DNA of 64,000 nucleotides from Ornatilinea apprima (GTDB lineage: Bacteria > Chloroflexota > Anaerolineae > Anaerolineales > Anaerolineaceae): assembly GCF_001306115.1 (NCBI RefSeq), contig NZ_LGCL01000019.1, positions 124,001 through 188,000 of the forward strand. Reading direction: 5' to 3'. This document shows positions 1 to 64,000 of this stretch, one piece after another. How positions within the stretch are numbered: position 1 is the stretch's first letter; every line of letters starts with the position of its first letter. The translations under genes and the position numbers were made by a program. Below the pieces are notes generated by a model. That model did not search any database. It saw nothing but the letters and a program-made list of their open reading frames with translations, and was not told where the DNA came from.

Positions 1-20
1 CGCAGAACTAGGAGCAGCGC

Positions 21-1442
21 GTGATTTTACTGGCCGACTTGATCGAAGCCCTTAGCGGAGTCCGACCGCCCAACGCCCCACTGATGATCAGCGAGGCGGC
101 TGTTGATTCTCGCCAGGTCATTCCCGCAGGGTTGTTCGTGGCCCTGCCCGGCGAGCGGGTAGACGGTCACGACTATGTGGAAGAAGCTTTCCGCAAAGGG
201 GCTTCGGTTGCCCTGGTACAGAAAGACCTTTCCATCCCGTACCCCACCATCACACTGACCCCCGGGCAATTTTCCGCCCAGAATACCATGCCACGCGCTC
301 CCTTCTGCATCCGGGTAGAAAACACCCTCACCGCCCTGCAGAAAATTGCCCAGTTTTGGCGCTCCAAACTGGACCTGCGCGTGATCGGCATCACGGGCAG
401 CGTTGGCAAATCCACCACCAAGGAACTGGTAGCGGGCGTGCTCAGCCAGCGTTACCGCACCCTGAAGAACATCGGCAACCTTAATAACGAGATTGGTCTG
501 CCGCTTACTATTCTGCGCCTCGGCCCAGGCCACCAGCGCGCCGTTTTAGAGATGGGCTTTTACGTTCCCGGCGAAATCGCCCTGCTTTGCGAAATTGCCC
601 GGCCGCATGTGGGCATAGTGACCAACATCGGCGCCGTTCACGCCGAGCGCGCGGGCAGCATCGAAGCCATCGCCCGCGGCAAAAGCGAGCTGGTGCAGGC
701 CCTGCCGCCTGCTCCCGCTGGAACCGCGATCCTCAATTACGACGACGACCTGGTGCGCCCGATGGCCAACCTGACCCACGCCAATATCTTTTTCTACGGT
801 CTCGACCCCAAAGCCGACCTGTGGGCCGACCAGATTGAAAGCCTCGGGCTGGAAGGCATTCGCTTCCGCCTGCACTATCGCAAAGAATCTATCCAGCTCC
901 GCGCCCCGCTGATTGGTCAGCACTCGGTTCACACCGCCCTGCGCGCGGCAGCCGTGGGTCTGGTGGAAGGCCTCAAATGGCAGGAGATCGTCACTGGCCT
1001 GCAAAAAGGCCACACCCAACTGCGCCTGGTAACCGTTCGCGCTCAAAACGGCGCGCTGCTGCTGGATGACACCTACAACGCGTCGCCCGAATCCACCCTG
1101 GCCGCTCTCAATCTGCTCGGCGAACTGGAAGGCCGCAAAATCGCCGTGCTGGGTGACATGCTCGAACTGGGACAATACGAGGAAAAAGGCCATCACATGG
1201 TTGGTGTGCGCGCCGCCGAAGTGTGCGCGGAGCTGATCGCGGTTGGCGAGCGCAGCCAGATGATTGTTGACGGCGCGAAATCGGCCGGCATGCGCCCTTC
1301 GCGCATCTCCTGGGTCAGCGACGTTCCCGAAGCCATCGAGCTGCTCAAGAAAAAGCTCAAGGCCAACGATGTGGTCCTACTCAAAGGATCGCATGGGCTG
1401 CATATGGAACGCATCACCGCCGCGTTGGAGGCAGACTCATGA
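21..1442 (+). CDS. murF: UDP-N-acetylmuramoyl-tripeptide--D-alanyl-D-alanine ligase MurF
   Basis: ATP-dependent cytoplasmic ligase that adds D-Ala-D-Ala to the UDP-MurNAc tripeptide, the last soluble step before the lipid-linked stages. The 473-residue product has the normal length and the three Mur-ligase domains: an N-terminal UDP-binding part, a central ATPase with the P-loop GITGSVGKSTTK near residue 125, and a C-terminal domain containing DDTYNASPES. The start is GTG with AGGAG six bases upstream. The stop overlaps the mraY start as ATGA. It is the first complete gene of the division/cell-wall cluster; a TAG at 9-11 may end the preceding gene (murE would be expected, but this cannot be shown). 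Confidence 0.95.
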   Translation: MILLADLIEALSGVRPPNAPLMISEAAVDSRQVIPAGLFVALPGERVDGHDYVEEAFRKGASVALVQKDLSIPYPTITLTPGQFSAQNTMPRAPFCIRVENTLTALQKIAQFWRSKLDLRVIGITGSVGKSTTKELVAGVLSQRYRTLKNIGNLNNEIGLPLTILRLGPGHQRAVLEMGFYVPGEIALLCEIARPHVGIVTNIGAVHAERAGSIEAIARGKSELVQALPPAPAGTAILNYDDDLVRPMANLTHANIFFYGLDPKADLWADQIESLGLEGIRFRLHYRKESIQLRAPLIGQHSVHTALRAAAVGLVEGLKWQEIVTGLQKGHTQLRLVTVRAQNGALLLDDTYNASPESTLAALNLLGELEGRKIAVLGDMLELGQYEEKGHHMVGVRAAEVCAELIAVGERSQMIVDGAKSAGMRPSRISWVSDVPEAIELLKKKLKANDVVLLKGSHGLHMERITAALEADS

Positions 1443-2443
1443 CCGAAGCATCCCTCTCCCTCGCGCTTAGCACGCTCAGTTTCATGATGGCCGTCATTTG
1501 GGGCGGACCGCTCATCCGCATTCTCCGCCACCTGCGCATTGGCAAGCTCATTCGCGTGGAAGGCCCCAACAGCCATATCACCAAGATGGGCACCCCCACC
1601 ATGGGCGGGCTGATGATTATTGTGCCGGTCGTGTTGCTCACCGGCTTGTTGAACGCCGCTTCACTGATTGGCCTGCGCACCCAGGTGATGGGACAGTCGG
1701 TTCTGCTGCCCATGCTTGTTATGGTATTTTACGGTCTGCTCGGTATGATTGACGACTGGGAAGGCGTGCGCGGCCCCCGCCGTGGATTGGGCATGCGCGC
1801 CCGTACCAAATTTGCCTTTCAGGCTATCTTCGCTTTCGTTATCGCCATCATTTTGCGCTACGTTCTTCACGTGCCAGAAATGTACTGGCTGGGAGTAAAC
1901 CGGCCCTTTGAGCTGGGCATCATCTTCCTGCCGATTGCTATGTTCATCATCATCGGCGGCTCCAACGCCATAAACTTCACCGACGGTCTGGATGGCCTTG
2001 CCGGGCTGATCTCGGCTACCGCTTTCGCGGCCTACGGCGCCATCGCCCTGCTGCAGGGCCAGGTTTATCTCACCCGGTTCTGCTTCACCCTGGTGGGCGC
2101 GCTGTTTGGCTTCCTATGGTTCAATGTTCACCCCGCTGAATTGTTCATGGGTGATACCGGTTCGCTCTCGTTGGGCGCCACCCTGGGCGTCATCGCCCTG
2201 ATGACCGGACAGTGGCTCTTGCTGCCCATCATCATCATTATCCCGGTCAGCGAAGCCCTCAGTGTCATCATTCAGATTGTCTACTTCAAGCTGACCGGCG
2301 GCAAGCGCTTCTTCAAAATGGCACCCCTCCACCACCACTTTGAGCTAACCGGCTGGAGCGAAACCCAGGTTGTGCAGCGCTTCTGGTTGGTCAGCCTGTT
2401 ATCCGCCATGTTGGGCATCGCCCTCATGTTTGTAAAGGTTTAG
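1439..2443 (+). CDS. mraY: Phospho-N-acetylmuramoyl-pentapeptide-transferase MraY
   Basis: Integral membrane enzyme that moves phospho-MurNAc-pentapeptide from UDP to undecaprenyl phosphate, giving lipid I. The 334 residues form about ten hydrophobic segments. Family signatures are visible: the early TPTMGG motif, MIDDWEG with the paired aspartates, NAINFTDGLDGLAG, and the late MAPLHHHFELTGWSE histidine motif, all in the expected order. It starts inside the murF stop (ATGA), implying translational coupling, and is followed five bases later by murD. The length is slightly short of proteobacterial homologues (about 360), which is common outside Proteobacteria. Confidence 0.96.
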   Translation: MTEASLSLALSTLSFMMAVIWGGPLIRILRHLRIGKLIRVEGPNSHITKMGTPTMGGLMIIVPVVLLTGLLNAASLIGLRTQVMGQSVLLPMLVMVFYGLLGMIDDWEGVRGPRRGLGMRARTKFAFQAIFAFVIAIILRYVLHVPEMYWLGVNRPFELGIIFLPIAMFIIIGGSNAINFTDGLDGLAGLISATAFAAYGAIALLQGQVYLTRFCFTLVGALFGFLWFNVHPAELFMGDTGSLSLGATLGVIALMTGQWLLLPIIIIIPVSEALSVIIQIVYFKLTGGKRFFKMAPLHHHFELTGWSETQVVQRFWLVSLLSAMLGIALMFVKV

Positions 2444-2448
2444 CACCC

Positions 2449-3831
2449 ATGCAAAATTGGCAGAATCGCAACGTCATCATACTTGGGGCAGCCCGCCAGG
2501 GGCTGGCTCTGGCCCGTTATTTAACGGCTCAGGGCGCGCTCGTTACCATCAGTGACCAGCGTTCTCCCGCGCAGCTTGAACAGGCTCGCCAATCCCTGCA
2601 GGGGAAGAATATCCGCTGGGTGTTGGGCGAGCATCCCTTCTCCCTGCTTGAAGATGCTGACCTGCTCTGCCTTTCGGGCGGCATTCCGTTCACCCTGCCC
2701 ATCGTCATCGAAGCGCAGCGCCGCGGTATTCCGCTCTCCAACGACTCGCAAATCTTCATGCAGGCCGCGCCCTGCCCTGTCATCGGGATTACCGGCTCGG
2801 CGGGTAAAACCACCACAACAACCCTGGTTGGGCGCATCCTGCAGGCCGCTTTTATGCCCGAACATACGGTGTGGGTGGGCGGCAACATTGGCCTGCCGCT
2901 GATTGATCTGGTGGGCGATATCCAGCCCGCAGACCGGGTTGTTTTGGAGCTTTCCAGCTTCCAGCTCGAGCAGATGACCCTCTCGCCGCAGATCGCCGCC
3001 GTGCTCAACATCACCCCCAATCATCTCGACCGGCACGGCACCCTCGAAGCATACACCGCTGCCAAGGCCCGCATTCTGGATTTTCAAACGCCCGATTCCA
3101 CCGCCGTGCTCAACCGCGAGGATCCCGGCTCCTGGAATTTGCACTCGCGCGTTCGGGGAAGGCTGGTTTCTTTTGGCCTTCAGCGCCCGCAGGAAGCCTT
3201 CCAGGGCGCGTATGTGGAAAACGGCTGGTGCTGCCTCTTCGACGGGCAGAAAACCCTGCGTGTGGTTCCGCTGAAAGACATCCAATTGCGCGGCGAGCAC
3301 AATCGTCTCAACATCCTGGCTGCCTTCGCCATTGCTTTTGCCGCGGGCTGCCCGGTCCAGGCCATGATCGCCGGCCTGCAAGACTTCAAAGGCGTCAAAC
3401 ACCGTCTTGAGTTCGTGCGCGAGTACCGCGGTGCATATTGGTACAACGACTCCATCGCCACCGCCCCCGAGCGCACCATGGCCGCCGTCCGATCCTTTGA
3501 CGAGCCGCTGCTCCTCTTGCTCGGCGGCCGCGATAAGAACCTGCCCTGGCAGGATCTGGCCCAAATGGCCGTCCGGCGCGTAGACCAGGTGGTGATCTTT
3601 GGAGAGGCAGCCCCGCTCATTGAGAAAGCCCTGCGCGACGCGCAAAACGGCGGGAAAAGCCCTCATATCCAGGTCGTTTCACATCTTCACGAAGCGGTAC
3701 AGGCCGCGGCGAAGGTGGTTACCCCCGGCATGGTGGTGCTTTTCTCCCCCGGCGGCACCAGTTTTGATGAGTTCAAAGATTTTGAAGAACGCGGTGAAAG
3801 GTATTGCGAATGGGTGAATCAACTTTCGTAG
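2449..3831 (+). CDS. murD: UDP-N-acetylmuramoylalanine--D-glutamate ligase MurD
   Basis: Cytoplasmic ligase adding D-Glu to UDP-MurNAc-L-Ala. The protein is 460 residues. An N-terminal Rossmann-like part begins NVIILGAARQGLALA, the central ATPase carries GITGSAGKTTTTTL near residue 115, NHLDRHG follows in the middle domain, and the C-terminal domain ends with LFSPGGTSFDEFKDFEERG, a strong MurD signature. The ATG start lacks an obvious Shine-Dalgarno and lies five bases after mraY, so coupling to mraY translation is likely. Its 3' end overlaps the beginning of ftsW by 22 bases. Confidence 0.96.
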   Translation: MQNWQNRNVIILGAARQGLALARYLTAQGALVTISDQRSPAQLEQARQSLQGKNIRWVLGEHPFSLLEDADLLCLSGGIPFTLPIVIEAQRRGIPLSNDSQIFMQAAPCPVIGITGSAGKTTTTTLVGRILQAAFMPEHTVWVGGNIGLPLIDLVGDIQPADRVVLELSSFQLEQMTLSPQIAAVLNITPNHLDRHGTLEAYTAAKARILDFQTPDSTAVLNREDPGSWNLHSRVRGRLVSFGLQRPQEAFQGAYVENGWCCLFDGQKTLRVVPLKDIQLRGEHNRLNILAAFAIAFAAGCPVQAMIAGLQDFKGVKHRLEFVREYRGAYWYNDSIATAPERTMAAVRSFDEPLLLLLGGRDKNLPWQDLAQMAVRRVDQVVIFGEAAPLIEKALRDAQNGGKSPHIQVVSHLHEAVQAAAKVVTPGMVVLFSPGGTSFDEFKDFEERGERYCEWVNQLS

Positions 3832-5078
3832 CATCCCAAGAGACGACGCAGCCGCGCGCGCGACAGCGACCGGTGCATTCTCTGCGCCTGCAGATGGATG
3901 TGCCGCTTGTGCTGATTGTGGCCAGCCTTCTGGTGATTGGGCTGCTGGCTGTCTACTCTTCCAGCTGGGAATTCTCCCTGCGCGAGTACGAAGATACCAG
4001 CGGTGTATTCCTGCGCCAGGTTGGTTTTGTGCTGCTGGGCTCAGGTGTGGCCGTTGTTTTGAGCATGTTTGACTACCACCTCTACCGCAAGCTGGCCGTC
4101 CCCATGATGCTCGCCACCATCGGCCTGCTCGTGCTGGTCATCATCCTCAACCGCAACAATGATGCGGAATACAGCCGCACCCTGTTTGGCGCCAGCGTTC
4201 AACCGTCCGAGCTGGCCAAATTGGTCGCCATTATTTACCTGACCGTCTGGCTGGCCTCTAAACAAGCGCAATTGAACAGCTTATCCATCGGTCTGGTGCC
4301 CATGATGGTCATCCTCGGTATTACCGCCGCCATTATCATGATCCAGCCCGATTTTTCCGCTGCTATCACCGTCGTCCTGCTTGGCATCACGCTCTTCTTC
4401 CTGGCCGGCAGCGACCTGCGGCAAATTATTCTGCTCGTCCTGATTATTGCTCTGATGGGCGTGCTGGTGTATTTCATCAGCGATACCGCCCAGGAGCGCA
4501 TTAACAACTTTGAAATCGGCCTGAAAACACCCACCGAAGCCGCTTATCACGTCAAGCGCGCTTTTGAAGCCGTCATCAAAGGCGGACTCTTTGGCGTAGG
4601 CATTGGACGCGGCACCACCAAGTATATGGGCGGCCTGCCGGTTCCCTGGACAGACAGTATCTTCGCCATCGTCGCTGAAGAAACCGGTCTGATCGGCGCC
4701 AGCGTTCTGGTGCTGCTTTTCCTTGCATTTATTTGGCGCGGCACCCTTATCGCAAACCGCGCCCCCGACCTCAGCGGAAAGCTGCTGGCCGGTGGTGTAA
4801 CCTTTTGGATTGGCTTTGAAGCCATTTTGAATATCGCCGGGCTGCTTAACCTGGCTCCTGTGGCTGGCAACGCGCTGCCGCTGATCAGCGCCGGGGGCTC
4901 CAACATGGTGGCAACTCTGGCAGGCATTGGCATTTTATTCAATGTCGCTCGCAGCGACCATCGCAAGCAGACTGATACGGAAGGGAGAAACTATCGTGCG
5001 GTTGTTGATCTGCGCGGGCGGAACGGGGGGCGGCGTGTATCCCGCCGCGGCCGTTCTGCAGGCCGCATCAGCCAGTAA
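3810..5078 (+). CDS. ftsW: Peptidoglycan polymerase / division protein FtsW (SEDS family)
   Basis: SEDS-family glycosyltransferase that polymerises lipid II at the division site. Roughly ten transmembrane segments are seen. Near the C-terminus are the periplasmic loop with WTDSIFAIVAEETGLIG and the segment LPLISAGGSNM, matching the SEDS motif LPxISxGGS. ATG 3810 is preferred because GAAAGG lies eight bases upstream; an in-frame TTG at 3804 is possible. The hydrophobic core ends around base 4960, and a basic, low-complexity tail of about 40 residues continues into the next frame, so the gene overlaps murG by 83 bases. RodA is the alternative SEDS member, but the position between murD and murG argues for FtsW. 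Confidence 0.92.
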   Translation: MGESTFVASQETTQPRARQRPVHSLRLQMDVPLVLIVASLLVIGLLAVYSSSWEFSLREYEDTSGVFLRQVGFVLLGSGVAVVLSMFDYHLYRKLAVPMMLATIGLLVLVIILNRNNDAEYSRTLFGASVQPSELAKLVAIIYLTVWLASKQAQLNSLSIGLVPMMVILGITAAIIMIQPDFSAAITVVLLGITLFFLAGSDLRQIILLVLIIALMGVLVYFISDTAQERINNFEIGLKTPTEAAYHVKRAFEAVIKGGLFGVGIGRGTTKYMGGLPVPWTDSIFAIVAEETGLIGASVLVLLFLAFIWRGTLIANRAPDLSGKLLAGGVTFWIGFEAILNIAGLLNLAPVAGNALPLISAGGSNMVATLAGIGILFNVARSDHRKQTDTEGRNYRAVVDLRGRNGGRRVSRRGRSAGRISQ

Positions 5079-6123
5079 AACGCTCCCACTCGAAACGCTG
5101 TGGGTTGGCGGTCAGGGCGGCATGGAGGCCGATCTGGTCGCGCGCCTGGGCGTTGCCTACCAGAGCATCCCCGCCGCGGGCGTCCACGGCGTCAGCCTGC
5201 TGCGCCTGCCCGGTAACCTGTGGAAGCTCTTCCAGGGCTGGCTGGCTTCCCGCCGCATCCTGCGCGAGTTCAAACCCGATGTGCTTCTGCTCACCGGCGG
5301 ATACCTGGCCGTGCCAATGGCCATCGCCGCCCGGCGCGTGCCTACCCTTCTCTACGTTCCCGATATCGAACCCGGTCTGGCGCTGAAAACTCTGGCGCGC
5401 TTTGCGGACCGGATTGCCGTCACCGCGGAGGACAGCCGCGCGTTCTTCCAACCCTCCGCTCCCATTGTGGAGACTGGCTACCCCACCCGGCCGGAACTGG
5501 CCGCCTGGGAGCGCGCCGCCGCCTTGCGGCATCTTGGGCTTTCGGACGACAGCCCGGTCTTGCTCGTCTTCGGCGGCAGCAAAGGCGCCCGCACCATCAA
5601 CCGCGCCCTGCTCTCCATCCTGGAAGACCTGCTTGCCCGCGTGCAGGTGGTTCACATCAGCGGCTCGCTCGATTGGGAAGAAGTGCAGGCCGCCCGCCAG
5701 AATCTGCCCGCTCACCTTCAGCCGCGCTACCATGCCTTCCCCTACCTGCACGAAGACATGGGCGCCGCCCTGGCCAGCGCTGACCTGGTGGTCTCCCGCG
5801 CCGGCGCGTCTTCGCTTGGCGAATACCCGCTCTTTGGCCTGCCCGCCATTCTGGTGCCGTACCCGTATGCCTGGCGCTATCAAAAAGTCAACGCCGAATA
5901 CCTCGCCAGCCGCGGCGCTGCCCTGCTGCTGCGCGATGAGCACATGCCCCAACAGCTGCACGCGCTTATCACTCAACTTCTGGACGATCCCCAGAAACTA
6001 CAGGCCATGCGTGCCGCCATGCGCTCGCTGGCGCTGCCCAATCCCGCACAAAAAATATCCAGCCTGCTTTCTGAGCTGGCCGGTGAAAAACCCATCTCAG
6101 GAGGGGAACATGGTCGGTCTTAA
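4996..6123 (+). CDS. murG: UDP-GlcNAc--lipid I N-acetylglucosaminyltransferase MurG
   Basis: Membrane-associated GT28 glycosyltransferase that adds GlcNAc to lipid I, forming lipid II on the inner face of the membrane. The GTG start at 4996 follows a GGAAGGGAG ribosome site and gives a 375-residue protein beginning with the N-terminal strand VRLLICAGG. The second domain has FGGSKGARTINRALL and SRAGASSLGE, both typical of MurG. In the first glycine-rich loop the sequence is GGTGGGVYPA, where the family normally has GGTGGH; the histidine is replaced by glycine. The gene overlaps ftsW upstream and the CvpA-like gene downstream by 14 bases. Confidence 0.94.
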   Translation: MRLLICAGGTGGGVYPAAAVLQAASASKTLPLETLWVGGQGGMEADLVARLGVAYQSIPAAGVHGVSLLRLPGNLWKLFQGWLASRRILREFKPDVLLLTGGYLAVPMAIAARRVPTLLYVPDIEPGLALKTLARFADRIAVTAEDSRAFFQPSAPIVETGYPTRPELAAWERAAALRHLGLSDDSPVLLVFGGSKGARTINRALLSILEDLLARVQVVHISGSLDWEEVQAARQNLPAHLQPRYHAFPYLHEDMGAALASADLVVSRAGASSLGEYPLFGLPAILVPYPYAWRYQKVNAEYLASRGAALLLRDEHMPQQLHALITQLLDDPQKLQAMRAAMRSLALPNPAQKISSLLSELAGEKPISGGEHGRS

Positions 6124-6649
6124 TGTCTTATTCTGGTTTTTCATCGTCCTGTTTGCCGTTATCGGTGTGATGCGCGGCTGGGCCAAAGAGCTGCTGGTAT
6201 TATCATCGGCCATCCTGGGCTTGTTCCTCATCACCATGCTCGAGACCTTTGTGCCCTTCATCAAAAACAATCTGGCGGTCTCTCCCGGTCCGGGCCTTTT
6301 TTGGTTGCGCATGATCATCTTCATTGTCCTGGCTTTCTTTGGCTACCAGACGCCCAATATCCCCAAGCTGGCCTCCTCCGGTCGCTTCGTTCGCGAGCGC
6401 CTTCAAGACGCCCTGCTTGGTTTCTTTCTCGGCGCGGTGAACGGGTATTTCCTCTTTGGCAGCGTGTGGTACTTCCTGCAAGACGCCGGCTATCCCTACC
6501 CCGGTGTGGTATCTGACCCGTCTGGCACCCAGTTTGCCGAGACCGCGGCCTCCCTGATGAAACTTCTCCCGCCCGTCTGGTTGGGTTCACCCGCCATCTA
6601 CTTTGCCGTGGCGGTGGTATTTGTGTTTATCCTGGTGGTGTTCTTATGA
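6110..6649 (+). CDS. CvpA-like membrane protein
   Basis: Small 179-residue membrane protein. ATG 6110 is supported by a strong AGGAGGGG at 6099-6106, inside the end of murG. There are about four hydrophobic segments: residues 5-25, 28-45, 65-85 and a final segment near the C-terminus. The early motif VMRGWAKEL and the middle RERLQDALLGFFLGAVNGY resemble the CvpA (colicin V production) family, whose members lie near cell-wall and division genes. The function of CvpA is poorly defined, with links to envelope homeostasis. The stop overlaps the murC start as ATGA, so it is translated as part of this operon. The family assignment is by eye. Confidence 0.7.
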   Translation: MVGLNVLFWFFIVLFAVIGVMRGWAKELLVLSSAILGLFLITMLETFVPFIKNNLAVSPGPGLFWLRMIIFIVLAFFGYQTPNIPKLASSGRFVRERLQDALLGFFLGAVNGYFLFGSVWYFLQDAGYPYPGVVSDPSGTQFAETAASLMKLLPPVWLGSPAIYFAVAVVFVFILVVFL

Positions 6650-8031
6650 TGCATGTGCACCTCATTGGAATCGGTGGCACCGGCCTATCGGCCATTGCCC
6701 GCGTCCTGCTGGAGAGCGGTTACCAGGTCAGCGGATCTGACCAGACGCTCTCTGACCTGGCGCAAGATGTGATGCGCCTGGGCGCGCGGGTGTTTGTGGG
6801 CCACCACGCCGATAACATCCTCGGCGCGGACTTGGTCGTGCGCTCCTCAGCCATCTCCGATGCCAATGTGGAAGTCGCCGCCGCCCGCGCCGCCGGCATT
6901 CCGGTTCTCAAGCGTTCCGAGTTCCTCGGCCGCCTGATCGCCGATCGGGACAGCATCGCCATCGCCGGCACGCACGGCAAAACTACCACCACCGCCATGA
7001 TCGCCTACCTGCTCACCGCTCTTGGTGAAGACCCCTCTTACATCATTGGCGGCGTGGCCAAAGACCTGCACTCCAACGCCCACGCCGGCCAGGGGCGTGC
7101 CTTTGTCATCGAAGCTGACGAGTACGACCGCATGTTCCTGGGCCTGCACCCCGCCGTGATGGTGGTCACCAACCTCGAACACGACCACCCCGACTGCTAC
7201 CCCACCCTGGCTGAATACCAATCCGCCTTCAGCGAATTTGTCAGCCAGCTCAAGCCCGAAGGCATTTTGCTGGCCTGCGCCGACGACCTGGCCGCCAAGA
7301 CCATGCTCTTCTCACTTCCCCAGGGCTGTCGCGCCTTCACCTACGGTCTCGACCCCTCCGCCGATTACCAGGCCCGTCAGGTGCGTGTCGACGACGCGGG
7401 CGGCATTCAGTTTGATCTGTGGCTCAACGCACCCGGCGGCGAGCGCCAGTTGGTTTCTGCCAGTCTGGCGATCCCTGGCCTGCACAATGTTCGCAACGCA
7501 GCGGCAGCGCTGGCCGTCATTCACCAGATGGGCCTGCCCCTCGAAACCGCCGCCTACAAGCTGCAAAGTTTCAGCGGAACCGGCCGCCGCTTTGATATTC
7601 TCGGTGAAGCGTTGGGCATTACCCTGATTGACGATTACGCCCACCACCCCACCGAAATCAAAGCCACCCTGGCCGCCGCTCGCGCGCGCTTCAAAAACCG
7701 CCGCATTTGGGCCGTCTGGCAGCCGCATACCTTCTCACGCACCCAAACGCTCTTGCAAGATTACCTGACTGCGTTTGGCGACGCCGATCAGGTGATCATC
7801 ACCGAGATCTACGCCTCGCGCGAAGCCCCATGCGATTTCTCCTCTCAACAGGTCGCGGCGAAGATGAGCCAGCCCACCGCGCGCTACGCCGCCACCCTGC
7901 AGGCCGCCAAAGAACTGCTCGTATCCGAGCTGCGGCCCGGTGACGTAGTGATCGTGCTTTCCGCCGGGGACGCCGCTCAAATGAATGCCGATCTGCTCCA
8001 GGATCTGCGCCGGAAGGAAGGTTTAGCATGA
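6646..8031 (+). CDS. murC: UDP-N-acetylmuramate--L-alanine ligase MurC
   Basis: First amino-acid ligase of peptidoglycan precursor synthesis, adding L-Ala to UDP-MurNAc in the cytoplasm. The 461-residue product has the expected N-terminal nucleotide-sugar motif HLIGIGGTGLSAIA, the P-loop AGTHGKTTTTAM near residue 110, EADEYDRMFL, NLEHDHPDCY, and the C-terminal DDYAHHPTEIKATL and WQPHTFSRT, all hallmarks of MurC. It starts on the TGA of the CvpA-like gene, and its own stop overlaps the start of the small ORF at 8028. Two consecutive ATG codons open the frame; the first is used here. Confidence 0.96.
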   Translation: MMHVHLIGIGGTGLSAIARVLLESGYQVSGSDQTLSDLAQDVMRLGARVFVGHHADNILGADLVVRSSAISDANVEVAAARAAGIPVLKRSEFLGRLIADRDSIAIAGTHGKTTTTAMIAYLLTALGEDPSYIIGGVAKDLHSNAHAGQGRAFVIEADEYDRMFLGLHPAVMVVTNLEHDHPDCYPTLAEYQSAFSEFVSQLKPEGILLACADDLAAKTMLFSLPQGCRAFTYGLDPSADYQARQVRVDDAGGIQFDLWLNAPGGERQLVSASLAIPGLHNVRNAAAALAVIHQMGLPLETAAYKLQSFSGTGRRFDILGEALGITLIDDYAHHPTEIKATLAAARARFKNRRIWAVWQPHTFSRTQTLLQDYLTAFGDADQVIITEIYASREAPCDFSSQQVAAKMSQPTARYAATLQAAKELLVSELRPGDVVIVLSAGDAAQMNADLLQDLRRKEGLA

Positions 8032-8192
8032 CAAAAACTATCCAAGCGCCCCTCCAGCCCGCTCCCAAGGCAGGGGAAGAAAACGCAAAAGCCCTCTTTC
8101 CTCCCCCTGCACAGGCCGCGCCCCGACCTGCCGGTTCACCGGTTAACCCTGAGACGCTCAAACGTCTCATTACGACTCTGAAAACTCTTTAA
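8028..8192 (+). CDS. Small proline/alanine-rich ORF between murC and murB
   Basis: A 54-codon frame that starts on the murC stop (ATGA) and ends six bases before the first possible murB start. A good ribosome site, GGAAGGAAGG, lies at 8012-8021. The predicted peptide is hydrophilic, with a Pro/Ala-rich middle (PPPAQAAPRPAG) and a short helical, basic C-terminus (PETLKRLITTLKTL). No signal peptide or membrane segment is visible, and I do not recognise a family. The tight coupling on both sides suggests it is translated; a role in division or wall synthesis would be inference from position only. Confidence 0.55.
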   Translation: MTKTIQAPLQPAPKAGEENAKALFPPPAQAAPRPAGSPVNPETLKRLITTLKTL

Positions 8193-8210
8193 GGCGAATT
8201 GACTGACGTG

Positions 8211-9137
8211 ATGGATGAAACTGTTCTGACCAACCTTAAGCAGCTCTTTGGCTCCCGGCTCAAAGAGAATGCCCCCGTTTCCGCGTTCTGCACCGCGCAG
8301 ACCGGCGGAAAAGCGGACATCTTGTTGGTCGTTAATTCCGCGACCGAGCTGCGCGAGGCGGCCTTGCGGTTGTGGCAGGCCAACCTGCCCTTCCGCGTGC
8401 TCGGCGCCGGTTCCAATGTTCTCATCGCCGACAAGGGATATCGCGGAGCGGTGATTATCAATCGCGCCAAAGCCTACCAGATCCATGCCGAAGCCGATCC
8501 TCCTTACCTCTGGGCCGAATCGGGCGCCAATTTGGGCGGGCTGGCCCGCCAGGCCGCCATCCAGGGCCTTTCCGGCCTCGAATGGGCCGCTCCTGTGCCT
8601 GGCACATTGGGCGGTGCGGTTTACGGCAACGCTGGCGCGCATGGCGGCGATATGGCTGGCAATTTGGCCCTGGCAGACATCTTGCATCCTTCAGGAGAAA
8701 TGACGCAGTGGAATGCCAGCCAGATGGCGTATCAATACCGCTCCAGCGCTCTCAAGCGCAGCGCGGAAAAGGCCGTGATCCTTTCCGCGTCTTTGCATCT
8801 CTCGCGCTCCACGCGCCAGCAGGTTACCGCGCTGATGACAAAAAATCTGGAACAGCGCCGCCGCACCCAGCCTCCTGGCGCGAGTATGGGCTCCATGTTC
8901 AAGAATCCCCCCGGCGACTACGCCGGACGCCTGATCGAAGCCGCGGGTCTCAAAGGCGCGCGCGTGGGCGGTGTGCAAATCAGCCCGCTGCATGCCAATT
9001 TCTTTGTCAATACTGGCAGCGCCACCGCTGCCGATATTTACCAGCTTATCCATCAGGCTCGCCAGGCCGTTCAAGAACGCTTCGGCGTCTTGTTGGATTT
9101 AGAAATCGAGCTGCTCGGCGATTTTGAAGCAGCTTAA
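8211..9137 (+). CDS. murB: UDP-N-acetylenolpyruvoylglucosamine reductase MurB
   Basis: FAD-dependent reductase that converts UDP-GlcNAc-enolpyruvate to UDP-MurNAc. The 308-residue protein has the FAD-binding PCMH-type start with VLGAGSNVLIADKGYRG, then GLEWAAPVPGTLGGAVYGNAGAHGG, the active-site region MAYQYRSS, GSMFKNPPGDYAGRLIEAAG with the proton-donating serine, and a C-terminal LEIELLG glutamate. ATG 8211 is chosen, but GTG 8208 and TTG 8199 are in frame and no site has a convincing ribosome signal. The order murC-murB-ddl is common in Gram-positive-type dcw clusters. Confidence 0.94.
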   Translation: MDETVLTNLKQLFGSRLKENAPVSAFCTAQTGGKADILLVVNSATELREAALRLWQANLPFRVLGAGSNVLIADKGYRGAVIINRAKAYQIHAEADPPYLWAESGANLGGLARQAAIQGLSGLEWAAPVPGTLGGAVYGNAGAHGGDMAGNLALADILHPSGEMTQWNASQMAYQYRSSALKRSAEKAVILSASLHLSRSTRQQVTALMTKNLEQRRRTQPPGASMGSMFKNPPGDYAGRLIEAAGLKGARVGGVQISPLHANFFVNTGSATAADIYQLIHQARQAVQERFGVLLDLEIELLGDFEAA

Positions 9138-9155
9138 CCATAAGGACAGGTAACG

Positions 9156-10280
9156 ATGAAGACGGATCGTAAAATTCATATTGGTGTGCTGTTCGGCGGC
9201 CGCTCAGGCGAGCATGAAGTATCCCTCATGTCTGCCCGTTCAGTGCTTTCGGTTCTTGATCCTCAAAAGTATGAGATTATTCGTGTGGGCATCACCCACC
9301 AGGGTGAATGGTTTGCCGGTGAGAACGCCCTTGAGGCTCTCCAAAACGGCGATACCAGCGGACTGACCCGCGTTACGCTGCTGCCGCAGCCGGGCCTGAA
9401 CCAGCTTTATGCCATTGAAGAGCAAGATGGCCGCGCCACTCTACGCCCTTACGCCCCCCTCGATGTGGTCTTCCCCGTCCTCCACGGCACTTTTGGAGAA
9501 GACGGAACCCTGCAAGGCCTGCTGGAAATGGCCGACCTGGCCTATGTGGGCGGCGGTGTGCTGGCCTCTTCGGTGGGTATGGACAAAGCCCTCTTCAAAG
9601 AGATTTTGCGCTCGCGCGGCATCCGCGTGGTGCCATCGCTCACCTTCACCCGCCGCCAGATCCAGACCGATATCGAAGCGGTGCTCGACCAGGCCGAAAC
9701 CATCAGCCACTACCCCCTGTTCGTCAAGCCGGTCAACCTGGGTTCGTCCGTAGGGGTGAGCAAATGCCGTGACCGCCGCCAGTTGCGCCTTGGGCTGGAA
9801 AACGCCGCCCGCTACGACCGCCGCATACTGGTGGAATTGGGCGTCAACGCTCGCGAGATCGAAGTATCGGTGCTGGGCAACGACCAGCCCATCGCTTCCA
9901 TCCCTGGTGAAATCCTGCCTGCGGGTGATTTCTACTCCTACGAATCAAAATACATCGATGAACGCTCCGAGCTGGTCATCCCCGCCCCATTGGATGAAAT
10001 CACCATGGAAGAGATCCGCCGCATCGCCGTGGAAGTCTACCGTGCCATGGATGGCGCGGGCATGGCGCGCATTGATTTCCTGCTCGATCGCGAGACGGGC
10101 ATTGCCTACGTCAACGAAGCCAATACCATCCCCGGCTTCACCAAGATCAGCATGTACCCCAAACTCTGGGAAGCTTCTGGCCTATCGTATCAAGAACTGG
10201 TAGATCAGCTCATCGAACTGGCTTTTGACCGCAAGAAAGACCGCGATCAGACCATTCGGGAATATGGGAGTGCTGCATAA
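9156..10280 (+). CDS. ddl: D-alanine--D-alanine ligase
   Basis: ATP-grasp enzyme that makes the D-Ala-D-Ala dipeptide used by MurF. The 374-residue product opens with IGVLFGGRSGEHEVSLMSARSV, the classic N-terminal motif. It contains FPVLHGTFGEDGTLQGLLEM, VKPVNLGSSVGVSK, the bacterial-type ATP-grasp region, and the C-terminal YVNEANTIPGFTKISMYPKLW for Mg and ATP binding. An AAGGACAGG ribosome site precedes ATG 9156. The stop overlaps the ftsQ start by one base. Substrate preference (D-Ala or D-Lac) cannot be fixed by eye, although the neighbouring murF supports D-Ala-D-Ala. Confidence 0.95.
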   Translation: MKTDRKIHIGVLFGGRSGEHEVSLMSARSVLSVLDPQKYEIIRVGITHQGEWFAGENALEALQNGDTSGLTRVTLLPQPGLNQLYAIEEQDGRATLRPYAPLDVVFPVLHGTFGEDGTLQGLLEMADLAYVGGGVLASSVGMDKALFKEILRSRGIRVVPSLTFTRRQIQTDIEAVLDQAETISHYPLFVKPVNLGSSVGVSKCRDRRQLRLGLENAARYDRRILVELGVNAREIEVSVLGNDQPIASIPGEILPAGDFYSYESKYIDERSELVIPAPLDEITMEEIRRIAVEVYRAMDGAGMARIDFLLDRETGIAYVNEANTIPGFTKISMYPKLWEASGLSYQELVDQLIELAFDRKKDRDQTIREYGSAA

Positions 10281-11293
10281 TGGCAGAGCGATCTTCGGCC
10301 ACCACCCGTGCAGACCAGGTGCGCGCGCGGCGTTCCACGCAAAGCAGCCAGCGCGCAACCCAGGCCAAACAGCGCATTCGCTACGCATCCGAGGCCCCTC
10401 AGGTCATCGTGCGTGGCAACATTGGCACGCCCGTGGCGCGCCGCGCCAGCACGCACCCGCGCCGAAAAATCGCTATTCCACTGGGCCAGCCCGGCGCCGA
10501 GCTGCACATGCCCGCCATCCCCATGGTGAACCCCGGCTGGAAACTGCTCTCGGCACTTATCACAATTGCAATGCTCGCGTTGATCAGCCTTATGTATAAT
10601 CTTCCTGTCTTTCAAGTTGGCATTCCAGAAGTGGAAGGGGTTTCGCGCATCAGCCCCCTGGATGTTGCCGCCGCCCTCAACTTGCAGGGTCTGCCTGTCT
10701 TCACCATCGACCCGCAGACCGTTCAGCAGCAGGTGGAGCGGGCCTTTATTGACCTCAAAGACGTCAAAGTCTCAGTGGCTTTCCCGAATCAGGTGCGCAT
10801 CACCGCCGTGGAACGCCAGCCCATTATCCGTTGGCACGCCGAAGGATTGGAGTACTGGTCGGATAACGAAGGGGTCCTTCTACCAGTGCGGGGAGATATG
10901 GAAAATCTTCTCCTCATTGAGGTCAACGGCGCTCTGCCGGTGGTTAAAGCGGAACCCGTTGCGAAGGAAGAACAAACGCCCGAAATGGCCGCCATCCAGG
11001 CGCTGAACCCGGTTCAAGCGCGGCAGGTGCAGCCAGAAGCCACCGAAGCCGCGATTAAGCTGCGAACCTTTCTACCCGCCGAGATCACCAGCCTGGCCTA
11101 CAGCGAAGCCGACGGCATTGGCTGGACAGACCCCCGCGGATGGCAGGTATTTATCGGTAACAATCTTGAAAACCTGGATGAAAAAATGGCAGTGTATGAG
11201 GCCATCGTGAGTCAGCTGCAAGATCAGGGGATCACCCCCGCCATGATTAGCGTGGAATTCATACACGCCCCATTCTACCGCCTGGAGCAATAG
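10280..11293 (+). CDS. ftsQ: Division protein FtsQ/DivIB (POTRA domain)
   Basis: Bitopic membrane protein of the divisome. The 337 residues consist of a basic cytoplasmic N-terminus of about 85 residues rich in Arg, Gln and Ala, one hydrophobic segment near residues 90-112, then an extracytoplasmic POTRA domain (FQVGIPEVEGVSRISPLDVAAAL) followed by the FtsQ-type beta domain. A stretch of about 45 residues rich in Val, Ala, Glu and Gln near residues 220-260 looks like an insertion within the beta domain. It sits between ddl and ftsA as in many dcw clusters. Sequence conservation in this family is low, so position and topology carry much of the call. Confidence 0.88.
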   Translation: MAERSSATTRADQVRARRSTQSSQRATQAKQRIRYASEAPQVIVRGNIGTPVARRASTHPRRKIAIPLGQPGAELHMPAIPMVNPGWKLLSALITIAMLALISLMYNLPVFQVGIPEVEGVSRISPLDVAAALNLQGLPVFTIDPQTVQQQVERAFIDLKDVKVSVAFPNQVRITAVERQPIIRWHAEGLEYWSDNEGVLLPVRGDMENLLLIEVNGALPVVKAEPVAKEEQTPEMAAIQALNPVQARQVQPEATEAAIKLRTFLPAEITSLAYSEADGIGWTDPRGWQVFIGNNLENLDEKMAVYEAIVSQLQDQGITPAMISVEFIHAPFYRLEQ

Positions 11294-11297
11294 CAGT

Positions 11298-12527
11298 ATG
11301 GACGAATCTATTGTTGTTGGTATTGATATCGGCACCACCAAGGTCTGTACCCTGGTTGCCAGAATTGAGGGGGAGCGCAACCTGCGCATCCTGGGCGTGG
11401 GCATTGCCCCGTCGCAGGGCATTCGCAAAGGCAACATCATCGACCTCGCCGCCGCATCCCAGGCCATTGCCCGATCCGTGGAAAAAGCCCAACGTACCTC
11501 CGGCCTCGAAATCACCTCGGCGCTGGTCAGCCTGGCCGGGTCGCACGTCTCATCCGTCAACAGCCGCGGCGTCGTGGGCATTTCGGGCCGCGTCATTGAC
11601 CAGTATGATGTGGACCGCGCCCTGGAATCCGCACAGGCCGTTGCCATCCCCCACAACCGTGAGATTATCCACGTCATCCAGCGCGGCTTCACCGTCGACG
11701 GGCAAGACGGCATCCGCATGCCGGTTGGCATGCACGGCTACCGTCTGGAAGTCGAAGCCCACATCATCACCGCGGCTGCCGCCACCGTGGAAAACCTGCG
11801 CCAGTGCGTGCAGGCCGCCGGTGTACAGGTTTCTCAGTTTGTGTTGAACCCGCTCGCTTCAGCCGAAGTGGTGCTCACCGAAACCGAGCGCCAGATGGGC
11901 TGCGTGGTGGTGGATATCGGCGGCGGAACCACCGATATGGCCATTTATATTGACGGCGACGTGTGGCACACCATGGTTATCGCCATTGGCGGCAACCTGG
12001 TTACCTCCGACATTGCCCAGGGGCTGCGCCTGCCCATCTCGCAGGCCGAAGAGGTGAAGAAAGAGCACGCCTTCGCGGTTGAAAGCGCCATCTCAGCCGA
12101 CGACGTCTTCACCACCCGCCCCTTCGGAGAAGACCAGCCCATCCAGTTCAGCCGGAAAGACCTTGCCATGATCACCGAAGCCCGCCTGGAAGAAATCTTT
12201 ACCTTTGTCATGCAAGAGATCAAGCGGTCCGGCTACGATGGTCTCCTGCCGGCAGGCATGATCCTTACCGGTGGCTCCAGCCTCATCCCCGGCATTAAAG
12301 ACCTTGCCAGCCGTGTGATGAACATGCCCACCCGCGTTGCCCGCCCGGAGAATCTCATCGGTCTCGTCGACCAGCTCAACTCTCCGGCCTATTCAACCAG
12401 CGTTGGACTGCTCTACTGGGCCATGTTTCTCAATGAAACCGCCCCCAAAACACACCGCAAACCCGGTCCGCAGATCAATGTGAACTGGGATACGATCAAA
12501 AACATATTTAAGAACTTGCTGCCGTAA
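11298..12527 (+). CDS. ftsA: Cell division protein FtsA
   Basis: Actin-like ATPase that tethers FtsZ to the membrane. The 409-residue protein starts with the phosphate-1 loop VVGIDIGTTKVCTLVA, and carries the SHV region of the 1C domain, the second phosphate loop VVVDIGGGTTDMAIY, and the adenosine motif ILTGGSSLIPGI. The C-terminus WDTIKNIFKNLLP is an amphipathic helix, the normal FtsA membrane-targeting sequence. It starts four bases after ftsQ and is separated from ftsZ by 80 bases with no terminator. Confidence 0.95.
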   Translation: MDESIVVGIDIGTTKVCTLVARIEGERNLRILGVGIAPSQGIRKGNIIDLAAASQAIARSVEKAQRTSGLEITSALVSLAGSHVSSVNSRGVVGISGRVIDQYDVDRALESAQAVAIPHNREIIHVIQRGFTVDGQDGIRMPVGMHGYRLEVEAHIITAAAATVENLRQCVQAAGVQVSQFVLNPLASAEVVLTETERQMGCVVVDIGGGTTDMAIYIDGDVWHTMVIAIGGNLVTSDIAQGLRLPISQAEEVKKEHAFAVESAISADDVFTTRPFGEDQPIQFSRKDLAMITEARLEEIFTFVMQEIKRSGYDGLLPAGMILTGGSSLIPGIKDLASRVMNMPTRVARPENLIGLVDQLNSPAYSTSVGLLYWAMFLNETAPKTHRKPGPQINVNWDTIKNIFKNLLP

Positions 12528-12607
12528 ACAGAGGTATCCACCTGGATTAAATTTCTGCCAACCAAGGCATTCACAAAACTGTGTCAGTCATTTAGCGGAG
12601 GAACAAA

Positions 12608-13756
12608 ATGGAACAACTCAACCAATCATTCTCAGAATCGTTTGCCCGTATCAAAGTTGTGGGCGTCGGAGGCGGCGGCTGTAATGCAGTCAATCGCATG
12701 ATTGCAGAAGGGCTGCAGGGAATCGAGTTCATCGCCGTCAACACCGATGCGCAGGCGCTGCTCATGTCTCAGGCCAAGACGCGCGTTCGCATCGGAGATA
12801 AAGTAACCCGTGGTTTGGGCGCGGGCGGCAACCCCGATAATGGTAAAAAAGCGGCCGAAGAATCCGCGGATGAGCTGTACGAAGTCCTCAAAGGCTCTGA
12901 TATGGTCTTCATCACCGCGGGTTTGGGCGGCGGCACCGGCACCGGCGCGGCCCCCATTATCGCCCAGATCTCCAAAGAGATCGGCGCGCTGACCATTGGC
13001 GTAGTTACGCGGCCCTTTACCTTTGAAGGCTCCAAACGCCAGACATCCGCCGAGAACGGCATCGCCAACCTCAAAGAAAAGGCCGATACCCTCATCGTCA
13101 TCCCCAATGACCGTCTGCTCCAGATTGTGGACAAGCGCGCCAGCCTCAACGAAGCTTTCCATGTAGCCGACGACGTTCTGCGCCAGGGCATTCAAGGCAT
13201 CTCCGAACTGATCACCGTCCCCGGGCTCATCAACCTCGACTTCGCCGACGTCCGCACCATCATGTCCGAAGGCGGCGCGGCCCTGATGGCGGTTGGCAAA
13301 GCCTCTGGCGAAGACCGCGCCCGGGTTGCCGCGGAAATGGCCATTTCCAGCCAGCTCCTCGACATTACCATTGATGGCGCGCGCGGAATCCTCTTCAATG
13401 TTACCGGCGGCGAAGGCCTGACCCTCTTCGAGGTCAACACGGCTGCCGCCATCATCAAAGAGACCGCCCACCCCGATGTCAACCTCATCTTTGGCGCTGT
13501 GGTTGATCCGACCATGGGTGATGAAATCCGCGTAACCGTTATTGCCACGGGTTTTGACCACACCGGCGGCGTGCGCCCGATCTCCACTCCTCGCACCATG
13601 CGCACAGAGCAATCTGCACCTCGCCGGCCAACCATGCAAGACCACGTCGACCCCATTGATCAGCGCAGCCCGGCCCCGGCAGAGTTTGCGCCGCGCGTCC
13701 TCAATACCGAAAACCTCGATATTCCGGCCTTCTTGCGAAATCGGAACGGACGGTGA
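12608..13756 (+). CDS. ftsZ: Cell division GTPase FtsZ
   Basis: Tubulin-like GTPase that forms the Z-ring. The 382-residue protein has the N-terminal [16 protein letters not shown], the tubulin signature [12 protein letters not shown], the T7-loop region, and a short variable linker. It ends with the C-terminal peptide [13 protein letters not shown], which matches the FtsZ tail that binds FtsA and other partners. A strong GGAGGAAC ribosome site precedes ATG 12608. It is the last gene of the cluster and is followed by the terminator at 13946. Confidence 0.97.
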
Positions 13757-13945
13757 TCGGACGCGGGTAACATCCATATCCATCTTCCAGGCGGCTTGAT
13801 ATCTGGCTGGCCTGGAATAAGACCCTGCCGCAACGCAGCCTCACCGCGCTGGTCTTTATTCCTGCCTGGATCCACTCCCTTCCCCCTCCGCGGGGTGGCT
13901 TCATACCGCTTGCCAGTTATTCTCAATCTGCCCTGACACAGAAAG

Positions 13946-13974
13946 AAACCAGGTTCCCGCTAAGAACCTGGTTT
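13946..13974. terminator. Bidirectional terminator after ftsZ
   Basis: A perfect 11-bp inverted repeat, AAACCAGGTTC / GAACCTGGTTT, with a 7-base loop. It lies between ftsZ (+) and the convergent gene ending at 14013 (-). The tail on the plus side is only moderately T-rich. It probably ends the division operon and may serve both directions. Confidence 0.65.
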
Positions 13975-14012
13975 CAATTTAATCTCGTTGTTTTGCGATG
14001 CGCGCGCCCCCC

Positions 14013-15245
14013 TTAAGCTTCGCTGCGCTCTCTCTCTTGGCTGATGCGCTTTTGCACCTGCCGCCAGGCCACCGAAGGGTGTGTGGGCGCCACCTTGCGG
14101 TGCGACTCTTTGCTCAGGCGAAAAGCGGCGTCTTCCAGCAGCCCCGACACATCCGGGTTAGTTCCACCGTAGAGCAGCGGCTTGCCAATATTAATGGCGC
14201 GGATAAAGTCTTGCGACGCAAAGGGAATTTCCAGACGGATCTTGACATTCAGGGCATCTTCAATTTTGCGTGCCGTCAACCCCGTAGATTCGGCCACATG
14301 GTTTAGCACCAGTTGAATTTTGTCCATCTTGTAGCCAAGTTTGTCATACGTGTCCAGCGCCACCGCCGCCCCACGAATGGAAGCCATCTCCGGCGCCAGT
14401 ACCAGCAGAATGGTATCCACCGCGTCCAGCATGTGAATACTTGTCTCGCTGAAATCGTGCGGAATATCAATCACCATGTACTCATATTTGGTGCGCAGAA
14501 TGTTAATCGCCGAACGCAGCGTGTCGTTTGGCACCATCTCTGCTTCGGCTGGCCGCGCCGGGCCGGTGATGAAATGCAGGCCGTGCTTGTGCGCCCCAAT
14601 AATCGACTTAAGCGCCTCAATATCCAGGTCGGCTGGTGAAATTTGCGCCAGGTCGGCCCAGGTTCGCTTCATCGGCGCGTTGAGCATCAGCGCCACCGAA
14701 CCGGCCGTCATCACCGAATCGACGATCAGCGTTGGCTTCTGCCAGATCTCCCAAAAGGCAATCGCCAGGTTCACTGCGATGCTGCTGCAGCCCACCCCGC
14801 CGCGCAGGCTGTGCACGCCAATCAAGCGCGCCTGTTCAATTTTAACCTTCTCTACATCTTTTACATTTCTCAGCAGGTCGGCCCGGCGCAGCAGCACGGT
14901 CATGCGCGCCACCAGCTCTTCCGGGTCAAACGGCTTGCTCATATAATCGTCCGACCCCGATTCAAAGGCGCTCAGTTTATCTCCCAACTCCGAACGGCTC
15001 GTCAGCACCAAAATGGGTGTCAGCGTGAAGCGCGGATTTTTTCGCAGCTGCCGCGCCACTTCATAGCCGCTCATGCCTGGCATCATCACGTCCGTGATCA
15101 CCACGTCCGGTTCCAGCGCCGAGGCTGCGTTTAAGCCTTGCATTCCATCCAGAGCAAAGTAGACCTCATACCCCAGCGGCCGCAGGGCGTGGTCAATCAT
15201 TTGGTGGTAAATGGGCTCATCATCAATAACCAGAATGCGGGCCAT
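14013..15245 (-). CDS. Response-regulator receiver fused to TadZ/CpaE-like ATPase domain
   Basis: 410 residues. Residues 1-120 are a CheY-like receiver with the acidic pair at D8-D9, phospho-acceptor Asp in VVITDVMMPG (D52) and the Lys in MSKPFDPEE. Residues about 135-370 resemble the MinD/ParA fold (VHSLRGGVGCSSIAVNLA, LIVDSVM, YMVIDIPHDFSE). The deviant Walker A of ParA proteins (KGGVGKT) is RGGVGCSS here, so both lysines are missing; TadZ/CpaE proteins of type IV pilus (Tad) systems often have such atypical loops. The fusion suggests a phosphorylation-controlled localisation factor. It lies 72 bases downstream of a hybrid histidine kinase on the same strand, a likely partner. No pilus genes are in the window. 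Confidence 0.8.
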   Translation of the reverse strand: MARILVIDDEPIYHQMIDHALRPLGYEVYFALDGMQGLNAASALEPDVVITDVMMPGMSGYEVARQLRKNPRFTLTPILVLTSRSELGDKLSAFESGSDDYMSKPFDPEELVARMTVLLRRADLLRNVKDVEKVKIEQARLIGVHSLRGGVGCSSIAVNLAIAFWEIWQKPTLIVDSVMTAGSVALMLNAPMKRTWADLAQISPADLDIEALKSIIGAHKHGLHFITGPARPAEAEMVPNDTLRSAINILRTKYEYMVIDIPHDFSETSIHMLDAVDTILLVLAPEMASIRGAAVALDTYDKLGYKMDKIQLVLNHVAESTGLTARKIEDALNVKIRLEIPFASQDFIRAINIGKPLLYGGTNPDVSGLLEDAAFRLSKESHRKVAPTHPSVAWRQVQKRISQERERSEA

Positions 15246-15317
15246 AGGGCTTCTCCTCAGATAATTTGAATCGATACAGCTGTCTGCCGGTAAAAAGAGT
15301 GCTGGCAGTAATGCGAA

Positions 15318-18300
15318 TTACGTCCTTTCCTGGATTTCGCTTTCCCCGGCCAGGCGGGCGTAGTATTCTTCCAATCGCTTTGCTTCTTCTTTTATACCAT
15401 TAATCGTCTTGCCAATGGCGGAATACTCTTTTTCACGAGAATTGATTTCTAACTGGACCGCCAGTTCAGCCAGATCGTCGGCATTAAAGTTTCTCGCCAC
15501 ACCTTTCAGATTGTGCGCCTGCAAGCGCAGCGTTTCAAAATCTTCCACCCGTAGCGATTCACGCATCTCGGTCAGCTTATCGGGCAGCGAATGAAGAAAA
15601 TCTCCCAACAGACGGGTGTAAAACTGGCGGTCATTGCTGAAGCGCGGCATGGCTTTCTCCAGGTTCACCGGCGCGTTGGGGTAATGCGGCACGCCGTCTC
15701 CTCCCAATTCACCTATGAAGATTTCACCATCCGCGGTCCGCTCTGCTTGACGCAGCTTATCCAGCCCTACCCAGCGGTCAATCACATCCACCACATAGTC
15801 CGGGTCCAGCGGTTTGGAAACATAATCGTCCATGCCCACTTCCAGACAGCGTTCCTGGTCTCCTTTCATCGCGTGGGCAGTCATTGCCACAATCGGAACG
15901 TGCCTCTCGCCCGCTTCCAACCTGCGAATTTCACGTGTCGCGTCAAAGCCGTTCATTTCCGGCATTTGCACGTCCATCAGAATCAAATGATAATCACCAT
16001 CTTTCCACGCCGTCACCGCCTGCCAGCCGTTCTCCACCGCATCAATCGTATAACCGCGTTTGGTCAGTAAAGCCACTGTCATCTCGCGGTTAATTTCATT
16101 GTCCTCGGCCAGCAGCAGTTTCACTTGCTTTCTGGCCCGCATCGAAGCGCCTTGCAGCGACTTCATCACCTCCGGGTAACGTGTGGCCCGCTTGGGTTTT
16201 TTCCCTAAAATCTCGCCAATCACCTCAAACAAGTCATTTTGCTTGACCGGCTTCATCAGGTACCCATCGCACAGGCCGCTTTCTTCCATTTGCGCCGCGT
16301 GGGGTTGTCGTCCAATAGACGTCAACAGCAGCACTTTCATGCCCTCCAACAGCGGCTCGTCTGGGAAGGTTTGCAACACTTTTTCCACTTCCGCGTCCAG
16401 CATGCACAGCTCCATAATGACCAATTCAAACGGCAGATGGTCAATGCTGGCTTCTTTCAGCACGCTGAGCACTTCCTCCGCTTGCGAAACACAGGTAACC
16501 TGGCAGCCAAAACTTTCCAACATTTTACCGTACGCATCGCGGTTGGCCGCGCTGTGATCCATCAGCAGAATATTCAAACCGCGCAAGAACATTGGCATCG
16601 TATCCGAGCGGTTGGTTACCGAAGCTGAACGCTCCATTTCGCAGGTGAACCAGAACGTGCTGCCCTTTCCCACCTGGCTGATAACCCCCAACTCCCCGCC
16701 CATTGCCTCGGCCAGCTGCCTGGAGATGGTCAACCCCAGACCAGTGCCGCCATACTTACGAGACGTGGAGCCATCCGCCTGAGTAAAGCGGTCAAAAATG
16801 GCCGTCTGCCGCTCAGGGGTGATTCCAATTCCGGTGTCTTTCACCTCAACCCGCAGAATCACCTGCTTGCGGTGCATTTTCTCGGTGGTGACCAGCACGC
16901 TCACATCTCCCTCTTCGGTGAACTTGATCGCGTTCCCCACCAGGTTCATCAGAATTTGGCGCAGGCGGCTGGGGTCGCCGCGCAGCATCATCGGCACTTC
17001 CTGAGTAATGCGTGCCGACAGTTCCAACCCCTTGCTTTCCGCTTTCAGGGCCAGCACCTGCGCCACGCCCTCAACCACACTGCGCAGGTCAAAATCTATC
17101 GATTCCAGATGCAGCTGCCCGGCCTCAATCTTTGAAAAATCGAGAATATCATTCAAAACATTCAACAACGCGTCTGAGCTTTCACACGCTCCGCGTAGAA
17201 AACTGGACTGCTCATCCGTCAGGTCCGTTTCCAGCATCAGCTTAATCATGCCAATGATGCCGCTCAACGGCGTGCGAATCTCATGGCTCATATTCGCCAG
17301 GAACTCGCTTTTGGCCCGGTCGGCTTCCTCTGCTCGCTGCCGTGCCTTCACCAGCTCGGTGATATCGTGATACATAAACAGCGCGCCCACAATCTCATCC
17401 TGCAAAATCACTGGCACGCCAAACACTTCCACATCCGCTTCGCTGCCATCTTTGCGCTTTCGACGGTCAATGAACTGCACCGAATTCCCCTCCAGCACTT
17501 GCTGGCTGTAGGTGTGCGCGCTGTCAATATCATTGGGCAGCGCCAGAAGCCGGTCTTGATCGTACCCCAGCACCTCTCCCCGCGAGTAGCCAAACAGGCT
17601 TTCAAAAGCCGGGTTATACGACAAAATCTTTTGTTCCATATCCAGCGTAACAATGGCTACCGGGCTATTGTTCACAATCGCTTCCAGGTAGCGCTTTTGC
17701 TGGGTAATGATCGTTTCGGCGTTTTTCCGCGCTGAAATATCACGGATGATGAAAATGGTGCCGTGCGGCTCATCCTGCAACTGCACCGGGTATTGGTTGA
17801 TATCAAACCAGCCTTGCATGCCAGGAATCTGCGTTTCCCCCTCCAGCTTGAGCAGATTTCTGTTTTTATTGCGGGTTTGCTTCAGGAGCACCTGGTCGAT
17901 TTTGCGGTGGATGATCTGGTCGTAGGTCGTAGCCAGCCAGATGATCGCCGCCTGATTGCAGCGAATGATCTGGCCGGTCGAATCGGTGACCAGAATGGCA
18001 TCCTGGACCGCGTCAAAGGTGGCTTCCCATTCGCGCTTTCCCCGGCTGATCACCGCTTGAAGATCGTTGCGCGTGCGGTTTTCCTCACGCAGCGCCTCAT
18101 TTTCGGTTTTCAGCTTTTCAAGCAGCCAGGTCCGCTCCGCGTCGCGCTTTTCTTCCTGAAAACCAACCAGACCAAAAGTCAGCCCCAGCACCACCGGCAG
18201 CAGGCCAATGGCGTAATAATATAACGGATTCAATTGCAAGAATTGGGTTCCGGCTGGCACGCCAGGTTCTTGCCGAGCGGCAATTGCCAGCAGCAACACC

Positions 18301-18389
18301 AGGCCAGAAAGAACAATTCCCAGCAAGAGGCCAGAAATTCCATATCGAAATGTTTTACCCGAAAACCAGTGCCGGTATCTGTTGAACAT
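15318..18389 (-). CDS. Hybrid sensor histidine kinase (PAS-PAS-HisKA-HATPase-REC-REC-Hpt)
   Basis: 1023-residue membrane kinase. Two hydrophobic segments (about 15-38 and 57-77) flank a short outer loop, followed by a coiled coil, two PAS domains (about 115-235 and 240-345), HisKA with [10 protein letters not shown] (His about 369), HATPase with NLVGNAIKF and DTGIGI, then two receiver domains and a C-terminal Hpt with QAHNLKGVA (His about 959). In the first receiver the phospho-acceptor position reads VIMELCM, Glu instead of Asp (about 660), so it is probably degenerate. The second is intact ([13 protein letters not shown], Asp about 806). ATG 18389 is chosen over an upstream in-frame ATG because GGGGAGG lies just before it. 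Likely partner: the receiver-ATPase downstream. A minus-strand TATAAT at 18514-18519 could be its -10 box. Confidence 0.93.
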
Positions 18390-18577
18390 ATCGCCTCCCC
18401 CTGACTTGTCAACCCTTAATCCAAAACCGATAGAAATGCTCCATCCATCCAAGTCAGGGAACAATCGCCTGTGCGCCCTGTGAAGTTTCTGGCCGTGTTT
18501 CTAGCCTTTCCTAATTATACAAGCAAATCAACAGGATAATTATCGATGCAAGAAAAAAATGTGGATCTCATAAATAA

Positions 18578-19282
18578 TCAAGAGACCTGCGGATCCGTTT
18601 GTCCTATCTGTTGCGTGGGTGCCATCCAGCTTTCAATCCACTGCAGGGCGTCAAACAAATCCGCCGCCACATGCACCGCCAGGCCAACCGCCTCTTCAGA
18701 CGGCACCGCCAGGTCGGGCACCCAGATCACGCGCAAGCCCGCCGCGTGCGCTGCCCGCACTCCCACCTCCGAATCCTCCAGCGCCACACACTCGTCCGCT
18801 TGCAGACCACACCAGTCGATAGCCGTCAGATACACATCCGGCGCGGGCTTTCCCCGCAGCACCCGGTCAGAACTGGAGATGAAAGAAAACCACTCCAGCA
18901 ACCCCGCTTTTTGCAAGCGGAAGCGCGCCATCTCCTCCGTCGAGGATGTCGCTACCACTCGTTCCACCCCTGCCGATTCCAAGAACGACAGCAGTTCCAC
19001 AATACCGGGTTTCAGCGGCACCCCATTTTCTTCATAAAATTGGTGGGTATGCTGCTGCCGCACAGCGTAGACATCTTCAAACCGCACCCGGCCACCAAAC
19101 CGCTCCGTGATCATCGCGCTTACATCCGCGGTGCTGATCCCCAGGAATTGCAGGTATTCCTCATCGGTCAAATCAATTCCAAATTGCCGGAAAGCGTGCT
19201 TCCACCCCATGCGCGCCACCCGCTCGGTGTCTACCATTAAACCGTCCATATCAAAAATCGCGGCCCGGAGTTGTTTTCGCAT
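18578..19282 (-). CDS. HAD-superfamily phosphatase/phosphoglucomutase-like hydrolase
   Basis: 234-residue haloacid-dehalogenase protein with the nucleophile motif AIFDMDGLMVDTE at the N-terminus, a helical cap (subfamily I type), motif II VVATSSTEE, motif III lysine in LRGKPAPDVYL, and motif IV VALEDSEVGVRAAHAAG. The pattern fits the beta-phosphoglucomutase/sugar-phosphatase branch; the substrate cannot be told from sequence. Start ATG 19282 is preferred over 19315 because GAGGAACT lies upstream and the protein then begins right before the catalytic motif. It is upstream of the histidine kinase gene on the same strand, 188 bases apart. Confidence 0.85.
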   Translation of the reverse strand: MRKQLRAAIFDMDGLMVDTERVARMGWKHAFRQFGIDLTDEEYLQFLGISTADVSAMITERFGGRVRFEDVYAVRQQHTHQFYEENGVPLKPGIVELLSFLESAGVERVVATSSTEEMARFRLQKAGLLEWFSFISSSDRVLRGKPAPDVYLTAIDWCGLQADECVALEDSEVGVRAAHAAGLRVIWVPDLAVPSEEAVGLAVHVAADLFDALQWIESWMAPTQQIGQTDPQVS

Positions 19283-19425
19283 TATTAGTTCCTCTAAAAA
19301 TTTAACTTTCCCCATTATAACCCAACCCGTAAGAGACTCTTATTCACCAGTTTGCGCTTTTCCTCCTATTGCGAGCGATTCTCTCCTGTGGTACATTTTA
19401 ATTGTCTTACAATTGCCGTTTCTTC

Positions 19426-19454
19426 TTTGCACCCTTAATAAAAACGGATAAAAT
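19426..19454 (+). promoter_or_regulatory. Candidate promoter for the serine operon
   Basis: TTTGCA (19426-19431), 17-base spacer, TAAAAT (19449-19454). It faces serC, about 255 bases upstream of its start codon. The matches to the -35 and -10 consensus are four and five of six. This is the best sigma70-like site in the region. Confidence 0.4.
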
Positions 19455-19564
19455 AGACATAGTGAAGTCTTCTCTTCAAACCTGTGAAGGAGGAATCGCT
19501 TCAGCCACTCAAATTTACCCGTAATGAATCTGTTAATTAAATATTAATTTTGTTGTGATGATGG

Positions 19565-19693
19565 ATGACAACAAGAACCAATCTACGCTCTTTCGTCAAG
19601 AAGGAATTGAATTATGACGCGTCTGTAAAGTTGAAATTAATCCCTGAATGGGATGATAACACAAGCATTCTGGTTGGGTCGACTAACTTTTAA
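19565..19693 (+). CDS. Possible small ORF upstream of serC
   Basis: A 42-residue frame from ATG 19565 to TAA 19693, just before serC. The peptide mixes charged and hydrophobic residues (for example KLKLIPEWDDNTSILVG) and has five Ser and no Ser run, so it is not an obvious serine leader peptide. No good ribosome site precedes it. It could be a short coding gene, a coupling frame for serC, or chance. Confidence 0.22.
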   Translation: MTTRTNLRSFVKKELNYDASVKLKLIPEWDDNTSILVGSTNF

Positions 19694-19708
19694 ATAGAAG
19701 GGAAAACT

Positions 19709-20779
19709 ATGAAAAAACACAATTTTTATGCAGGTCCGTCCATTTTGCCGCAGTACACCATCGACGAGTCCATCGCGGCTATGAAAGATTTTGCCGGAAC
19801 GGGTCTTTCAATATTGGAAGTCTCGCACCGCAGCAAAGAATTTGACGCCGTCATGGCCGAGACCGAAGCCTTGTTCAAAGACCTTCTCAATGTACCCCAG
19901 GAATACCGCGTCATTTTTGTTGGCGGCGGTGCCAGCACCCAATTTTTCACGGTTCCCTACAACCTCCTCCAGACCCGCGCAGCCTACCTGAATACCGGCG
20001 AATGGGCCACCAAGGCCATTGAAGAAGCCGAAATCTTTGGTGAAGTGGTTGTCGTTGCTTCTTCCAAAAACAAGAATTTCACCTACATTCCTCGCGACTT
20101 CACTATCCCTACCGACGTTGATTACTTCCATTTCACCAGCAACAACACCATTTACGGCACCGAAATCCGCGAAGATTTTGACTCGCCGGTTACCCTCGTC
20201 TCTGATATGTCTTCCGACATCCTCTCGCGCCCGGTGGACGTCTCAAAATACGGCTTGATCTACGGCGGCGCGCAGAAGAATCTCGGTCCGGCTGGCGTTA
20301 CCTTCGTCATCCTCAAAGAATCCATCCTCGGCAAAGTCGAGCGCCGCATCCCCACCATGGTGGATTACCGCACCCATATCAAGAAGAATTCGCTCTTCAA
20401 CACCCCGCCCGTCGCCGCGGTCTACTCCTGCCTGATGACCCTGCGCTGGCTCAAAAACCTGGGCGGTGTGGAAGTTATGGAAAAAATAAACATCGCCAAA
20501 TCCAGCCTCCTCTACGAAACCATCGAATCGAGCAAATTCTTCCGCCCCACCATTCCCAACCCGCAAGACCGCTCGCGCATGAACGTCTGCTTCGTGCTTA
20601 AAGACGAATACAAAGACCTGGAAAAACCGTTCCTGGAGTTCGCCTCTGGCCGCGGCATGGTGGGCATCAAAGGCCATCGCTCGGTGGGCGGTTTCCGCGC
20701 CTCACTCTACAACGCGCTGCCGCTCGAATCGGTACAGGCGCTGGTGGATTGCATGAAAGAATTTGAGGCCGCGAATTAG
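19709..20779 (+). CDS. serC: Phosphoserine aminotransferase SerC
   Basis: PLP-dependent class V aminotransferase that converts 3-phosphohydroxypyruvate and glutamate to phosphoserine, the second step of serine synthesis. The 356-residue product starts [11 protein letters not shown] (family FxAGPA/S), has [11 protein letters not shown], the catalytic lysine in [12 protein letters not shown], and the end motif [16 protein letters not shown]. An AGAAGGGA ribosome site precedes ATG 19709. It heads a serC-serA-HAD-VOC run, where the first three could supply all steps from 3-phosphoglycerate to serine. Confidence 0.95.
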
Positions 20780-20813
20780 TCCGGCTACCGGTCAATCTTG
20801 AAAGGATTCCCCT

Positions 20814-21737
20814 ATGACGAAAGTCTTACTTGCGACTGAAAAACCCTTTTCCCCCGCAGCGGTCAAACAAATTCAAGCCGTCGTCGAAGAAGCCGGCTTT
20901 GAATTCGCTTTGCTGGAGAAATATACCGCCCCCGAGCAGTTCTACCAGGCCGTTTCCGGCGCGGACGCGCTGATTGTGCGCTCTGACCTGGTTACCCCGC
21001 AAGTGCTGGAAGCCGCGAAGGCTTTGAAAATTGTCGTGCGCGCCGGCGCTGGCTTTGACAACATCGACCTGCCCACCGCCACGGCCAAAGGCGTGGTGGT
21101 GATGAACACCCCCGGCCAAAACGCCAACGCCGTCGCCGAACTGGCACTGGGGATGATGGTCTACCTGGCTCGCGGCTGCTTCAACGGCAAATCGGGCAGC
21201 GAGCTGCGCGGTAAAACCCTAGGTTTGCACGCCTTCGGCAACGTGGGCCGCCGCGTGGCCGAGATCGCCAAGGGATTTGGCATGCACGTCTACGCCTATG
21301 ACCCTTTCCTCACCAAGGACGCGATTGAAAATGAGGGCGTTACCGCCCTGGCCAGCGTCGAGCAGCTTTACGACACCTGCCAGTATGTCTCCCTGCACAT
21401 CCCCGCCAATGAGCAGACCCGCGGCAGCATTAACTACGCGCTGCTCAACCGCATGCCGCAAGGCGCCACCCTGGTCAACACTGCCCGCAAAGAGGTGGTC
21501 AACGAGGCCGATCTGCTCAAAATCTTCGCCGAGCGCCCTGACTTCAAATACCTCTCCGATGTTACCCCCGACTGCGCCGCCGAGATCGCCGAAAAGTTTC
21601 CCGGCCGCTTTTACTTCACCCCCAAGAAAATGGGCGCGCAGACTGAAGAGGCCAACGTCAACGCTGGAATCGCCGCCGCCAATCAAATTCGCGATTTCTT
21701 CCAGAAAGGCGATACGCGCTTTCAGGTCAACAAATAA
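20814..21737 (+). CDS. serA: D-3-phosphoglycerate dehydrogenase, short (type III) form with lysine active site
   Basis: 307-residue D-2-hydroxyacid dehydrogenase without the C-terminal ACT domain of long SerA forms. The NAD-binding region is GLHAFGNVGRRVAEIAKGFG, with Ala at the first glycine of GxGxxG. The substrate Arg lies in VNTARKEVVNEADL. The usual catalytic His (TPHxG) is replaced by Lys in FTPKKMGAQTEEAN. From family knowledge, some short phosphoglycerate dehydrogenases form a lysine subtype (the Entamoeba-like type IIIK), which fits well. It lies 34 bases after serC, so 3-phosphoglycerate oxidation is the likely role. Confidence 0.88.
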   Translation: MTKVLLATEKPFSPAAVKQIQAVVEEAGFEFALLEKYTAPEQFYQAVSGADALIVRSDLVTPQVLEAAKALKIVVRAGAGFDNIDLPTATAKGVVVMNTPGQNANAVAELALGMMVYLARGCFNGKSGSELRGKTLGLHAFGNVGRRVAEIAKGFGMHVYAYDPFLTKDAIENEGVTALASVEQLYDTCQYVSLHIPANEQTRGSINYALLNRMPQGATLVNTARKEVVNEADLLKIFAERPDFKYLSDVTPDCAAEIAEKFPGRFYFTPKKMGAQTEEANVNAGIAAANQIRDFFQKGDTRFQVNK

Positions 21738-21764
21738 GATTCTACGAAAGGCTCTCAACGCCGC

Positions 21765-22454
21765 ATGAACAACCCGAACCCCATCCCGGTCACCACCGTC
21801 AACGCCGACGCCATTCTCTTTGATCTGGATGGGGTTCTCATCGACTCCACCACCAGCATCGTGCAGCACTGGCGCGAGTGGGCCGAACAGCACAACCTCA
21901 ACCTCGATTTCATCCTGCAAAACGCGCACGGCATGCGCACCATCGAAACCATGCGCATTGTTGCCCCGCACCTCAACGTCGAAGAGGAAGCCCTCCGGTT
22001 TACAGCCAATGAAATCACCGACACCGCCGGTGTGGTGAGCATTGAAGGCGCGCGGTCCTTATTAACCGCCCTGCCACCCGCCAGTTGGGCGATTGTTACC
22101 TCTTGCGGTTTGGATCTGGTTCAAGCGCGTATGGGCGCCACCGGCCTGCCCATTCCTGCTGTCCTCGTCACCGCTGACGACGTGCAGAACGGCAAACCTT
22201 CCCCTGAACCTTACCTGGCTGGCGCGCGCCGCATGGGCCTTCCCGTGGAACGCTGCGTGGTCATCGAAGACGCCCCCGCGGGGATCATAGCCGGGAAGAA
22301 AGCTGGAATGCGTGTCATCGCGGTTGCGTCAACCCATTCACCTGAAGAGCTGCTGGCAAGCGGCGCCGATTTTGTGGTCGCGAAGCTGCAAAACATTCAT
22401 GTAACCCGGTCAAATTATCATTCACGCCTGACTATTCATTTGGAGGGTGTGTAA
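21765..22454 (+). CDS. HAD-superfamily hydrolase, candidate phosphoserine phosphatase of the serine operon
   Basis: 229-residue HAD protein. Motif I is ILFDLDGVLIDST, motif II VTSCGLD, motif III lysine in NGKPSPEPYLAGARRMG, and motif IV VIEDAPAGIIAGKKAG. The family branch is that of glycerol/sugar phosphatases (YfbT/GPP-like). Its position after serC and serA, with no classical serB in view, makes phosphoserine phosphatase an attractive but unproved role. The stop directly abuts the start of the VOC gene. Confidence 0.82.
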   Translation: MNNPNPIPVTTVNADAILFDLDGVLIDSTTSIVQHWREWAEQHNLNLDFILQNAHGMRTIETMRIVAPHLNVEEEALRFTANEITDTAGVVSIEGARSLLTALPPASWAIVTSCGLDLVQARMGATGLPIPAVLVTADDVQNGKPSPEPYLAGARRMGLPVERCVVIEDAPAGIIAGKKAGMRVIAVASTHSPEELLASGADFVVAKLQNIHVTRSNYHSRLTIHLEGV

Positions 22455-22853
22455 ATGGAACCCAGAATCAGCATCATCACCCTGGGAGTTGCCGACCTGG
22501 AACGCTCCATCCGCTTTTACCGCGACGGCCTCGGTCTGCCCATGCGTGCAGGCTCGGTGGGCATCGCCTTCTTTGAAACCAAAGGCACCTGGCTGGCGCT
22601 TTACCCCCGTGAAGCCCTGGCTGAAGACGCCAACCAATCCCCTGCCGGCAGCGGATTCAACGGCTTTACCCTGGCGCACAACCTGCGCTCCAAAGAGGAA
22701 GTTGATGCCCTGCTGGCCCAAGCTGCTTCCGCCGGCGCGCAGATCGTCAAACCCGCCCAAGACACCGACTGGGGCGGCTACTCTGGCTACTTCAAAGACC
22801 CCGACGGCTTCCTGTGGGAAATCGCCTGGAATCCCTACTTCTCGATTGAGTAA
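22455..22853 (+). CDS. VOC-family (glyoxalase/dioxygenase fold) protein
   Basis: 132-residue protein made of two beta-alpha-beta-beta-beta units. It opens ISIITLGVADLERSIRFYRDGLG, typical of the VOC superfamily, and ends with GYFKDPDGFLWEIAWNP, where the final Glu is a usual metal ligand. The specific reaction is unknown; glyoxalase-like and resistance-like members look the same at this level. A GGAGGG ribosome site lies within the end of the HAD gene and the two frames abut, so it is co-transcribed with the serine genes. It shows no obvious link to serine chemistry. Confidence 0.82.
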   Translation: MEPRISIITLGVADLERSIRFYRDGLGLPMRAGSVGIAFFETKGTWLALYPREALAEDANQSPAGSGFNGFTLAHNLRSKEEVDALLAQAASAGAQIVKPAQDTDWGGYSGYFKDPDGFLWEIAWNPYFSIE

Positions 22854-22916
22854 ACCTGGTTAACAATACGTAATTTAACTCAACTTCGATAGACAAGGAA
22901 TTCTTTTATTCTTACT

Positions 22917-22941
22917 CCTTCCCCCATTTCATGGGGGAAGG
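22917..22941. repeat. Perfect 11-bp palindrome between convergent genes
   Basis: CCTTCCCCCAT / ATGGGGGAAGG with a three-base loop, between the VOC gene (+) and the PLP-enzyme gene (-). It lacks a T-tract on either side, so it is not a classic terminator. Similar CCTTCCCC...GGGGAAGG hairpins occur at 61314-61347 and, more loosely, at 52381-52411. Confidence 0.55.
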
Positions 22942-22996
22942 TTGGGATGGAGGATCCCTCTCACCGCCACCAGCACGCCAGCGGACGTTCATCCCT

Positions 22997-24238
22997 TCAT
23001 ATAAATGCCAGCGCCTGCTTCAAATCGGCGATCAGATCGTCCGCGTCTTCCAATCCCAGCGCCAGCCGCACCAGATTATCCGCGATTCCCAGCGCGTGCC
23101 GCTCTTCGGGGCTGTAAGGATAATACGACACCAGCGCCGGCTGCCCTACCAGGCTTTCCGTGCCGCCCAGCGACGGTGAAATATACGGAATTTGCAGCGC
23201 GTCCACAAACTGCGATGTGCGCCGCAAATCGCCGCGCACGGTGAAGCTCACCACCCCGCCAAAGTCGCTCATCTGCCGCAGCGCCGTCTCGTGGTCTGGG
23301 TGACTTGACAGACCCGGATACCAGACCCGCTCAATGGCCGGGTGCGAGGCCAAAAACTGCGCCACCTGCAGGCCGGTATCGTTCTGATGCCGCACGCGCA
23401 CCCCCAGTGTTTTCAAACCGCGCAGCAGCAAATAAGCCGTATTGGCGTCGCTCACCGCTCCCATTACCCCGTTTGTCTCGCGGATGGCCGTGATCTTCTC
23501 CCGGCTGCCGGCCACCACCCCCGCCAGCAGATCGTTGTGCCCGCCCAGATATTTCGTGGCCGAATGCGCCACCAGATCGATGCCCCAATTCAACGGCTGC
23601 AGATTCAACGGGGTGGCAAAAGTGCTGTCCACCAGGGTGGTTACCCCAAACCGGCGGCCTATCTCGGCGAAGCGCTCCACATCCAGCACGCGCAGGTATG
23701 GGTTGGTGGGCGTTTCAGATACCAGCAGGCGCGTGCGCGGATTAATCGCGCGCTCCAACGCGGTATAATTGCCCATCGGTACCACCGTGCAGCCAATCTT
23801 CAGTTTCTTTAAAAATTCCCCACAGAACTGCCGCGTGCGCCGGTAGCAATCATCCGTGATGATCAACTCATCCCCGGCGCTTAAAAACGTGAGCAGCGTG
23901 GTGGTGATCGAAGCCATGCCCGAACCCAATAAAACGGCTTGCTCCGCACCCTCCAACGCTGCCAGGCGTTCTTCCACCGCGCTGACCGTGGGATTTCCAT
24001 AACGGCCATATTCCACCCTGCCCTCGTCCTTCCCGGCCAGATGTGCCTCCATGTAACTCACCAGGTCCGCGGTATTGTCAAACGTGTATGTGGACGTAGG
24101 CACAATCGGGTCAATCAGCGAGTGGTACGGTTTTGCCCGCCGCGCTCCGGCGTGCACCGCCGCCGTAGACTCGTGCCCACTGTGCAGGGTGTCGTATCGA
24201 ACCGGTGAAGTGGTGAAGCGAATATCTTGAGTGGTCAT
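22997..24238 (-). CDS. Cys/Met-metabolism PLP enzyme (cystathionine gamma-synthase/lyase type)
   Basis: 413-residue fold-type I PLP enzyme of the trans-sulfuration family. Typical motifs are YGRYGNPTVSAVEERLAALEG, GSGMASITTTLLTFL, the aspartate in LVDSTFATPLNLQPL, the PLP lysine in VAHSATKYLGGHNDLLAG, and SLGGTESLVGQPA near the C-terminus. Cystathionine gamma-synthase, O-acetylhomoserine sulfhydrylase, cystathionine beta-lyase and Met gamma-lyase cannot be separated by eye. The Met-codon leader upstream argues for a biosynthetic role in methionine supply. Start ATG 24238 follows GGAGG; an upstream in-frame ATG (24274) falls in the terminator region and is unlikely. Confidence 0.9.
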   Translation of the reverse strand: MTTQDIRFTTSPVRYDTLHSGHESTAAVHAGARRAKPYHSLIDPIVPTSTYTFDNTADLVSYMEAHLAGKDEGRVEYGRYGNPTVSAVEERLAALEGAEQAVLLGSGMASITTTLLTFLSAGDELIITDDCYRRTRQFCGEFLKKLKIGCTVVPMGNYTALERAINPRTRLLVSETPTNPYLRVLDVERFAEIGRRFGVTTLVDSTFATPLNLQPLNWGIDLVAHSATKYLGGHNDLLAGVVAGSREKITAIRETNGVMGAVSDANTAYLLLRGLKTLGVRVRHQNDTGLQVAQFLASHPAIERVWYPGLSSHPDHETALRQMSDFGGVVSFTVRGDLRRTSQFVDALQIPYISPSLGGTESLVGQPALVSYYPYSPEERHALGIADNLVRLALGLEDADDLIADLKQALAFI

Positions 24239-24272
24239 GCTGGTTTCCTCCAAAAGGGTTGGCAAAAATTCC

Positions 24273-24305
24273 AAACAAAAAGGGGCTGTCCTGTTGGACA
24301 GCCCC
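24273..24305 (-). terminator. Attenuator terminator before the Cys/Met PLP-enzyme gene
   Basis: On the minus strand GGGGCTGTCC, loop AACA, GGACAGCCCC, then TTTTTGTTT: a 10-bp GC-rich hairpin with a U-tract, ending about 35 bases before the start codon of the PLP-enzyme gene and about 28 bases after the stop of the Met-rich leader ORF. The 5' arm can instead pair with GGACAGC at 24350-24356 inside the leader ORF, giving an antiterminator. Confidence 0.88.
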
Positions 24306-24333
24306 GCGTTTGCGTTTCCTCGTTATGGCAAAA

Positions 24334-24441
24334 TTATGCCTCTACGTGTGCTGTCCGTAAGGGTGCGCGGCGCATCATCATGACCATCATCATGGACATG
24401 GACATTGCGAACATCGCGAACAGCACAACAATCGAATTCAT
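24334..24441 (-). CDS. Methionine-rich leader peptide (35 aa)
   Basis: ATG 24441 to TAA 24334, 35 residues with ten Met: positions 1, 10, 13, 15, 17-19 and 21-23. The dense part reads MSMSMMMVMMM. GGAG lies 12 bases before the start codon, and a promoter lies about 30 bases further up. RNA segment 1 (24417-24427, codons 5-9) pairs over 11 bp with segment 2 (24347-24357, codons 28-32). Segment 2 can also pair over 7 bp with segment 3, the 5' arm of the terminator. This is the layout of a ribosome-mediated attenuator that senses charged Met-tRNA. A stall on the Met codons should favour readthrough, and normal translation to the stop should cover segment 2 and permit termination. Assigned by reading, not by homology. 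Confidence 0.82.
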   Translation of the reverse strand: MNSIVVLFAMFAMSMSMMMVMMMRRAPLRTAHVEA

Positions 24442-24469
24442 TCTGGTATTTTTCTCCGTATTTCGCTTG

Positions 24470-24498
24470 AGGATACCCGGTTTGACCGAGAAAGTCAA
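24470..24498 (-). promoter_or_regulatory. Promoter of the Met-rich leader/PLP-enzyme unit
   Basis: On the minus strand TTGACT (24498-24493), 17-base spacer, TATCCT (24475-24470). Expected transcription start is near 24463, giving a short untranslated region before the leader ATG at 24441. It sits in the gap after the gene ending at 24527, so the leader transcript begins independently. Confidence 0.7.
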
Positions 24499-24526
24499 TA
24501 GAAAAAAAGATGAGATTCTCTGCCGC

Positions 24527-26647
24527 CTACCCTACTGGCGATACCCGCACCTGGCAGGTCGCCGTGCGGCCTTCTTCCACCACCAACCCCACTGCCCCGC
24601 ACTCCAACGGTGCCTCGCTGTCCTCCACAGAGAAGAGCAGCCGCCCATCCACCGCCGCTTGCAGCGAATGGCCTTTCACCTCCAGGCACATGCTGGCCAT
24701 CTCGCCAAACTGCCAGTCAAAATCCGCCTGCGCCAGCACCGTCTCTTCATCGTCGCGCACCTTCACCAGCCGGGCTTTTTGGCCTTCACACAGCAGCAGG
24801 GCATAATAGCGCCGCATGCCCTGCACCCGCGCCGCCAGCCCGGCCGCTTTGGCCAGATGGGGGGTAACGTCCGCGCAGACACGGTAATCTTGCCATTCTT
24901 GCGCGCCCTGGATGACCAAACCGCGCCCCTCATTCTGCACCAGCCGCAGATGCTCTTGATCCCACGGCTGCACACCCTGGTCCAGTCCGTCCACCCAGGC
25001 CGCCCGGCGCATCTCGCCGCTGCCCTCGCCGTGGACGAACTCCACATCCGCGCTGCCCTGCCAGCCAAGCGCGTCCAGGTAGAGCTTGCCTTCCAGCGCC
25101 ACCGCGCTGCGCGCTTCCACCCCCACCCAGGCAATCGGCGTCATTGTCCGGTCATCCAGCTTCCAGGTGATCTCAACTGCTTCTCCCGCCATCAACCACG
25201 CGCTGGGTCCGCTGACCAGGCAAAGATCATCATTACAATCGTAATAGCGCAGGTAAAGCCCGGCTTCCACTTTCCCCGCGTTGCCTTCATCCGCGGAGAT
25301 CAGCGCGGTGAGCGTCTGGCCGGGGTAGACCGCCGGTGAAGCCAATAACTGGTATCCCGGATTTTCAAAATAGTGCTTGGTTTCCAGCGCAGGGATGAAG
25401 ACGGGCGTGCCCGCCCGTGAAACCTGCCCGGCAACAGTGTGTTGGAAGGCCAGTTCCAGGCTGCGTTTGCCCAACCGGCTGTTACCAGCAGCATTGCGCA
25501 GGCTCAGCGTGGTGCCGTCTTCCGCGGAGAACCCCTGCAGCGACCCCGGCAGTTCAAAGTGGAAGCGCGCCCCGCCCTTTGGCCGCAACACGGGCAGATT
25601 GGCCAGCCTTCTGCCCATGTTCGCGATCTCCAGCGCCTCACGCGCCGCGTCGCTGATCGCCCGCCCGCCGTCCGCCGTGGGCAAATACAAGCGGTCCGCC
25701 ACCGGTCCGCGCCAATCCACCCCACCGCCCTCAAAACAGGCCAGGCCATTCTTGATTCCCAACAGACAGCCCACATTGCCCGCGTTACAGTCCGTGTCCC
25801 ATCCGCTGCTGTTGACAATCATCATTGTCTCGTTGAAGTCATCCCCGCCGTACAACAAACTGAGTTGAATCAAACCATGATTGGGCACCACATGCACGTT
25901 CCCGCCAAAGCGGCGGTAACCGTAATGCTCATCCAGCCAGGCGCGGGTCTTGCGCCAGTCAGGCTCCTTTTCGCGCCGGTCGCGCAGCTCGCGCGTCAGC
26001 CGCGCAATCACCGAATCCGCCGGGATCATCCGCAAGCCCTCATCCTGCAGCCGCTCCAGCGATGGCTCCACAAAAGCCAGCGCTTCCATTGCCGCCAATA
26101 ACTGCGCCGCGTAGACCGCCTCACCGTCGTGGCTCACCCGCGCCGCCTCCCCGGCAAAATAAACCGCCCGATGCGGGTCGCCCGGGCAGACCATGGCCCA
26201 GCCATCAATGAAGATTTGCGCGCCAATCTGCTCAGCCACCACTTTGCCGTTCAACTCTGCCGAACCACTGCGCGGCGCGGGGATGCCGTGCTTCAGGCGC
26301 AAATAGGCGGTATGCTCGGTGGAATTGCCCATTCCGCTCCACCACAAGATGGTTTTATTTTCGATCAGGTAATTCAGCCAGCTCTGCCCGATCTGCCGCG
26401 CAGATAAGTTCGCGTCAAACCCGTGATCAGCCAGCGCGCGTACAAACGTAAATGTACCCGTGATGTCATCATCCGTAACAATCAGCGGTGCGTAGAAGTG
26501 TTCGTTAACATAGCCCCGCACCTCCCCCAGCTCCGCTGATACGCGTTCATAGGTCCAGCCTTCAAACGGCCGCCCTATATAAACGCCAATAATCTTTCCC
26601 AGGACGCCAGCATAAACTCGTTGCAAATAATCTTCAGGAAGTTTCAT
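24527..26647 (-). CDS. ADP-ribosylglycohydrolase-family protein with C-terminal beta-sandwich region
   Basis: 706-residue protein. The N-terminal half (to about 350) is an ADP-ribosylglycohydrolase fold with metal-binding clusters TDDDITGTF and SSGWDTDCNAGNVGCLLG and the opening YAGVLGKIIGVYIGRPFEGW. The C-terminal half is beta-rich with no motif I can name; its last part (YRVCADVTPH, ALLLCEGQKARLVKV, LEVKGHSLQAAVDGRLLFSV) resembles a concanavalin/LamG-like sandwich. No signal peptide is seen. ATG 26647 is favoured because GGAG lies five bases upstream and the family usually starts with such a sequence; in-frame ATGs at 26659 and 26692 are alternatives. In similar proteins the substrate may be an N-glycoside rather than ADP-ribosyl protein; unknown here. 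Confidence 0.8.
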   Translation of the reverse strand: MKLPEDYLQRVYAGVLGKIIGVYIGRPFEGWTYERVSAELGEVRGYVNEHFYAPLIVTDDDITGTFTFVRALADHGFDANLSARQIGQSWLNYLIENKTILWWSGMGNSTEHTAYLRLKHGIPAPRSGSAELNGKVVAEQIGAQIFIDGWAMVCPGDPHRAVYFAGEAARVSHDGEAVYAAQLLAAMEALAFVEPSLERLQDEGLRMIPADSVIARLTRELRDRREKEPDWRKTRAWLDEHYGYRRFGGNVHVVPNHGLIQLSLLYGGDDFNETMMIVNSSGWDTDCNAGNVGCLLGIKNGLACFEGGGVDWRGPVADRLYLPTADGGRAISDAAREALEIANMGRRLANLPVLRPKGGARFHFELPGSLQGFSAEDGTTLSLRNAAGNSRLGKRSLELAFQHTVAGQVSRAGTPVFIPALETKHYFENPGYQLLASPAVYPGQTLTALISADEGNAGKVEAGLYLRYYDCNDDLCLVSGPSAWLMAGEAVEITWKLDDRTMTPIAWVGVEARSAVALEGKLYLDALGWQGSADVEFVHGEGSGEMRRAAWVDGLDQGVQPWDQEHLRLVQNEGRGLVIQGAQEWQDYRVCADVTPHLAKAAGLAARVQGMRRYYALLLCEGQKARLVKVRDDEETVLAQADFDWQFGEMASMCLEVKGHSLQAAVDGRLLFSVEDSEAPLECGAVGLVVEEGRTATCQVRVSPVG

Positions 26648-26782
26648 ACCCTCTCCCATTTTTTGTTCTTCAACATTGAGCCGTAAAGCCATTGGAGATT
26701 CAAATTATCACATAAGCGTACCGCTTTGCAAAGCCGCTTGTATTTTGAACGTATTTTCTATATATTATAGATGAGGTGATTC

Positions 26783-27763
26783 ATGAAAATCAACCCCCCC
26801 ATTTCCTGGCTCTTATCCCAACCTGAACCCTGGGTGCGCTACCACACCCGCGTGGACTTGCTTGGCAGCCCCGATAATGACCCACAAGTGATATCAGAAC
26901 GCTCCGCGATGCTAGCCCACCCGGTAGTTCAAAACCTCATCCTTCAAGCAGAAAATTGGCCCAACCAACCGCTCAAGCGCCACAATGATGCCAGCCATCC
27001 CCTGCATGTGTTGGGTGTGCTGGCCGATTTTGGGCTTAAGAAGTCTGACCCTGGGATTAGTGATTTGGTGGAAAAGATCACCGCGCATTCTTCCCCGCAA
27101 GGCCTTCTTCAAACCTTATTGCATGTATCCCCCCGCTATGGTGGCAGCGCGGAACCACAGTGGAGCTGGATGCTGTGCGACCTGCCCCTGATCTTGCACG
27201 CCTTGATGGCTTTTGGGCTGAATAATCACCCGCTTATCCAAACCAACCTCAACCACCTGCTCAGTCTGGTGCGTGATAATGGCTGGCCTTGCGCCTGTGA
27301 CTCAGCCTGGCAGGGTTTCCGCGGACCCGGCCGCAAAGACGACCCCTGTCCTTACGCCACCTTAATCAGCTTGCGCGCCTTCTCCCTTCTCCCCGAAACG
27401 CACACCTGGCCAGAAGTGCAAGCCGGCGTGGACATGCTGTTAAATCATTGGCAAATGCGCAAAGAGAAAAAATACTATCTCTTTGGCATCGGGTCAGACT
27501 TTGGCAAACTCAAATATCCGCTCATCTGGTACGACCTGCTGCACATCCTTACCGTCCTCAGCCGTTTTGAAAACGCTCGCCGCGACCCGCGCCTGCAAGA
27601 GATGGCCGCACTCCTTGCCAGTCAGAAAGACCCAAACGGATGCTTCACCCCCACCTCAGTGTGGATGGCCTGGAAAGGCTGGGATTTTGCCCAGAAAAAA
27701 GAGCCTTCACCCTGGCTCACCTTGCTCTCCCACCGCGCTCTGTCAGCCATTGCACATTCATAG
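26783..27763 (+). CDS. Hypothetical protein, probable alpha/alpha-toroid (prenyltransferase/cyclase-like) fold
   Basis: 326 residues, soluble, without signal peptide. The N-terminus ISWLLSQPEPWVRYHTRVDLLG and repeated helical segments with periodic Trp and Gly (for example RDNGWPCACDSAWQGFRGPGRKDDPCPYAT and the later LLASQKDPNGCFTP) resemble helical-repeat proteins related to squalene cyclase/prenyltransferase toroids. No catalytic DxDD is apparent, so enzymatic function is unclear. GAGGTG lies five bases before ATG 26783, and a TTGTAT-17-TATATT promoter-like pair is at 26738-26766. It is divergent from the ADP-ribosylglycohydrolase gene. Confidence 0.6.
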   Translation: MKINPPISWLLSQPEPWVRYHTRVDLLGSPDNDPQVISERSAMLAHPVVQNLILQAENWPNQPLKRHNDASHPLHVLGVLADFGLKKSDPGISDLVEKITAHSSPQGLLQTLLHVSPRYGGSAEPQWSWMLCDLPLILHALMAFGLNNHPLIQTNLNHLLSLVRDNGWPCACDSAWQGFRGPGRKDDPCPYATLISLRAFSLLPETHTWPEVQAGVDMLLNHWQMRKEKKYYLFGIGSDFGKLKYPLIWYDLLHILTVLSRFENARRDPRLQEMAALLASQKDPNGCFTPTSVWMAWKGWDFAQKKEPSPWLTLLSHRALSAIAHS

Positions 27764-27864
27764 TTGCGTAAACCCACCACCCTGGGATGGATCATCCTCT
27801 TCTTTTCTTCCCTTCACATAGTGGTACAATCCACATGCAATTTTATTCCCCCAGGAGGTATCCT

Positions 27865-28752
27865 TTGGAACAACAATCTGGTACTTTCGCAGTCAAAAAA
27901 GGTCTGGCGCAAATGCTCAAAGGCGGCGTCATTATGGACGTTGTTACCCCGGAACATGCCCGCATCGCCGAAGATGCCGGCGCCTGTGCCGTGATGGCCC
28001 TTGAGCGCGTTCCGGCCGACATTCGCGCCTCGGGGGGCGTCGCGCGGATGAGCGACCCCGAATTGATCCTGCAAATCATGGACAGCGTAACCATTCCGGT
28101 GATGGCCAAATGCCGCATCGGGCACTTTGTGGAAGCCCAAATCCTCGAATCGCTGGGCGTGGACTACATTGACGAATCCGAAGTGCTCACCCCCGCCGAC
28201 GATCAGAATCATATCTACAAGCACAATTTCCAAGTGCCCTTCGTTTGCGGATCGCGCAACCTGGGCGAAGCCCTGCGCCGCATCGGTGAAGGCGCGGCCA
28301 TGATCCGCACCAAAGGCGAAGCCGGCACCGGCGATGTGATCGAAGCCGTGCGCCACGCCCGCCAGATTATGGGCGATATACGCCACCTGCAAACCCTGCA
28401 AGACGAGGAAGTGATGGCCTACGCCAAACAGATCGGCGCGCCCTACGAACTGGTGCTCGAAGTGCGCCAGCTCGGCCGCCTGCCTGTGGTCAACTTTGCC
28501 GCCGGCGGCGTGGCCACCCCCGCCGATGCCGCGCTGATGATGCAGCTGGGCGTGGATGGCGTGTTTGTTGGCTCGGGCATCTTCAAGTCGGGCGACCCCG
28601 CCAAACGCGCCGCCGCCATCGTCAAGGCCGTCACCCACTATCAAGACCCCGCCATTCTGGCTGAAGTCAGCCGCAACCTGGGCGAGCCGATGGTCGGCCG
28701 CCAGGTAACCGAAATCCCCGAAGCGCAGCGCATCGCCGGGCGCGGCTGGTAG
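27865..28752 (+). CDS. pdxS: Pyridoxal 5'-phosphate synthase subunit PdxS
   Basis: Synthase subunit that builds PLP from ribose 5-phosphate, glyceraldehyde 3-phosphate and ammonia from PdxT. The 295-residue TIM barrel shows [17 protein letters not shown] with the first aspartate, [42 protein letters not shown] (catalytic Lys), and [12 protein letters not shown] with the second lysine. The likely start is TTG 27865: AGGAGGT lies five bases before it and the protein then matches the usual N-terminus. A -10-like TACAAT is at 27825-27830. pdxT follows 13 bases later. Confidence 0.95.
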
Positions 28753-28765
28753 CCAGCGTTTGTCT

Positions 28766-29350
28766 ATGAAAATTGGCATTCTCGCCTTGCAAGGCGCTTT
28801 CATCGAACACCAGGCCATTCTTGATCGCCTGGGCGTGGATACCAGCCAGGTGCGCCTGCCACAGCACCTCGCTGGACTGGATGGGTTAATCATCCCCGGC
28901 GGCGAATCGACCACCATTGGCAAACTGATGGTGGCCTTTCGCCTGCTGGAACCGCTGCGTGAATTTGGCCGCGAAAAGGCCATTTGGGGCACCTGCGCCG
29001 GGGCCATCCTCCTCAGCAAAGACGCCGGCCGCGACCAGCCACTGCTTGGCTTGATGGACATCACCATTCAGCGCAACGCCTTTGGCCGCCAGGTGGAGAG
29101 CTTTGAAGCCGCCCTCGACGTTCCCGCCCTGAAGCCCTTCAACAGCAACGGCAGCAATCCGCCTTACCAGGCCGTCTTCATCCGCGCCCCTCTCATCGCC
29201 GCTGCCGGCCCCGGCGTGGAGGTCTGCGCCAGCCTGCCCGACAGCCGCATTGTCGCCGCCCGCCAGGGTAAGCTGCTTGCCACCTCCTTCCACCCCGAAC
29301 TCACGGAAGATGACCGCTTTCACCGTTGGTTTTTAGAACTGGCAAAATAA
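28766..29350 (+). CDS. pdxT: Pyridoxal 5'-phosphate synthase glutaminase subunit PdxT
   Basis: Class I glutamine amidotransferase that supplies ammonia to PdxS. The 194-residue protein has [31 protein letters not shown], the nucleophile Cys in [23 protein letters not shown], and the His-Glu pair in [13 protein letters not shown] 28766 gives the normal N-terminus. It forms a two-gene PLP operon with pdxS, ended by the terminator at 29379. PLP made here would serve SerC and the Cys/Met enzyme encoded nearby, though this is metabolism in general rather than a specific link. Confidence 0.95.
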
Positions 29351-29378
29351 CGCTCAGCCTAAAACCAACTGCTTGCCA

Positions 29379-29415
29379 CTCCCCCATCCGCACAACGCGC
29401 TGGGGGAGATTTTTT
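29379..29415 (+). terminator. Terminator after pdxT
   Basis: CTCCCCCA, 14-base loop, TGGGGGAG followed by ATTTTTT. Stem of 8 bp, 29 bases after the pdxT stop. It separates the PLP operon from the glutaredoxin-groES pair. Confidence 0.8.
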
Positions 29416-29476
29416 ATGTAACCTTTTTCTTCCCTCTGCATCTAACCAACGATATTACCCGCAGAGGAGCAAAAAA

Positions 29477-29722
29477 ATGGATTCTCAACCCCGTGTGATC
29501 ATCTTCACCACCCCCACCTGCCGCTATTGCAGCACTGCCAAGCAGTACTTACAGCAGAAAAAAATCCGCTTCAAAGAAGTAGACGTAACCCGCGACGCTG
29601 CCGCCGCGCGCGATATGGTGCGCCGCTCCGGCCAGCAGGGCGTTCCCGTGATCGACATCGGCGGCAAAATTATTGTAGGCTTTGACCGGTCCAAAATCGA
29701 CCGATACCTCAATTTGAACTAA
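29477..29722 (+). CDS. Glutaredoxin-like thiol-disulfide protein
   Basis: 81-residue thioredoxin-fold protein. The N-terminal strand VIIFTTPTCRYCSTAKQYL carries a CRYC active site (glutaredoxin/NrdH type CxxC). GVPVIDIGGKIIVGFDRSKID has the cis-Pro and the C-terminal glycine-rich GSH or partner surface. NrdH-redoxin and mycoredoxin-like roles are possible. An AGAGGAG ribosome site precedes ATG 29477. The groES gene follows 15 bases later, so the two are probably co-transcribed. Confidence 0.87.
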   Translation: MDSQPRVIIFTTPTCRYCSTAKQYLQQKKIRFKEVDVTRDAAAARDMVRRSGQQGVPVIDIGGKIIVGFDRSKIDRYLNLN

Positions 29723-29737
29723 AAAGGAGAAATCGAC

Positions 29738-30013
29738 ATGAGTGAAATTAAAATCCAGCCATTGGGCGCGCGCGTGCTTGTCAAGCCGCTCGACCAGGAA
29801 TCCAAAACACCCTCCGGCTTGCTGTTACCCGACACCGCCAAAGAAAAACCCCAAACAGGACTGGTGGTGGCCGTTGGCGATGATGAAGATATCAAACTGC
29901 GTGAGAACGACAAAGTGATCTTCGCCAAATACTCCGGCGCCGAAGTGCGCCTGCACGGCGTGGACTACCTGCTGATGGAATGTGGCGACATTCTTGCCCG
30001 CATTGTTGAATAA
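29738..30013 (+). CDS. groES: Co-chaperonin GroES (GroEL partner)
   Basis: 91-residue Cpn10 protein with IKIQPLGARVLVKPLDQESKTPSGLLLPDTAKEKPQTGLVV split over its beta barrel, the mobile loop, and the closing VDYLLMECGDILARIVE. Hydrophobic mobile-loop residues SGLLLP are kept, which suggests a working GroEL contact. AAAAGGAG precedes ATG 29738. No groEL follows; a strong terminator comes directly after, so groEL must be elsewhere or this is an extra copy. No CIRCE-type inverted repeat was found upstream. Confidence 0.93.
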   Translation: MSEIKIQPLGARVLVKPLDQESKTPSGLLLPDTAKEKPQTGLVVAVGDDEDIKLRENDKVIFAKYSGAEVRLHGVDYLLMECGDILARIVE

Positions 30014-30025
30014 ATTTCAATCAAA

Positions 30026-30064
30026 AAAGGCTCCCCAAAAATCCATAAGTTTTGGGGAGCCTTT
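30026..30064. terminator. Strong bidirectional terminator after groES
   Basis: A-rich flank, AAAGGCTCCCCAAAA, 9-base loop, TTTTGGGGAGCCTTT, then ATTATT. The 15-bp stem lies between groES (+) and the convergent aldolase-like gene (-) and can act in both directions. Confidence 0.88.
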
Positions 30065-30072
30065 ATTATTGC

Positions 30073-30711
30073 TTAGCCTCTCACCTTCTTCACCGTCTCC
30101 ACCGCCTGGCGCGCCCGCCGTTCCACTTCTCCCCAGTCCGGCTTGTCTGCCAGCCCCGGCGCGGAAATCCACGTTCCCGTGCAGGCCGCCACACACGGCA
30201 GCCGCAAATACTGTTCCAAATTCTTCTCATTGATTCCCCCCGCCGCGATGTAACGCATCTCCGGGAAGGGCGCGGCCATCGAGTTCAACACCGGAGCACC
30301 CCCCAACGCCTCCACCGGGAAGAACTGCGCCAGCCGCAGGCCCGTCTTCATCACATGCATAATCTCACTCGGCGTTGCCACACCGGGAAGCACCGGCAGA
30401 CTGTGCTCAAAACACCAGTCTACGATGTCAAATTCAAAGCCGGGCGATGTGTAAAACTGCGCCCCGGCGCGCATGGCCGCTTCTCCGCGAGATATGGAGA
30501 GGATCGTTCCTGCGCCAATCACCAGGTCCGGGAAGCGCTGCCGGGCCATGCGCAGCAATTCCTCCGCTTTCTCTGTCCGAAAAGCGATCTTCACACAGTT
30601 CAACCCCGCCCGCGACATCGTCTCTAAAAAAGCGACCACCTGCGTCTCATCTTGCGCGTCAATCTGCGCGACTACCCCTGATTTGATAATCCGTTCAAAA
30701 ACTTCGAACAT
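30073..30711 (-). CDS. KDPG/KHG-aldolase-like protein with altered active site
   Basis: 212-residue TIM-barrel protein of the Eda family: GAGTILSISRGEAAMRAGAQFYTSPG, PGVATPSEIMHVMKTGL, FFPVEALGG, AAGGINEKNLEQYL and GTWISAP follow the family order. By eye against E. coli Eda, the catalytic Glu45 (VLEVTLRT) is Lys here (CVKIAFRT, K41), the Schiff-base Lys133 (FKFFPAE) is Gln (AQFFPVE, Q129), and the Thr of PTGGI is Ala. It therefore cannot use the standard mechanism; a lysine moved to position 41 is one possibility, loss of aldolase activity another. It lies 44 bases downstream of a GH88 gene, in line with uronate metabolism. Confidence 0.8.
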   Translation of the reverse strand: MFEVFERIIKSGVVAQIDAQDETQVVAFLETMSRAGLNCVKIAFRTEKAEELLRMARQRFPDLVIGAGTILSISRGEAAMRAGAQFYTSPGFEFDIVDWCFEHSLPVLPGVATPSEIMHVMKTGLRLAQFFPVEALGGAPVLNSMAAPFPEMRYIAAGGINEKNLEQYLRLPCVAACTGTWISAPGLADKPDWGEVERRARQAVETVKKVRG

Positions 30712-30755
30712 CCTGCCTCCTTGTGCTGGTCATCCAGTTCAACGCGCGTCCACGT

Positions 30756-31889
30756 TTACCAGGTTTCATCCTTCAGCGCCTCGCAGACCGCCTCCAAAAA
30801 GAAGTGGTCTCCAAAGATCAGGCTTTCATCCACCCCCAGTCCCAGGCGCACATGATAAATCCCATGTTTTATGAGTCCCTCCCACTCCTCCGACTCGCTC
30901 GCCAGAAAAGTCGTGGAGGTCAGCGTATCCAAAATTTGCAGCGCCGACTGGAGGTACAGAACCGCCCGCGAGGCGTCGCCCGTCAGCCGCGCCAGCTTCC
31001 ACAGCCCGCAGGCTGCCACCGCCGCCGCCGAAGTCTCAAACCCAAAGCGCGGACCCGGTTCGTCAAAATCATTGGGCGGCACGCCGTGGGCCGGAGCGTT
31101 TTCCAGGTAATACTGCGCCAGCAGCTCCGCGCTTGCCAGGTCGTGCGCATCGCGTGTGTATTCATACACCTTCGCAAAACCGTACAGCGCCCAGGCCTGC
31201 CCGCGCGCCCAGCAGGAATCCGCCCGCCAGCCCTGCCGGGTGCCCGGCTTGATATACTCCCCCGTAATCCGATCAAACAGCCCTTCCTGGGCCGTGCTGC
31301 CGTCTCCGCGCAGCAGCATCCGCCGGCTTGTTGATGTGTGATTACGAGCCATGCGGAACAAGCCCCGGTCGCGTTTGACCTGCGCCGCGTAGAAAAGCAG
31401 ACCCACATCCACCATCTGGTCAATCAACAGGCTCTCCGGCCCAAACGCCGAGCATAGATAGTGACCCTGCGGCTGGTAATGCTTTGCCAACGTCTCGGCT
31501 GCCTCCAGGGTTACCGCCTGCCACTCTTCACTGCCGGTCAGCTCGTAAGCGCGCAAAGCCGTGAACAGAAACAAATAACCCAGGTCATGCATGGACTCAT
31601 CTGCCCTGCGCGATGCGATCAAACGACTGTAATGCTCAGCGCGTTCTTTCCAAACCGCCTTGCCTGTTACCGAATACAACAACCACATCATCCCCCCAAA
31701 AAAGCCTTCACACCAGGTATCGCGCGCTTCTTGCGTGCATGACCATACACCCTGCGTGGTGAAGACGGGGAAGCAGTCCGGATGTTGGCTCACCATCCGC
31801 TCTACCTGCTTCTCCGCAAAGGGAATCACCGCTTCCAGCCGCTCGCGCAGCAATTCGTTGGGATTATCCAATCCAACCTCCCGCAGCAT
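30756..31889 (-). CDS. Glycoside hydrolase family 88 (unsaturated glucuronyl hydrolase-like)
   Basis: 377-residue alpha/alpha-barrel protein. Motifs include YLFLFTALRAYELTG (following SMHDLG with the first catalytic-type Asp), DQMVDVGLLFYAA, RADSCWARGQAWALYGFAKVYEYT, and PNDFDEPGPRFGFETSAAAVAACGLW. These fit GH88, which removes unsaturated uronic acid residues from oligosaccharides made by lyases. No signal peptide is visible, so it should act in the cytoplasm. Start ATG 31889 has no clear ribosome site, but an in-frame stop lies 15 codons upstream and there is no better start. It is upstream of the aldolase-like gene. Confidence 0.82.
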   Translation of the reverse strand: MLREVGLDNPNELLRERLEAVIPFAEKQVERMVSQHPDCFPVFTTQGVWSCTQEARDTWCEGFFGGMMWLLYSVTGKAVWKERAEHYSRLIASRRADESMHDLGYLFLFTALRAYELTGSEEWQAVTLEAAETLAKHYQPQGHYLCSAFGPESLLIDQMVDVGLLFYAAQVKRDRGLFRMARNHTSTSRRMLLRGDGSTAQEGLFDRITGEYIKPGTRQGWRADSCWARGQAWALYGFAKVYEYTRDAHDLASAELLAQYYLENAPAHGVPPNDFDEPGPRFGFETSAAAVAACGLWKLARLTGDASRAVLYLQSALQILDTLTSTTFLASESEEWEGLIKHGIYHVRLGLGVDESLIFGDHFFLEAVCEALKDETW

Positions 31890-32118
31890 GGGGTTTTCGA
31901 AATGCGTCGGGTATAAAATGGGCGAAGAAGCCCAACCCTACGCGTCATAAACCTATCATATCGAATACCTCCCCCGCCGTCAATGAAAACCATTCTCTCT
32001 CACCACCGACTATTTCAATCCCCTGCCAACCTCGTCTTTCAGCCGAAAGTAAACGGCTGCCGTTCTACCACCAAAAAGCGGGAGATTTCTCTCCCGCCTC
32101 GCGATATCTGCCTTCACT

Positions 32119-32607
32119 TTACCGCATAATGGGCAGGTATAAATCAAACGAATAGGCATCGGGATGAAAATCTCCTTTCAACCCGGCCAACAGCGCCTCC
32201 ACAGAGCACATTTCTTCCAGCCATTGGTGTTTTCCCACCAGATATTCGCTTTTTTCCTGCCAGGCCGCCAGTTGCTGCCAGTCCTGCATGATCGTTTCCA
32301 GGCTCTCGCAATGCCCCACCGCGTATAATCCACCCTCAAACAGCTTAATGGTTACCTCATTGCTGCCCTCAACTCCTTCAGGCACAGTCATCCATTGCTC
32401 GTAACCATAATTCGGGCTGCCGGCCGATGGGTTTGGGTTATTGAACCCAAAATACCGGTTCTTTCGCGCATCGGTCAAGAGACCTTTCTCCTCTGCCCAG
32501 GAGAACAGTGTTTGAATAGCAATCGTCTCTGGCTCACTGCCAAACCCCAGGGCAGCCGCTACACGCATGGGCGCCAGTTCCACAATCCGGATACTCTTTT
32601 CATCCAT
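32119..32607 (-). CDS. GyrI-like/effector-binding-domain protein
   Basis: 162-residue soluble protein with IRIVELAPMRVAAALGFG at the N-terminus, FGFNNPNPSAGSPNYGYEQWMTVP in the middle and a beta strand VTIKLFEGGLYAVGHC. The layout matches GyrI-like small-molecule-binding (BmrR/Rob effector) domains found as stand-alone proteins. The ligand is unknown. It is divergent from the WYL-type regulator 103 bases away, so the two may form a sensor/regulator pair, but nothing in the sequence proves this. Confidence 0.7.
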   Translation of the reverse strand: MDEKSIRIVELAPMRVAAALGFGSEPETIAIQTLFSWAEEKGLLTDARKNRYFGFNNPNPSAGSPNYGYEQWMTVPEGVEGSNEVTIKLFEGGLYAVGHCESLETIMQDWQQLAAWQEKSEYLVGKHQWLEEMCSVEALLAGLKGDFHPDAYSFDLYLPIMR

Positions 32608-32709
32608 TTCGTAAAATCCCTTTCCATCAACAAAGTCAAGATAATGCTATAATACCGTTCAATACCTGACATCTATTGTCATTTATTCCACCTCAATGCT
32701 GGCAATTTG

Positions 32710-33696
32710 ATGCGCGCAGACCGTCTTTTATCACTCCTCATGCTTTTGCAAACTCGCGGCACCACTTCCGCGGCTGAGCTAGCCGTTGAACTGGAAGTCT
32801 CGGAACGCACCATCTACCGCGACATGCTGGCGCTCACCACGGCTGGTGTGCCCGTCTATATGCAGCGCGGGCCGGGCGGCGGCTGCGCCCTGCTCGATTC
32901 ATACCGCACCACCCTTACCGGCCTGTCGGACCCCGAACTGCGCGCCCTGTTCATGCTCTCCATTCCGGCGGCACTGCGCCAGTTAGGCATGGGCAGCCAT
33001 CTTGAGGCCGCCCTTCAAAAACTCCTTGCCGCCCAAACCAGCCAGCGCCAGCAGACCAGCGTCAATGTCCGCCAGCGCGTGCTGATCGACCCCGGCAGTC
33101 AGGCGCACTCCCTTTCACCCCAGCCCCAGCTTTACACCCTTCACCAGGCTGTCTGGCAGGAAAAAATGGTGCTGCTGCGCCTGCGCTTAAGCTTTGGACA
33201 AACCGCCGAAGGCCGCTTCGCGCCTTATGGTATGGTGTTTGACGACCAGAATTGGCGCCTGGTTGTGGAAGACCCGCGCGGACTGATGCGCGCCGTGGAT
33301 TGTGAGCAAATTTTAGAAGCGCGCCTGCTTGATGAACCCTTTTCACGCCGCGCCGATTTTGATTTGCATTTGTTCTGGTCGCAGTGGAAAGAAAAACAGT
33401 TGGCCGCGAAGCCTTCCCTGCAGGTAACCCTGCGCATAGTACCGCAATGGGCCAGCGAACTTCCGCTCAATTTCGGCTTACCATACAACCAGCTGCTCCG
33501 GCAGGCTTCTCCTCCCCTGCCAGACGGCAGCTGCCTTCTCACCCTCTCATTCAATGATCTCGAGACCGCCCGCAGCTTTGTACTCTCACTCGGCGCCGCT
33601 GTAGAAGTCCTCGAACCGCTCGCGCTGCGTCTCAGCGTGATCGACTTCGCCCGCCAGACCCTGCAGGTATACACATCTACTGGGTTAATGGAATAA
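32710..33696 (+). CDS. HTH-WYL family transcriptional regulator
   Basis: 328-residue regulator. Residues 1-60 form a winged helix (ADRLLSLLMLLQTRGTTSAAELAVELEVSERTIYRDM, with DeoR/HTH_11 features). The middle and C-terminal parts fit a WYL-type ligand domain (VWQEKMVLLRLRLSFG, RFAPYGMVFDDQNWRLVVED), followed by a beta-rich tail. The W-Y-L triad itself is degenerate (NWRLV). Start ATG 32710 or the preceding TTG 32707; neither has a good ribosome site. A TATAAT -10 box lies at 32648-32653. Target unknown; the divergent GyrI-like gene is the natural candidate. Confidence 0.82.
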   Translation: MRADRLLSLLMLLQTRGTTSAAELAVELEVSERTIYRDMLALTTAGVPVYMQRGPGGGCALLDSYRTTLTGLSDPELRALFMLSIPAALRQLGMGSHLEAALQKLLAAQTSQRQQTSVNVRQRVLIDPGSQAHSLSPQPQLYTLHQAVWQEKMVLLRLRLSFGQTAEGRFAPYGMVFDDQNWRLVVEDPRGLMRAVDCEQILEARLLDEPFSRRADFDLHLFWSQWKEKQLAAKPSLQVTLRIVPQWASELPLNFGLPYNQLLRQASPPLPDGSCLLTLSFNDLETARSFVLSLGAAVEVLEPLALRLSVIDFARQTLQVYTSTGLME

Positions 33697-33873
33697 ATTC
33701 ATTACTTTTGGATTACAAATTCCTTACAATCCTCCCCAATAGTCCGTACCGGTTTACAGAAATCCCGGCTTTCTCTATAATCATTATCATATCGATCGAA
33801 TGATGGGGTGTGATCAAAACGCAATCATTCCAGCCAGGTCGCTCCACAACTGCCGGTTTGTAGAAAGCGCTAC

Positions 33874-36024
33874 ATGAATTTTAATCTCTTTCCGGTCGTC
33901 AACCTGATCTTGTTGGGCGCGAGCGCCTCTGCCATCCCGGGAATTTTGGGCCTGCTGCGCGCTATCGAATCGCGCCTGGGCAGGCTCTTTTCTGTTTTTT
34001 CCTTTGGCATCGCCTTTTGGATCTTTTGTTACGGCCTCGAAATCCTTTTTACCAGTTTCTCGCAGAAGATTTTCTGGGCGAACTGGCAAATTCTCAGCGC
34101 GGCTATCGCATCGATCAGTTTTTTCCTCATCGCCCTGACCTACACCGGCCGCGGGCGCTCCATCAACCCGCTTGTCATCTCTCTGTTCTCCCTCATTCCC
34201 CTCACCACCCTTGCGTTCGCCTTTACCGATGAAAAGCACCATCTGGTGCGCCAGTTTGTGGGCATCGCCTACGTTCGCCAGCCTCTTTCCTTTGTCAGCC
34301 TCGAATTTGAATACGGCCCCCTGTATTGGGTGAATACCGTTTACTTGCTTCTGGTGGTGCTGGCTGGCGTGCTGCTCATTGCGCGCTACGTTCATCGCGC
34401 CAGCCCAACCATGCGAGTTCAGGGAGTAACAATGATGATCGGCATTCTGCTCCCCTGGGCCGCCAATATCATCACCATTTTGGGGTTTAATCCGCTAGCC
34501 CCTCTCGATATCACCGTTTTCGCCCTGCTGATCACAAACGTCATCTTCGCGGTATCCATCATCCGCCTGCGCCTCTTTAACCTCATCCCCATCGCCCGCG
34601 ACACGCTCATTGAGAGCCTGCCCGATGCCGTCCTGATCATGGATAAACACGGTCTGGTAGTCGATGCCAACCCTTCCAGCCTGCGCCTTTTGCACATTGA
34701 GCAAAAAGAAATCCTCGGCAAACCGGCCGCCAGTCTGATCCCCGATGATCTTACCGCCTTGCTCAAGCAGTCTTCTCAAGAAAAAAAGCCGATCTGCAAA
34801 GAGATTCAGATTAACGGCCAAGGCTCCCCCCGCTATTTTAACCTCACCGCCGCCCCGCTCACCGGCCAGGGCGCCATCGCGGCTGGCTGGCTGGTTACCC
34901 TAGCCGACATCACGCCAGTCAAAGAATCGGAACAGAAAATCCAACTTCTCTTGGAATCGGAGCGCGAACAGCGCATTCTCGCCGATACGCTGCGCGAATC
35001 GAGCAACATCCTCAGCACCGCCCTCAATATGGAATCGATCCTCGACCATCTGCTGGGGCTGGTGCGCCGGGTAGTGCCCTACGACTACGCCCGCCTCTTT
35101 ATCGTGGAAAATAACCAGGCGCGCATCGTCCGTCAAGCCGGTTTCGAACATCTCCCCCCAGACGTGGTCTATAAAATCTCCAATCACACCCTCAATGTTC
35201 AAACAACAGAAAATTTGCAGTGGATGGTGAATCACCGCCAGCCCATGATCATCTCCAATGTCGCCGAATTCCCTGGCTGGATTAATGTGTCGGGAGATCT
35301 GGATATCCATTCCTGGCTGGGCGCGCCCATTTTTGCCCAACAAGAATTGATTGGCTTCATTTCCTTGATCAGCATCCAGCCCGACCTCTACCAGCAATCT
35401 CACGCTGAACGCTTATTCGCCTTTTCGGGCCAGGCCGCGCTCGCCATTCAAACCGCCCGCCTCTTTGATGAGCTGCGCCGCATGGCCATCACCGATTCGC
35501 TCACCTCGCTTTTCAACCGCCGGCACTTCTTTGACCTGGCCCGCCTGGAGTTTGAGCGCGCACGCCGCTATGGAGAGGAGTTGTCCGTCATCATGCTGGA
35601 TATTGACCACTTCAAACAGGTCAATGACACCTACGGCCATGTTGCCGGCGACTCGGTTCTGGCCACCCTCGCCCGCGTTTGCCGCGCCGACCTGCGCGAG
35701 ATGGACATCCTCGCCCGCTATGGTGGAGAAGAGTTTGTCATCTTGCTGCCCAACACCAGCATCGACGCCGCCCTGGTTGCCGCTGAACGTCTGCGAAAAA
35801 AAACCGAAAACACCGCTATCGAACTCAACACCACCACACGCCGTGAATCTGCCGGTTATACTTCCAATTCCGCGCTCCCTTCCCACCTCCATGTGACCAT
35901 CAGCTTGGGCGTCTCCGCCCTCGACACCTCCGTGCCCGACCTGGAAAACCTCATTAACCGCTCCGACCATGCCCTCTACGACGCCAAACAATCCGGCCGC
36001 AATTGTGTCTGCGTTTGGAAGTAG
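33874..36024 (+). CDS. Membrane diguanylate cyclase (7TM-type, PAS, GAF, GGDEF)
   Basis: 716 residues. The first 225 are seven hydrophobic segments of the kind seen at the N-terminus of bacterial sensor proteins. A PAS domain follows (about 235-350: LIESLPDAVLIMDKHGLVVDANPSS), then GAF (about 385-535) and GGDEF (about 550-716). The cyclase is intact: LTSLFNRRHFFDLAR, DIDHFKQVNDTYGHVAGD, YGGEEFVILLP, with the inhibitory-site RxxD (REMD) five residues before GGEEF. So it should make c-di-GMP and be product-inhibited. No EAL or receptor partner is nearby. ATG 33874 lacks a strong ribosome site. Confidence 0.93.
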   Translation: MNFNLFPVVNLILLGASASAIPGILGLLRAIESRLGRLFSVFSFGIAFWIFCYGLEILFTSFSQKIFWANWQILSAAIASISFFLIALTYTGRGRSINPLVISLFSLIPLTTLAFAFTDEKHHLVRQFVGIAYVRQPLSFVSLEFEYGPLYWVNTVYLLLVVLAGVLLIARYVHRASPTMRVQGVTMMIGILLPWAANIITILGFNPLAPLDITVFALLITNVIFAVSIIRLRLFNLIPIARDTLIESLPDAVLIMDKHGLVVDANPSSLRLLHIEQKEILGKPAASLIPDDLTALLKQSSQEKKPICKEIQINGQGSPRYFNLTAAPLTGQGAIAAGWLVTLADITPVKESEQKIQLLLESEREQRILADTLRESSNILSTALNMESILDHLLGLVRRVVPYDYARLFIVENNQARIVRQAGFEHLPPDVVYKISNHTLNVQTTENLQWMVNHRQPMIISNVAEFPGWINVSGDLDIHSWLGAPIFAQQELIGFISLISIQPDLYQQSHAERLFAFSGQAALAIQTARLFDELRRMAITDSLTSLFNRRHFFDLARLEFERARRYGEELSVIMLDIDHFKQVNDTYGHVAGDSVLATLARVCRADLREMDILARYGGEEFVILLPNTSIDAALVAAERLRKKTENTAIELNTTTRRESAGYTSNSALPSHLHVTISLGVSALDTSVPDLENLINRSDHALYDAKQSGRNCVCVWK

Positions 36025-36178
36025 ATTCCTCTCTTTCTACATCAGCCTTTCCTGCGAGCGCGCGAGGCTAACCACCCCGCAATCCCGCCTCAAACAAGCA
36101 TAATCCAGCAAAAACACGCTCTTTCGTGAAGACAATGATATACTCAAGGCATAACCCTTTTTTCCCAATGAGGTGAGT

Positions 36179-36928
36179 ATGCTGGCTGCCGAAAGAAGAC
36201 AATATATTCTGGAATGCCTGCAGCGTGACGGGCGCGTGCTGGCCAACCAGCTCTCAGCGGAGCTGAACGTCTCCGAAGACACCATCCGCCGCGACCTGCG
36301 CGAGATGGCCGCCGAAGGCCTGCTCCAGCGCGTTCATGGCGGCGCGCTGCGCAAATCTCCCGCCCTGGTCAATTATAAAACCCGCCTTTCGCAAATCACC
36401 GACCAGAAAATGACGGTTGCCAAAAAAGCCGCCGCGCTCATTCAAGACGGCATGGTGGTTTTTATGGGCGGCGGCACCACCAATACACAGGTGGCCGGTT
36501 TTCTGGCCCCCAACTTGCAGGCCACCATCATCACTCACAACCCCAATGCCGCCATTGCCCTCGCCGAACACCCTGGTGTGGAAGTCATCCTGCTGGGCGG
36601 GCGGCTTTACAAATATGCCCAGGTAACTGTGGGCGCCGAAACCCTCGAACAGGTGCGCCAGGTGCGCGCCGACCTGTGCCTGCTGGGGGTGTGCAGCCTG
36701 CACCCCGAGGTAGGCATCAGCCTGCAAGACTTTGAAGAGTCGCGCATTCAGCGCGCCATGGCCGACAACTCCGCCGAAGTTGCCGCGCTGGCCTCCGCCG
36801 AAAAAATCGGCACTGCCGCTCCCTTTGTGGTGGGCGGCCTGGATTTGCTCAACTATATCGTAACCAGCGGGGACCTGAGCGAAGAAGAGCTTGCCCCGTA
36901 CCGCCAGTTTCATCTCGAAATCCTCTGA
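36179..36928 (+). CDS. DeoR-family transcriptional regulator
   Basis: 249-residue repressor-type protein with an N-terminal winged helix (ERRQYILECLQRDGRV, LNVSEDTIRRDLREMAAEGLLQRVHGGAL) that matches DeoR/GlpR. The C-terminal sugar-phosphate-binding domain has VFMGGGTTNTQVAGFL and LGGRLYKYAQVTVG. The ligand is probably a phosphorylated sugar or sugar acid. ATG 36179 has GAGG five bases upstream; an upstream in-frame GTG (36173) overlaps that site. A TATACT -10 box lies at 36139-36144. No target operon is next to it; it may act on genes elsewhere. Confidence 0.92.
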   Translation: MLAAERRQYILECLQRDGRVLANQLSAELNVSEDTIRRDLREMAAEGLLQRVHGGALRKSPALVNYKTRLSQITDQKMTVAKKAAALIQDGMVVFMGGGTTNTQVAGFLAPNLQATIITHNPNAAIALAEHPGVEVILLGGRLYKYAQVTVGAETLEQVRQVRADLCLLGVCSLHPEVGISLQDFEESRIQRAMADNSAEVAALASAEKIGTAAPFVVGGLDLLNYIVTSGDLSEEELAPYRQFHLEIL

Positions 36929-36957
36929 CACGGCTCCGGCTGCGTGTGTGAATAAAA

Positions 36958-36983
36958 AAACCCCGCGCGCTTATGCGGGGTTT
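36958..36983. terminator. Bidirectional terminator between deoR-type gene and sua5
   Basis: AAACCCCGC, 8-base loop, GCGGGGTTT, flanked by seven A on the left. It lies between convergent genes and can serve both: the minus strand has a run of seven U after the stem, the plus strand TTTCTC. Confidence 0.82.
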
Positions 36984-37006
36984 CTCAATAATCATCGTTT
37001 CAGGGC

Positions 37007-38059
37007 TTACCGCTGCTCTTTAATCGTCGCCGCGCGCCGCAGCCGGTCTTGAATTGCCAGGCCAATTCCCTGACTGCCAAACTCTCGCGCCACAATATAG
37101 TCCATTCCGGCCGCGTCGAGGTCGCGCAGCGCCAGGTAAAGGTTGCGCGCAATCTCTTCCAGATGCTCAACCGAACCCACCAGGCGCACAACCGCGTTGG
37201 TGCCCTCAAAATAGATCAGGTCTTCCACCGCGCAGATCACCCCCACCTGCTTCCCTTCCGCCAGCAGACCGGTTACTTTCTCCTGCATCTCCGCGCACAC
37301 CCGCGCGTCACCATCACTTTCATACAGAATCATCACCGCGTGCGGCGCGTAATGCCGCGACAGCATCCCCGGCGAAAGCTGCGGCAGGTTGTCGGGGCTG
37401 GCTTTCTGCCCGTTGATCATCACATTTTCCAGCACCTCACACAGCGCCTCATACGAAACGCCCCCCGGCCGCAAAATACGCGCCGGGGACTGGCTCACGT
37501 CCAACACCGTCGACTCCACCCCAATCTGCGTGCTTCCCCCATCCAGAATCAAATCGATTCGCCCGTCCAGGTCGGCCAGCACATGCGCCGCCGAAGTGGG
37601 GCTGGTGTGCCCAAACCGGTTGGCCGAAGGTGCCGCCACCGGCAGACCCGCCGCGCGGATCAAGGCCAGCGCCACCGGGTGGGCCGGCATGCGCACTGCC
37701 ACATTTTCCAGGCCGGCCGTTACCTCAGCCGGAATATTGGCGTGCTTTGGCAAAATCAGCGTCAGCGGACCCGGCCAGAAGTGCTCGGCCAACAGGCGCG
37801 CTTCTTCTGGAACGTCGCGCGCCACCTGCTCCAGCATACTCAGGTCAGCGATATGCACAATCAGCGGATCGTGAGAGGGCCGCCCTTTGGCCGCGAATAT
37901 GCGCAGCACCGCCTGCACGTCCAGCGCGTTGGCCCCCAGCCCGTAGACCGTCTCGGTGGGGAAGGCCGCCAGCCGCCCGGACTGAATCACCCGGGCGGCT
38001 TCTGCAATCACAGCATGTTCTGGATTTTGGGAATGAACCGTTAATACGTTCGTCTTCAA
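37007..38059 (-). CDS. L-threonylcarbamoyladenylate synthase (Sua5/YwlC type)
   Basis: 350-residue enzyme that makes threonylcarbamoyl-AMP for the t6A37 modification of ANN-decoding tRNAs. The N-terminal YrdC-type domain has FPTETVYGLGANALD, KGRPSHDPLIVHI and APSANRFGHTSPTSA, containing the KxR and SxN nucleotide-binding motifs. A linker (residues about 205-230, LSPGMLSRHYAP) leads to the C-terminal Sua5 domain, so it is the long Sua5 form, not the single-domain TsaC. It is independent of neighbouring genes apart from lying 15 bases downstream of the P-loop protein gene on the same strand. Confidence 0.93.
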   Translation of the reverse strand: MKTNVLTVHSQNPEHAVIAEAARVIQSGRLAAFPTETVYGLGANALDVQAVLRIFAAKGRPSHDPLIVHIADLSMLEQVARDVPEEARLLAEHFWPGPLTLILPKHANIPAEVTAGLENVAVRMPAHPVALALIRAAGLPVAAPSANRFGHTSPTSAAHVLADLDGRIDLILDGGSTQIGVESTVLDVSQSPARILRPGGVSYEALCEVLENVMINGQKASPDNLPQLSPGMLSRHYAPHAVMILYESDGDARVCAEMQEKVTGLLAEGKQVGVICAVEDLIYFEGTNAVVRLVGSVEHLEEIARNLYLALRDLDAAGMDYIVAREFGSQGIGLAIQDRLRRAATIKEQR

Positions 38060-38074
38060 ACTGAACTTACCACC

Positions 38075-39940
38075 TTACTCAGCCTTTATCAACGCCTCAT
38101 AATCGCTCACAATGCCGCCATCCAGGCAGCATTCGATAATTTGCCGGCCCAGCGGCGTGAGATCAGGCTGGTTAAAATCCTTCAAACAGCGCAGGAAGAA
38201 ATCCCTCAGCATACTTGCGCCCTGGTCGTAGGCTTCCACGCCCACTTCGGGCTGCGTATCCACCTGCAGGAACCAGCGTGGAATCTGATAGCCTTCCACA
38301 TGCACATTGTGCAGCGCGTAACCCAGCAGCGGCGAACGCGCCGCGCGAATATGTTCGGGGCGGAACTTGGCATTACCGCGCCGCGCCAGGTACTCGCGCG
38401 CCAGCCACTGCGGCATAAAGCCAACCCGCCACGCCCCAATGTACTGGTTGGGTGTCAGAATGTAGCGCATCTGTCGGAATTGATCGAACTGCTCCAGCAG
38501 CAAATTCGCCTGGCGCACCATTTTCCCCGCCGCGAAAGGCCAGTACGAACCCACGCCCTCGCTGCTCATGCCTTCTTCGCTCACAATGCTCGGGTTGTCA
38601 TACCCGCGCGGAGAGACCAGCCGCCACAGCCAGGCCAGCGCCGGCGGCAAAATATGAAACAACCCAATGATCCCATAGGTGGGATTTTCTTTCGTGCAGG
38701 GCGGCGTGCGCACCCCAAAAGAGCGCACATCCACCGTGACCGGTTCTTTAATCACATTGGGAACCAGGTTGCGCGGCACAATCACGCGTGGATTCGGACA
38801 GGGCTTGCCCGGCGCGTCTTGAATATGCTCCCAGATCAACGCCCGGCTGTTCGGCGCGGCGTCAATATTCAAAAACAGCAGCGGCTGGCTGGGCTGCGCG
38901 GTTATGCGCTCCAGCGACGGATCAACCCCATAGCTGTCAATATGATTAACGCGCACAAACCACGCGTCCTCTGCGTCCGTTACCCGCATACGCCCGTGAT
39001 AGCGCTGCAGCGAAGGGTGGCAGATCGCCATGTCGTCGGTCACCGGCTTCAAATCGCAGGTGCGCGGAATGGTTACATAACGCTTCTCACCCGTTATCAC
39101 ATTCTCACCCAGCAGCAGCCGCCCGTCCGACTCGCGGTGCGCCTGCTCCAGCATCTCGCTTTTACCGCCGCCGCTGGCCCCCTCATGCATAATCACAATC
39201 GCGTTATCGTAAGGTGTAACCACCACCACCGTCGAGCAGTGCGGCGCCACCCAGCCTTCGCGCGCGCCAATATCAATCACAATGCCATAAACACCCTTCT
39301 TCGCGCTTGGACCGGGGTAAAGGTTAAACGAGAAAATCTCGTACAGATCGGGCCTGCGGTTGTGCACCACAATCTGCTTACCCTTAAAATGCGTATGCCG
39401 GAAGGGAGGCGCCACAAACAAAACGGCCTTGGGTTGAAAATCAGCGTCGAGTTCCTCCACCGGCGTAATGCCCTGCAGCATCGCCAGCCCCAGCGCGAAA
39501 AAGCCCGCGTTCAATGGCGCAATCGCCAGCGCATCCACACCCATGCCTGGCTGCCCGGCCGTAAACGCGAACACCGCCAGCTCCTGGCCTTTCAGCCACT
39601 CCAGCGCGCTGGCACGCACCGGCTCAAACTCTTCACCGTAGATTTGCTTGTAGGTTAACTTATCCGTGGCGTCTTCATCCCCCACCACCAGCGAATCGGG
39701 GTCGCGGCGGCGCATATACGGCTCAACATAATTCACCGCGATACCATTTCGCACCCGCGCCACGGTCGCCTCGACCGTTTGTCCCTTACCCGGCACATCA
39801 TACGCCACCTCATAAAAGGAATTATCGGGCGTGCCAGTCGAAAGAGCGAAAAGCTCATCCAGCGTGCTGGCCACCACCACCTTCGGCGCGCTTCTAAAAA
39901 TCTCTGCAATTTCTTCGGGGGGATTTAACTTCTGCCACAT
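38075..39940 (-). CDS. PEPCK-like P-loop protein (tentatively DUF4914 family)
   Basis: 621-residue soluble protein. A central P-loop, IVIMHEGASGGGKSEMLEQAH, resembles the kinase-1a loop of phosphoenolpyruvate carboxykinase and HPr kinase rather than a classical Walker A. Other notable segments are CDLKPVTDDMAICHPSL, LFLNIDAAPNSRALIWEHIQ and PNPRVIVPRNLVPNV. I believe it belongs to the uncharacterised DUF4914 group, but cannot confirm. ATG 39940 is used because AGGTGA lies seven bases upstream. Reaction and substrate are not known; a phosphotransfer or decarboxylation role would be guesswork. Confidence 0.62.
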   Translation of the reverse strand: MWQKLNPPEEIAEIFRSAPKVVVASTLDELFALSTGTPDNSFYEVAYDVPGKGQTVEATVARVRNGIAVNYVEPYMRRRDPDSLVVGDEDATDKLTYKQIYGEEFEPVRASALEWLKGQELAVFAFTAGQPGMGVDALAIAPLNAGFFALGLAMLQGITPVEELDADFQPKAVLFVAPPFRHTHFKGKQIVVHNRRPDLYEIFSFNLYPGPSAKKGVYGIVIDIGAREGWVAPHCSTVVVVTPYDNAIVIMHEGASGGGKSEMLEQAHRESDGRLLLGENVITGEKRYVTIPRTCDLKPVTDDMAICHPSLQRYHGRMRVTDAEDAWFVRVNHIDSYGVDPSLERITAQPSQPLLFLNIDAAPNSRALIWEHIQDAPGKPCPNPRVIVPRNLVPNVIKEPVTVDVRSFGVRTPPCTKENPTYGIIGLFHILPPALAWLWRLVSPRGYDNPSIVSEEGMSSEGVGSYWPFAAGKMVRQANLLLEQFDQFRQMRYILTPNQYIGAWRVGFMPQWLAREYLARRGNAKFRPEHIRAARSPLLGYALHNVHVEGYQIPRWFLQVDTQPEVGVEAYDQGASMLRDFFLRCLKDFNQPDLTPLGRQIIECCLDGGIVSDYEALIKAE

Positions 39941-40352
39941 TGGTTCACCTGCTTTTCTCACTAAAACGGAAACAGTTTAATTAGTCGATTATACACACAA
40001 TTTGGAATTTTGATCAATAGGCGTGGAAAAGGATTATTTGGCAGGTGTGCAAATGAGGCGCGTGGGGATCACAAAAGGTCACTCTGCACCATGCGCAAGG
40101 CTTAGGAGTGTGAAATAAAAACTTTCAAAGAACTAAAGCGGCATTCTCAAAATCGATCCTTTTCATCACAGGCCTGTAACGTCGGTGTCAGCTTCTATTC
40201 AATGCAATTGGAAATCATCCATCAATCATTGGGACTTTCAATTGATCGCCATTTATCGAAAAAATTGTAATTACCCGTCGATATATTCAAATCAAAACGA
40301 ATTACGTTCATAACGTGACCAAAATTCTGTAGATCGTATTGCGCATAAGAAA

Positions 40353-40504
40353 CTACCAATCCGTGATTTCAATGGTTGTATATCCAGACCACGGAAGCTC
40401 GTATTTCTTTTCTGAGACAAAGATGGTATCGGGGAATTCATTATCATTTGAATCGAAGAATATAACTATATCTCTAATTCTTTAATTTCATTGTTTTTCA
40501 GCAT
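40353..40504 (-). pseudogene. Frameshifted small gene remnant
   Basis: On the minus strand, ATG 40504 opens a 12-codon frame (MLKNNEIKELEI) that stops at once. In another frame a protein-like stretch starts right there (VIFFDSNDNEFPDTIFVSEK and on to ELPWSGYTTIEITDW) and ends at TAG 40353. One indel would join them into about 50 residues. It lies just after the lipoprotein gene on the same strand. It could be a decayed gene or a sequencing-level indel. Confidence 0.35.
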
Positions 40505-40516
40505 ACTTTCTACTTG

Positions 40517-41449
40517 TTATTGTTGGGGAAATAGCTTGTAATAATCCAAATCAAAGCAGGCTTGATTAACATTCCCGGTGATAACATCAAAAAAATCTGT
40601 TGGCGTCAAGGAAGTCAATTGTGTCAGATCAATCCAATCTGTGAACTGGTATTTATCATAAGAACCGTAATTTATTAGAACTTGTTGTATGTTTTGATCT
40701 TCAAGCGGGCAAGCACGCAAAATGTGCTCTGGCTTGTAAATCACCTGGTTTCCAATGTATTGTATGTACATTTCATCATACATCCACGCCATATCATAAC
40801 TTATGCGGCCTTCTGGGCCTTCATACATGATGACAAATACTTGTTGGGGGACTCCATTGGCCTCCATTACACGATCAGGCCGAAATGCAAGCCAATCTTC
40901 CCCAGAAATATCAGATGCATGGATACCTGAGATTCCAACGCTAACTTGATATACAATTCCTTTGGATTCCGATAGCGTTATCTCCACTTTCAAATTATGT
41001 TTTTCACCGCTAATTGTCGAATAATAATACCTATTGGAATCTGCAGTTAGTTCATACCCAACGCCTCCGATTGATAAAAGTTTTTCAATCGCATCATCAA
41101 AATTTGTCTTCTTAGGTTCAATTCCCCAAAAACAATTATTTGAGCAATCATCGTTTGTCTCCATTAGTCTGATAATCTCTTGTTGAGCCGACTGCTCATC
41201 GAGGATTTGAAGCGGAGTCTCACTTGGGGTAATTGAAATTATTGGTTTTTCAAAACTGGTTGAAACAGGAGAAGCTGCAACTGGAATTGAATAATTAAGC
41301 GGAATTTGAGTGTGCAATTCAGTCAGGCTTTGATCCGTTGGCAAACCTTTAGATGGAGTTCCAATGTTGCTTGTGCCGCAACTAGTTAACAAGAAAATAT
41401 CAAACCAAATTATCAGAGCGAAGAACAATGAAGTTTGGTAATTTCGCAT
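40517..41449 (-). CDS. Hypothetical lipoprotein in AT-rich segment
   Basis: 310 residues with a signal peptide and lipobox (FDIFLLTSCGTSN, cleavage before Cys24), so it is a surface or cell-envelope lipoprotein. The linker after the Cys is rich in Ser, Thr and Pro. The mature part contains NDDCSNNCFWGIEPKKTNFDDAIEKL split by a Cys pair, and beta-rich stretches. I recognise no family; the CFWGI-PGxT-like pattern is seen in uncharacterised Chloroflexota lipoproteins, from memory and unverified. Codon use is AT-rich, unlike the neighbours. Confidence 0.68.
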   Translation of the reverse strand: MRNYQTSLFFALIIWFDIFLLTSCGTSNIGTPSKGLPTDQSLTELHTQIPLNYSIPVAASPVSTSFEKPIISITPSETPLQILDEQSAQQEIIRLMETNDDCSNNCFWGIEPKKTNFDDAIEKLLSIGGVGYELTADSNRYYYSTISGEKHNLKVEITLSESKGIVYQVSVGISGIHASDISGEDWLAFRPDRVMEANGVPQQVFVIMYEGPEGRISYDMAWMYDEMYIQYIGNQVIYKPEHILRACPLEDQNIQQVLINYGSYDKYQFTDWIDLTQLTSLTPTDFFDVITGNVNQACFDLDYYKLFPQQ

Positions 41450-41653
41450 TGTTTACCTGGTTTCTCTTATCATTTTCCAAAATCATTAGATGGTCGAGCA
41501 GTATAAGCAGTATTATATTGAGTTCGAACTCATTAAGTCAGTTACCCAATATAGAATAATTAATTCGAATATTTTTCAGCAGACCTTCTCTGGTATTTTC
41601 TTGTTAGATTTTCTGTTCTAAGACATTTCTTGCTTTAACGGCTCATTGATTCT

Positions 41654-41953
41654 TTACTCAAAGATAGTTGCAACCAACATACAGGTAAGACCAAGAGCCA
41701 TACAAATTCCAATAATCCCACCTATTCTTACTTCAACCATCAATAAAGGGTATTTTTCAGCGAATGATTTTGGGCTGCTGTCTAGCAACTCAAACATCTT
41801 ACGATTTCTTGGTGTTAAAAATTTTTCCTTTGTAACCTGATAAAAGAAAATTTTTATAGATTTCATGATTGAAACAGCTATATACAACGGGTTAACTATA
41901 CTTATGATCCCAATTGGAAATAGTAAAAATATCAGAAATACTCCAAAATACAT
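41654..41953 (-). CDS. Small membrane protein, hypothetical
   Basis: 99 residues with a hydrophobic N-terminal segment (MYFGVFLIFLLFPIGIISIV), a cytoplasmic-looking basic middle (KEKFLTPRNRKMFELLDSSPK) and a hydrophobic C-terminus (GGIIGICMALGLTCMLVATI). Start ATG 41953 is chosen because GGGAG lies eight bases upstream; an upstream ATG at 41986 lacks such a site. No family recognised. AT-rich like the lipoprotein gene. Confidence 0.5.
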   Translation of the reverse strand: MYFGVFLIFLLFPIGIISIVNPLYIAVSIMKSIKIFFYQVTKEKFLTPRNRKMFELLDSSPKSFAEKYPLLMVEVRIGGIIGICMALGLTCMLVATIFE

Positions 41954-42199
41954 TTGGAATTCTCCCGTTATATCCACAACATTCAATTCGGCTATAAATA
42001 ACTTCTTTGACCCCCAAAAATTTTTTGCACGGCTCTCAGACAGGAATTATGCCATTACACCGCCTACGCCCTAATGTAATACCCCTCTGAATTGTCTTGC
42101 ATAATTCGAGAAAAACAACAAAAAACGTGCGTCTCTCTGAGGGTAGCAAACAACCTGTCAGTTGCAAAAGACCGCGGCTCGAACGCTTAAATAATTAGG

Positions 42200-42272
42200 C
42201 GCCCCCGGCGCGACTCGAACGCGCAACCAACTGATTCGAAGTCAGGTACTCTATCCATTGAGCTACGGGGGC
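42200..42272 (-). tRNA. tRNA-Arg (anticodon TCG)
   Basis: Cloverleaf on the minus strand: acceptor GCCCCCG / CGGGGGC, D arm GCTCAATGGATAGAGT, anticodon loop CTTCGAA giving TCG (reads CGA), T arm GCGCG TTCGAGT CGCGC. Discriminator G; CCA is not encoded. The anticodon stem has one C-U mismatch at its base. A consensus promoter lies just upstream. Confidence 0.95.
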
Positions 42273-42294
42273 GTGCTCTTCTTTAACCTACCGT

Positions 42295-42324
42295 ATTATA
42301 TCCGCTTGCGCCGATCCCTGTCAA
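42295..42324 (-). promoter_or_regulatory. Consensus promoter of tRNA-Arg
   Basis: Minus strand TTGACA (42324-42319), 18-base spacer, TATAAT (42300-42295). Both hexamers match the sigma70 consensus exactly. Transcription should start near 42288, 16 bases before the tRNA 5' end. Confidence 0.85.
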
Positions 42325-42465
42325 TGATCGCCCCCAACCCAACCGCGCCCTTTTTTACGCACCCTTTACACTCCCCTTATCCCAAATTTACCCACCTGCG
42401 GCCTGCTTCGCCGTATGATAGACAAGGCATAATCGAATCGATTCATTTCTCTACCAACAGACCTT

Positions 42466-43254
42466 ATGACTCAAACCATTGCCATTTCCAATCAGAAAGG
42501 CGGCGTCGGTAAAACGACGACCTGCGCTTCCATTGGCGCTGCGCTTGTCAAGAAAGGCGCTCGCGTTCTGCTCGTCGATCTCGACTCTCAGGCCAGCCTC
42601 AGCGTCGCGCTCGGCCAGGCGGTCCACCTCAACGATGAATCCATCGCCGACCTGCTCGACACGTCGCCATCCTCCGGCGAGCTTTCCCCCGCCGATCTCA
42701 TCCACCCCACCAGCCTGCCCGGTCTCGACATTGCGCTCGGCGACCCGCGCCTGGCGGTGGTGGAACATCACCTCCCCGAGCAGACCGGCTACGAACACCT
42801 GCTCAAAAACCATCTCCAGTCGCTCGCGGCGGGCTACGATTTCGTTCTTCAGGATTGCTCTCCCTCTCTCGGCCCCCTCACCATTATGGCACTCACCGCC
42901 GCCAATCAGGTGATCGTTCCCGTCCAGCCCGATTACCTGGCTGCCTGGGGCATTATGCGCCTGATGGAGACCATCGAAGCCGTTCACCAGCGCACCAACC
43001 CCCATCTCCAATACCGCATTCTGGCCGTTATGTACGACCAGCGCAACACCATCACGCGAGAAATGCTCAACCGCCTCCAGCAAAACTTCAACGGGCGCAT
43101 CTTCAAAACCATCATTGGCGTCGATACCCGCGTCCGCGAGTGCGCTGTTACCGGTGAGCCTCTGCTCCAATACGCTCCCTCCACCCGCGCCAGCAAGCAG
43201 TACCTTCAGGCTGCCGGCGAATACCTGCAGTGGATTGGATCATCGGAAGGATAA
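42466..43254 (+). CDS. ParA/Soj-family ATPase
   Basis: 262-residue ATPase with a complete deviant Walker A, ISNQKGGVGKTTTCASIG, Walker A' VLLVDLDSQASLSVALG, and Walker B FVLQDCSPSLG. It is an orphan ParA (no parB follows). Instead a CheW-like gene starts one base after its stop and a chemoreceptor comes next. In other bacteria, ParA-like proteins such as ParC and PpfA place chemosensory arrays in the cell. This operon layout suggests the same job. ATG 42466 has no obvious ribosome site; the promoter was not identified with confidence. Confidence 0.88.
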   Translation: MTQTIAISNQKGGVGKTTTCASIGAALVKKGARVLLVDLDSQASLSVALGQAVHLNDESIADLLDTSPSSGELSPADLIHPTSLPGLDIALGDPRLAVVEHHLPEQTGYEHLLKNHLQSLAAGYDFVLQDCSPSLGPLTIMALTAANQVIVPVQPDYLAAWGIMRLMETIEAVHQRTNPHLQYRILAVMYDQRNTITREMLNRLQQNFNGRIFKTIIGVDTRVRECAVTGEPLLQYAPSTRASKQYLQAAGEYLQWIGSSEG

Positions 43255-43255
43255 C

Positions 43256-44062
43256 ATGAAAAAACCCTCCAAAATGAAAGCTGCTCTCGACAGCCTCTTC
43301 TCTTCAACCCAGGCCGTGGAAGATCTGCCGGTTATCGAGAAACCCGCGCCTGTCAAAGCGCCGCGCAAGACCGCGCCCAAACCCAAGGCCGCCCCGGTCG
43401 AACCCAAACCTGCCGAGGCCGAAACCCAGCCAGCAGCCCCGGCAGCCGAACCAGCCGATCCACCTACCGCTGCGGCTGTTCCCCCCGCGCCAGCTCCGGC
43501 CAAACCCAATCCAGCCCCCGCGCCTGCCCCCGAGCTTGCGCCCGCGCCAGCCGAGAAACCAGTCCCCGCCCAGCCGCAGAGCGCCGCGCGCGCCGAGCAG
43601 CTGTCTTCGCAGCTCGACGACGCCGTGGAACAGCTTGTCATTTTCAGCCTGGCCAATGAATTCTTCGGCCTGAAAATCGACAAAGTCGACGGCATTATCA
43701 AACCGCAGGCCATCACCCCCGTGCCCCACACCAAAAAGCACATTATCGGCGTCACCAATCTGCGGGGCACCGTTTTGCCCGTCATTGACCTGCGCCTGCG
43801 CTTTGGCCTGCATTCCGCCAGCCTTGACGACAATACTCGCGTCGTCGTCATCAAAGCGGGCGATCTCAACGCCGGTCTGATGGTGGATGAGGTTACGCAA
43901 GTGGCGCAAATTCCTTTGTCGGCCATTGACCTCACCCCTCAAATCACCGTGTCGCTCGACTCGAATTATGTTCGCGGCCTTGCCAAAACCGATGAGCGCA
44001 TTGTTATCCTCCTCGATCTTGAAAAAGTGCTGGCCGCCTCGGCTCCCCGCCAGGCGGGATAA
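43256..44062 (+). CDS. CheW-like coupling protein with long Pro/Ala-rich N-terminus
   Basis: 268 residues. The first about 125 are low-complexity, rich in Pro, Ala, Lys and Glu (EKPAPVKAPRKTAPKPKA and similar). The C-terminal about 140 form a CheW domain: QLVIFSLANEFFGLKIDKVDGI, VPHTKKHIIGVTNLRGTVLPVIDLRLRFG, VVVIKAGDLNAGLMVDEV. CheW domains dock chemoreceptors and the CheA kinase. ATG 43256 with GGAAGGA inside the parA end is preferred over a longer upstream frame. The disordered extension is a plausible contact for the ParA protein, similar in kind to ParP-type adaptors, but this is inference. Confidence 0.85.
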   Translation: MKKPSKMKAALDSLFSSTQAVEDLPVIEKPAPVKAPRKTAPKPKAAPVEPKPAEAETQPAAPAAEPADPPTAAAVPPAPAPAKPNPAPAPAPELAPAPAEKPVPAQPQSAARAEQLSSQLDDAVEQLVIFSLANEFFGLKIDKVDGIIKPQAITPVPHTKKHIIGVTNLRGTVLPVIDLRLRFGLHSASLDDNTRVVVIKAGDLNAGLMVDEVTQVAQIPLSAIDLTPQITVSLDSNYVRGLAKTDERIVILLDLEKVLAASAPRQAG

Positions 44063-44080
44063 AGAAATATAAATTTTGAA

Positions 44081-44103
44081 AGCATCCCTGCGGACGGGAT
44101 GCT
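44081..44103 (+). terminator. Weak hairpin after the CheW-like gene
   Basis: AGCATCCC, 7-base loop, GGGATGCT, followed by ATCTTGT. The U-tract is poor, so termination may be partial; the receptor gene starts 154 bases later. Confidence 0.35.
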
Positions 44104-44256
44104 ATCTTGTCAGTAGTAATAATTTCATTACCAAAAGACTCAACCTTTTATTGTTTTGGTCGATAATCAAACCAGATCGATTATTGTTTGCGATTCATGC
44201 CCTGGTTTGCAGGCTGTTAACACACACTCAATTCCACACAGGAGACCAAAGCTGCC

Positions 44257-46701
44257 ATGAATTTTTGGAACAATTGGAAAGTCAGCACCAAAGTCATTGT
44301 GGGTTTCACCCTCCAAATGCTGATGATTCTGCTCATTGGGGGATTGAGCATCTTCCGCAACGCTCAAATCTCCGACACCGTAAAATCGCTATCCGAACAA
44401 ACCGCCGCCGAGCAGCGCCTGGCCGAGCGGCTGGCCGGCGAAATTGCCAATGTTCAGCTCAAAGCCTTCGAGTATATTCAAACCGAAGACGAAGAGAAGT
44501 ATCAGGTCTTTATAGACGCCTATACCGCCTACGAAGGCCTCCTCAACGAAGCTGAAAGCACCATCCGCAACTCAGACCGGCTGGTCTTGCTGCAGCAAAT
44601 CAAAAACGGCATCAATGAGTATTACCGCTATGTCAAAGGCATCCACAACCTGTTGGTTGAACGCCGCACCGCCATCGATACCGTCCTTGAAGTGGATAGT
44701 AAGCTGGTATACACCCGCCTGGCGCAAATTGAAGACCGTTATTACCGCAACGAACGCTTTGCCGAACAGCGCCTCACCAGCATCATGTACAATTCCTTTG
44801 CCAGCATGGAAGCCTCGGCGCTGCGCTACCTTTCCAACCGCACCGACGAGAATTACCTCGAGTACACCAAAATGTACAACGCGGCAAAGCAGAGTTTTGA
44901 GAACCTGAATGAAATTCTTACCTCTGAATCAGAACGCCAGCTGGTAAAGCAGGTGATGGACTCGGTGGATTCGTACAATACCGGGTTCAAAGACGTCAAA
45001 AGCAGCTCAGACGTCCAGCAAAACCTGATCTACGACACCCTGTTCCCCATTGGATTAAACATCCAGGCGGCTGCCAGAGAAATGTCGGACAGCACCGAAT
45101 CCGATTTCAGCAACGCGGCTGAGCTCTCCAACCAGAGTGTAGCCCAAACCCGCGTTATGCTTCTGCTGGTTGTGATTGCTAGCCTGGCGGTGTCAGTAGC
45201 GTCAGGTGCGGCCATTGTTACCAGTATCAACCGGCCCATTTCTCTGATCACCACCATCGCCCAGCGCCTATCCAAAGGCGACCTGAACCGCGATCTTTCA
45301 GAAAAAGACCGTGCCGCCATCACCAACCGCCGCGATGAATTTGGGAAAATCGGCAGCTCTTTTATTTCTCTCATAGACGACTACCTCCAGGTGCTGGCCG
45401 ACCGCTCACGCCAGGTTGCCGCCGGAGATCTCAGCGTCAGCATTCAGCCCCAATCCGACCTGGATGAGCTGGGAATCGCGTTAAACCAGATGGTCAGCGA
45501 ACTGCGCGGCCTGGTCGGTGAAGTGAAAGACCACACCGAAGCGATGGTCAGCTCAATTGAGGATGTCGCCTCAGCCTCTCACCAGTCCAGCGTGGCCACC
45601 AATCAAATCGCCTCCACTATTCAACAGGTCGCGCGCGGCATCGGCCAGCAAGGCGATTCGATTAACTCAACGGTTGTTTCGGTTGAGCAGATGAAACGCT
45701 CGATCGAAGGCGTGGCACGCGGTGCTCAGGAACAGGCCGCGGCCATTTCCCGCGCCGCAGCCGCCACTTCAGAGCTCAGCTCAACCATCGATTGGGTCGT
45801 CGATGCCTCACAACAACAATTTATGGCTGCTTCCGCTGCCTCCGAAAAGAGCCAGGCCGGCGCCGAATCGGTTACCCAAACCATCGAAGGGATGAACCGA
45901 ATCCGCGAACAGGTGCAGCTCTCCGCCGAAAAAGTGCGCGAAATGGGCAAAATGTCCGAATCAATCGGCAATATCCTCGAAACCATCGACGACATCGCCT
46001 CGCAAACCAATTTGCTGGCGCTCAACGCCGCCATCGAAGCTGCCCGCGCCGGCGAACACGGCAAAGGATTTGCTGTTGTTGCCGACGAAGTCCGCAAACT
46101 GGCCGAGCGTTCTTCCTCCGCCACCCGCGAGATCGCCACGCTGATCAAACAGGTTCAAAAATCGGTGCAAGACTCGGTTCAGGCCATGGATCGCTCAGCC
46201 AAAGAGGTGGAAAACGGCGTCAAGCTCTCCGCCCAGTCCGAACAGGCCCTGGGTGAAATTCTGGGCGCGTCGGAAGGTTTGAAGATGATTGGTGAAGAGG
46301 TTTCCTTCACTGCTGAAAAAATGAAAAACCTCGCCGCAAATCTGGTGAGCATCATGGACGACGTCTCGGCAGTGGTGGAAGAAAACACCGCCTCATCAGA
46401 AGAAATGGCCGCTGGTTCCGACGAAGTATCCCTCTCCATCGAGACCATCGCTGCCGTCAGCGAAGAGAACTCCGCCGCTGTTGAAGAGGTATCCGCCTCC
46501 ACCGAAGAGCTTAACGCCCAGGCTGAAGAGGTTACCGCCGCAGCGTCAGACCTCACCGGCATGGCCCGCGACCTGCTTGCCACGGTGCAGCGCTTCCGCC
46601 TCAACGGCCAATCCGCCAGCCCGGAGACTGAAGAAACCGCAGATAACCAAGACTGGACAGAAGAAGCGGCCACGCCTCTTGCCGAGGCCGAACCCGCTTA
46701 A
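44257..46701 (+). CDS. Methyl-accepting chemotaxis protein
   Basis: 814-residue transmembrane chemoreceptor. TM1 is at about 14-33, an extracellular helical sensor region (four-helix type) at about 35-290, TM2 at about 295-317, then HAMP and a second HAMP-like stretch ([22 protein letters not shown]), and a long coiled-coil signalling domain. The hairpin tip [42 protein letters not shown] (split across the tip) is almost fully conserved and includes the Glu/Gln-type methylation neighbourhood. No cheA, cheR, cheB or cheY lies nearby. The C-terminal tail is acidic ([12 protein letters not shown]) and lacks the NWETF-type pentapeptide. Confidence 0.95.
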
Positions 46702-46727
46702 GCCGGTTTCAGGTTTTTCCAGTTCAC

Positions 46728-46760
46728 AAACCCTGCTCAAAATAGAGCAGGGTTTTTTTT
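46728..46760 (+). terminator. Terminator after the chemoreceptor gene
   Basis: AAACCCTGCTC, short A-rich loop, GAGCAGGGTTT with a run of eight or more T. The 11-bp stem and T-tract are typical of a strong intrinsic terminator. Confidence 0.92.
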
Positions 46761-46770
46761 GGTTATCCAA

Positions 46771-46800
46771 ATGACAAAAACACTTTATAAACCTTATACA
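46771..46800 (+). promoter_or_regulatory. Candidate promoter of the fasciclin lipoprotein gene
   Basis: ATGACA (46771-46776), 18-base spacer, TATACA (46795-46800), each five of six to consensus. It follows the terminator above and precedes the start codon by 110 bases. Confidence 0.5.
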
Positions 46801-46909
46801 TAGAAACGATTTTAATTAGACAAAGATGATACGAATAGGTATTATTGTGATCAATAACCTGAACAACAAACAGGACCTACCCGATAAAAGAATTGAAAAG
46901 GAGTTACCC

Positions 46910-48655
46910 ATGAAAAAGCTGTTCTCGCTATTCTCTGTACTGATGGTAGCCGCCCTGGTGCTGGCTGCCTGTGCTCCGGCTGCCACCCCCATGCCCGAGC
47001 CTACCCCCGTTCCTCCCACCCAGGCGCCCGAGCCGACCGCGGTGCCCACCGAAGCCCCCAAAACCATTGTGGATATTGCCGTAGAAGATGGACGCTTCAC
47101 CACCCTGGTTGCTGCCGTACAGGCCGCCGGACTGGCCGAGACGCTCTCTGGCGAGGGACCCTTCACGGTCTTCGCCCCCACCGATGACGCCTTTGCCAAA
47201 CTACCCGAAGGCACTGTCGAAGCTCTCCTGGCCGACATTCCCACCCTCTCCGAAATTCTCCTTTACCACGTCGTTCCTGGCGCGGTGATGGCTGAGCAGG
47301 TCGTAGAGCTGAAATCCGCAGAAACGGCTGCCGGTATCGATGTACGCATCAAAGTGATGGACGGAAAAGTGTTTATCAACGATGCCGAAGTGCTGATCAC
47401 CGATATTGAAGCTTCCAACGGTGTCATCCATGTGATTGACTCGGTCATCCTGCCGCCCGCCGATATTGTTGACATCGCTGTTGCCGATGGCCGCTTCACC
47501 ACCCTGGTCGCCGCCGTACAGGCTGCAGGACTGGTGGAAACGCTCAAAGGCGAAGGCCCCTTCACCGTCTTTGCCCCCACCGATGACGCTTTCGCCAAGC
47601 TGCCCGAAGGCACGATCGAAGCCCTGCTGGCCGACATTCCCGCCCTTTCCGACATTCTGCTCTACCATGTTGTGCCCGGTAAGTACTACGCTGAAGACGT
47701 GTTAGCCATGCCGGTTCTCGAGTCCGCTCAGGGATCGTCCTTGCTGGTGAAATTGATGGAAGGCAAAGCCATGCTCAATGACGCCGAGATCATCATCACC
47801 GATATCCCCGCCCGCAACGGCGTGATACACGTCATCGACACCGTCGTGACCCCAGGCAACATTGTTGAAACCGCTGTCAAAGATGGCCGCTTCACCACCC
47901 TGGCTGCCGCTCTGCAAGCCGCCAACCTGGTGGAAGCCCTGCAAGGCGAAGGTCCCTTCACTGTCTTCGCCCCCACCGATGAAGCTTTCGCCAAACTGCC
48001 CGAAGGCACCGTGGAAGCTCTGCTGGCCGACATTCCAACCCTCAGCAACATTCTGCTCTACCATGTGGTAGAAGGCTCTGTCAAAGCCGCCGACGTGGCT
48101 GGCCTCAGCAATGCCGACACCCTGGCTGGTGAGAAACTGAATATCATGATCGATGGCGAGAAAGTCATGATCAATGACGCTCAGGTGATCATCGCCGATA
48201 TCGTTACAACCAACGGCGTGATCCATGTCATCGACACGGTTCTACAGCCCCGCGACATCGTCGACACCGCCGTAGCCGACGGCCGCTTCACCACTCTGGC
48301 CGCCGCCCTGGAAGCCGCTGGCCTGATCGAAACGCTCAAAGGCGCAGGTCCCTTCACTGTATTCGCCCCCACCGATGACGCTTTCGCCAAGCTGCCCGAA
48401 GGCACCGTGGAAGCTCTGCTGGCGGACATTCCGGCCCTCACCAATATTCTGACCTACCATGTCGTGGCTGGTGAAGTATACGCCGCCGATGTGGTCAACC
48501 TGGAAAGCGCGGCCACCGTTCAGGGCCAGCCGGTCTCCATCAAAGTGGAAGACGGCAAGGTCTTCATCAACGAAGCCCAGGTCATCATCACCGATATTGC
48601 CGCGAGCAATGGCGTGATCCACGTGATAGACTCGGTCATTCTCCCTCCCCAATAA
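46910..48655 (+). CDS. Lipoprotein with four fasciclin (FAS1) domains
   Basis: 581 residues. A lipoprotein signal ([20 protein letters not shown]) is followed by a Pro/Thr linker and four tandem FAS1 domains of about 132 residues. Each has IVD/ETAVxDGRFTTL, [20 protein letters not shown], LLADIPxLxxIL(L/T)YHVVxG and GVIHVIDxV. Domains are very alike, also at DNA level, with a period near 396 bases, pointing to internal duplication. FAS1 proteins mediate adhesion and surface interactions, so it is likely a membrane-anchored adhesin. ATG 46910 has AAAGGAG upstream; the frame could extend but that part is not a signal peptide. Confidence 0.93.
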
Positions 48656-48678
48656 TCGCCAATTGCGCGGCACGAAAA

Positions 48679-48718
48679 GCGGCGGCCTCTATAACAGAGG
48701 CCGCCGCGTTATTTTTTT
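48679..48718 (+). terminator. Terminator after the fasciclin gene
   Basis: GCGGCGGCCTCT, ATAAC loop, AGAGGCCGCCGC, then GTTATTTTTTT. A 12-bp GC-rich stem with a T-tract, between this gene and the convergent ABC operon. Confidence 0.9.
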
Positions 48719-48729
48719 CCACAACCACG

Positions 48730-49962
48730 TCAGGCTTTTCCCAACAAAGCCAGCAAAAAAGTTTTCACATCCGCTTTTTGCCCGGCGATCAGGTTCTGCG
48801 CGCGGAACATACCCGCCGAAGCGCGCACTGTCAGCACGCAGGTCACTGCCAGCAGAGCTACCGCCAGCCCCGTCTGCCATAAAGGCACATCCGTCGCTGC
48901 CATGCGCGTCATCATCGCCATCGGCGAGCTGAGCGGGAACAGGCTTAAAAACACCGATAAGGCCGCGTTTGGCCGGTTGATCAACGCGCTGATCAGCATC
49001 AGCGGCACAATCATCGGCATCATGATGATAAACGTAACTTGCGACGCCTCTTTAATATTTGGTACCAGCGCGCCCAGGCCACCCAGCAGACTGGCATAGA
49101 TCGCGTATCCCAGAATAAAGAAGACTACAAACCAGACCAAAATCTGCGGCGGCAGTTGGAATTCTTCCGGCAGGTTAAAGGTCTGTCCGCCCAGGCGCAG
49201 CAGCAGCAGGCCCGCCCCGCCCCAAACGACCGACTGCAGCAGGCCAACCAAACCCAATGCGATGATCTTACCGGTTAGCAGTTGTATGGGGCGCACTGAA
49301 GACAGCAGAATTTCCATCACGCGGTTCTGCTTTTCATCCGAAATGCTGTTCAGCATGGTGCTGGAAGACGACATCACCATCACATAGAACAACATCGTTA
49401 CACCATAGGGCAGGAAGAAGGTCATCAAATTGTCTTCATCCCGCTGCGATTGCGGTTTGAGGTACTTGCGCTCCAGCACCAATGGATTCGCCAATCGTTC
49501 CGCGATCACCGGGTCTTCCGCGGCCAGGCTGCTCTGTAATGCGGCCCGCAAGCCAGATGCTTCGTCAAACGCCGCCAGTGGGTTGAAATCCGGGCGGTAA
49601 TAAAACACCTCTCCCGTTTCCACATAACCAGCCGTGATCACATAATAAGCCGCAATCTTGCCGGCCTGTAAATCCGCTTTAGCGGTTTCCTCGTCTTCGT
49701 AGCGCACAAACCGCTCCCGCAAGTCCGGGTCTTCCTCCTTCAACAGTCCGCTGAAATCAATATACCCTTCCATCTCGGGCAGGTTGCCCTCATCGCTAAA
49801 CACATTCGCAATGGTGTTCTCCGCCTCTGTTCCGCGCAGCTTACCAACAGCCCACATCGCCACAAAAGAAACCAGCGGGATCAGCACCAGCGCCAGGAGG
49901 AACGAGCGGCGGGTTACAATGCGAATAAACTCATTCTTCAGTACAAACCAGGTCTTATTCAT
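48730..49962 (-). CDS. ABC-2 type transporter permease (NatB-like), second subunit
   Basis: 410-residue permease. One TM anchor lies at the N-terminus (RRSFLLALVLIPLVSFVAMW), followed by a large extracytoplasmic domain, then five or six TM segments. The start of the membrane part has SSSTMLNSISDEKQNRVMEILLSSVRPIQLLTGKIIALG, the NatB/ABC-2 signature. The last gene of the three-gene operon; one base separates it from the upstream permease. Likely exports ions, drugs or a cell-envelope compound; not resolvable. Confidence 0.88.
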   Translation of the reverse strand: MNKTWFVLKNEFIRIVTRRSFLLALVLIPLVSFVAMWAVGKLRGTEAENTIANVFSDEGNLPEMEGYIDFSGLLKEEDPDLRERFVRYEDEETAKADLQAGKIAAYYVITAGYVETGEVFYYRPDFNPLAAFDEASGLRAALQSSLAAEDPVIAERLANPLVLERKYLKPQSQRDEDNLMTFFLPYGVTMLFYVMVMSSSSTMLNSISDEKQNRVMEILLSSVRPIQLLTGKIIALGLVGLLQSVVWGGAGLLLLRLGGQTFNLPEEFQLPPQILVWFVVFFILGYAIYASLLGGLGALVPNIKEASQVTFIIMMPMIVPLMLISALINRPNAALSVFLSLFPLSSPMAMMTRMAATDVPLWQTGLAVALLAVTCVLTVRASAGMFRAQNLIAGQKADVKTFLLALLGKA

Positions 49963-49963
49963 C

Positions 49964-51163
49964 TTAAGCCTCCTGCCGGCGGAAAATCTCAGCCAGTTTC
50001 AGGCGTTTCCCATACTGCAGCATACCCAGGCGGAAAGCGCGTCCGGCCAGCCACAAGGCGCCAAAGGCTGTTGCGTACAGCAGCCCCAGCGACACAACAA
50101 TCTGCCACACCGGCAGAACCGTGAACGCCGCGCGCGCGGCCAGTGTAACCGGCGCGGTCAGCGGGAACAGACTTAATCCCACCGCCAGCAGGCTGTTGGG
50201 GCTTTCAATCAACGGGGTTATCAACCAATACGGCACAAAAAGCGGTATGGTGAACAACCCGGCCATCTGCTGCGCCTCGCGCGCTTCGGTGGCTGTCGCG
50301 CCGACCGCGGCCATTAACGCGGCTACCAGCACAAACGCCGCCGGCAGCGCGGCCAGAGAAAGCCACACATAGCTGCCGCCCAGGTTAATATCCCTCAAGA
50401 AGGGCACAAACGGGCGCACACCCAAGAACACACCCACCGGTACGGCAAACCACACCAGAAGCTGCGTCAGGCCAACGCTTAAATTTCCCAAAATCTTCCC
50501 GGCCATTAACTGTTCAGGGGATATGGACGTGATTACAATTTCCATCGTGCGGTTTTCTTTTTCTTCCACCACCGCCTGCAACAGATAACCGCCGCTCGTG
50601 TTCACCGCCAGCATTAAGAAAATTCCCATCACCAGCGGGATCACCAGATTGACCCAGTCATTTTCACCCGCTTTGCGGGTTAAGTCTTCCAGCGCGCGCA
50701 CTTCGATCTTGCTTCCATCCATCAGGCGCTCAGCGACAGCCGAGTCCAAGCCTTTCACCAGATTGACCTTCAAAAAATCCACAAAATCGTCCTGAGCGTT
50801 TTCGCCAACCGGTTCTTCTGCCACCAGAACCACTTCCCCCGTTTGCAGGTAGTCTTTAGCGACCACATAATAACCTTGAATCTGGCCCTCTTCCAACGCC
50901 TGCTGGGCAGAAGCGTCATCCGCGAAGGCGATCATATCTACTCTGCGCTCGGCCGTTTGCGCGGGCGCTGCCGGGTTGGTCAGCAAACCCGAATGGTCTA
51001 CATACCCAATCGGGTCATTGTTCATCATCACCACCACCGCCAGCACACCCACTCCACCGCTCAGAACAATAATCAGCGGCAGGCTGAGCAGCACCAGGAG
51101 AAAGCGCTTGCGCAATACCTGGCGCGCGTATTCATGCCAGAACACCAGCCAGATGTTTCTCAT
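49964..51163 (-). CDS. ABC-2 type transporter permease (NatB-like), first subunit
   Basis: 399-residue paralogue of the downstream permease with the same topology: N-terminal TM (FLLVLLSLPLIIVLSGGVGV), an extracytoplasmic domain and a membrane part starting with VEEKENRTMEIVITSISPEQLMAGKILGNL. The two are diverged enough to suggest a heterodimer with the ATPase upstream. Its start overlaps the ATPase stop as ATGA, so all three are co-translated. Confidence 0.88.
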   Translation of the reverse strand: MRNIWLVFWHEYARQVLRKRFLLVLLSLPLIIVLSGGVGVLAVVVMMNNDPIGYVDHSGLLTNPAAPAQTAERRVDMIAFADDASAQQALEEGQIQGYYVVAKDYLQTGEVVLVAEEPVGENAQDDFVDFLKVNLVKGLDSAVAERLMDGSKIEVRALEDLTRKAGENDWVNLVIPLVMGIFLMLAVNTSGGYLLQAVVEEKENRTMEIVITSISPEQLMAGKILGNLSVGLTQLLVWFAVPVGVFLGVRPFVPFLRDINLGGSYVWLSLAALPAAFVLVAALMAAVGATATEAREAQQMAGLFTIPLFVPYWLITPLIESPNSLLAVGLSLFPLTAPVTLAARAAFTVLPVWQIVVSLGLLYATAFGALWLAGRAFRLGMLQYGKRLKLAEIFRRQEA

Positions 51164-52065
51164 GCCTGGGCTCCTTCTCCCTTCACCACCTGAATAAATA
51201 TCTCATCCAGGGTCGGAGTAGCCACCTCAAAATGCTCCAACGCCACACCCATTTCCAATAGCGCTTTCAAGACAGACTGCGGAGAGACGCCGTCTGCCAG
51301 CACCAGGCGCGTTAACCCGTTATGGCCTTCCACCTTCACCACGCCCGGAATAGTATCAGGGATCGGATTGAGCGCCCGCACCAGCAGATCCTGCTCCGCG
51401 AACTGTCGTCGGATCTCATTCACCGAGCCGTACAGCATCGATTTACCGCGGTTGATCAACACCATGCGGTCGCATAGCTCTTCCACCTGGTGCATCTGGT
51501 GCGTGCACATCACAATGCAGGTGCCCTTCTCGCGTTCTTCCATCAGCAGATCTTTGACCATCTGCGTGTTCACCGGGTCTAACGCCGAAAAAGGTTCGTC
51601 AATAATAATCAACTCTGGCTTGTGCGCCAGAGTAACAATCAACTGCGCTTTCTGCTGCATGCCTTTGGAAAGCTCTTTCACCTTCTTTTTTCGATGCTCC
51701 GTCAAATCAAAGCGCTCCATCAGCGGCTCAATTCGCTCTTGCGCGGCCGCCGGAGAAAGCCCTTTCAAAGAAACCAGATAGTTCAAGCAGCGTTCCAGCG
51801 GAATTTCCTGGTACAGCCCGCGTTCCTCTGGCAAATAACCAATCCGGTTCTTTTTAGCCTCACTCATTGGCCCGCCCAAAACACTCACGCTGCCGCTGTC
51901 TGGCTTAAAAATATCCAGAATAATTCGAATCGATGTCGTCTTCCCCGCGCCATTGGGGCCTAGCAGCCCAAAAATTTCTCCTGGCTCCACCGCAAACGAA
52001 ACACCGTCCACGGCGCGCTGCTGCCCAAAGGTTTTGGTAATTTGCTCAACTACTACGGATACCAT
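51160..52065 (-). CDS. ABC transporter ATP-binding protein (NatA-like)
   Basis: 301-residue ATPase with Walker A LLGPNGAGKTTSIRIIL, Q-loop, signature KELSKGMQQKAQLIVTLAH, Walker B ELIIIDEPFSALDP and H-loop CTHQMHQ. A C-terminal extension of about 80 residues has the DUF4162-like region seen in NatA and related exporters. ATG 52065 is chosen because GGAGG lies seven bases upstream; the ORF can extend to ATG 52080, which would swallow that site. It drives the two permeases just downstream. Confidence 0.93.
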   Translation of the reverse strand: MVSVVVEQITKTFGQQRAVDGVSFAVEPGEIFGLLGPNGAGKTTSIRIILDIFKPDSGSVSVLGGPMSEAKKNRIGYLPEERGLYQEIPLERCLNYLVSLKGLSPAAAQERIEPLMERFDLTEHRKKKVKELSKGMQQKAQLIVTLAHKPELIIIDEPFSALDPVNTQMVKDLLMEEREKGTCIVMCTHQMHQVEELCDRMVLINRGKSMLYGSVNEIRRQFAEQDLLVRALNPIPDTIPGVVKVEGHNGLTRLVLADGVSPQSVLKALLEMGVALEHFEVATPTLDEIFIQVVKGEGAQA

Positions 52066-52437
52066 TGAATTTTCCTCCATGTCGTTACAGACCCGGCCAA
52101 CGCCAGATCAATGCACTTTAGATTGTACCTGAAATCGGCTTTTGCTCCCTTAGCCGCCTTACCCAATCGGAATGCCCCACCTGGGCAGCATTAAATCTCC
52201 CCAACTGGCCAGGGTGCCAAGCATTCGGGGGTGGCAGTCTATCCCCCTATGCCCATCGACAAACATTGAAGCTGGCGAAGCTCTCAGAGAGGTCAGACTA
52301 TTTTGGCTCGACGGTTCCTCTCCAATCCTCAACGCAACCTCTGTGCCAGCCTTCCAGACAGACCAGCGGCTGTTAAAGACCCCACCCCCCTCCAAGGTGG
52401 AAGGGGGCGGGTAAATTCCAGGCTTGAAGCAAACAGC
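52066..52437. other. Intergenic spacer with hairpin, no gene assigned
   Basis: 372 bases between the NatA-like gene and the nucleoside-type ABC operon, both on minus. An open plus-strand frame (52172-52414) has no ribosome site and odd composition, so I do not call it. A hairpin with C-rich and G-rich arms lies at 52381-52411. The rest has no motif I can name and may be a degenerate repeat. Confidence 0.4.
52381..52411. repeat. C/G-rich hairpin in spacer
   Basis: CCCACCCCCCTCCA, short loop AGG, TGGAAGGGGGCGGG. A long imperfect inverted repeat without a T-tract, 27 bases from the stop of the permease gene at 52438. It may act as a terminator or mRNA end, or belong to a repeat family with the hairpins at 22917 and 61314. 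Confidence 0.45.
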
Positions 52438-53709
52438 TTACTCTTTTTCGTACGGCACACCCTCGGCGGCGGGTGCTTGCGAGCGGCCTACCACCCCGGC
52501 CAAAACGATCATCGTAACCACATAGGGTGCCATCAGCAAGAATTGTGACGGAATTTGCACCTGCAAAATCGCCAGGCGCGAGGCCAGCGAATCCGCGAAA
52601 CCGAACAGCAGACCCGCGCCAAACGACCCGAACGGCATGTAATTGCCAAAGATCATCGCCGCCAGACCGATGAAGCCACGTCCTGCCGTCATCACCTCGT
52701 CAAAGCGGCCCACCGAGCCAAGGGTGAAATATCCACCGGCAAACCCGGCCACCATGCCACCCAGAATCACGCCCATATAGCGCGTGCGGTTCACGTTAAT
52801 TCCCAGAGTGTCGGCCGCCTTGGGGTGTTCGCCAACGGAGCGCAGGCGCAGCCCCCAGCGCGTGCTGAACAAAGCCACCTGCAGCACCACCAGCAGCACA
52901 AACAGCAGGTATACAAACAGGTTGTTGTCAAACAAGATCGGCCCCAGAACCGGAATCTTGGAGAGCAGCGGAATTTGAAAAGGCTTAAAGATACCGGGGT
53001 TATTCAGCTCCTGATACGTCTGCAGGAACTTGGCCGAGATATAAGAGGTCAACCCGGTTGCCAGAATGTTAATCACCGTGCCCGAGATCACCTGGTTGGT
53101 CTTATATTTAATCGACAGCACACCCAAAATCCAGGCCATCAACGCCCCAACCGCAATCGCAGCAAGCAAGCCCAGCCACAAATTCTTGGTCACACTGCCA
53201 ACCAGCGCGCCCACCATTGCCCCCGAAAGCATCATACCCTCAATAGCAATGTTGACAATGCCGGAGCGTTCGCACAGAATACCGGCCAGCGCGCCCAATG
53301 TGATCGGCACCGCTTTGCCCAGGGTGGTGGCAAATAAGCCCACCAAATTCAGCGACTTGTCTGCCGCCGCCCAGGTGAGAAAGCCGAACACAAAGAAAGC
53401 CACCACCACCGCCAGCACCCAGTTGGTGTAGCGCTTAAACCCGCGCGCCAATTGCACACCGCCCAACACGGCGCTTAACACCGCCAGGATGGTCAGCGTT
53501 GATTGGGTTGGCAGCTCCCAATCGGGAACCTGGATCGCGGTTGCCCCGCGGTTCAAACCAAAGGTGGTAAATGTCTCCGCGGCTGTCGTGCGCGCGAAGA
53601 AGAAGTAGATGCTGAAAGCCACCAGCAAAAAGATAACGCCCATCACCCGCTGCCGGGTCGGGGATTCGATCTCTAAATGCCGGTGATAGGAATTGGTATT
53701 GGCTGTCAT
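52438..53709 (-). CDS. Nucleoside-type ABC importer permease (YufQ/NupQ-like)
   Basis: 423-residue permease. After two or three N-terminal TM segments (FLLVAFSIYFFFARTTA and TLTILAVLSAVLGGVQLA) comes the BPD_transp_2 core with IAIEGMMLSGAMVGALVGS, GLTSYISAKF and GINVNRTRYMGVILGGMVAGFAGGYFTLG. The closing TM segments are typical of the branched-chain amino-acid/sugar-type fold used by BMP-dependent nucleoside importers. It is the last gene of a four-gene system (BMP protein, ATPase, two permeases), three bases after its partner. Confidence 0.9.
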   Translation of the reverse strand: MTANTNSYHRHLEIESPTRQRVMGVIFLLVAFSIYFFFARTTAAETFTTFGLNRGATAIQVPDWELPTQSTLTILAVLSAVLGGVQLARGFKRYTNWVLAVVVAFFVFGFLTWAAADKSLNLVGLFATTLGKAVPITLGALAGILCERSGIVNIAIEGMMLSGAMVGALVGSVTKNLWLGLLAAIAVGALMAWILGVLSIKYKTNQVISGTVINILATGLTSYISAKFLQTYQELNNPGIFKPFQIPLLSKIPVLGPILFDNNLFVYLLFVLLVVLQVALFSTRWGLRLRSVGEHPKAADTLGINVNRTRYMGVILGGMVAGFAGGYFTLGSVGRFDEVMTAGRGFIGLAAMIFGNYMPFGSFGAGLLFGFADSLASRLAILQVQIPSQFLLMAPYVVTMIVLAGVVGRSQAPAAEGVPYEKE

Positions 53710-53712
53710 CGC

Positions 53713-54987
53713 TTATTTCCCTCCCCAGGATCGGATCGAAATACCCTCGCCCGCGCGGCTTTCCTTCAAACGATAGATCGTTCGGATGATCGCCGGCGCG
53801 GCAATGAACATCAAAATGACCGCCTGCAAAATCGAGATAATATCAATCGGAATGCCCGCGGTTACCTGCATGCGCGTCGCCCCGTTGCGCAGGGTGCCAA
53901 ACAGCAGCGCGGCCAGCACCACACCTGCCGGGTGATTGTTCCCCAGCAGCGCCAGCGCGATCGCGTCAAAACCATACCCCGAAGAAAACGCCATCGCCAG
54001 GTTGCCAGAGACGCCCATCACCTCGTTAATCCCGGCCATTCCCGCCAGCGCCCCCGAAAGGGCCATCGCCAGGATGGTGTTGCCGACCACATTCATGCCG
54101 GAATATTTCGCCGCGTCGGGGTTGGCGCCCACGGTGCGCAGATTAAAACCCCAGGTGGTCTTGAACAGGAACCAGTACACCAGGTAGGCCACCGTCAGGG
54201 CCACGAAAAAGCCCAGATGGAAGCGAATTGGGTCCGCAAAGAACTTCGGAAACACCGCCGAGGGTTCGATATTGGGCGTAACCGGGTTAAAACTCTCTGG
54301 GCGTTTCATCGGGCCGGTCAACAGCCAATCACTCAAGCGGAAGGCAATGTAGTTCATCATGATCGTGTTGATCACTTCATGCCCGCCCGTCTTGGCTTTC
54401 AGCCAGCCGGGAATGTAGCCCCACAGCGCGCCGCCGGCCGCGCCGGCCAAAAACGTCAGCGGCATGTGGATGACCGCTGGCAGTCCCTTGATCGAATAGC
54501 CAATGAACGTGCCGGCCAGCGCACCCACAAAAATTTGTCCTTCCGCGCCAATATTGAAAACCCCGGCGCGAAAGCCCAGTGCCACTGCCAGACCCGCAAA
54601 GATATACGGCGTTGATGCCACCAGGCTCTCCAGGAAGGGATTGAACGCCCGGCGGATATCCATCGCATCCCCCGACTGCAGCGCGGCGATGATCCGCGCC
54701 GGGTCGCCAATAGAACCGGTGAACAGCGCCACATACGCGCCTTTCACCGTTTCCCAAGCCGCTTTCATGCCCGCGCCAAACGATTCGCCAAAACTGGCAT
54801 ACACCGATTCGGTGGTCAGAACAATAAAAATACCACCTATCAACAATCCGGTGATCACGGCCAGCAGTGGAATTAAGACCACCTGCCAGAAACTCTTCTT
54901 TTCGGCCACTTCCTCCAGAAAGACTTTACCCGCGTCTTGGTTGGAGGATGCTTCCGAAGAAATTTGGTTTTTCTGCTCGTCACTCAT
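53713..54987 (-). CDS. Nucleoside-type ABC importer permease (YufP/NupP-like)
   Basis: 424-residue permease with a hydrophilic 30-residue N-terminus, one TM (VVLIPLLAVITGLLIGGIFIV) and the BPD_transp_2 core: VFNIGAEGQIFVGALAGTF, LPAVIHMPLTFLAGAAGGALWG, NTIMMNYIAFRLSDWLL and SGMNVVGNTILAMALSGALAGMAG. The last are the characteristic motifs of YufP-like subunits. It lies between the ATPase and the second permease with very short gaps, so the three are one operon. Confidence 0.92.
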   Translation of the reverse strand: MSDEQKNQISSEASSNQDAGKVFLEEVAEKKSFWQVVLIPLLAVITGLLIGGIFIVLTTESVYASFGESFGAGMKAAWETVKGAYVALFTGSIGDPARIIAALQSGDAMDIRRAFNPFLESLVASTPYIFAGLAVALGFRAGVFNIGAEGQIFVGALAGTFIGYSIKGLPAVIHMPLTFLAGAAGGALWGYIPGWLKAKTGGHEVINTIMMNYIAFRLSDWLLTGPMKRPESFNPVTPNIEPSAVFPKFFADPIRFHLGFFVALTVAYLVYWFLFKTTWGFNLRTVGANPDAAKYSGMNVVGNTILAMALSGALAGMAGINEVMGVSGNLAMAFSSGYGFDAIALALLGNNHPAGVVLAALLFGTLRNGATRMQVTAGIPIDIISILQAVILMFIAAPAIIRTIYRLKESRAGEGISIRSWGGK

Positions 54988-55005
54988 GAATAATCCTCCT
55001 TTGAA

Positions 55006-56565
55006 TCAAGCCGCGGCTTGCGCCGGTTTGCCGCTCATTTTCTGGCGCGCCTCTTCCGGGGGAATCCCGGCCATCAGCAAGCCAAGATATTCCTTGGTCG
55101 CTTCTTCAGAAGGCACAGTGGCGACAATCTTGCCCCGATACATCACTGCGATGCGGTCCGAAAGCTGCAGAATTTCGTCCAATTCGGTGGAGACCAGCAG
55201 AACTGCCACACCGCTGTCGCGTTTTTTCAGAATTTGGGAGTGAATGTACTCAATTGAGCCAACATCCAGGCCGCGCGTGGGCTGTGAAGCCACCAGGAGA
55301 TGAATCGGCCGTGAAAGCTCGCGTGCCACAATCACCTTCTGCTGATTGCCGCCCGAGAGATTGCCCACATGGGTATCGTAGCCCGGCGTGCGAATGTCGT
55401 ATTCACGAATTAATGCTTTGGCATTCTCCACCACGCGATCCCATTGGATCACCGCGCCGCGCGCGTAGGGTTCTTTATAATAGGTGTTCAATACCAGGTT
55501 GTCTTTTACCGGGAACGCCAGCACCAGCCCATCTGCCTGCCGGTCTTCGGGGACGTGCGCGCTGCCCAGCTCGGTGATTTTGCGCGGCGTCAAGCCGGTG
55601 ATCTCATTCCCCATCAGGCGGATGCTGCCGCTGGTCACCTTGCGCAGACCAGTGACCGCTTCGGCCAGCTCGGTTTGCCCGTTGCCCTGCACGCCAGCCA
55701 CGCCCAACACTTCACCTTTGCGCACAACAAACGAAACCCCATCCACAGCCACCTGCTTGCGGTCATCAGCCACCAGCAGATCCATTGCCTCCAGAACGGC
55801 TTCCCCGGCCTCAAGCGGCGTCCGCTCCAGCACCAGGTCCACCTCACGCCCTACCATCATCGAGGCCAGCAGATTCTGATCTGCTTCGGCCGGGGTGGTG
55901 CCGCCCACCACTTTTCCGCGCCGGATGACCGTGATCCGGTCAGACACATCCAGCACCTCGCGCAGTTTATGCGTGATGAAAATGATCGACTTACCCTTCT
56001 CGGCCAGCGAGCGCATGATCTTAAACAACTCATCCGCTTCCTGGGGGGTCAATACGGCGGTCGGCTCATCAAAGATCAGAATGTCGGCTTCGCGGTACAG
56101 CAATTTGATAATCTCAACGCGCTGCTGCACACCGACCGGCAAATCGCGAACATAACTACTCGGGTCCACTTCCAGCCCGTACTGCTCTGAAATCTGGCGG
56201 ATCTTTTTGGCCGCTTTCTGCCGGTCCAAAAACCCACCGGGTTTCACTTCTTCTTCACCAAGCATGACATTCTCTGTCACGGTAAATACCGGGACCAACA
56301 TAAAATGTTGGTGGACCATGCCAATGCCGGCCTTGATCGCGTCACTGGGTGAATGGACGGTGATTCGCTCTCCACGCACAAAAATTTCACCCTCCGTGGG
56401 CTGGTAAAGCCCATAGAGGATGTTCATTAATGTGGTTTTTCCCGCACCATTCTCGCCAAGAAGCGCGTGGATTTCCCCCTGCTCCAGCGTCAGATCGATA
56501 TGATCGTTGGCCAGCACACCCGGAAATTGTTTGGTGATCCCTCGCAGCTCTAGAATTGGCGCCAT
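55006..56565 (-). CDS. Nucleoside-type ABC importer ATPase (YufO/NupO-like, two NBDs)
   Basis: 519-residue fused double ATPase. NBD1 has LLGENGAGKTTLMNILYG, signature (V/I)GVQQRVEIIKLLY and Walker B ILIFDEPTAVLTP. NBD2 is degenerate at its P-loop (VAGVQGNGQTELAEAV) but has LSGGNQQKVIVARELS and LLVASQPTRGLDVGS. This split is usual for sugar/nucleoside importers of the RbsA/YufO type. It begins 291 bases after the BMP gene, which ends at its own terminator, and is followed by the two permeases. Confidence 0.93.
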   Translation of the reverse strand: MAPILELRGITKQFPGVLANDHIDLTLEQGEIHALLGENGAGKTTLMNILYGLYQPTEGEIFVRGERITVHSPSDAIKAGIGMVHQHFMLVPVFTVTENVMLGEEEVKPGGFLDRQKAAKKIRQISEQYGLEVDPSSYVRDLPVGVQQRVEIIKLLYREADILIFDEPTAVLTPQEADELFKIMRSLAEKGKSIIFITHKLREVLDVSDRITVIRRGKVVGGTTPAEADQNLLASMMVGREVDLVLERTPLEAGEAVLEAMDLLVADDRKQVAVDGVSFVVRKGEVLGVAGVQGNGQTELAEAVTGLRKVTSGSIRLMGNEITGLTPRKITELGSAHVPEDRQADGLVLAFPVKDNLVLNTYYKEPYARGAVIQWDRVVENAKALIREYDIRTPGYDTHVGNLSGGNQQKVIVARELSRPIHLLVASQPTRGLDVGSIEYIHSQILKKRDSGVAVLLVSTELDEILQLSDRIAVMYRGKIVATVPSEEATKEYLGLLMAGIPPEEARQKMSGKPAQAAA

Positions 56566-56802
56566 ACATTATCTCCGTGTGTGATCATAAAATTTGGAAT
56601 GATTTTACCATATTGCTTCATTAATGGAAACTAAATCGGCAATTGTCTGACAAACCCCTGGTTCAGTCAAAAACACACCACCCTCCCATATCCTCCACCC
56701 ACCGCGCGCCATTCTTTGCCTGCCCATTTCCACCACCCCATACCCATCAGGTGGTAACCTCATTCTTCGGTTTTCGCCCTGATCGACTTGCATGACAGAG
56801 AC

Positions 56803-56831
56803 AAAAAGAGCCGGCGCATGCGCGCCGGCTC
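56803..56831 (-). terminator. Terminator between the BMP gene and the ABC ATPase
   Basis: Minus strand GAGCCGGCGC, GCAT loop, GCGCCGGCTC, TTTTTGT. The 10-bp GC stem lies 26 bases after the BMP stop. Partial termination would yield more binding protein than transporter, a common arrangement. Confidence 0.88.
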
Positions 56832-56856
56832 ACCAACTACTTCAATCGTCAGAGGA

Positions 56857-58932
56857 TTATTTTCCGACTTTGACATCGCCGGCAATAATCATCGCCTTCA
56901 GAGCTTCCACTTCGGCCTTCAGATCAGCCGGGACCATGCTGTCCAGGTCGTGGTATTCAGCCAGACCCACGCCGCCATTCTCCAGCGTGCCCAGGTAAGC
57001 GCCGCCAGCGAAATTGCCAGCCGCCACAGCCTTAGCCGCTTCAAACACAGCCACATCCATGCCCTTCTCAACCGAGGTCAGCATGATCGAGGCATATTCC
57101 GGAGCGCTCACGTACCAGTCGTAGTCCACGCCAATCATGTAGGCGTTGCCGCGTTCCATGATAGCCGCCGCGGTGCCCAGGCCCACAGGTCCGGCTACCG
57201 GCATGATGATGTCGGCGCCTTCGTCCATCAGCGTCTCGCCCAGCGCGCGGCCGTCATCGGTGCTCTCAAAGTTGCCGGTGAAGAGGCCGGTCTGCGTTTC
57301 CGGATCCCAGCCCAGCACTTCCACTTCGGTGCCCTTCTCCTGGTTGTAGTAGGCCACGCCCTCAGCAAACCCGTCCATGAAGATCGTCACGGTCGGGATC
57401 TGCATGCCGCCGAAGGTACCCACTTTGCCGGTCTTGGTCATGCCAGCCGCCAGATAACCAGCCAGGAAACCAGCCTGGTCGGTGTCAAAGGTCAGGCCCA
57501 GCACGTTCTCAAACGCCGGATCGTAGGCAAAGTCCACAATCGCGAACTTCTGGTCCGGGTTGGCGGTTGCCGCGGCAGCCGTCGCGTCGCCCAGCAGGAA
57601 GCCCACCGTCACGATCAGATCGCACTCTTCCTCAAGGAAGGCGTTGATGTTCTTTTCGTAATCGGTTTGCTGCTGCGACTCAAGGTATTTGCCCTCAAAG
57701 CCCATCTTGTCAGCGGCTTCGACAACACCCTTGTAAGCGGTGGCGTTGAACGATTTGTCATCGATACCGCCCGCGTCCGTTACCTGGCAAACCTTCATGC
57801 CCGCACCGCTGGGGAGCGCTTCGGCGCTGCCGGCAGCCTGCTCAGCAATAACTTTGGCTTTCAGGGCTTCCACTTCGGCTTTCAGCTCATCCGGTACCAT
57901 GCTATCCAGATCGTGGTAGGGGGCCAGGCTCACGCCGCCATTCTCCAGCGTGCCCAGGTAAGAGCCGCCAGCGAAATTGCCGTCTACAACAGCCTTAGCC
58001 GCTTCAAACACAGCCACGTCCATGCCCTTCTGAACCGAGGTCAGCATGATTGAGCCGTATTCCGGAGCGCTCACGTACCAGTCGTAGTCCACGCCAATCA
58101 TGTAGGCGTCGCCGCGTTCCATGATCGCCGCCGCGGTGCCCAGGCCCACAGGTCCGGCTACCGGCATGATGATGTCGGCGCCTTCGTCCATCAGCGTCTC
58201 GCCCAGCGCGCGGCCGTCATCGGTGCTCTCAAAGTTGCCGGTGAAGAGGCCGGTCTGCGTTTCCGGATCCCAGCCCAGCACTTCCACTTCGGTGCCCTTC
58301 TCCTGGTTGTAGTAGGCCACGCCCTCAGCAAACCCGTCCATGAAGATCGTCACGGTCGGGATCTGCATGCCGCCGAAGGTACCCACTTTGCCGGTCTTGG
58401 TCATGCCAGCCGCCAGATAACCAGCCAGGAAACCAGCCTGGTCGGTGTCAAAGGTCAGGCCCAGCACGTTCTCAAACGCCGGATCGTAGGCAAAGTCCAC
58501 AATCGCGAACTTCTGGTCCGGGTTGGCGGTTGCCGCGGCAGCCGTCGCGTCGCCCAGCAGGAAGCCCACCGTCACGATCAGATCGCACTCTTCCTCAAGG
58601 AAGGCGTTGATGTTCTTTTCGTAATCGGTTTGCTGCTGCGACTCGAGGTATTTGCCGTCAACACCCAGTTCGTCCACGGCGAGCAACACGCCTTTGTAAG
58701 CAGTTGCGTTGAACGATTTGTCATCGATACCGCCCGCGTCCGTTACCTGGCAAACTTTCAATTTTGCCGGGGCTTCAGCCGCCGGGGCTTCCGTTGCAGG
58801 AACCTCGGTCGGTTGTTCTGCAGCCGGAGCCGCAGCTTCGGTAGGTGCGGGTGTCGCAGCCGGCTGGCAAGCCGCTAAAAGCATGGACGCCATCACAAGC
58901 ACTGCAACAAGAATATTAACCTTTTTAAACAT
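56857..58932 (-). CDS. BMP-family lipoprotein with two tandem binding domains
   Basis: 691-residue membrane-anchored substrate-binding lipoprotein of the BMP/PnrA family (nucleosides). The signal (VLVMASMLLAACQP) is followed by an Ala/Pro/Glu-rich linker. Domain 1 spans about 57-372, domain 2 about 384-691. Both contain VCQVTDAGGIDDKSFNATAYKGV, FLEEECDLIVTVGFLLGDATAAAA, VGTFGGMQIPTVTIFMDGFAEG, MPVAGPVGLGTAAAIMERG and SIMLTSVxKGMDVAVFEAAK. The copies are separated by a 15-residue linker and repeat at 963 bp. Single-domain BMP proteins are about 330-370 residues, so this is an internal duplication. A promoter and a terminator frame it as its own unit. Confidence 0.93.
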   Translation of the reverse strand: MFKKVNILVAVLVMASMLLAACQPAATPAPTEAAAPAAEQPTEVPATEAPAAEAPAKLKVCQVTDAGGIDDKSFNATAYKGVLLAVDELGVDGKYLESQQQTDYEKNINAFLEEECDLIVTVGFLLGDATAAAATANPDQKFAIVDFAYDPAFENVLGLTFDTDQAGFLAGYLAAGMTKTGKVGTFGGMQIPTVTIFMDGFAEGVAYYNQEKGTEVEVLGWDPETQTGLFTGNFESTDDGRALGETLMDEGADIIMPVAGPVGLGTAAAIMERGDAYMIGVDYDWYVSAPEYGSIMLTSVQKGMDVAVFEAAKAVVDGNFAGGSYLGTLENGGVSLAPYHDLDSMVPDELKAEVEALKAKVIAEQAAGSAEALPSGAGMKVCQVTDAGGIDDKSFNATAYKGVVEAADKMGFEGKYLESQQQTDYEKNINAFLEEECDLIVTVGFLLGDATAAAATANPDQKFAIVDFAYDPAFENVLGLTFDTDQAGFLAGYLAAGMTKTGKVGTFGGMQIPTVTIFMDGFAEGVAYYNQEKGTEVEVLGWDPETQTGLFTGNFESTDDGRALGETLMDEGADIIMPVAGPVGLGTAAAIMERGNAYMIGVDYDWYVSAPEYASIMLTSVEKGMDVAVFEAAKAVAAGNFAGGAYLGTLENGGVGLAEYHDLDSMVPADLKAEVEALKAMIIAGDVKVGK
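56882..58761. repeat. Internal tandem duplication in the BMP gene
   Basis: Copy A 56882-57798 and copy B 57845-58761, offset 963 bp exactly (321 codons). The long core, about 57162-57680 against 58125-58643, looks almost identical at DNA level; differences gather at both edges of the copies (for example the helix after VCQV and the C-terminal 70 residues). This pattern suggests recent duplication or ongoing gene conversion. Confidence 0.9.
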
Positions 58933-59010
58933 TCGTCTTCTCCTTCATCCTGATTTTTATGGGATGTTAAGACTCAGGCACAGGCACGCCCTGTACCCAT
59001 CTGAAATTTA

Positions 59011-59039
59011 AGTATAATCCGAATGAAAATACCTCGCAA
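59011..59039 (-). promoter_or_regulatory. Candidate promoter of the BMP gene
   Basis: Minus strand TTGCGA (59039-59034), 17-base spacer, TATACT (59016-59011). It lies about 80 bases before the BMP start codon, after the terminator of the upstream MFS gene. Confidence 0.5.
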
Positions 59040-59071
59040 GACCACCAGCGTTAACAAATGAGAGTGCCATT

Positions 59072-59103
59072 AAAAAGCGGGCGCTTTCGCGCCCGCCTCA
59101 AAA
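59072..59103 (-). terminator. Terminator after the MFS gene
   Basis: GCGGGCGC, loop TTTC, GCGCCCGC, flanked by A5 on the left and A7 on the right of the plus strand. Minus-strand transcripts end in TTTTTAA. 18 bases after the MFS stop. Confidence 0.9.
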
Positions 59104-59120
59104 AAACCTCAGAACCACCC

Positions 59121-60383
59121 CTATTTTGCTTCACCCCGGCGCACCCCCACCATCATCGCCAGCGCGAAGAGCAGAAAAATCGGACTGATCAGCATCATCA
59201 GGTTATAGTTGTTCCCCGAGAACTGCACCGCCGCGCCAAACGCCAGCGGACCTACCACCGCCGCGGTCTGCGACGAAAAGTAATACAGCCCGGTATAAGC
59301 CCCCAGGTTTTCATCGGTAGTCATATCCACTACCATGGGCAGCGAATTGATGTTAATCAGCGACCAGGCAAACCCCGCCAGCATCAGAATAAAACTGACC
59401 GGGTAAATCCCCGCCGTTTTGGTGACCGACGCGATCCGCGCGCCGACGGTTATGCTGGGAGGCAGCACATACATTAATCCCAAAGAGACAATCATCATTA
59501 CAATTCCAGTGATGATCGTACGCTTGCGGCCAAATTTAGCCGCAATATAGCCAGATGGAATGGCGAAGACCAAGAAGATCAGCGATACATACGTTAATTG
59601 GAAAGCCGCGTCGGCCTCGCCCAGTCCCAGGTGCTTCACCGCGTACAGGGTGAAGAAAGTCTCAATCGCGTACCAGCTCAAAAACCAGAACAGAATCGCC
59701 GTCAGCATGCGCGCCGCGCTGCGCTCTTCTTCGGCAAACACACTGGTGATGCTTTTCCACACATCCGGGCGTTCCGCCTTTTGGTCGTCGCGCGTTGAAT
59801 ATTCCTTCGGCTCGCGGATGAACACCAGCACCAGAATCGCCGAAAGCGTAACCAGCGCCGAACCCAGCCAGAAAGCATAATTGGGGTTTTTGGCGTAGAG
59901 CTGTGACCCAACCGCAAAGGAAATTACCGAGGCCAGCCCGCCCATAAAGTTGATAATCCCGTTAGCCTGCGAGCGCTGCGCCGAAGGGGTGATGTCTGGC
60001 ATCAAGGCAATCACCGGCGTGCGCCAGAACGCCATGCTCACCAGCACCGTTGTGGCCGTCAGCACGAACAGCACCAGCGATGAGCTCAACGGCATCAATC
60101 CAAACGCGATGGCCGCCACTGGCGCGCCAATCAGAATGAACGGCAGCCGCCGCCCCAGGGGCGTGCGCAGCCGGTCAGACCAGGCCCCCACCCAGGGTTG
60201 GATCAGCACCGCCGCCAGGTTATCCAGCACCATAAAAATGGCGATCCAAAACGCGCTCAGCCCAAACTGCCGGTCTAAAATGAGCGGCACAAACGCGTTA
60301 TAGATCGCCCAGATGATACTCACACCAAAGAAGCCAAAGCCCAACAAGAACGTCTTAGGGTAGCTAAATCGTTTCTCTTCCAT
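59121..60383 (-). CDS. Major facilitator superfamily transporter (SLC45/sugar-type)
   Basis: 420-residue secondary transporter with 12 hydrophobic segments. The loop between TM2 and TM3 reads WVGAWSDRLRTPLGRRLPFILIG, the RxxGRRxP motif shared by GPH/SLC45 sucrose-type carriers. The second half has AKFGRKRTIITG at the matching position. The substrate may be a glycoside or disaccharide. It has its own terminator. trmD lies upstream on the same strand 42 bases away, so it may be read through from trmD, but the functions are unrelated. Confidence 0.85.
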   Translation of the reverse strand: MEEKRFSYPKTFLLGFGFFGVSIIWAIYNAFVPLILDRQFGLSAFWIAIFMVLDNLAAVLIQPWVGAWSDRLRTPLGRRLPFILIGAPVAAIAFGLMPLSSSLVLFVLTATTVLVSMAFWRTPVIALMPDITPSAQRSQANGIINFMGGLASVISFAVGSQLYAKNPNYAFWLGSALVTLSAILVLVFIREPKEYSTRDDQKAERPDVWKSITSVFAEEERSAARMLTAILFWFLSWYAIETFFTLYAVKHLGLGEADAAFQLTYVSLIFLVFAIPSGYIAAKFGRKRTIITGIVMMIVSLGLMYVLPPSITVGARIASVTKTAGIYPVSFILMLAGFAWSLININSLPMVVDMTTDENLGAYTGLYYFSSQTAAVVGPLAFGAAVQFSGNNYNLMMLISPIFLLFALAMMVGVRRGEAK

Positions 60384-60425
60384 GCCTCTCCTGATGATTG
60401 CTGATTGAATAATGAAATGGTTGGG

Positions 60426-61175
60426 TTAAACGTCTTCAGACCGGCTCAGCGCCTCGCGCAGCTTCTTCAAAAATGCCTGGTCCTTTTTCGACAGATCCAT
60501 CGCCTCCAGCAAATCGGGCCGGCGCTGCAGGGTGCGCTCCAGCGCCCGCTCGCGCCGCCAGCGATCAATTTCCGCGTGATTTCCGCTCTGCAGCACCGCC
60601 GGCACACCCCAGCCGCGAAACTCCGGCGGCCGTGTGTAATGCGGATACTCCAGCAGCCCCGATGCAAAAGAATCATCCTCCGCGCCGGTCGGGTCGCCCA
60701 GCGCGCCGGGGATCAGGCGCGTCAGCGCGTCGATTAACACCATCGCCGGCAGCTCGCCGCCCGTCAGCACAAAGTCGCCAATCGAAATTTCATCCGTCAC
60801 CAGGTGCTCGCGCACCCGCTCGTCTACCCCCTCATACCGCCCGCACAGCAGACCAATCCGCTCGTAGCCTGACAGCTCATTAGCCACCTGCTGGGTGAAC
60901 TGCCGCCCCTGCGGCGTCATCAGAATCACCGGGCACGCCGGCGGAGCGCCCAGCACCGATTCCACCGCCGCGAAAATCGGCTCCGGCTTCATCACCATCC
61001 CCCCCCCGCCACCATACGGCGTATCGTCGGTAATGTGATGCTTATCGGTTGTCCAATCGCGGATATTGTAGAGCGACACCTCAATCAGGCGATTCTCAGC
61101 CGCGCGCTTCAGCATGCTGGTCGCCAAATACGAAGAAAACATTTCCGGGAATAAGGTAAAAACGTCAAAACGCAT
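60426..61175 (-). CDS. trmD: tRNA (guanine-N1-)-methyltransferase TrmD
   Basis: SAM-dependent SPOUT methyltransferase that makes m1G37 in tRNAs, needed for frame maintenance. The 249-residue protein has [52 protein letters not shown], and [22 protein letters not shown], which form the trefoil knot and SAM site; [23 protein letters not shown] follows near the C-terminus. The usual neighbours rpsP, rimM and rplS are absent here, so it is detached from the classic operon. Confidence 0.95.
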
Positions 61176-61313
61176 ACGCCTATTGTATTGTGAACCGCCC
61201 CGCCAGGCAAGCCAAACCGTTCTTGCTCATCCTCGCGCCAAATTTCTCCCTTTCCCTACAACCGCCCGGAAATGCCCAACTTGTGACCAACCCGTTGGCC
61301 CTCATTTCTTCTT

Positions 61314-61347
61314 CCTTCCCCTAAAATCTGGCGTTTTTGGGGGAAGG
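61314..61347. repeat. Hairpin between trmD and the UvrA-like gene
   Basis: CCTTCCCC TAAAA, loop, TTTTT GGGGGAAGG: an imperfect 13-bp stem. Arms match the palindrome at 22917-22941 in core (CCTTCCCC / GGGGAAGG), and both are followed within ten bases by ATGGAGG. Confidence 0.5.
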
Positions 61348-61397
61348 CCAGCATGGAGGTCTTCTGCGCCAACATTTTCGGCAAAGCTAGGGTATGG

Positions 61398-63929
61398 TCA
61401 CCTCAAAATTCCCCGCAAATACCGCCCCGTGACCGACTCTTCGCTGCTTGCCACCTGCTCCGGCGTTCCTTCCGCCACCAGACGCCCGCCAGCCGCGCCG
61501 CCTTCCGGCCCCAGATCGATCACCCAGTCTGCCGTCTTCACCACTTCCAGATTGTGCTCAGTCACTACCACACTGTTGCCCGCCTCCACCAACCGCCGCA
61601 GAACCTCCAGCAGCCGCGCTGTGTCAGCCAGGTGCAGGCCCGTAGTCGGCTCATCCAGCAGATACAGCGTCTGTCCAGAAGTTCGCCGCCCCAGCTCTTT
61701 GGCCAGCTTCACCCGCTGGGCCTCTCCACCCGAAAGCGTCTTGGTCGGCTGGCCCAACTGCAAATAACCCAACCCCACATCTGCCAGCACCTGCAAGCGG
61801 CTGGCCGCCGCCGGAACGTCACGGAACAATTCCAGCGCTTCTTCAACGGTCAGGTCCAACACCTGCGCAATATCCAGCCCTTTATAGCGCGCGCTTAACG
61901 TTTCCGGCTTGAAGCGCCGGCCGTGACACACCGGGCAGCGCACTTCCACATCGGGCAAGAAATGCATTTTTACTGTCAGCACACCACTTCCCTCACAGCG
62001 CTCGCAGCGCCCGCCCGGCACATTGAAAGAAAAATGCCGCGCGGCCAAGCCCCGCTCTCGCGCCGCGTCCGTTGCCGCGAAAGCCTCGCGGATCGCCGTG
62101 AAGGCATCCGAATAGGTCGCCGCATTGGAGCGCGGAATCCGCCCCACATGCTCCTGGTCAATCGTGATAATCTTATCCAGATATTCGCAGCCCTCTAGCG
62201 CGTCGTGCTCGCCCGGCGACTCCGCCGCCCCATACAGCCTCTGGCGCAGCGCCCGGTCGACAATATCGAACACCAGCGTAGACTTACCCGACCCCGAAAC
62301 ACCCGTTACTGCCACCAGCGAACCCAGCGGCAGACTCACCGTCAGATTCTGCAAATTGTGATGCCGCGCTCCCCGGATGGTGAGCGCCTTGCCGTTCGGG
62401 GCGCGCCGCCGCTTTGGCACCACGATGCGCGCCCGCCCGGCCAAATAATCGCCCGTCAGCGACCCGGCCGCCCGCGCCACTTGCGCCGGTGTGCCCATCG
62501 CCACCACCCGCCCGCCGTGCTTGCCCGCGCCGGGGCCAAAATCGATCACCGTGTCCGCCGCCGCGATGGTTTCCAGATCGTGCTCAATCACCAGCACTGT
62601 ATTTCCCAGATCGCGCAAGCGCTTCAGCACTTCAATCAACTTGTGTGTATCGCGCTGGTGCAGGCCAATGGTCGGCTCGTCAAAAACGTAGAGCAGCCCG
62701 CTCAACCCTGAACCCAACAGATTCGCCAGCCGCAGCCGCTGCGCCTCCCCCGCCGAAAGGCTTGGCGCGGAGCGTTCCAGGGTCAGGTAGCCCGCCCCCG
62801 TCTCCACCAGCCGCCCGATGCGGTCCTTCAAATCCTGCAAAATGGCGTCAGCCAGCCGCATCTCCTGCGCACTGAAAACCGCCGGCAGCCCCTCCAACCA
62901 CGCGCCCAGCTCGCTCAAGGCCATGCGGCTCACCTCTACAATCGACCTGCCGCTCACCGTAACCACCCGGCTTTCCGGACGCAGGCGCGTGCCTTTGCAG
63001 TCTGGGCAGGTTTCCGTCACCAGCAGTGCTTCCATCTTCTCGCGGTAATCCGCATCCTCAATCCGGTCCGCATACCGCCGCAGCACATTGGTGGCAATTC
63101 CCTCAAACCGCCCCTTGCTCACCGTAGCCGGCGGCTCTACATCGGGAAAATGCCGGCGGAACTGCGGGCTGTTTGCCCCATAGAACAACAAATCGCGCTG
63201 CGCCGGGCTGAAGTTTTTCACCGCCCGCGATAAATCAAAATCAAACCCAAAATAACTGGCCGCGGCAGTCAGGGTGTTCAAATAATGCCGGATATAATGA
63301 ATATCCCACCCTTTCACCGCGCCTTCAGCAATGCTCTTCTCTTCATCCAGCAACCGGTCTACATTTACCCGATGAATTATGCCCAAACCCGTGCAGGTAG
63401 GGCAGGCTCCCTCCGGCTTATTGAAGGAGAAGAACGCCATCCCCATTTCCGGTATCGCGGCCTCGCAGTGCGGGCAGGCAAAGGTCTGGCCGCTGCCGTC
63501 CGCGTCCGAATCGGTATCGTCTTCCCAGTCCAAACCGGCGCTGGCATGAACTGGCGGCACATTTTTGCCGCAAACCGGGCAAGGGCGGTGCCCCAGCCGC
63601 GCAAACAGCACCCGCAGATAAGTGTACACCTCCGTCACCGTGCCCACCGTTGAACGTGGATTCTGGTGCGTCAGATGTTGGTCTACGCTGATGGTCGGTG
63701 AAAGCCCGCTAATGCTCTCCACCGGCGCTTTGGACAGCCCATACGTTACCAGCCCCAGCGATTCCATATACTGCCGCTGCCCTTCTTTGAGTAAAATATC
63801 AAAACCCAGGGTTGATTTCCCTGAACCCGAAACCCCGGTGAATGCCACCAATTGGCCTTTTGGAATATCCACGGAAAGATTTTTTAGATTATGCAGCCGG
63901 GCGCCGCGAATGTTAATTTGGTCAGTCAT
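61398..63929 (-). CDS. UvrA-like ABC ATPase, short class (UvrA2-like)
   Basis: 843-residue UvrA-family protein with two ABC modules. NBD1 Walker A TGVSGSGKSTLGFDIL and signature SAPSLSAGEAQRLRLANLL; NBD2 Walker A TGVSGSGKSTLVFDIV, signature TKTLSGGEAQRVKLAKEL and Walker B LYLLDEPTTGLHLAD. Zinc-binding clusters CPVC, CPHC, CPTCTGLG, CPDCKG and CERCEG/CPVCHG are kept. It is about 100 residues shorter than UvrA (about 940), and the part after RPCPVCG that holds the UvrB-binding domain is cut down. This fits class II UvrA (UvrA2, drug- or lesion-related), not the repair UvrA. GGAGG lies four bases before ATG 63929; a TATAAT -10 box is at 63983-63988. Confidence 0.86.
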   Translation of the reverse strand: MTDQINIRGARLHNLKNLSVDIPKGQLVAFTGVSGSGKSTLGFDILLKEGQRQYMESLGLVTYGLSKAPVESISGLSPTISVDQHLTHQNPRSTVGTVTEVYTYLRVLFARLGHRPCPVCGKNVPPVHASAGLDWEDDTDSDADGSGQTFACPHCEAAIPEMGMAFFSFNKPEGACPTCTGLGIIHRVNVDRLLDEEKSIAEGAVKGWDIHYIRHYLNTLTAAASYFGFDFDLSRAVKNFSPAQRDLLFYGANSPQFRRHFPDVEPPATVSKGRFEGIATNVLRRYADRIEDADYREKMEALLVTETCPDCKGTRLRPESRVVTVSGRSIVEVSRMALSELGAWLEGLPAVFSAQEMRLADAILQDLKDRIGRLVETGAGYLTLERSAPSLSAGEAQRLRLANLLGSGLSGLLYVFDEPTIGLHQRDTHKLIEVLKRLRDLGNTVLVIEHDLETIAAADTVIDFGPGAGKHGGRVVAMGTPAQVARAAGSLTGDYLAGRARIVVPKRRRAPNGKALTIRGARHHNLQNLTVSLPLGSLVAVTGVSGSGKSTLVFDIVDRALRQRLYGAAESPGEHDALEGCEYLDKIITIDQEHVGRIPRSNAATYSDAFTAIREAFAATDAARERGLAARHFSFNVPGGRCERCEGSGVLTVKMHFLPDVEVRCPVCHGRRFKPETLSARYKGLDIAQVLDLTVEEALELFRDVPAAASRLQVLADVGLGYLQLGQPTKTLSGGEAQRVKLAKELGRRTSGQTLYLLDEPTTGLHLADTARLLEVLRRLVEAGNSVVVTEHNLEVVKTADWVIDLGPEGGAAGGRLVAEGTPEQVASSEESVTGRYLRGILR

Positions 63930-64000
63930 CGTTCCTCCATGGTTAGCAAATGGGCGGTCGTTTGCGAACCGTCTCTTTTTTGATTATAAAACCCTGGTGC

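Follow-up and report, generated by a model that had tools for sequence, protein, structure and literature searches.

A putative Met-codon transcription attenuator before a cystathionine gamma-synthase gene in Ornatilinea apprima and other Anaerolineae

The leader and its gene in Ornatilinea apprima

The window analysed in this study is a stretch of 64,000 nucleotides from Ornatilinea apprima (contig NZ_LGCL01000019.1, positions 124,001 to 188,000), which lies on contig C39 of the genome labelled G000. On its minus strand, a short ORF rich in Met codons and an intrinsic terminator, both readable directly from the DNA, precede the gene for a PLP enzyme, and the features of this locus, in window coordinates, are as follows.

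24498-24470, minus strand: promoter-like site TTGACT-17-TATCCT; relatives have promoters with 9-12 of 12 matches at the matching place
24457-24454, minus strand: GGAG, a possible but weak Shine-Dalgarno site, 12 nt 5' of the leader ATG, which is long for such a site
24441-24334, minus strand: leader ORF of 35 codons, ten of them Met; Met run kept in 42 orthologous loci
24427-24417, minus strand: segment 1, TGTGCTGTTCG, with an 11-bp pairing to segment 2 in the predicted fold
24357-24347, minus strand: segment 2, CGGACAGCACA, pairing with segment 1 or segment 3; covariation between families
24305-24296, minus strand: segment 3, the terminator 5' arm, of which GCTGTCC (24302-24296) pairs with segment 2
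24291-24282, minus strand: segment 4, the terminator 3' arm
24281-24277, minus strand: terminator T run, TTTTT
24238-22997, minus strand: cystathionine gamma-synthase (CGS) of putative plant type, 413 aa, with Shine-Dalgarno site GGAGG

Of the solved structures, that of tobacco CGS comes closest to the PLP enzyme, scoring 394 bits where the best methionine gamma-lyase scores 297, and the enzyme carries the motif YRRT where tobacco CGS has YRKT and methionine gamma-lyases have YGCT with its catalytic Cys. Methionine gamma-lyase was considered as an identity and rejected, both on this motif and on a score of 369 bits against a cut-off of 549.7. As the enzyme passes no NCBIfam equivalog cut-off, its assignment as a CGS of plant type is only our reading of its sequence, and the substrate (O-phospho- or O-acyl-homoserine) is left unspecified.

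The promoter-like site, with the -35 box TTGACT from 24498 and the -10 box TATCCT at 24475-24470 (spacer of 17 nt), is weak when taken alone, having 9 of 12 matches, with one such site found against an average of 0.3 in shuffles; clear promoters are present at the equivalent place in relatives. The leader ORF translates as MNSIVVLFAMFAMSMSMMMVMMMRRAPLRTAHVEA, with Met at positions 1, 10, 13, 15, 17, 18, 19, 21, 22 and 23, nine of which fall within codons 10-23. An earlier, sequence-only reading of this DNA had counted ten Met codons in the 35, seven of them in MSMSMMMVMMM plus the flanking codons; the total is right, whilst the count for the stretch was loose, as it holds eight. The coordinates which that reading gave for all elements were found to be correct when rechecked on the sequence, as were its pairing lengths (11 bp for 1:2, 7 bp for 2:3 and 10 bp for the terminator stem).

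The pairing of segments 1 and 2 includes one G-U pair and reaches p = 0.004 against shuffles, and the alternative pairing joins GGACAGC of segment 2 (24356-24350) to GCTGTCC (24302-24296), with p = 0.06 against shuffles in the window alone. The terminator (24305-24282) reads GGGGCTGTCC-AACA-GGACAGCCCC and is followed by the T run. Only 2 nt separate the end of segment 1 from the second Met codon (codon 10); a ribosome at the first Met codons would therefore cover the segment, and one at the last would sit between segments 1 and 2; segment 2 starts 15 nt past the last Met codon. Neither the window leader nor the other leader loci put to Rfam matched any Rfam family, and at the window leader neither a SAM-I riboswitch (RF00162) aptamer nor a T-box was found by Rfam above the gathering threshold.

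Met leaders and SAM-I riboswitches at orthologous genes

The window leader holds 7 Met in 10 codons at its densest, where 20,000 dinucleotide shuffles of this upstream region gave a maximum of 4. Five Met in ten codons did not occur in any of 40,500 dinucleotide shuffles (20,000 for the window locus and 20,500 over all loci, each of the 400 nt upstream of the gene). Among the upstream regions of about 150 CGS orthologues in the class, a script identified 42 orthologous loci with a Met-run leader, meaning a short ORF with at least 3, and mostly 5-7, Met in ten codons, and the Met-rich frame inferred from the window alone is thus kept in related genomes; the 113 other orthologue loci, mostly with SAM-I, have no more than 2 Met in 10 codons. 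The leaders belong to the family of O. apprima itself (f1), to f6, f8, f9, f12, f13 and f14 of the order, and to f36 elsewhere in the class. Peptides of different families agree in the Met run but in little besides.

When 400 genomes were searched with a leader-peptide profile, 18 were positive at E <= 0.001, each of them at the CGS locus only, although the profile misses the divergent leaders of f9, f12, f13 and most of f14. One extra match within the family, at a parB gene of genome G039 (E = 3e-4), was judged to be due to chance. In the genome of O. apprima itself, the pattern ATGATGN{0,6}ATGATG gave 18 matches, and apart from the CGS leader none of these represents a short Met-rich ORF with a terminator and a gene downstream; the next-best candidate, MMMGMM on contig C2, was rejected, as it has neither a terminator nor a methionine gene.

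SAM-I riboswitches lie upstream of about 92 CGS orthologues (about 62 by motif pattern and 30 by Rfam), and no locus was found to have both a Met leader and SAM-I, all Met-leader loci having been searched by motif pattern and ten by Rfam. The remaining unassigned orthologues include contig ends and wrong-start cases. Since the orthologues without a leader mostly carry SAM-I, CGS is marked as a methionine-regulated biosynthetic gene. Outside the class (f82, f81), most CGS orthologues have SAM-I too. In four f82 loci (L220, L221, L222 and L223), only the first SAM-I bases are left (CTCATCCAGAGCGGTGAGG or similar), fused to a T run and start codon, which is apparently the remnant of a deleted riboswitch.

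On a tree of 90 CGS proteins, four changes suffice for the leader and SAM-I labels, against a mean of 24 when shuffled, and each control type is accordingly old and has mostly been passed down with the gene. The tree cannot separate gain from loss; SAM-I is likely to be the older state at CGS, an inference from its wide occurrence outside the clade. Within the Met-leader clade of the tree, two f53 loci depart from the pattern, L059 having a SAM-I riboswitch and L057 having neither leader nor SAM-I, which we read as recent local exchange or transfer.

The genome of O. apprima does possess two SAM-I riboswitches, before metK and metH (G000:C14:62448-62572 and G000:C34:135241-135352). By inference, methionine control in this bacterium seems to be divided, with SAM read at metK and metH and Met-tRNA at CGS.

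The leaders also vary in form. Tandem Met-leader ORFs, each with its own terminator, were observed at L042, L046 and L048 (all f9) and at L044 (f14), and L055 has a single leader with two terminators behind it, of which the second lies at 72 nt. Thr codons, too, are frequent in the f9 leaders (such as MHLLITTPMTTTTMMTTMGMCTRIQAASHQ), and the combination of Thr and Met codons could reflect joint sensing of both amino acids. A promoter could be recognised for 37 leaders, and in 22 of these only 6-11 nt separate the end of the -10 box from the ATG, which leaves no room for a leader Shine-Dalgarno site in many relatives and predicts a leaderless mRNA; this short spacing is seen in f13, f8 and part of f1 (e.g., L026, L104 and L010). 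The window leader, with 28 nt between -10 box and ATG, is of the other type.

Together, these observations may describe a clade of Anaerolineae CGS genes in which attenuators sensing Met-tRNA displaced an ancestral SAM-I riboswitch, leaving a methionine regulon split within one cell (SAM at metK and metH, Met-tRNA at CGS), with some lineages stacking two attenuators, one family combining Met with Thr codons so that both amino acids act jointly at the homoserine branch, and over half of the leaders predicted to be leaderless. The chances of this whole scenario being right are regarded as about even.

Conserved pairings, proposed mechanism and alternatives

In the 40 leaders analysed in detail, a terminator with its T run is always present, 17-46 nt past the leader stop. 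The codons past the Met run, which form segment 2, are complementary to the terminator 5' arm, or in f13 to the loop and the start of the 3' arm. Segment 2 starts at a median of 15 nt past the last Met codon (quartiles 13.75-16). As the footprint of a ribosome that holds the last Met codon in its A site should extend about 10 nt further, segment 2 would be the first RNA to emerge.

The f1 leaders diverge too far for their MAFFT alignment to yield a clean per-pair covariation table, and complementarity was therefore tested across families. The summed helix score of 2:3 is 928.5 for true partners, against 624.7 for cross-family partners (sd 17.9, maximum 685, 5000 draws). When each family was represented by a single locus, none of the sampled derangements in any draw scored as high as the true pairing. 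Singly, 29 of the 40 loci reach p <= 0.05 against shuffled segment 2. The paired sequences differ by family, as in GGTGTGGG:CCCACACC, TTGGGTGGTC:GGCCGCCCAA, GGCAATCTC:GAGATTGCC and GCTACCGGGGG:CCCCCGGTAG; even within f1, segments 2, 3 and 4 are GGACAGC, GCTGTCC and GGACAGC in the window and GGCAGC, GGCTGCC and GGCAGC in most other members. As judged from these sequences, the strength of the evidence for 2:3 lies in the comparison and not in the window alone.

The least conserved pairing is 1:2, with p <= 0.05 in 14 of 40 loci and p <= 0.01 in five. This bears out a caveat of the sequence-only reading, that segment 1 lies 5' of most Met codons and would be left free by stalls at the last of them. 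Of the conditions under which that reading would fail, the loss of the Met-rich frame and of the alternative pairings in related genomes could be judged by computation, and both came out in its favour, the pairings in that 2:3 covaries with the terminator across families. The exclusive order of 1:2, 2:3 and 3:4 is recovered in predicted folds: with the leader free, the minimum-energy structure has 1:2 together with 3:4, and with a ribosome stalled at the last Met codon and segment 4 not yet made, the RNA in between forms 2:3 with a small nested hairpin. The predicted folds match both regulatory states.

From these features, it is considered highly probable that the leader acts as a ribosome-mediated transcription attenuator of CGS, with charged elongator Met-tRNA as its signal, the response to methionine being inferred in the absence of expression data. 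When Met-tRNA is plentiful, the ribosome would pass the Met codons and reach the stop, where it would cover segment 2, or segment 1 would capture segment 2 behind it; the 3:4 hairpin would then form and RNA polymerase would halt upstream of CGS. When methionine is short, the ribosome would stall within the Met run, covering or screening segment 1 and leaving segment 2 free just past its leading edge, so that 2:3 would form, the terminator would be blocked and CGS transcribed. Leader translation, stalling at Met codons, and termination and readthrough in the cell are likewise inferences. The manner in which termination is secured after the ribosome departs may vary between loci, since 1:2 is significant in only 14 of 40. 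In several relatives, about 21 nt lie between the end of segment 2 and the stop codon, and a ribosome at the stop would leave the segment uncovered.

What is expected of such an attenuator is a short ORF rich in the codon (its translation being inferred here), a terminator between this ORF and the gene, and a covarying 2:3 pairing exclusive with 3:4, all of which the locus has. That the downstream gene should make the sensed amino acid is also met, provided that the reading as plant-type CGS holds, and through the SAM-I-controlled orthologues. A further point against attenuation is that Met starvation should limit initiation of the leader as well, which would favour termination.

The window enzyme appears to be of plant type, and plant CGS1 is controlled by SAM-dependent translation arrest, which raises the alternative that the Met-rich peptide itself halts the ribosome from within the exit tunnel in response to free methionine or SAM, like CGS1 or tnaC. 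An arrest triggered by abundance would, however, antiterminate when methionine is plentiful, which is opposite to what a biosynthetic gene needs. Leaders also differ in their count of Met codons, from 3 to 10, and, unlike in arrest peptides, no residue but Met is conserved across families, making this explanation very improbable. That poor conservation tells equally against a small Met-rich membrane protein conserved for its own sake, with an ordinary terminator upstream of the gene and no sensing by ribosomes. Whilst the peptide of some families does have a hydrophobic N-terminal half followed by Arg, several are not hydrophobic, the leaders of f9, f12, f13 and f36 look unrelated, and even in the aligned set the mean column identity is 37%, with little in common outside the Met run. 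The codons past this run, moreover, track the terminator sequence, and the leader is swapped for SAM-I riboswitches, leaving hardly any support for the membrane protein. Leader ORFs can report general ribosome slowing, and the device could accordingly be imagined to register general translation stress in place of methionine, or to act on translation in place of transcription; the former sits poorly with the Met run being the one conserved codon feature, the latter with a terminator and T run in 40 of 40 leaders, and scarcely any weight is given to either. Attenuation in response to charged Met-tRNA remains the preferred explanation.

Relation to known systems

Leader-peptide attenuation is a textbook form of control for several amino acids, but for methionine, control had been attributed to SAM riboswitches, T-boxes or repressors. 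The trp, his, leu, thr, ilv and phe attenuators of Proteobacteria, with trpL as the model, share with the window leader a short ORF with a run of codons for the regulated amino acid, mutually exclusive segments 1-4, an intrinsic terminator, and a downstream biosynthetic gene for the same amino acid. The leaders described here differ in that methionine would be sensed, in Chloroflexota; the Met run is placed after segment 1 and before segment 2 and not within segment 1, the leaders are often predicted to be leaderless, and methionine has a single possible codon and is also needed for initiation. With only one codon, codon choice cannot tune the device.

The suggestion in the sequence-only reading that a Met-tRNA-sensing leader may be undescribed has to be softened, as a metL leader (MSTTSDRTPATEATTTPGARCMCRRMCAF) has been proposed before metNIQ in Streptomyces lividans, albeit with poor support (PMC8079986). 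It is likewise a short, leaderless ORF with Met codons before a methionine-related operon, but it has two internal Met codons only, no terminator was found there, the operon encodes a transporter and not CGS, and the proposal concerns one species, without covariation and with a peptide unrelated to the CGS leaders (PMC8079986). It is the only Met leader proposal found in the open-access literature, where no report of Met leaders in Chloroflexota was found either, and older subscription papers could hold others. Leader peptides beyond Proteobacteria and Actinobacteria have been described for histidine in Firmicutes only (PMC2965389), and no RNA elements were found for methionine operons of Actinobacteria (PMC1262725).

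The SAM-I riboswitch (RF00162) controls the orthologous CGS in sister lineages, also with a terminator before the gene, but there SAM is bound by the RNA itself and a leader ORF is absent. The Met-specific T-box of Lactobacillales is similar in that charging of Met-tRNA is sensed at methionine genes, but there the tRNA binds the RNA directly and no leader peptide is involved; these T-boxes have expanded where S-boxes were lost (PMC3766115).

That Met leader and SAM-I replace each other at one and the same gene suggests that, in bacteria, a sensor of translation can take the place of a metabolite sensor, and it opens the testable question of why a cell would rely on SAM for metK and metH and on Met-tRNA for CGS. 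Methionine is an unusual amino acid for such a device, being needed to start the leader peptide and having a single codon. A new Rfam-type family could be built from covariation in the 42 leaders, which also offer a route to finding CGS control in uncultured Chloroflexota. As far as could be found, the mechanism is a known one; its use for methionine, its occurrence in this phylum, the one-for-one exchange with SAM-I and the existence of tandem forms are new.
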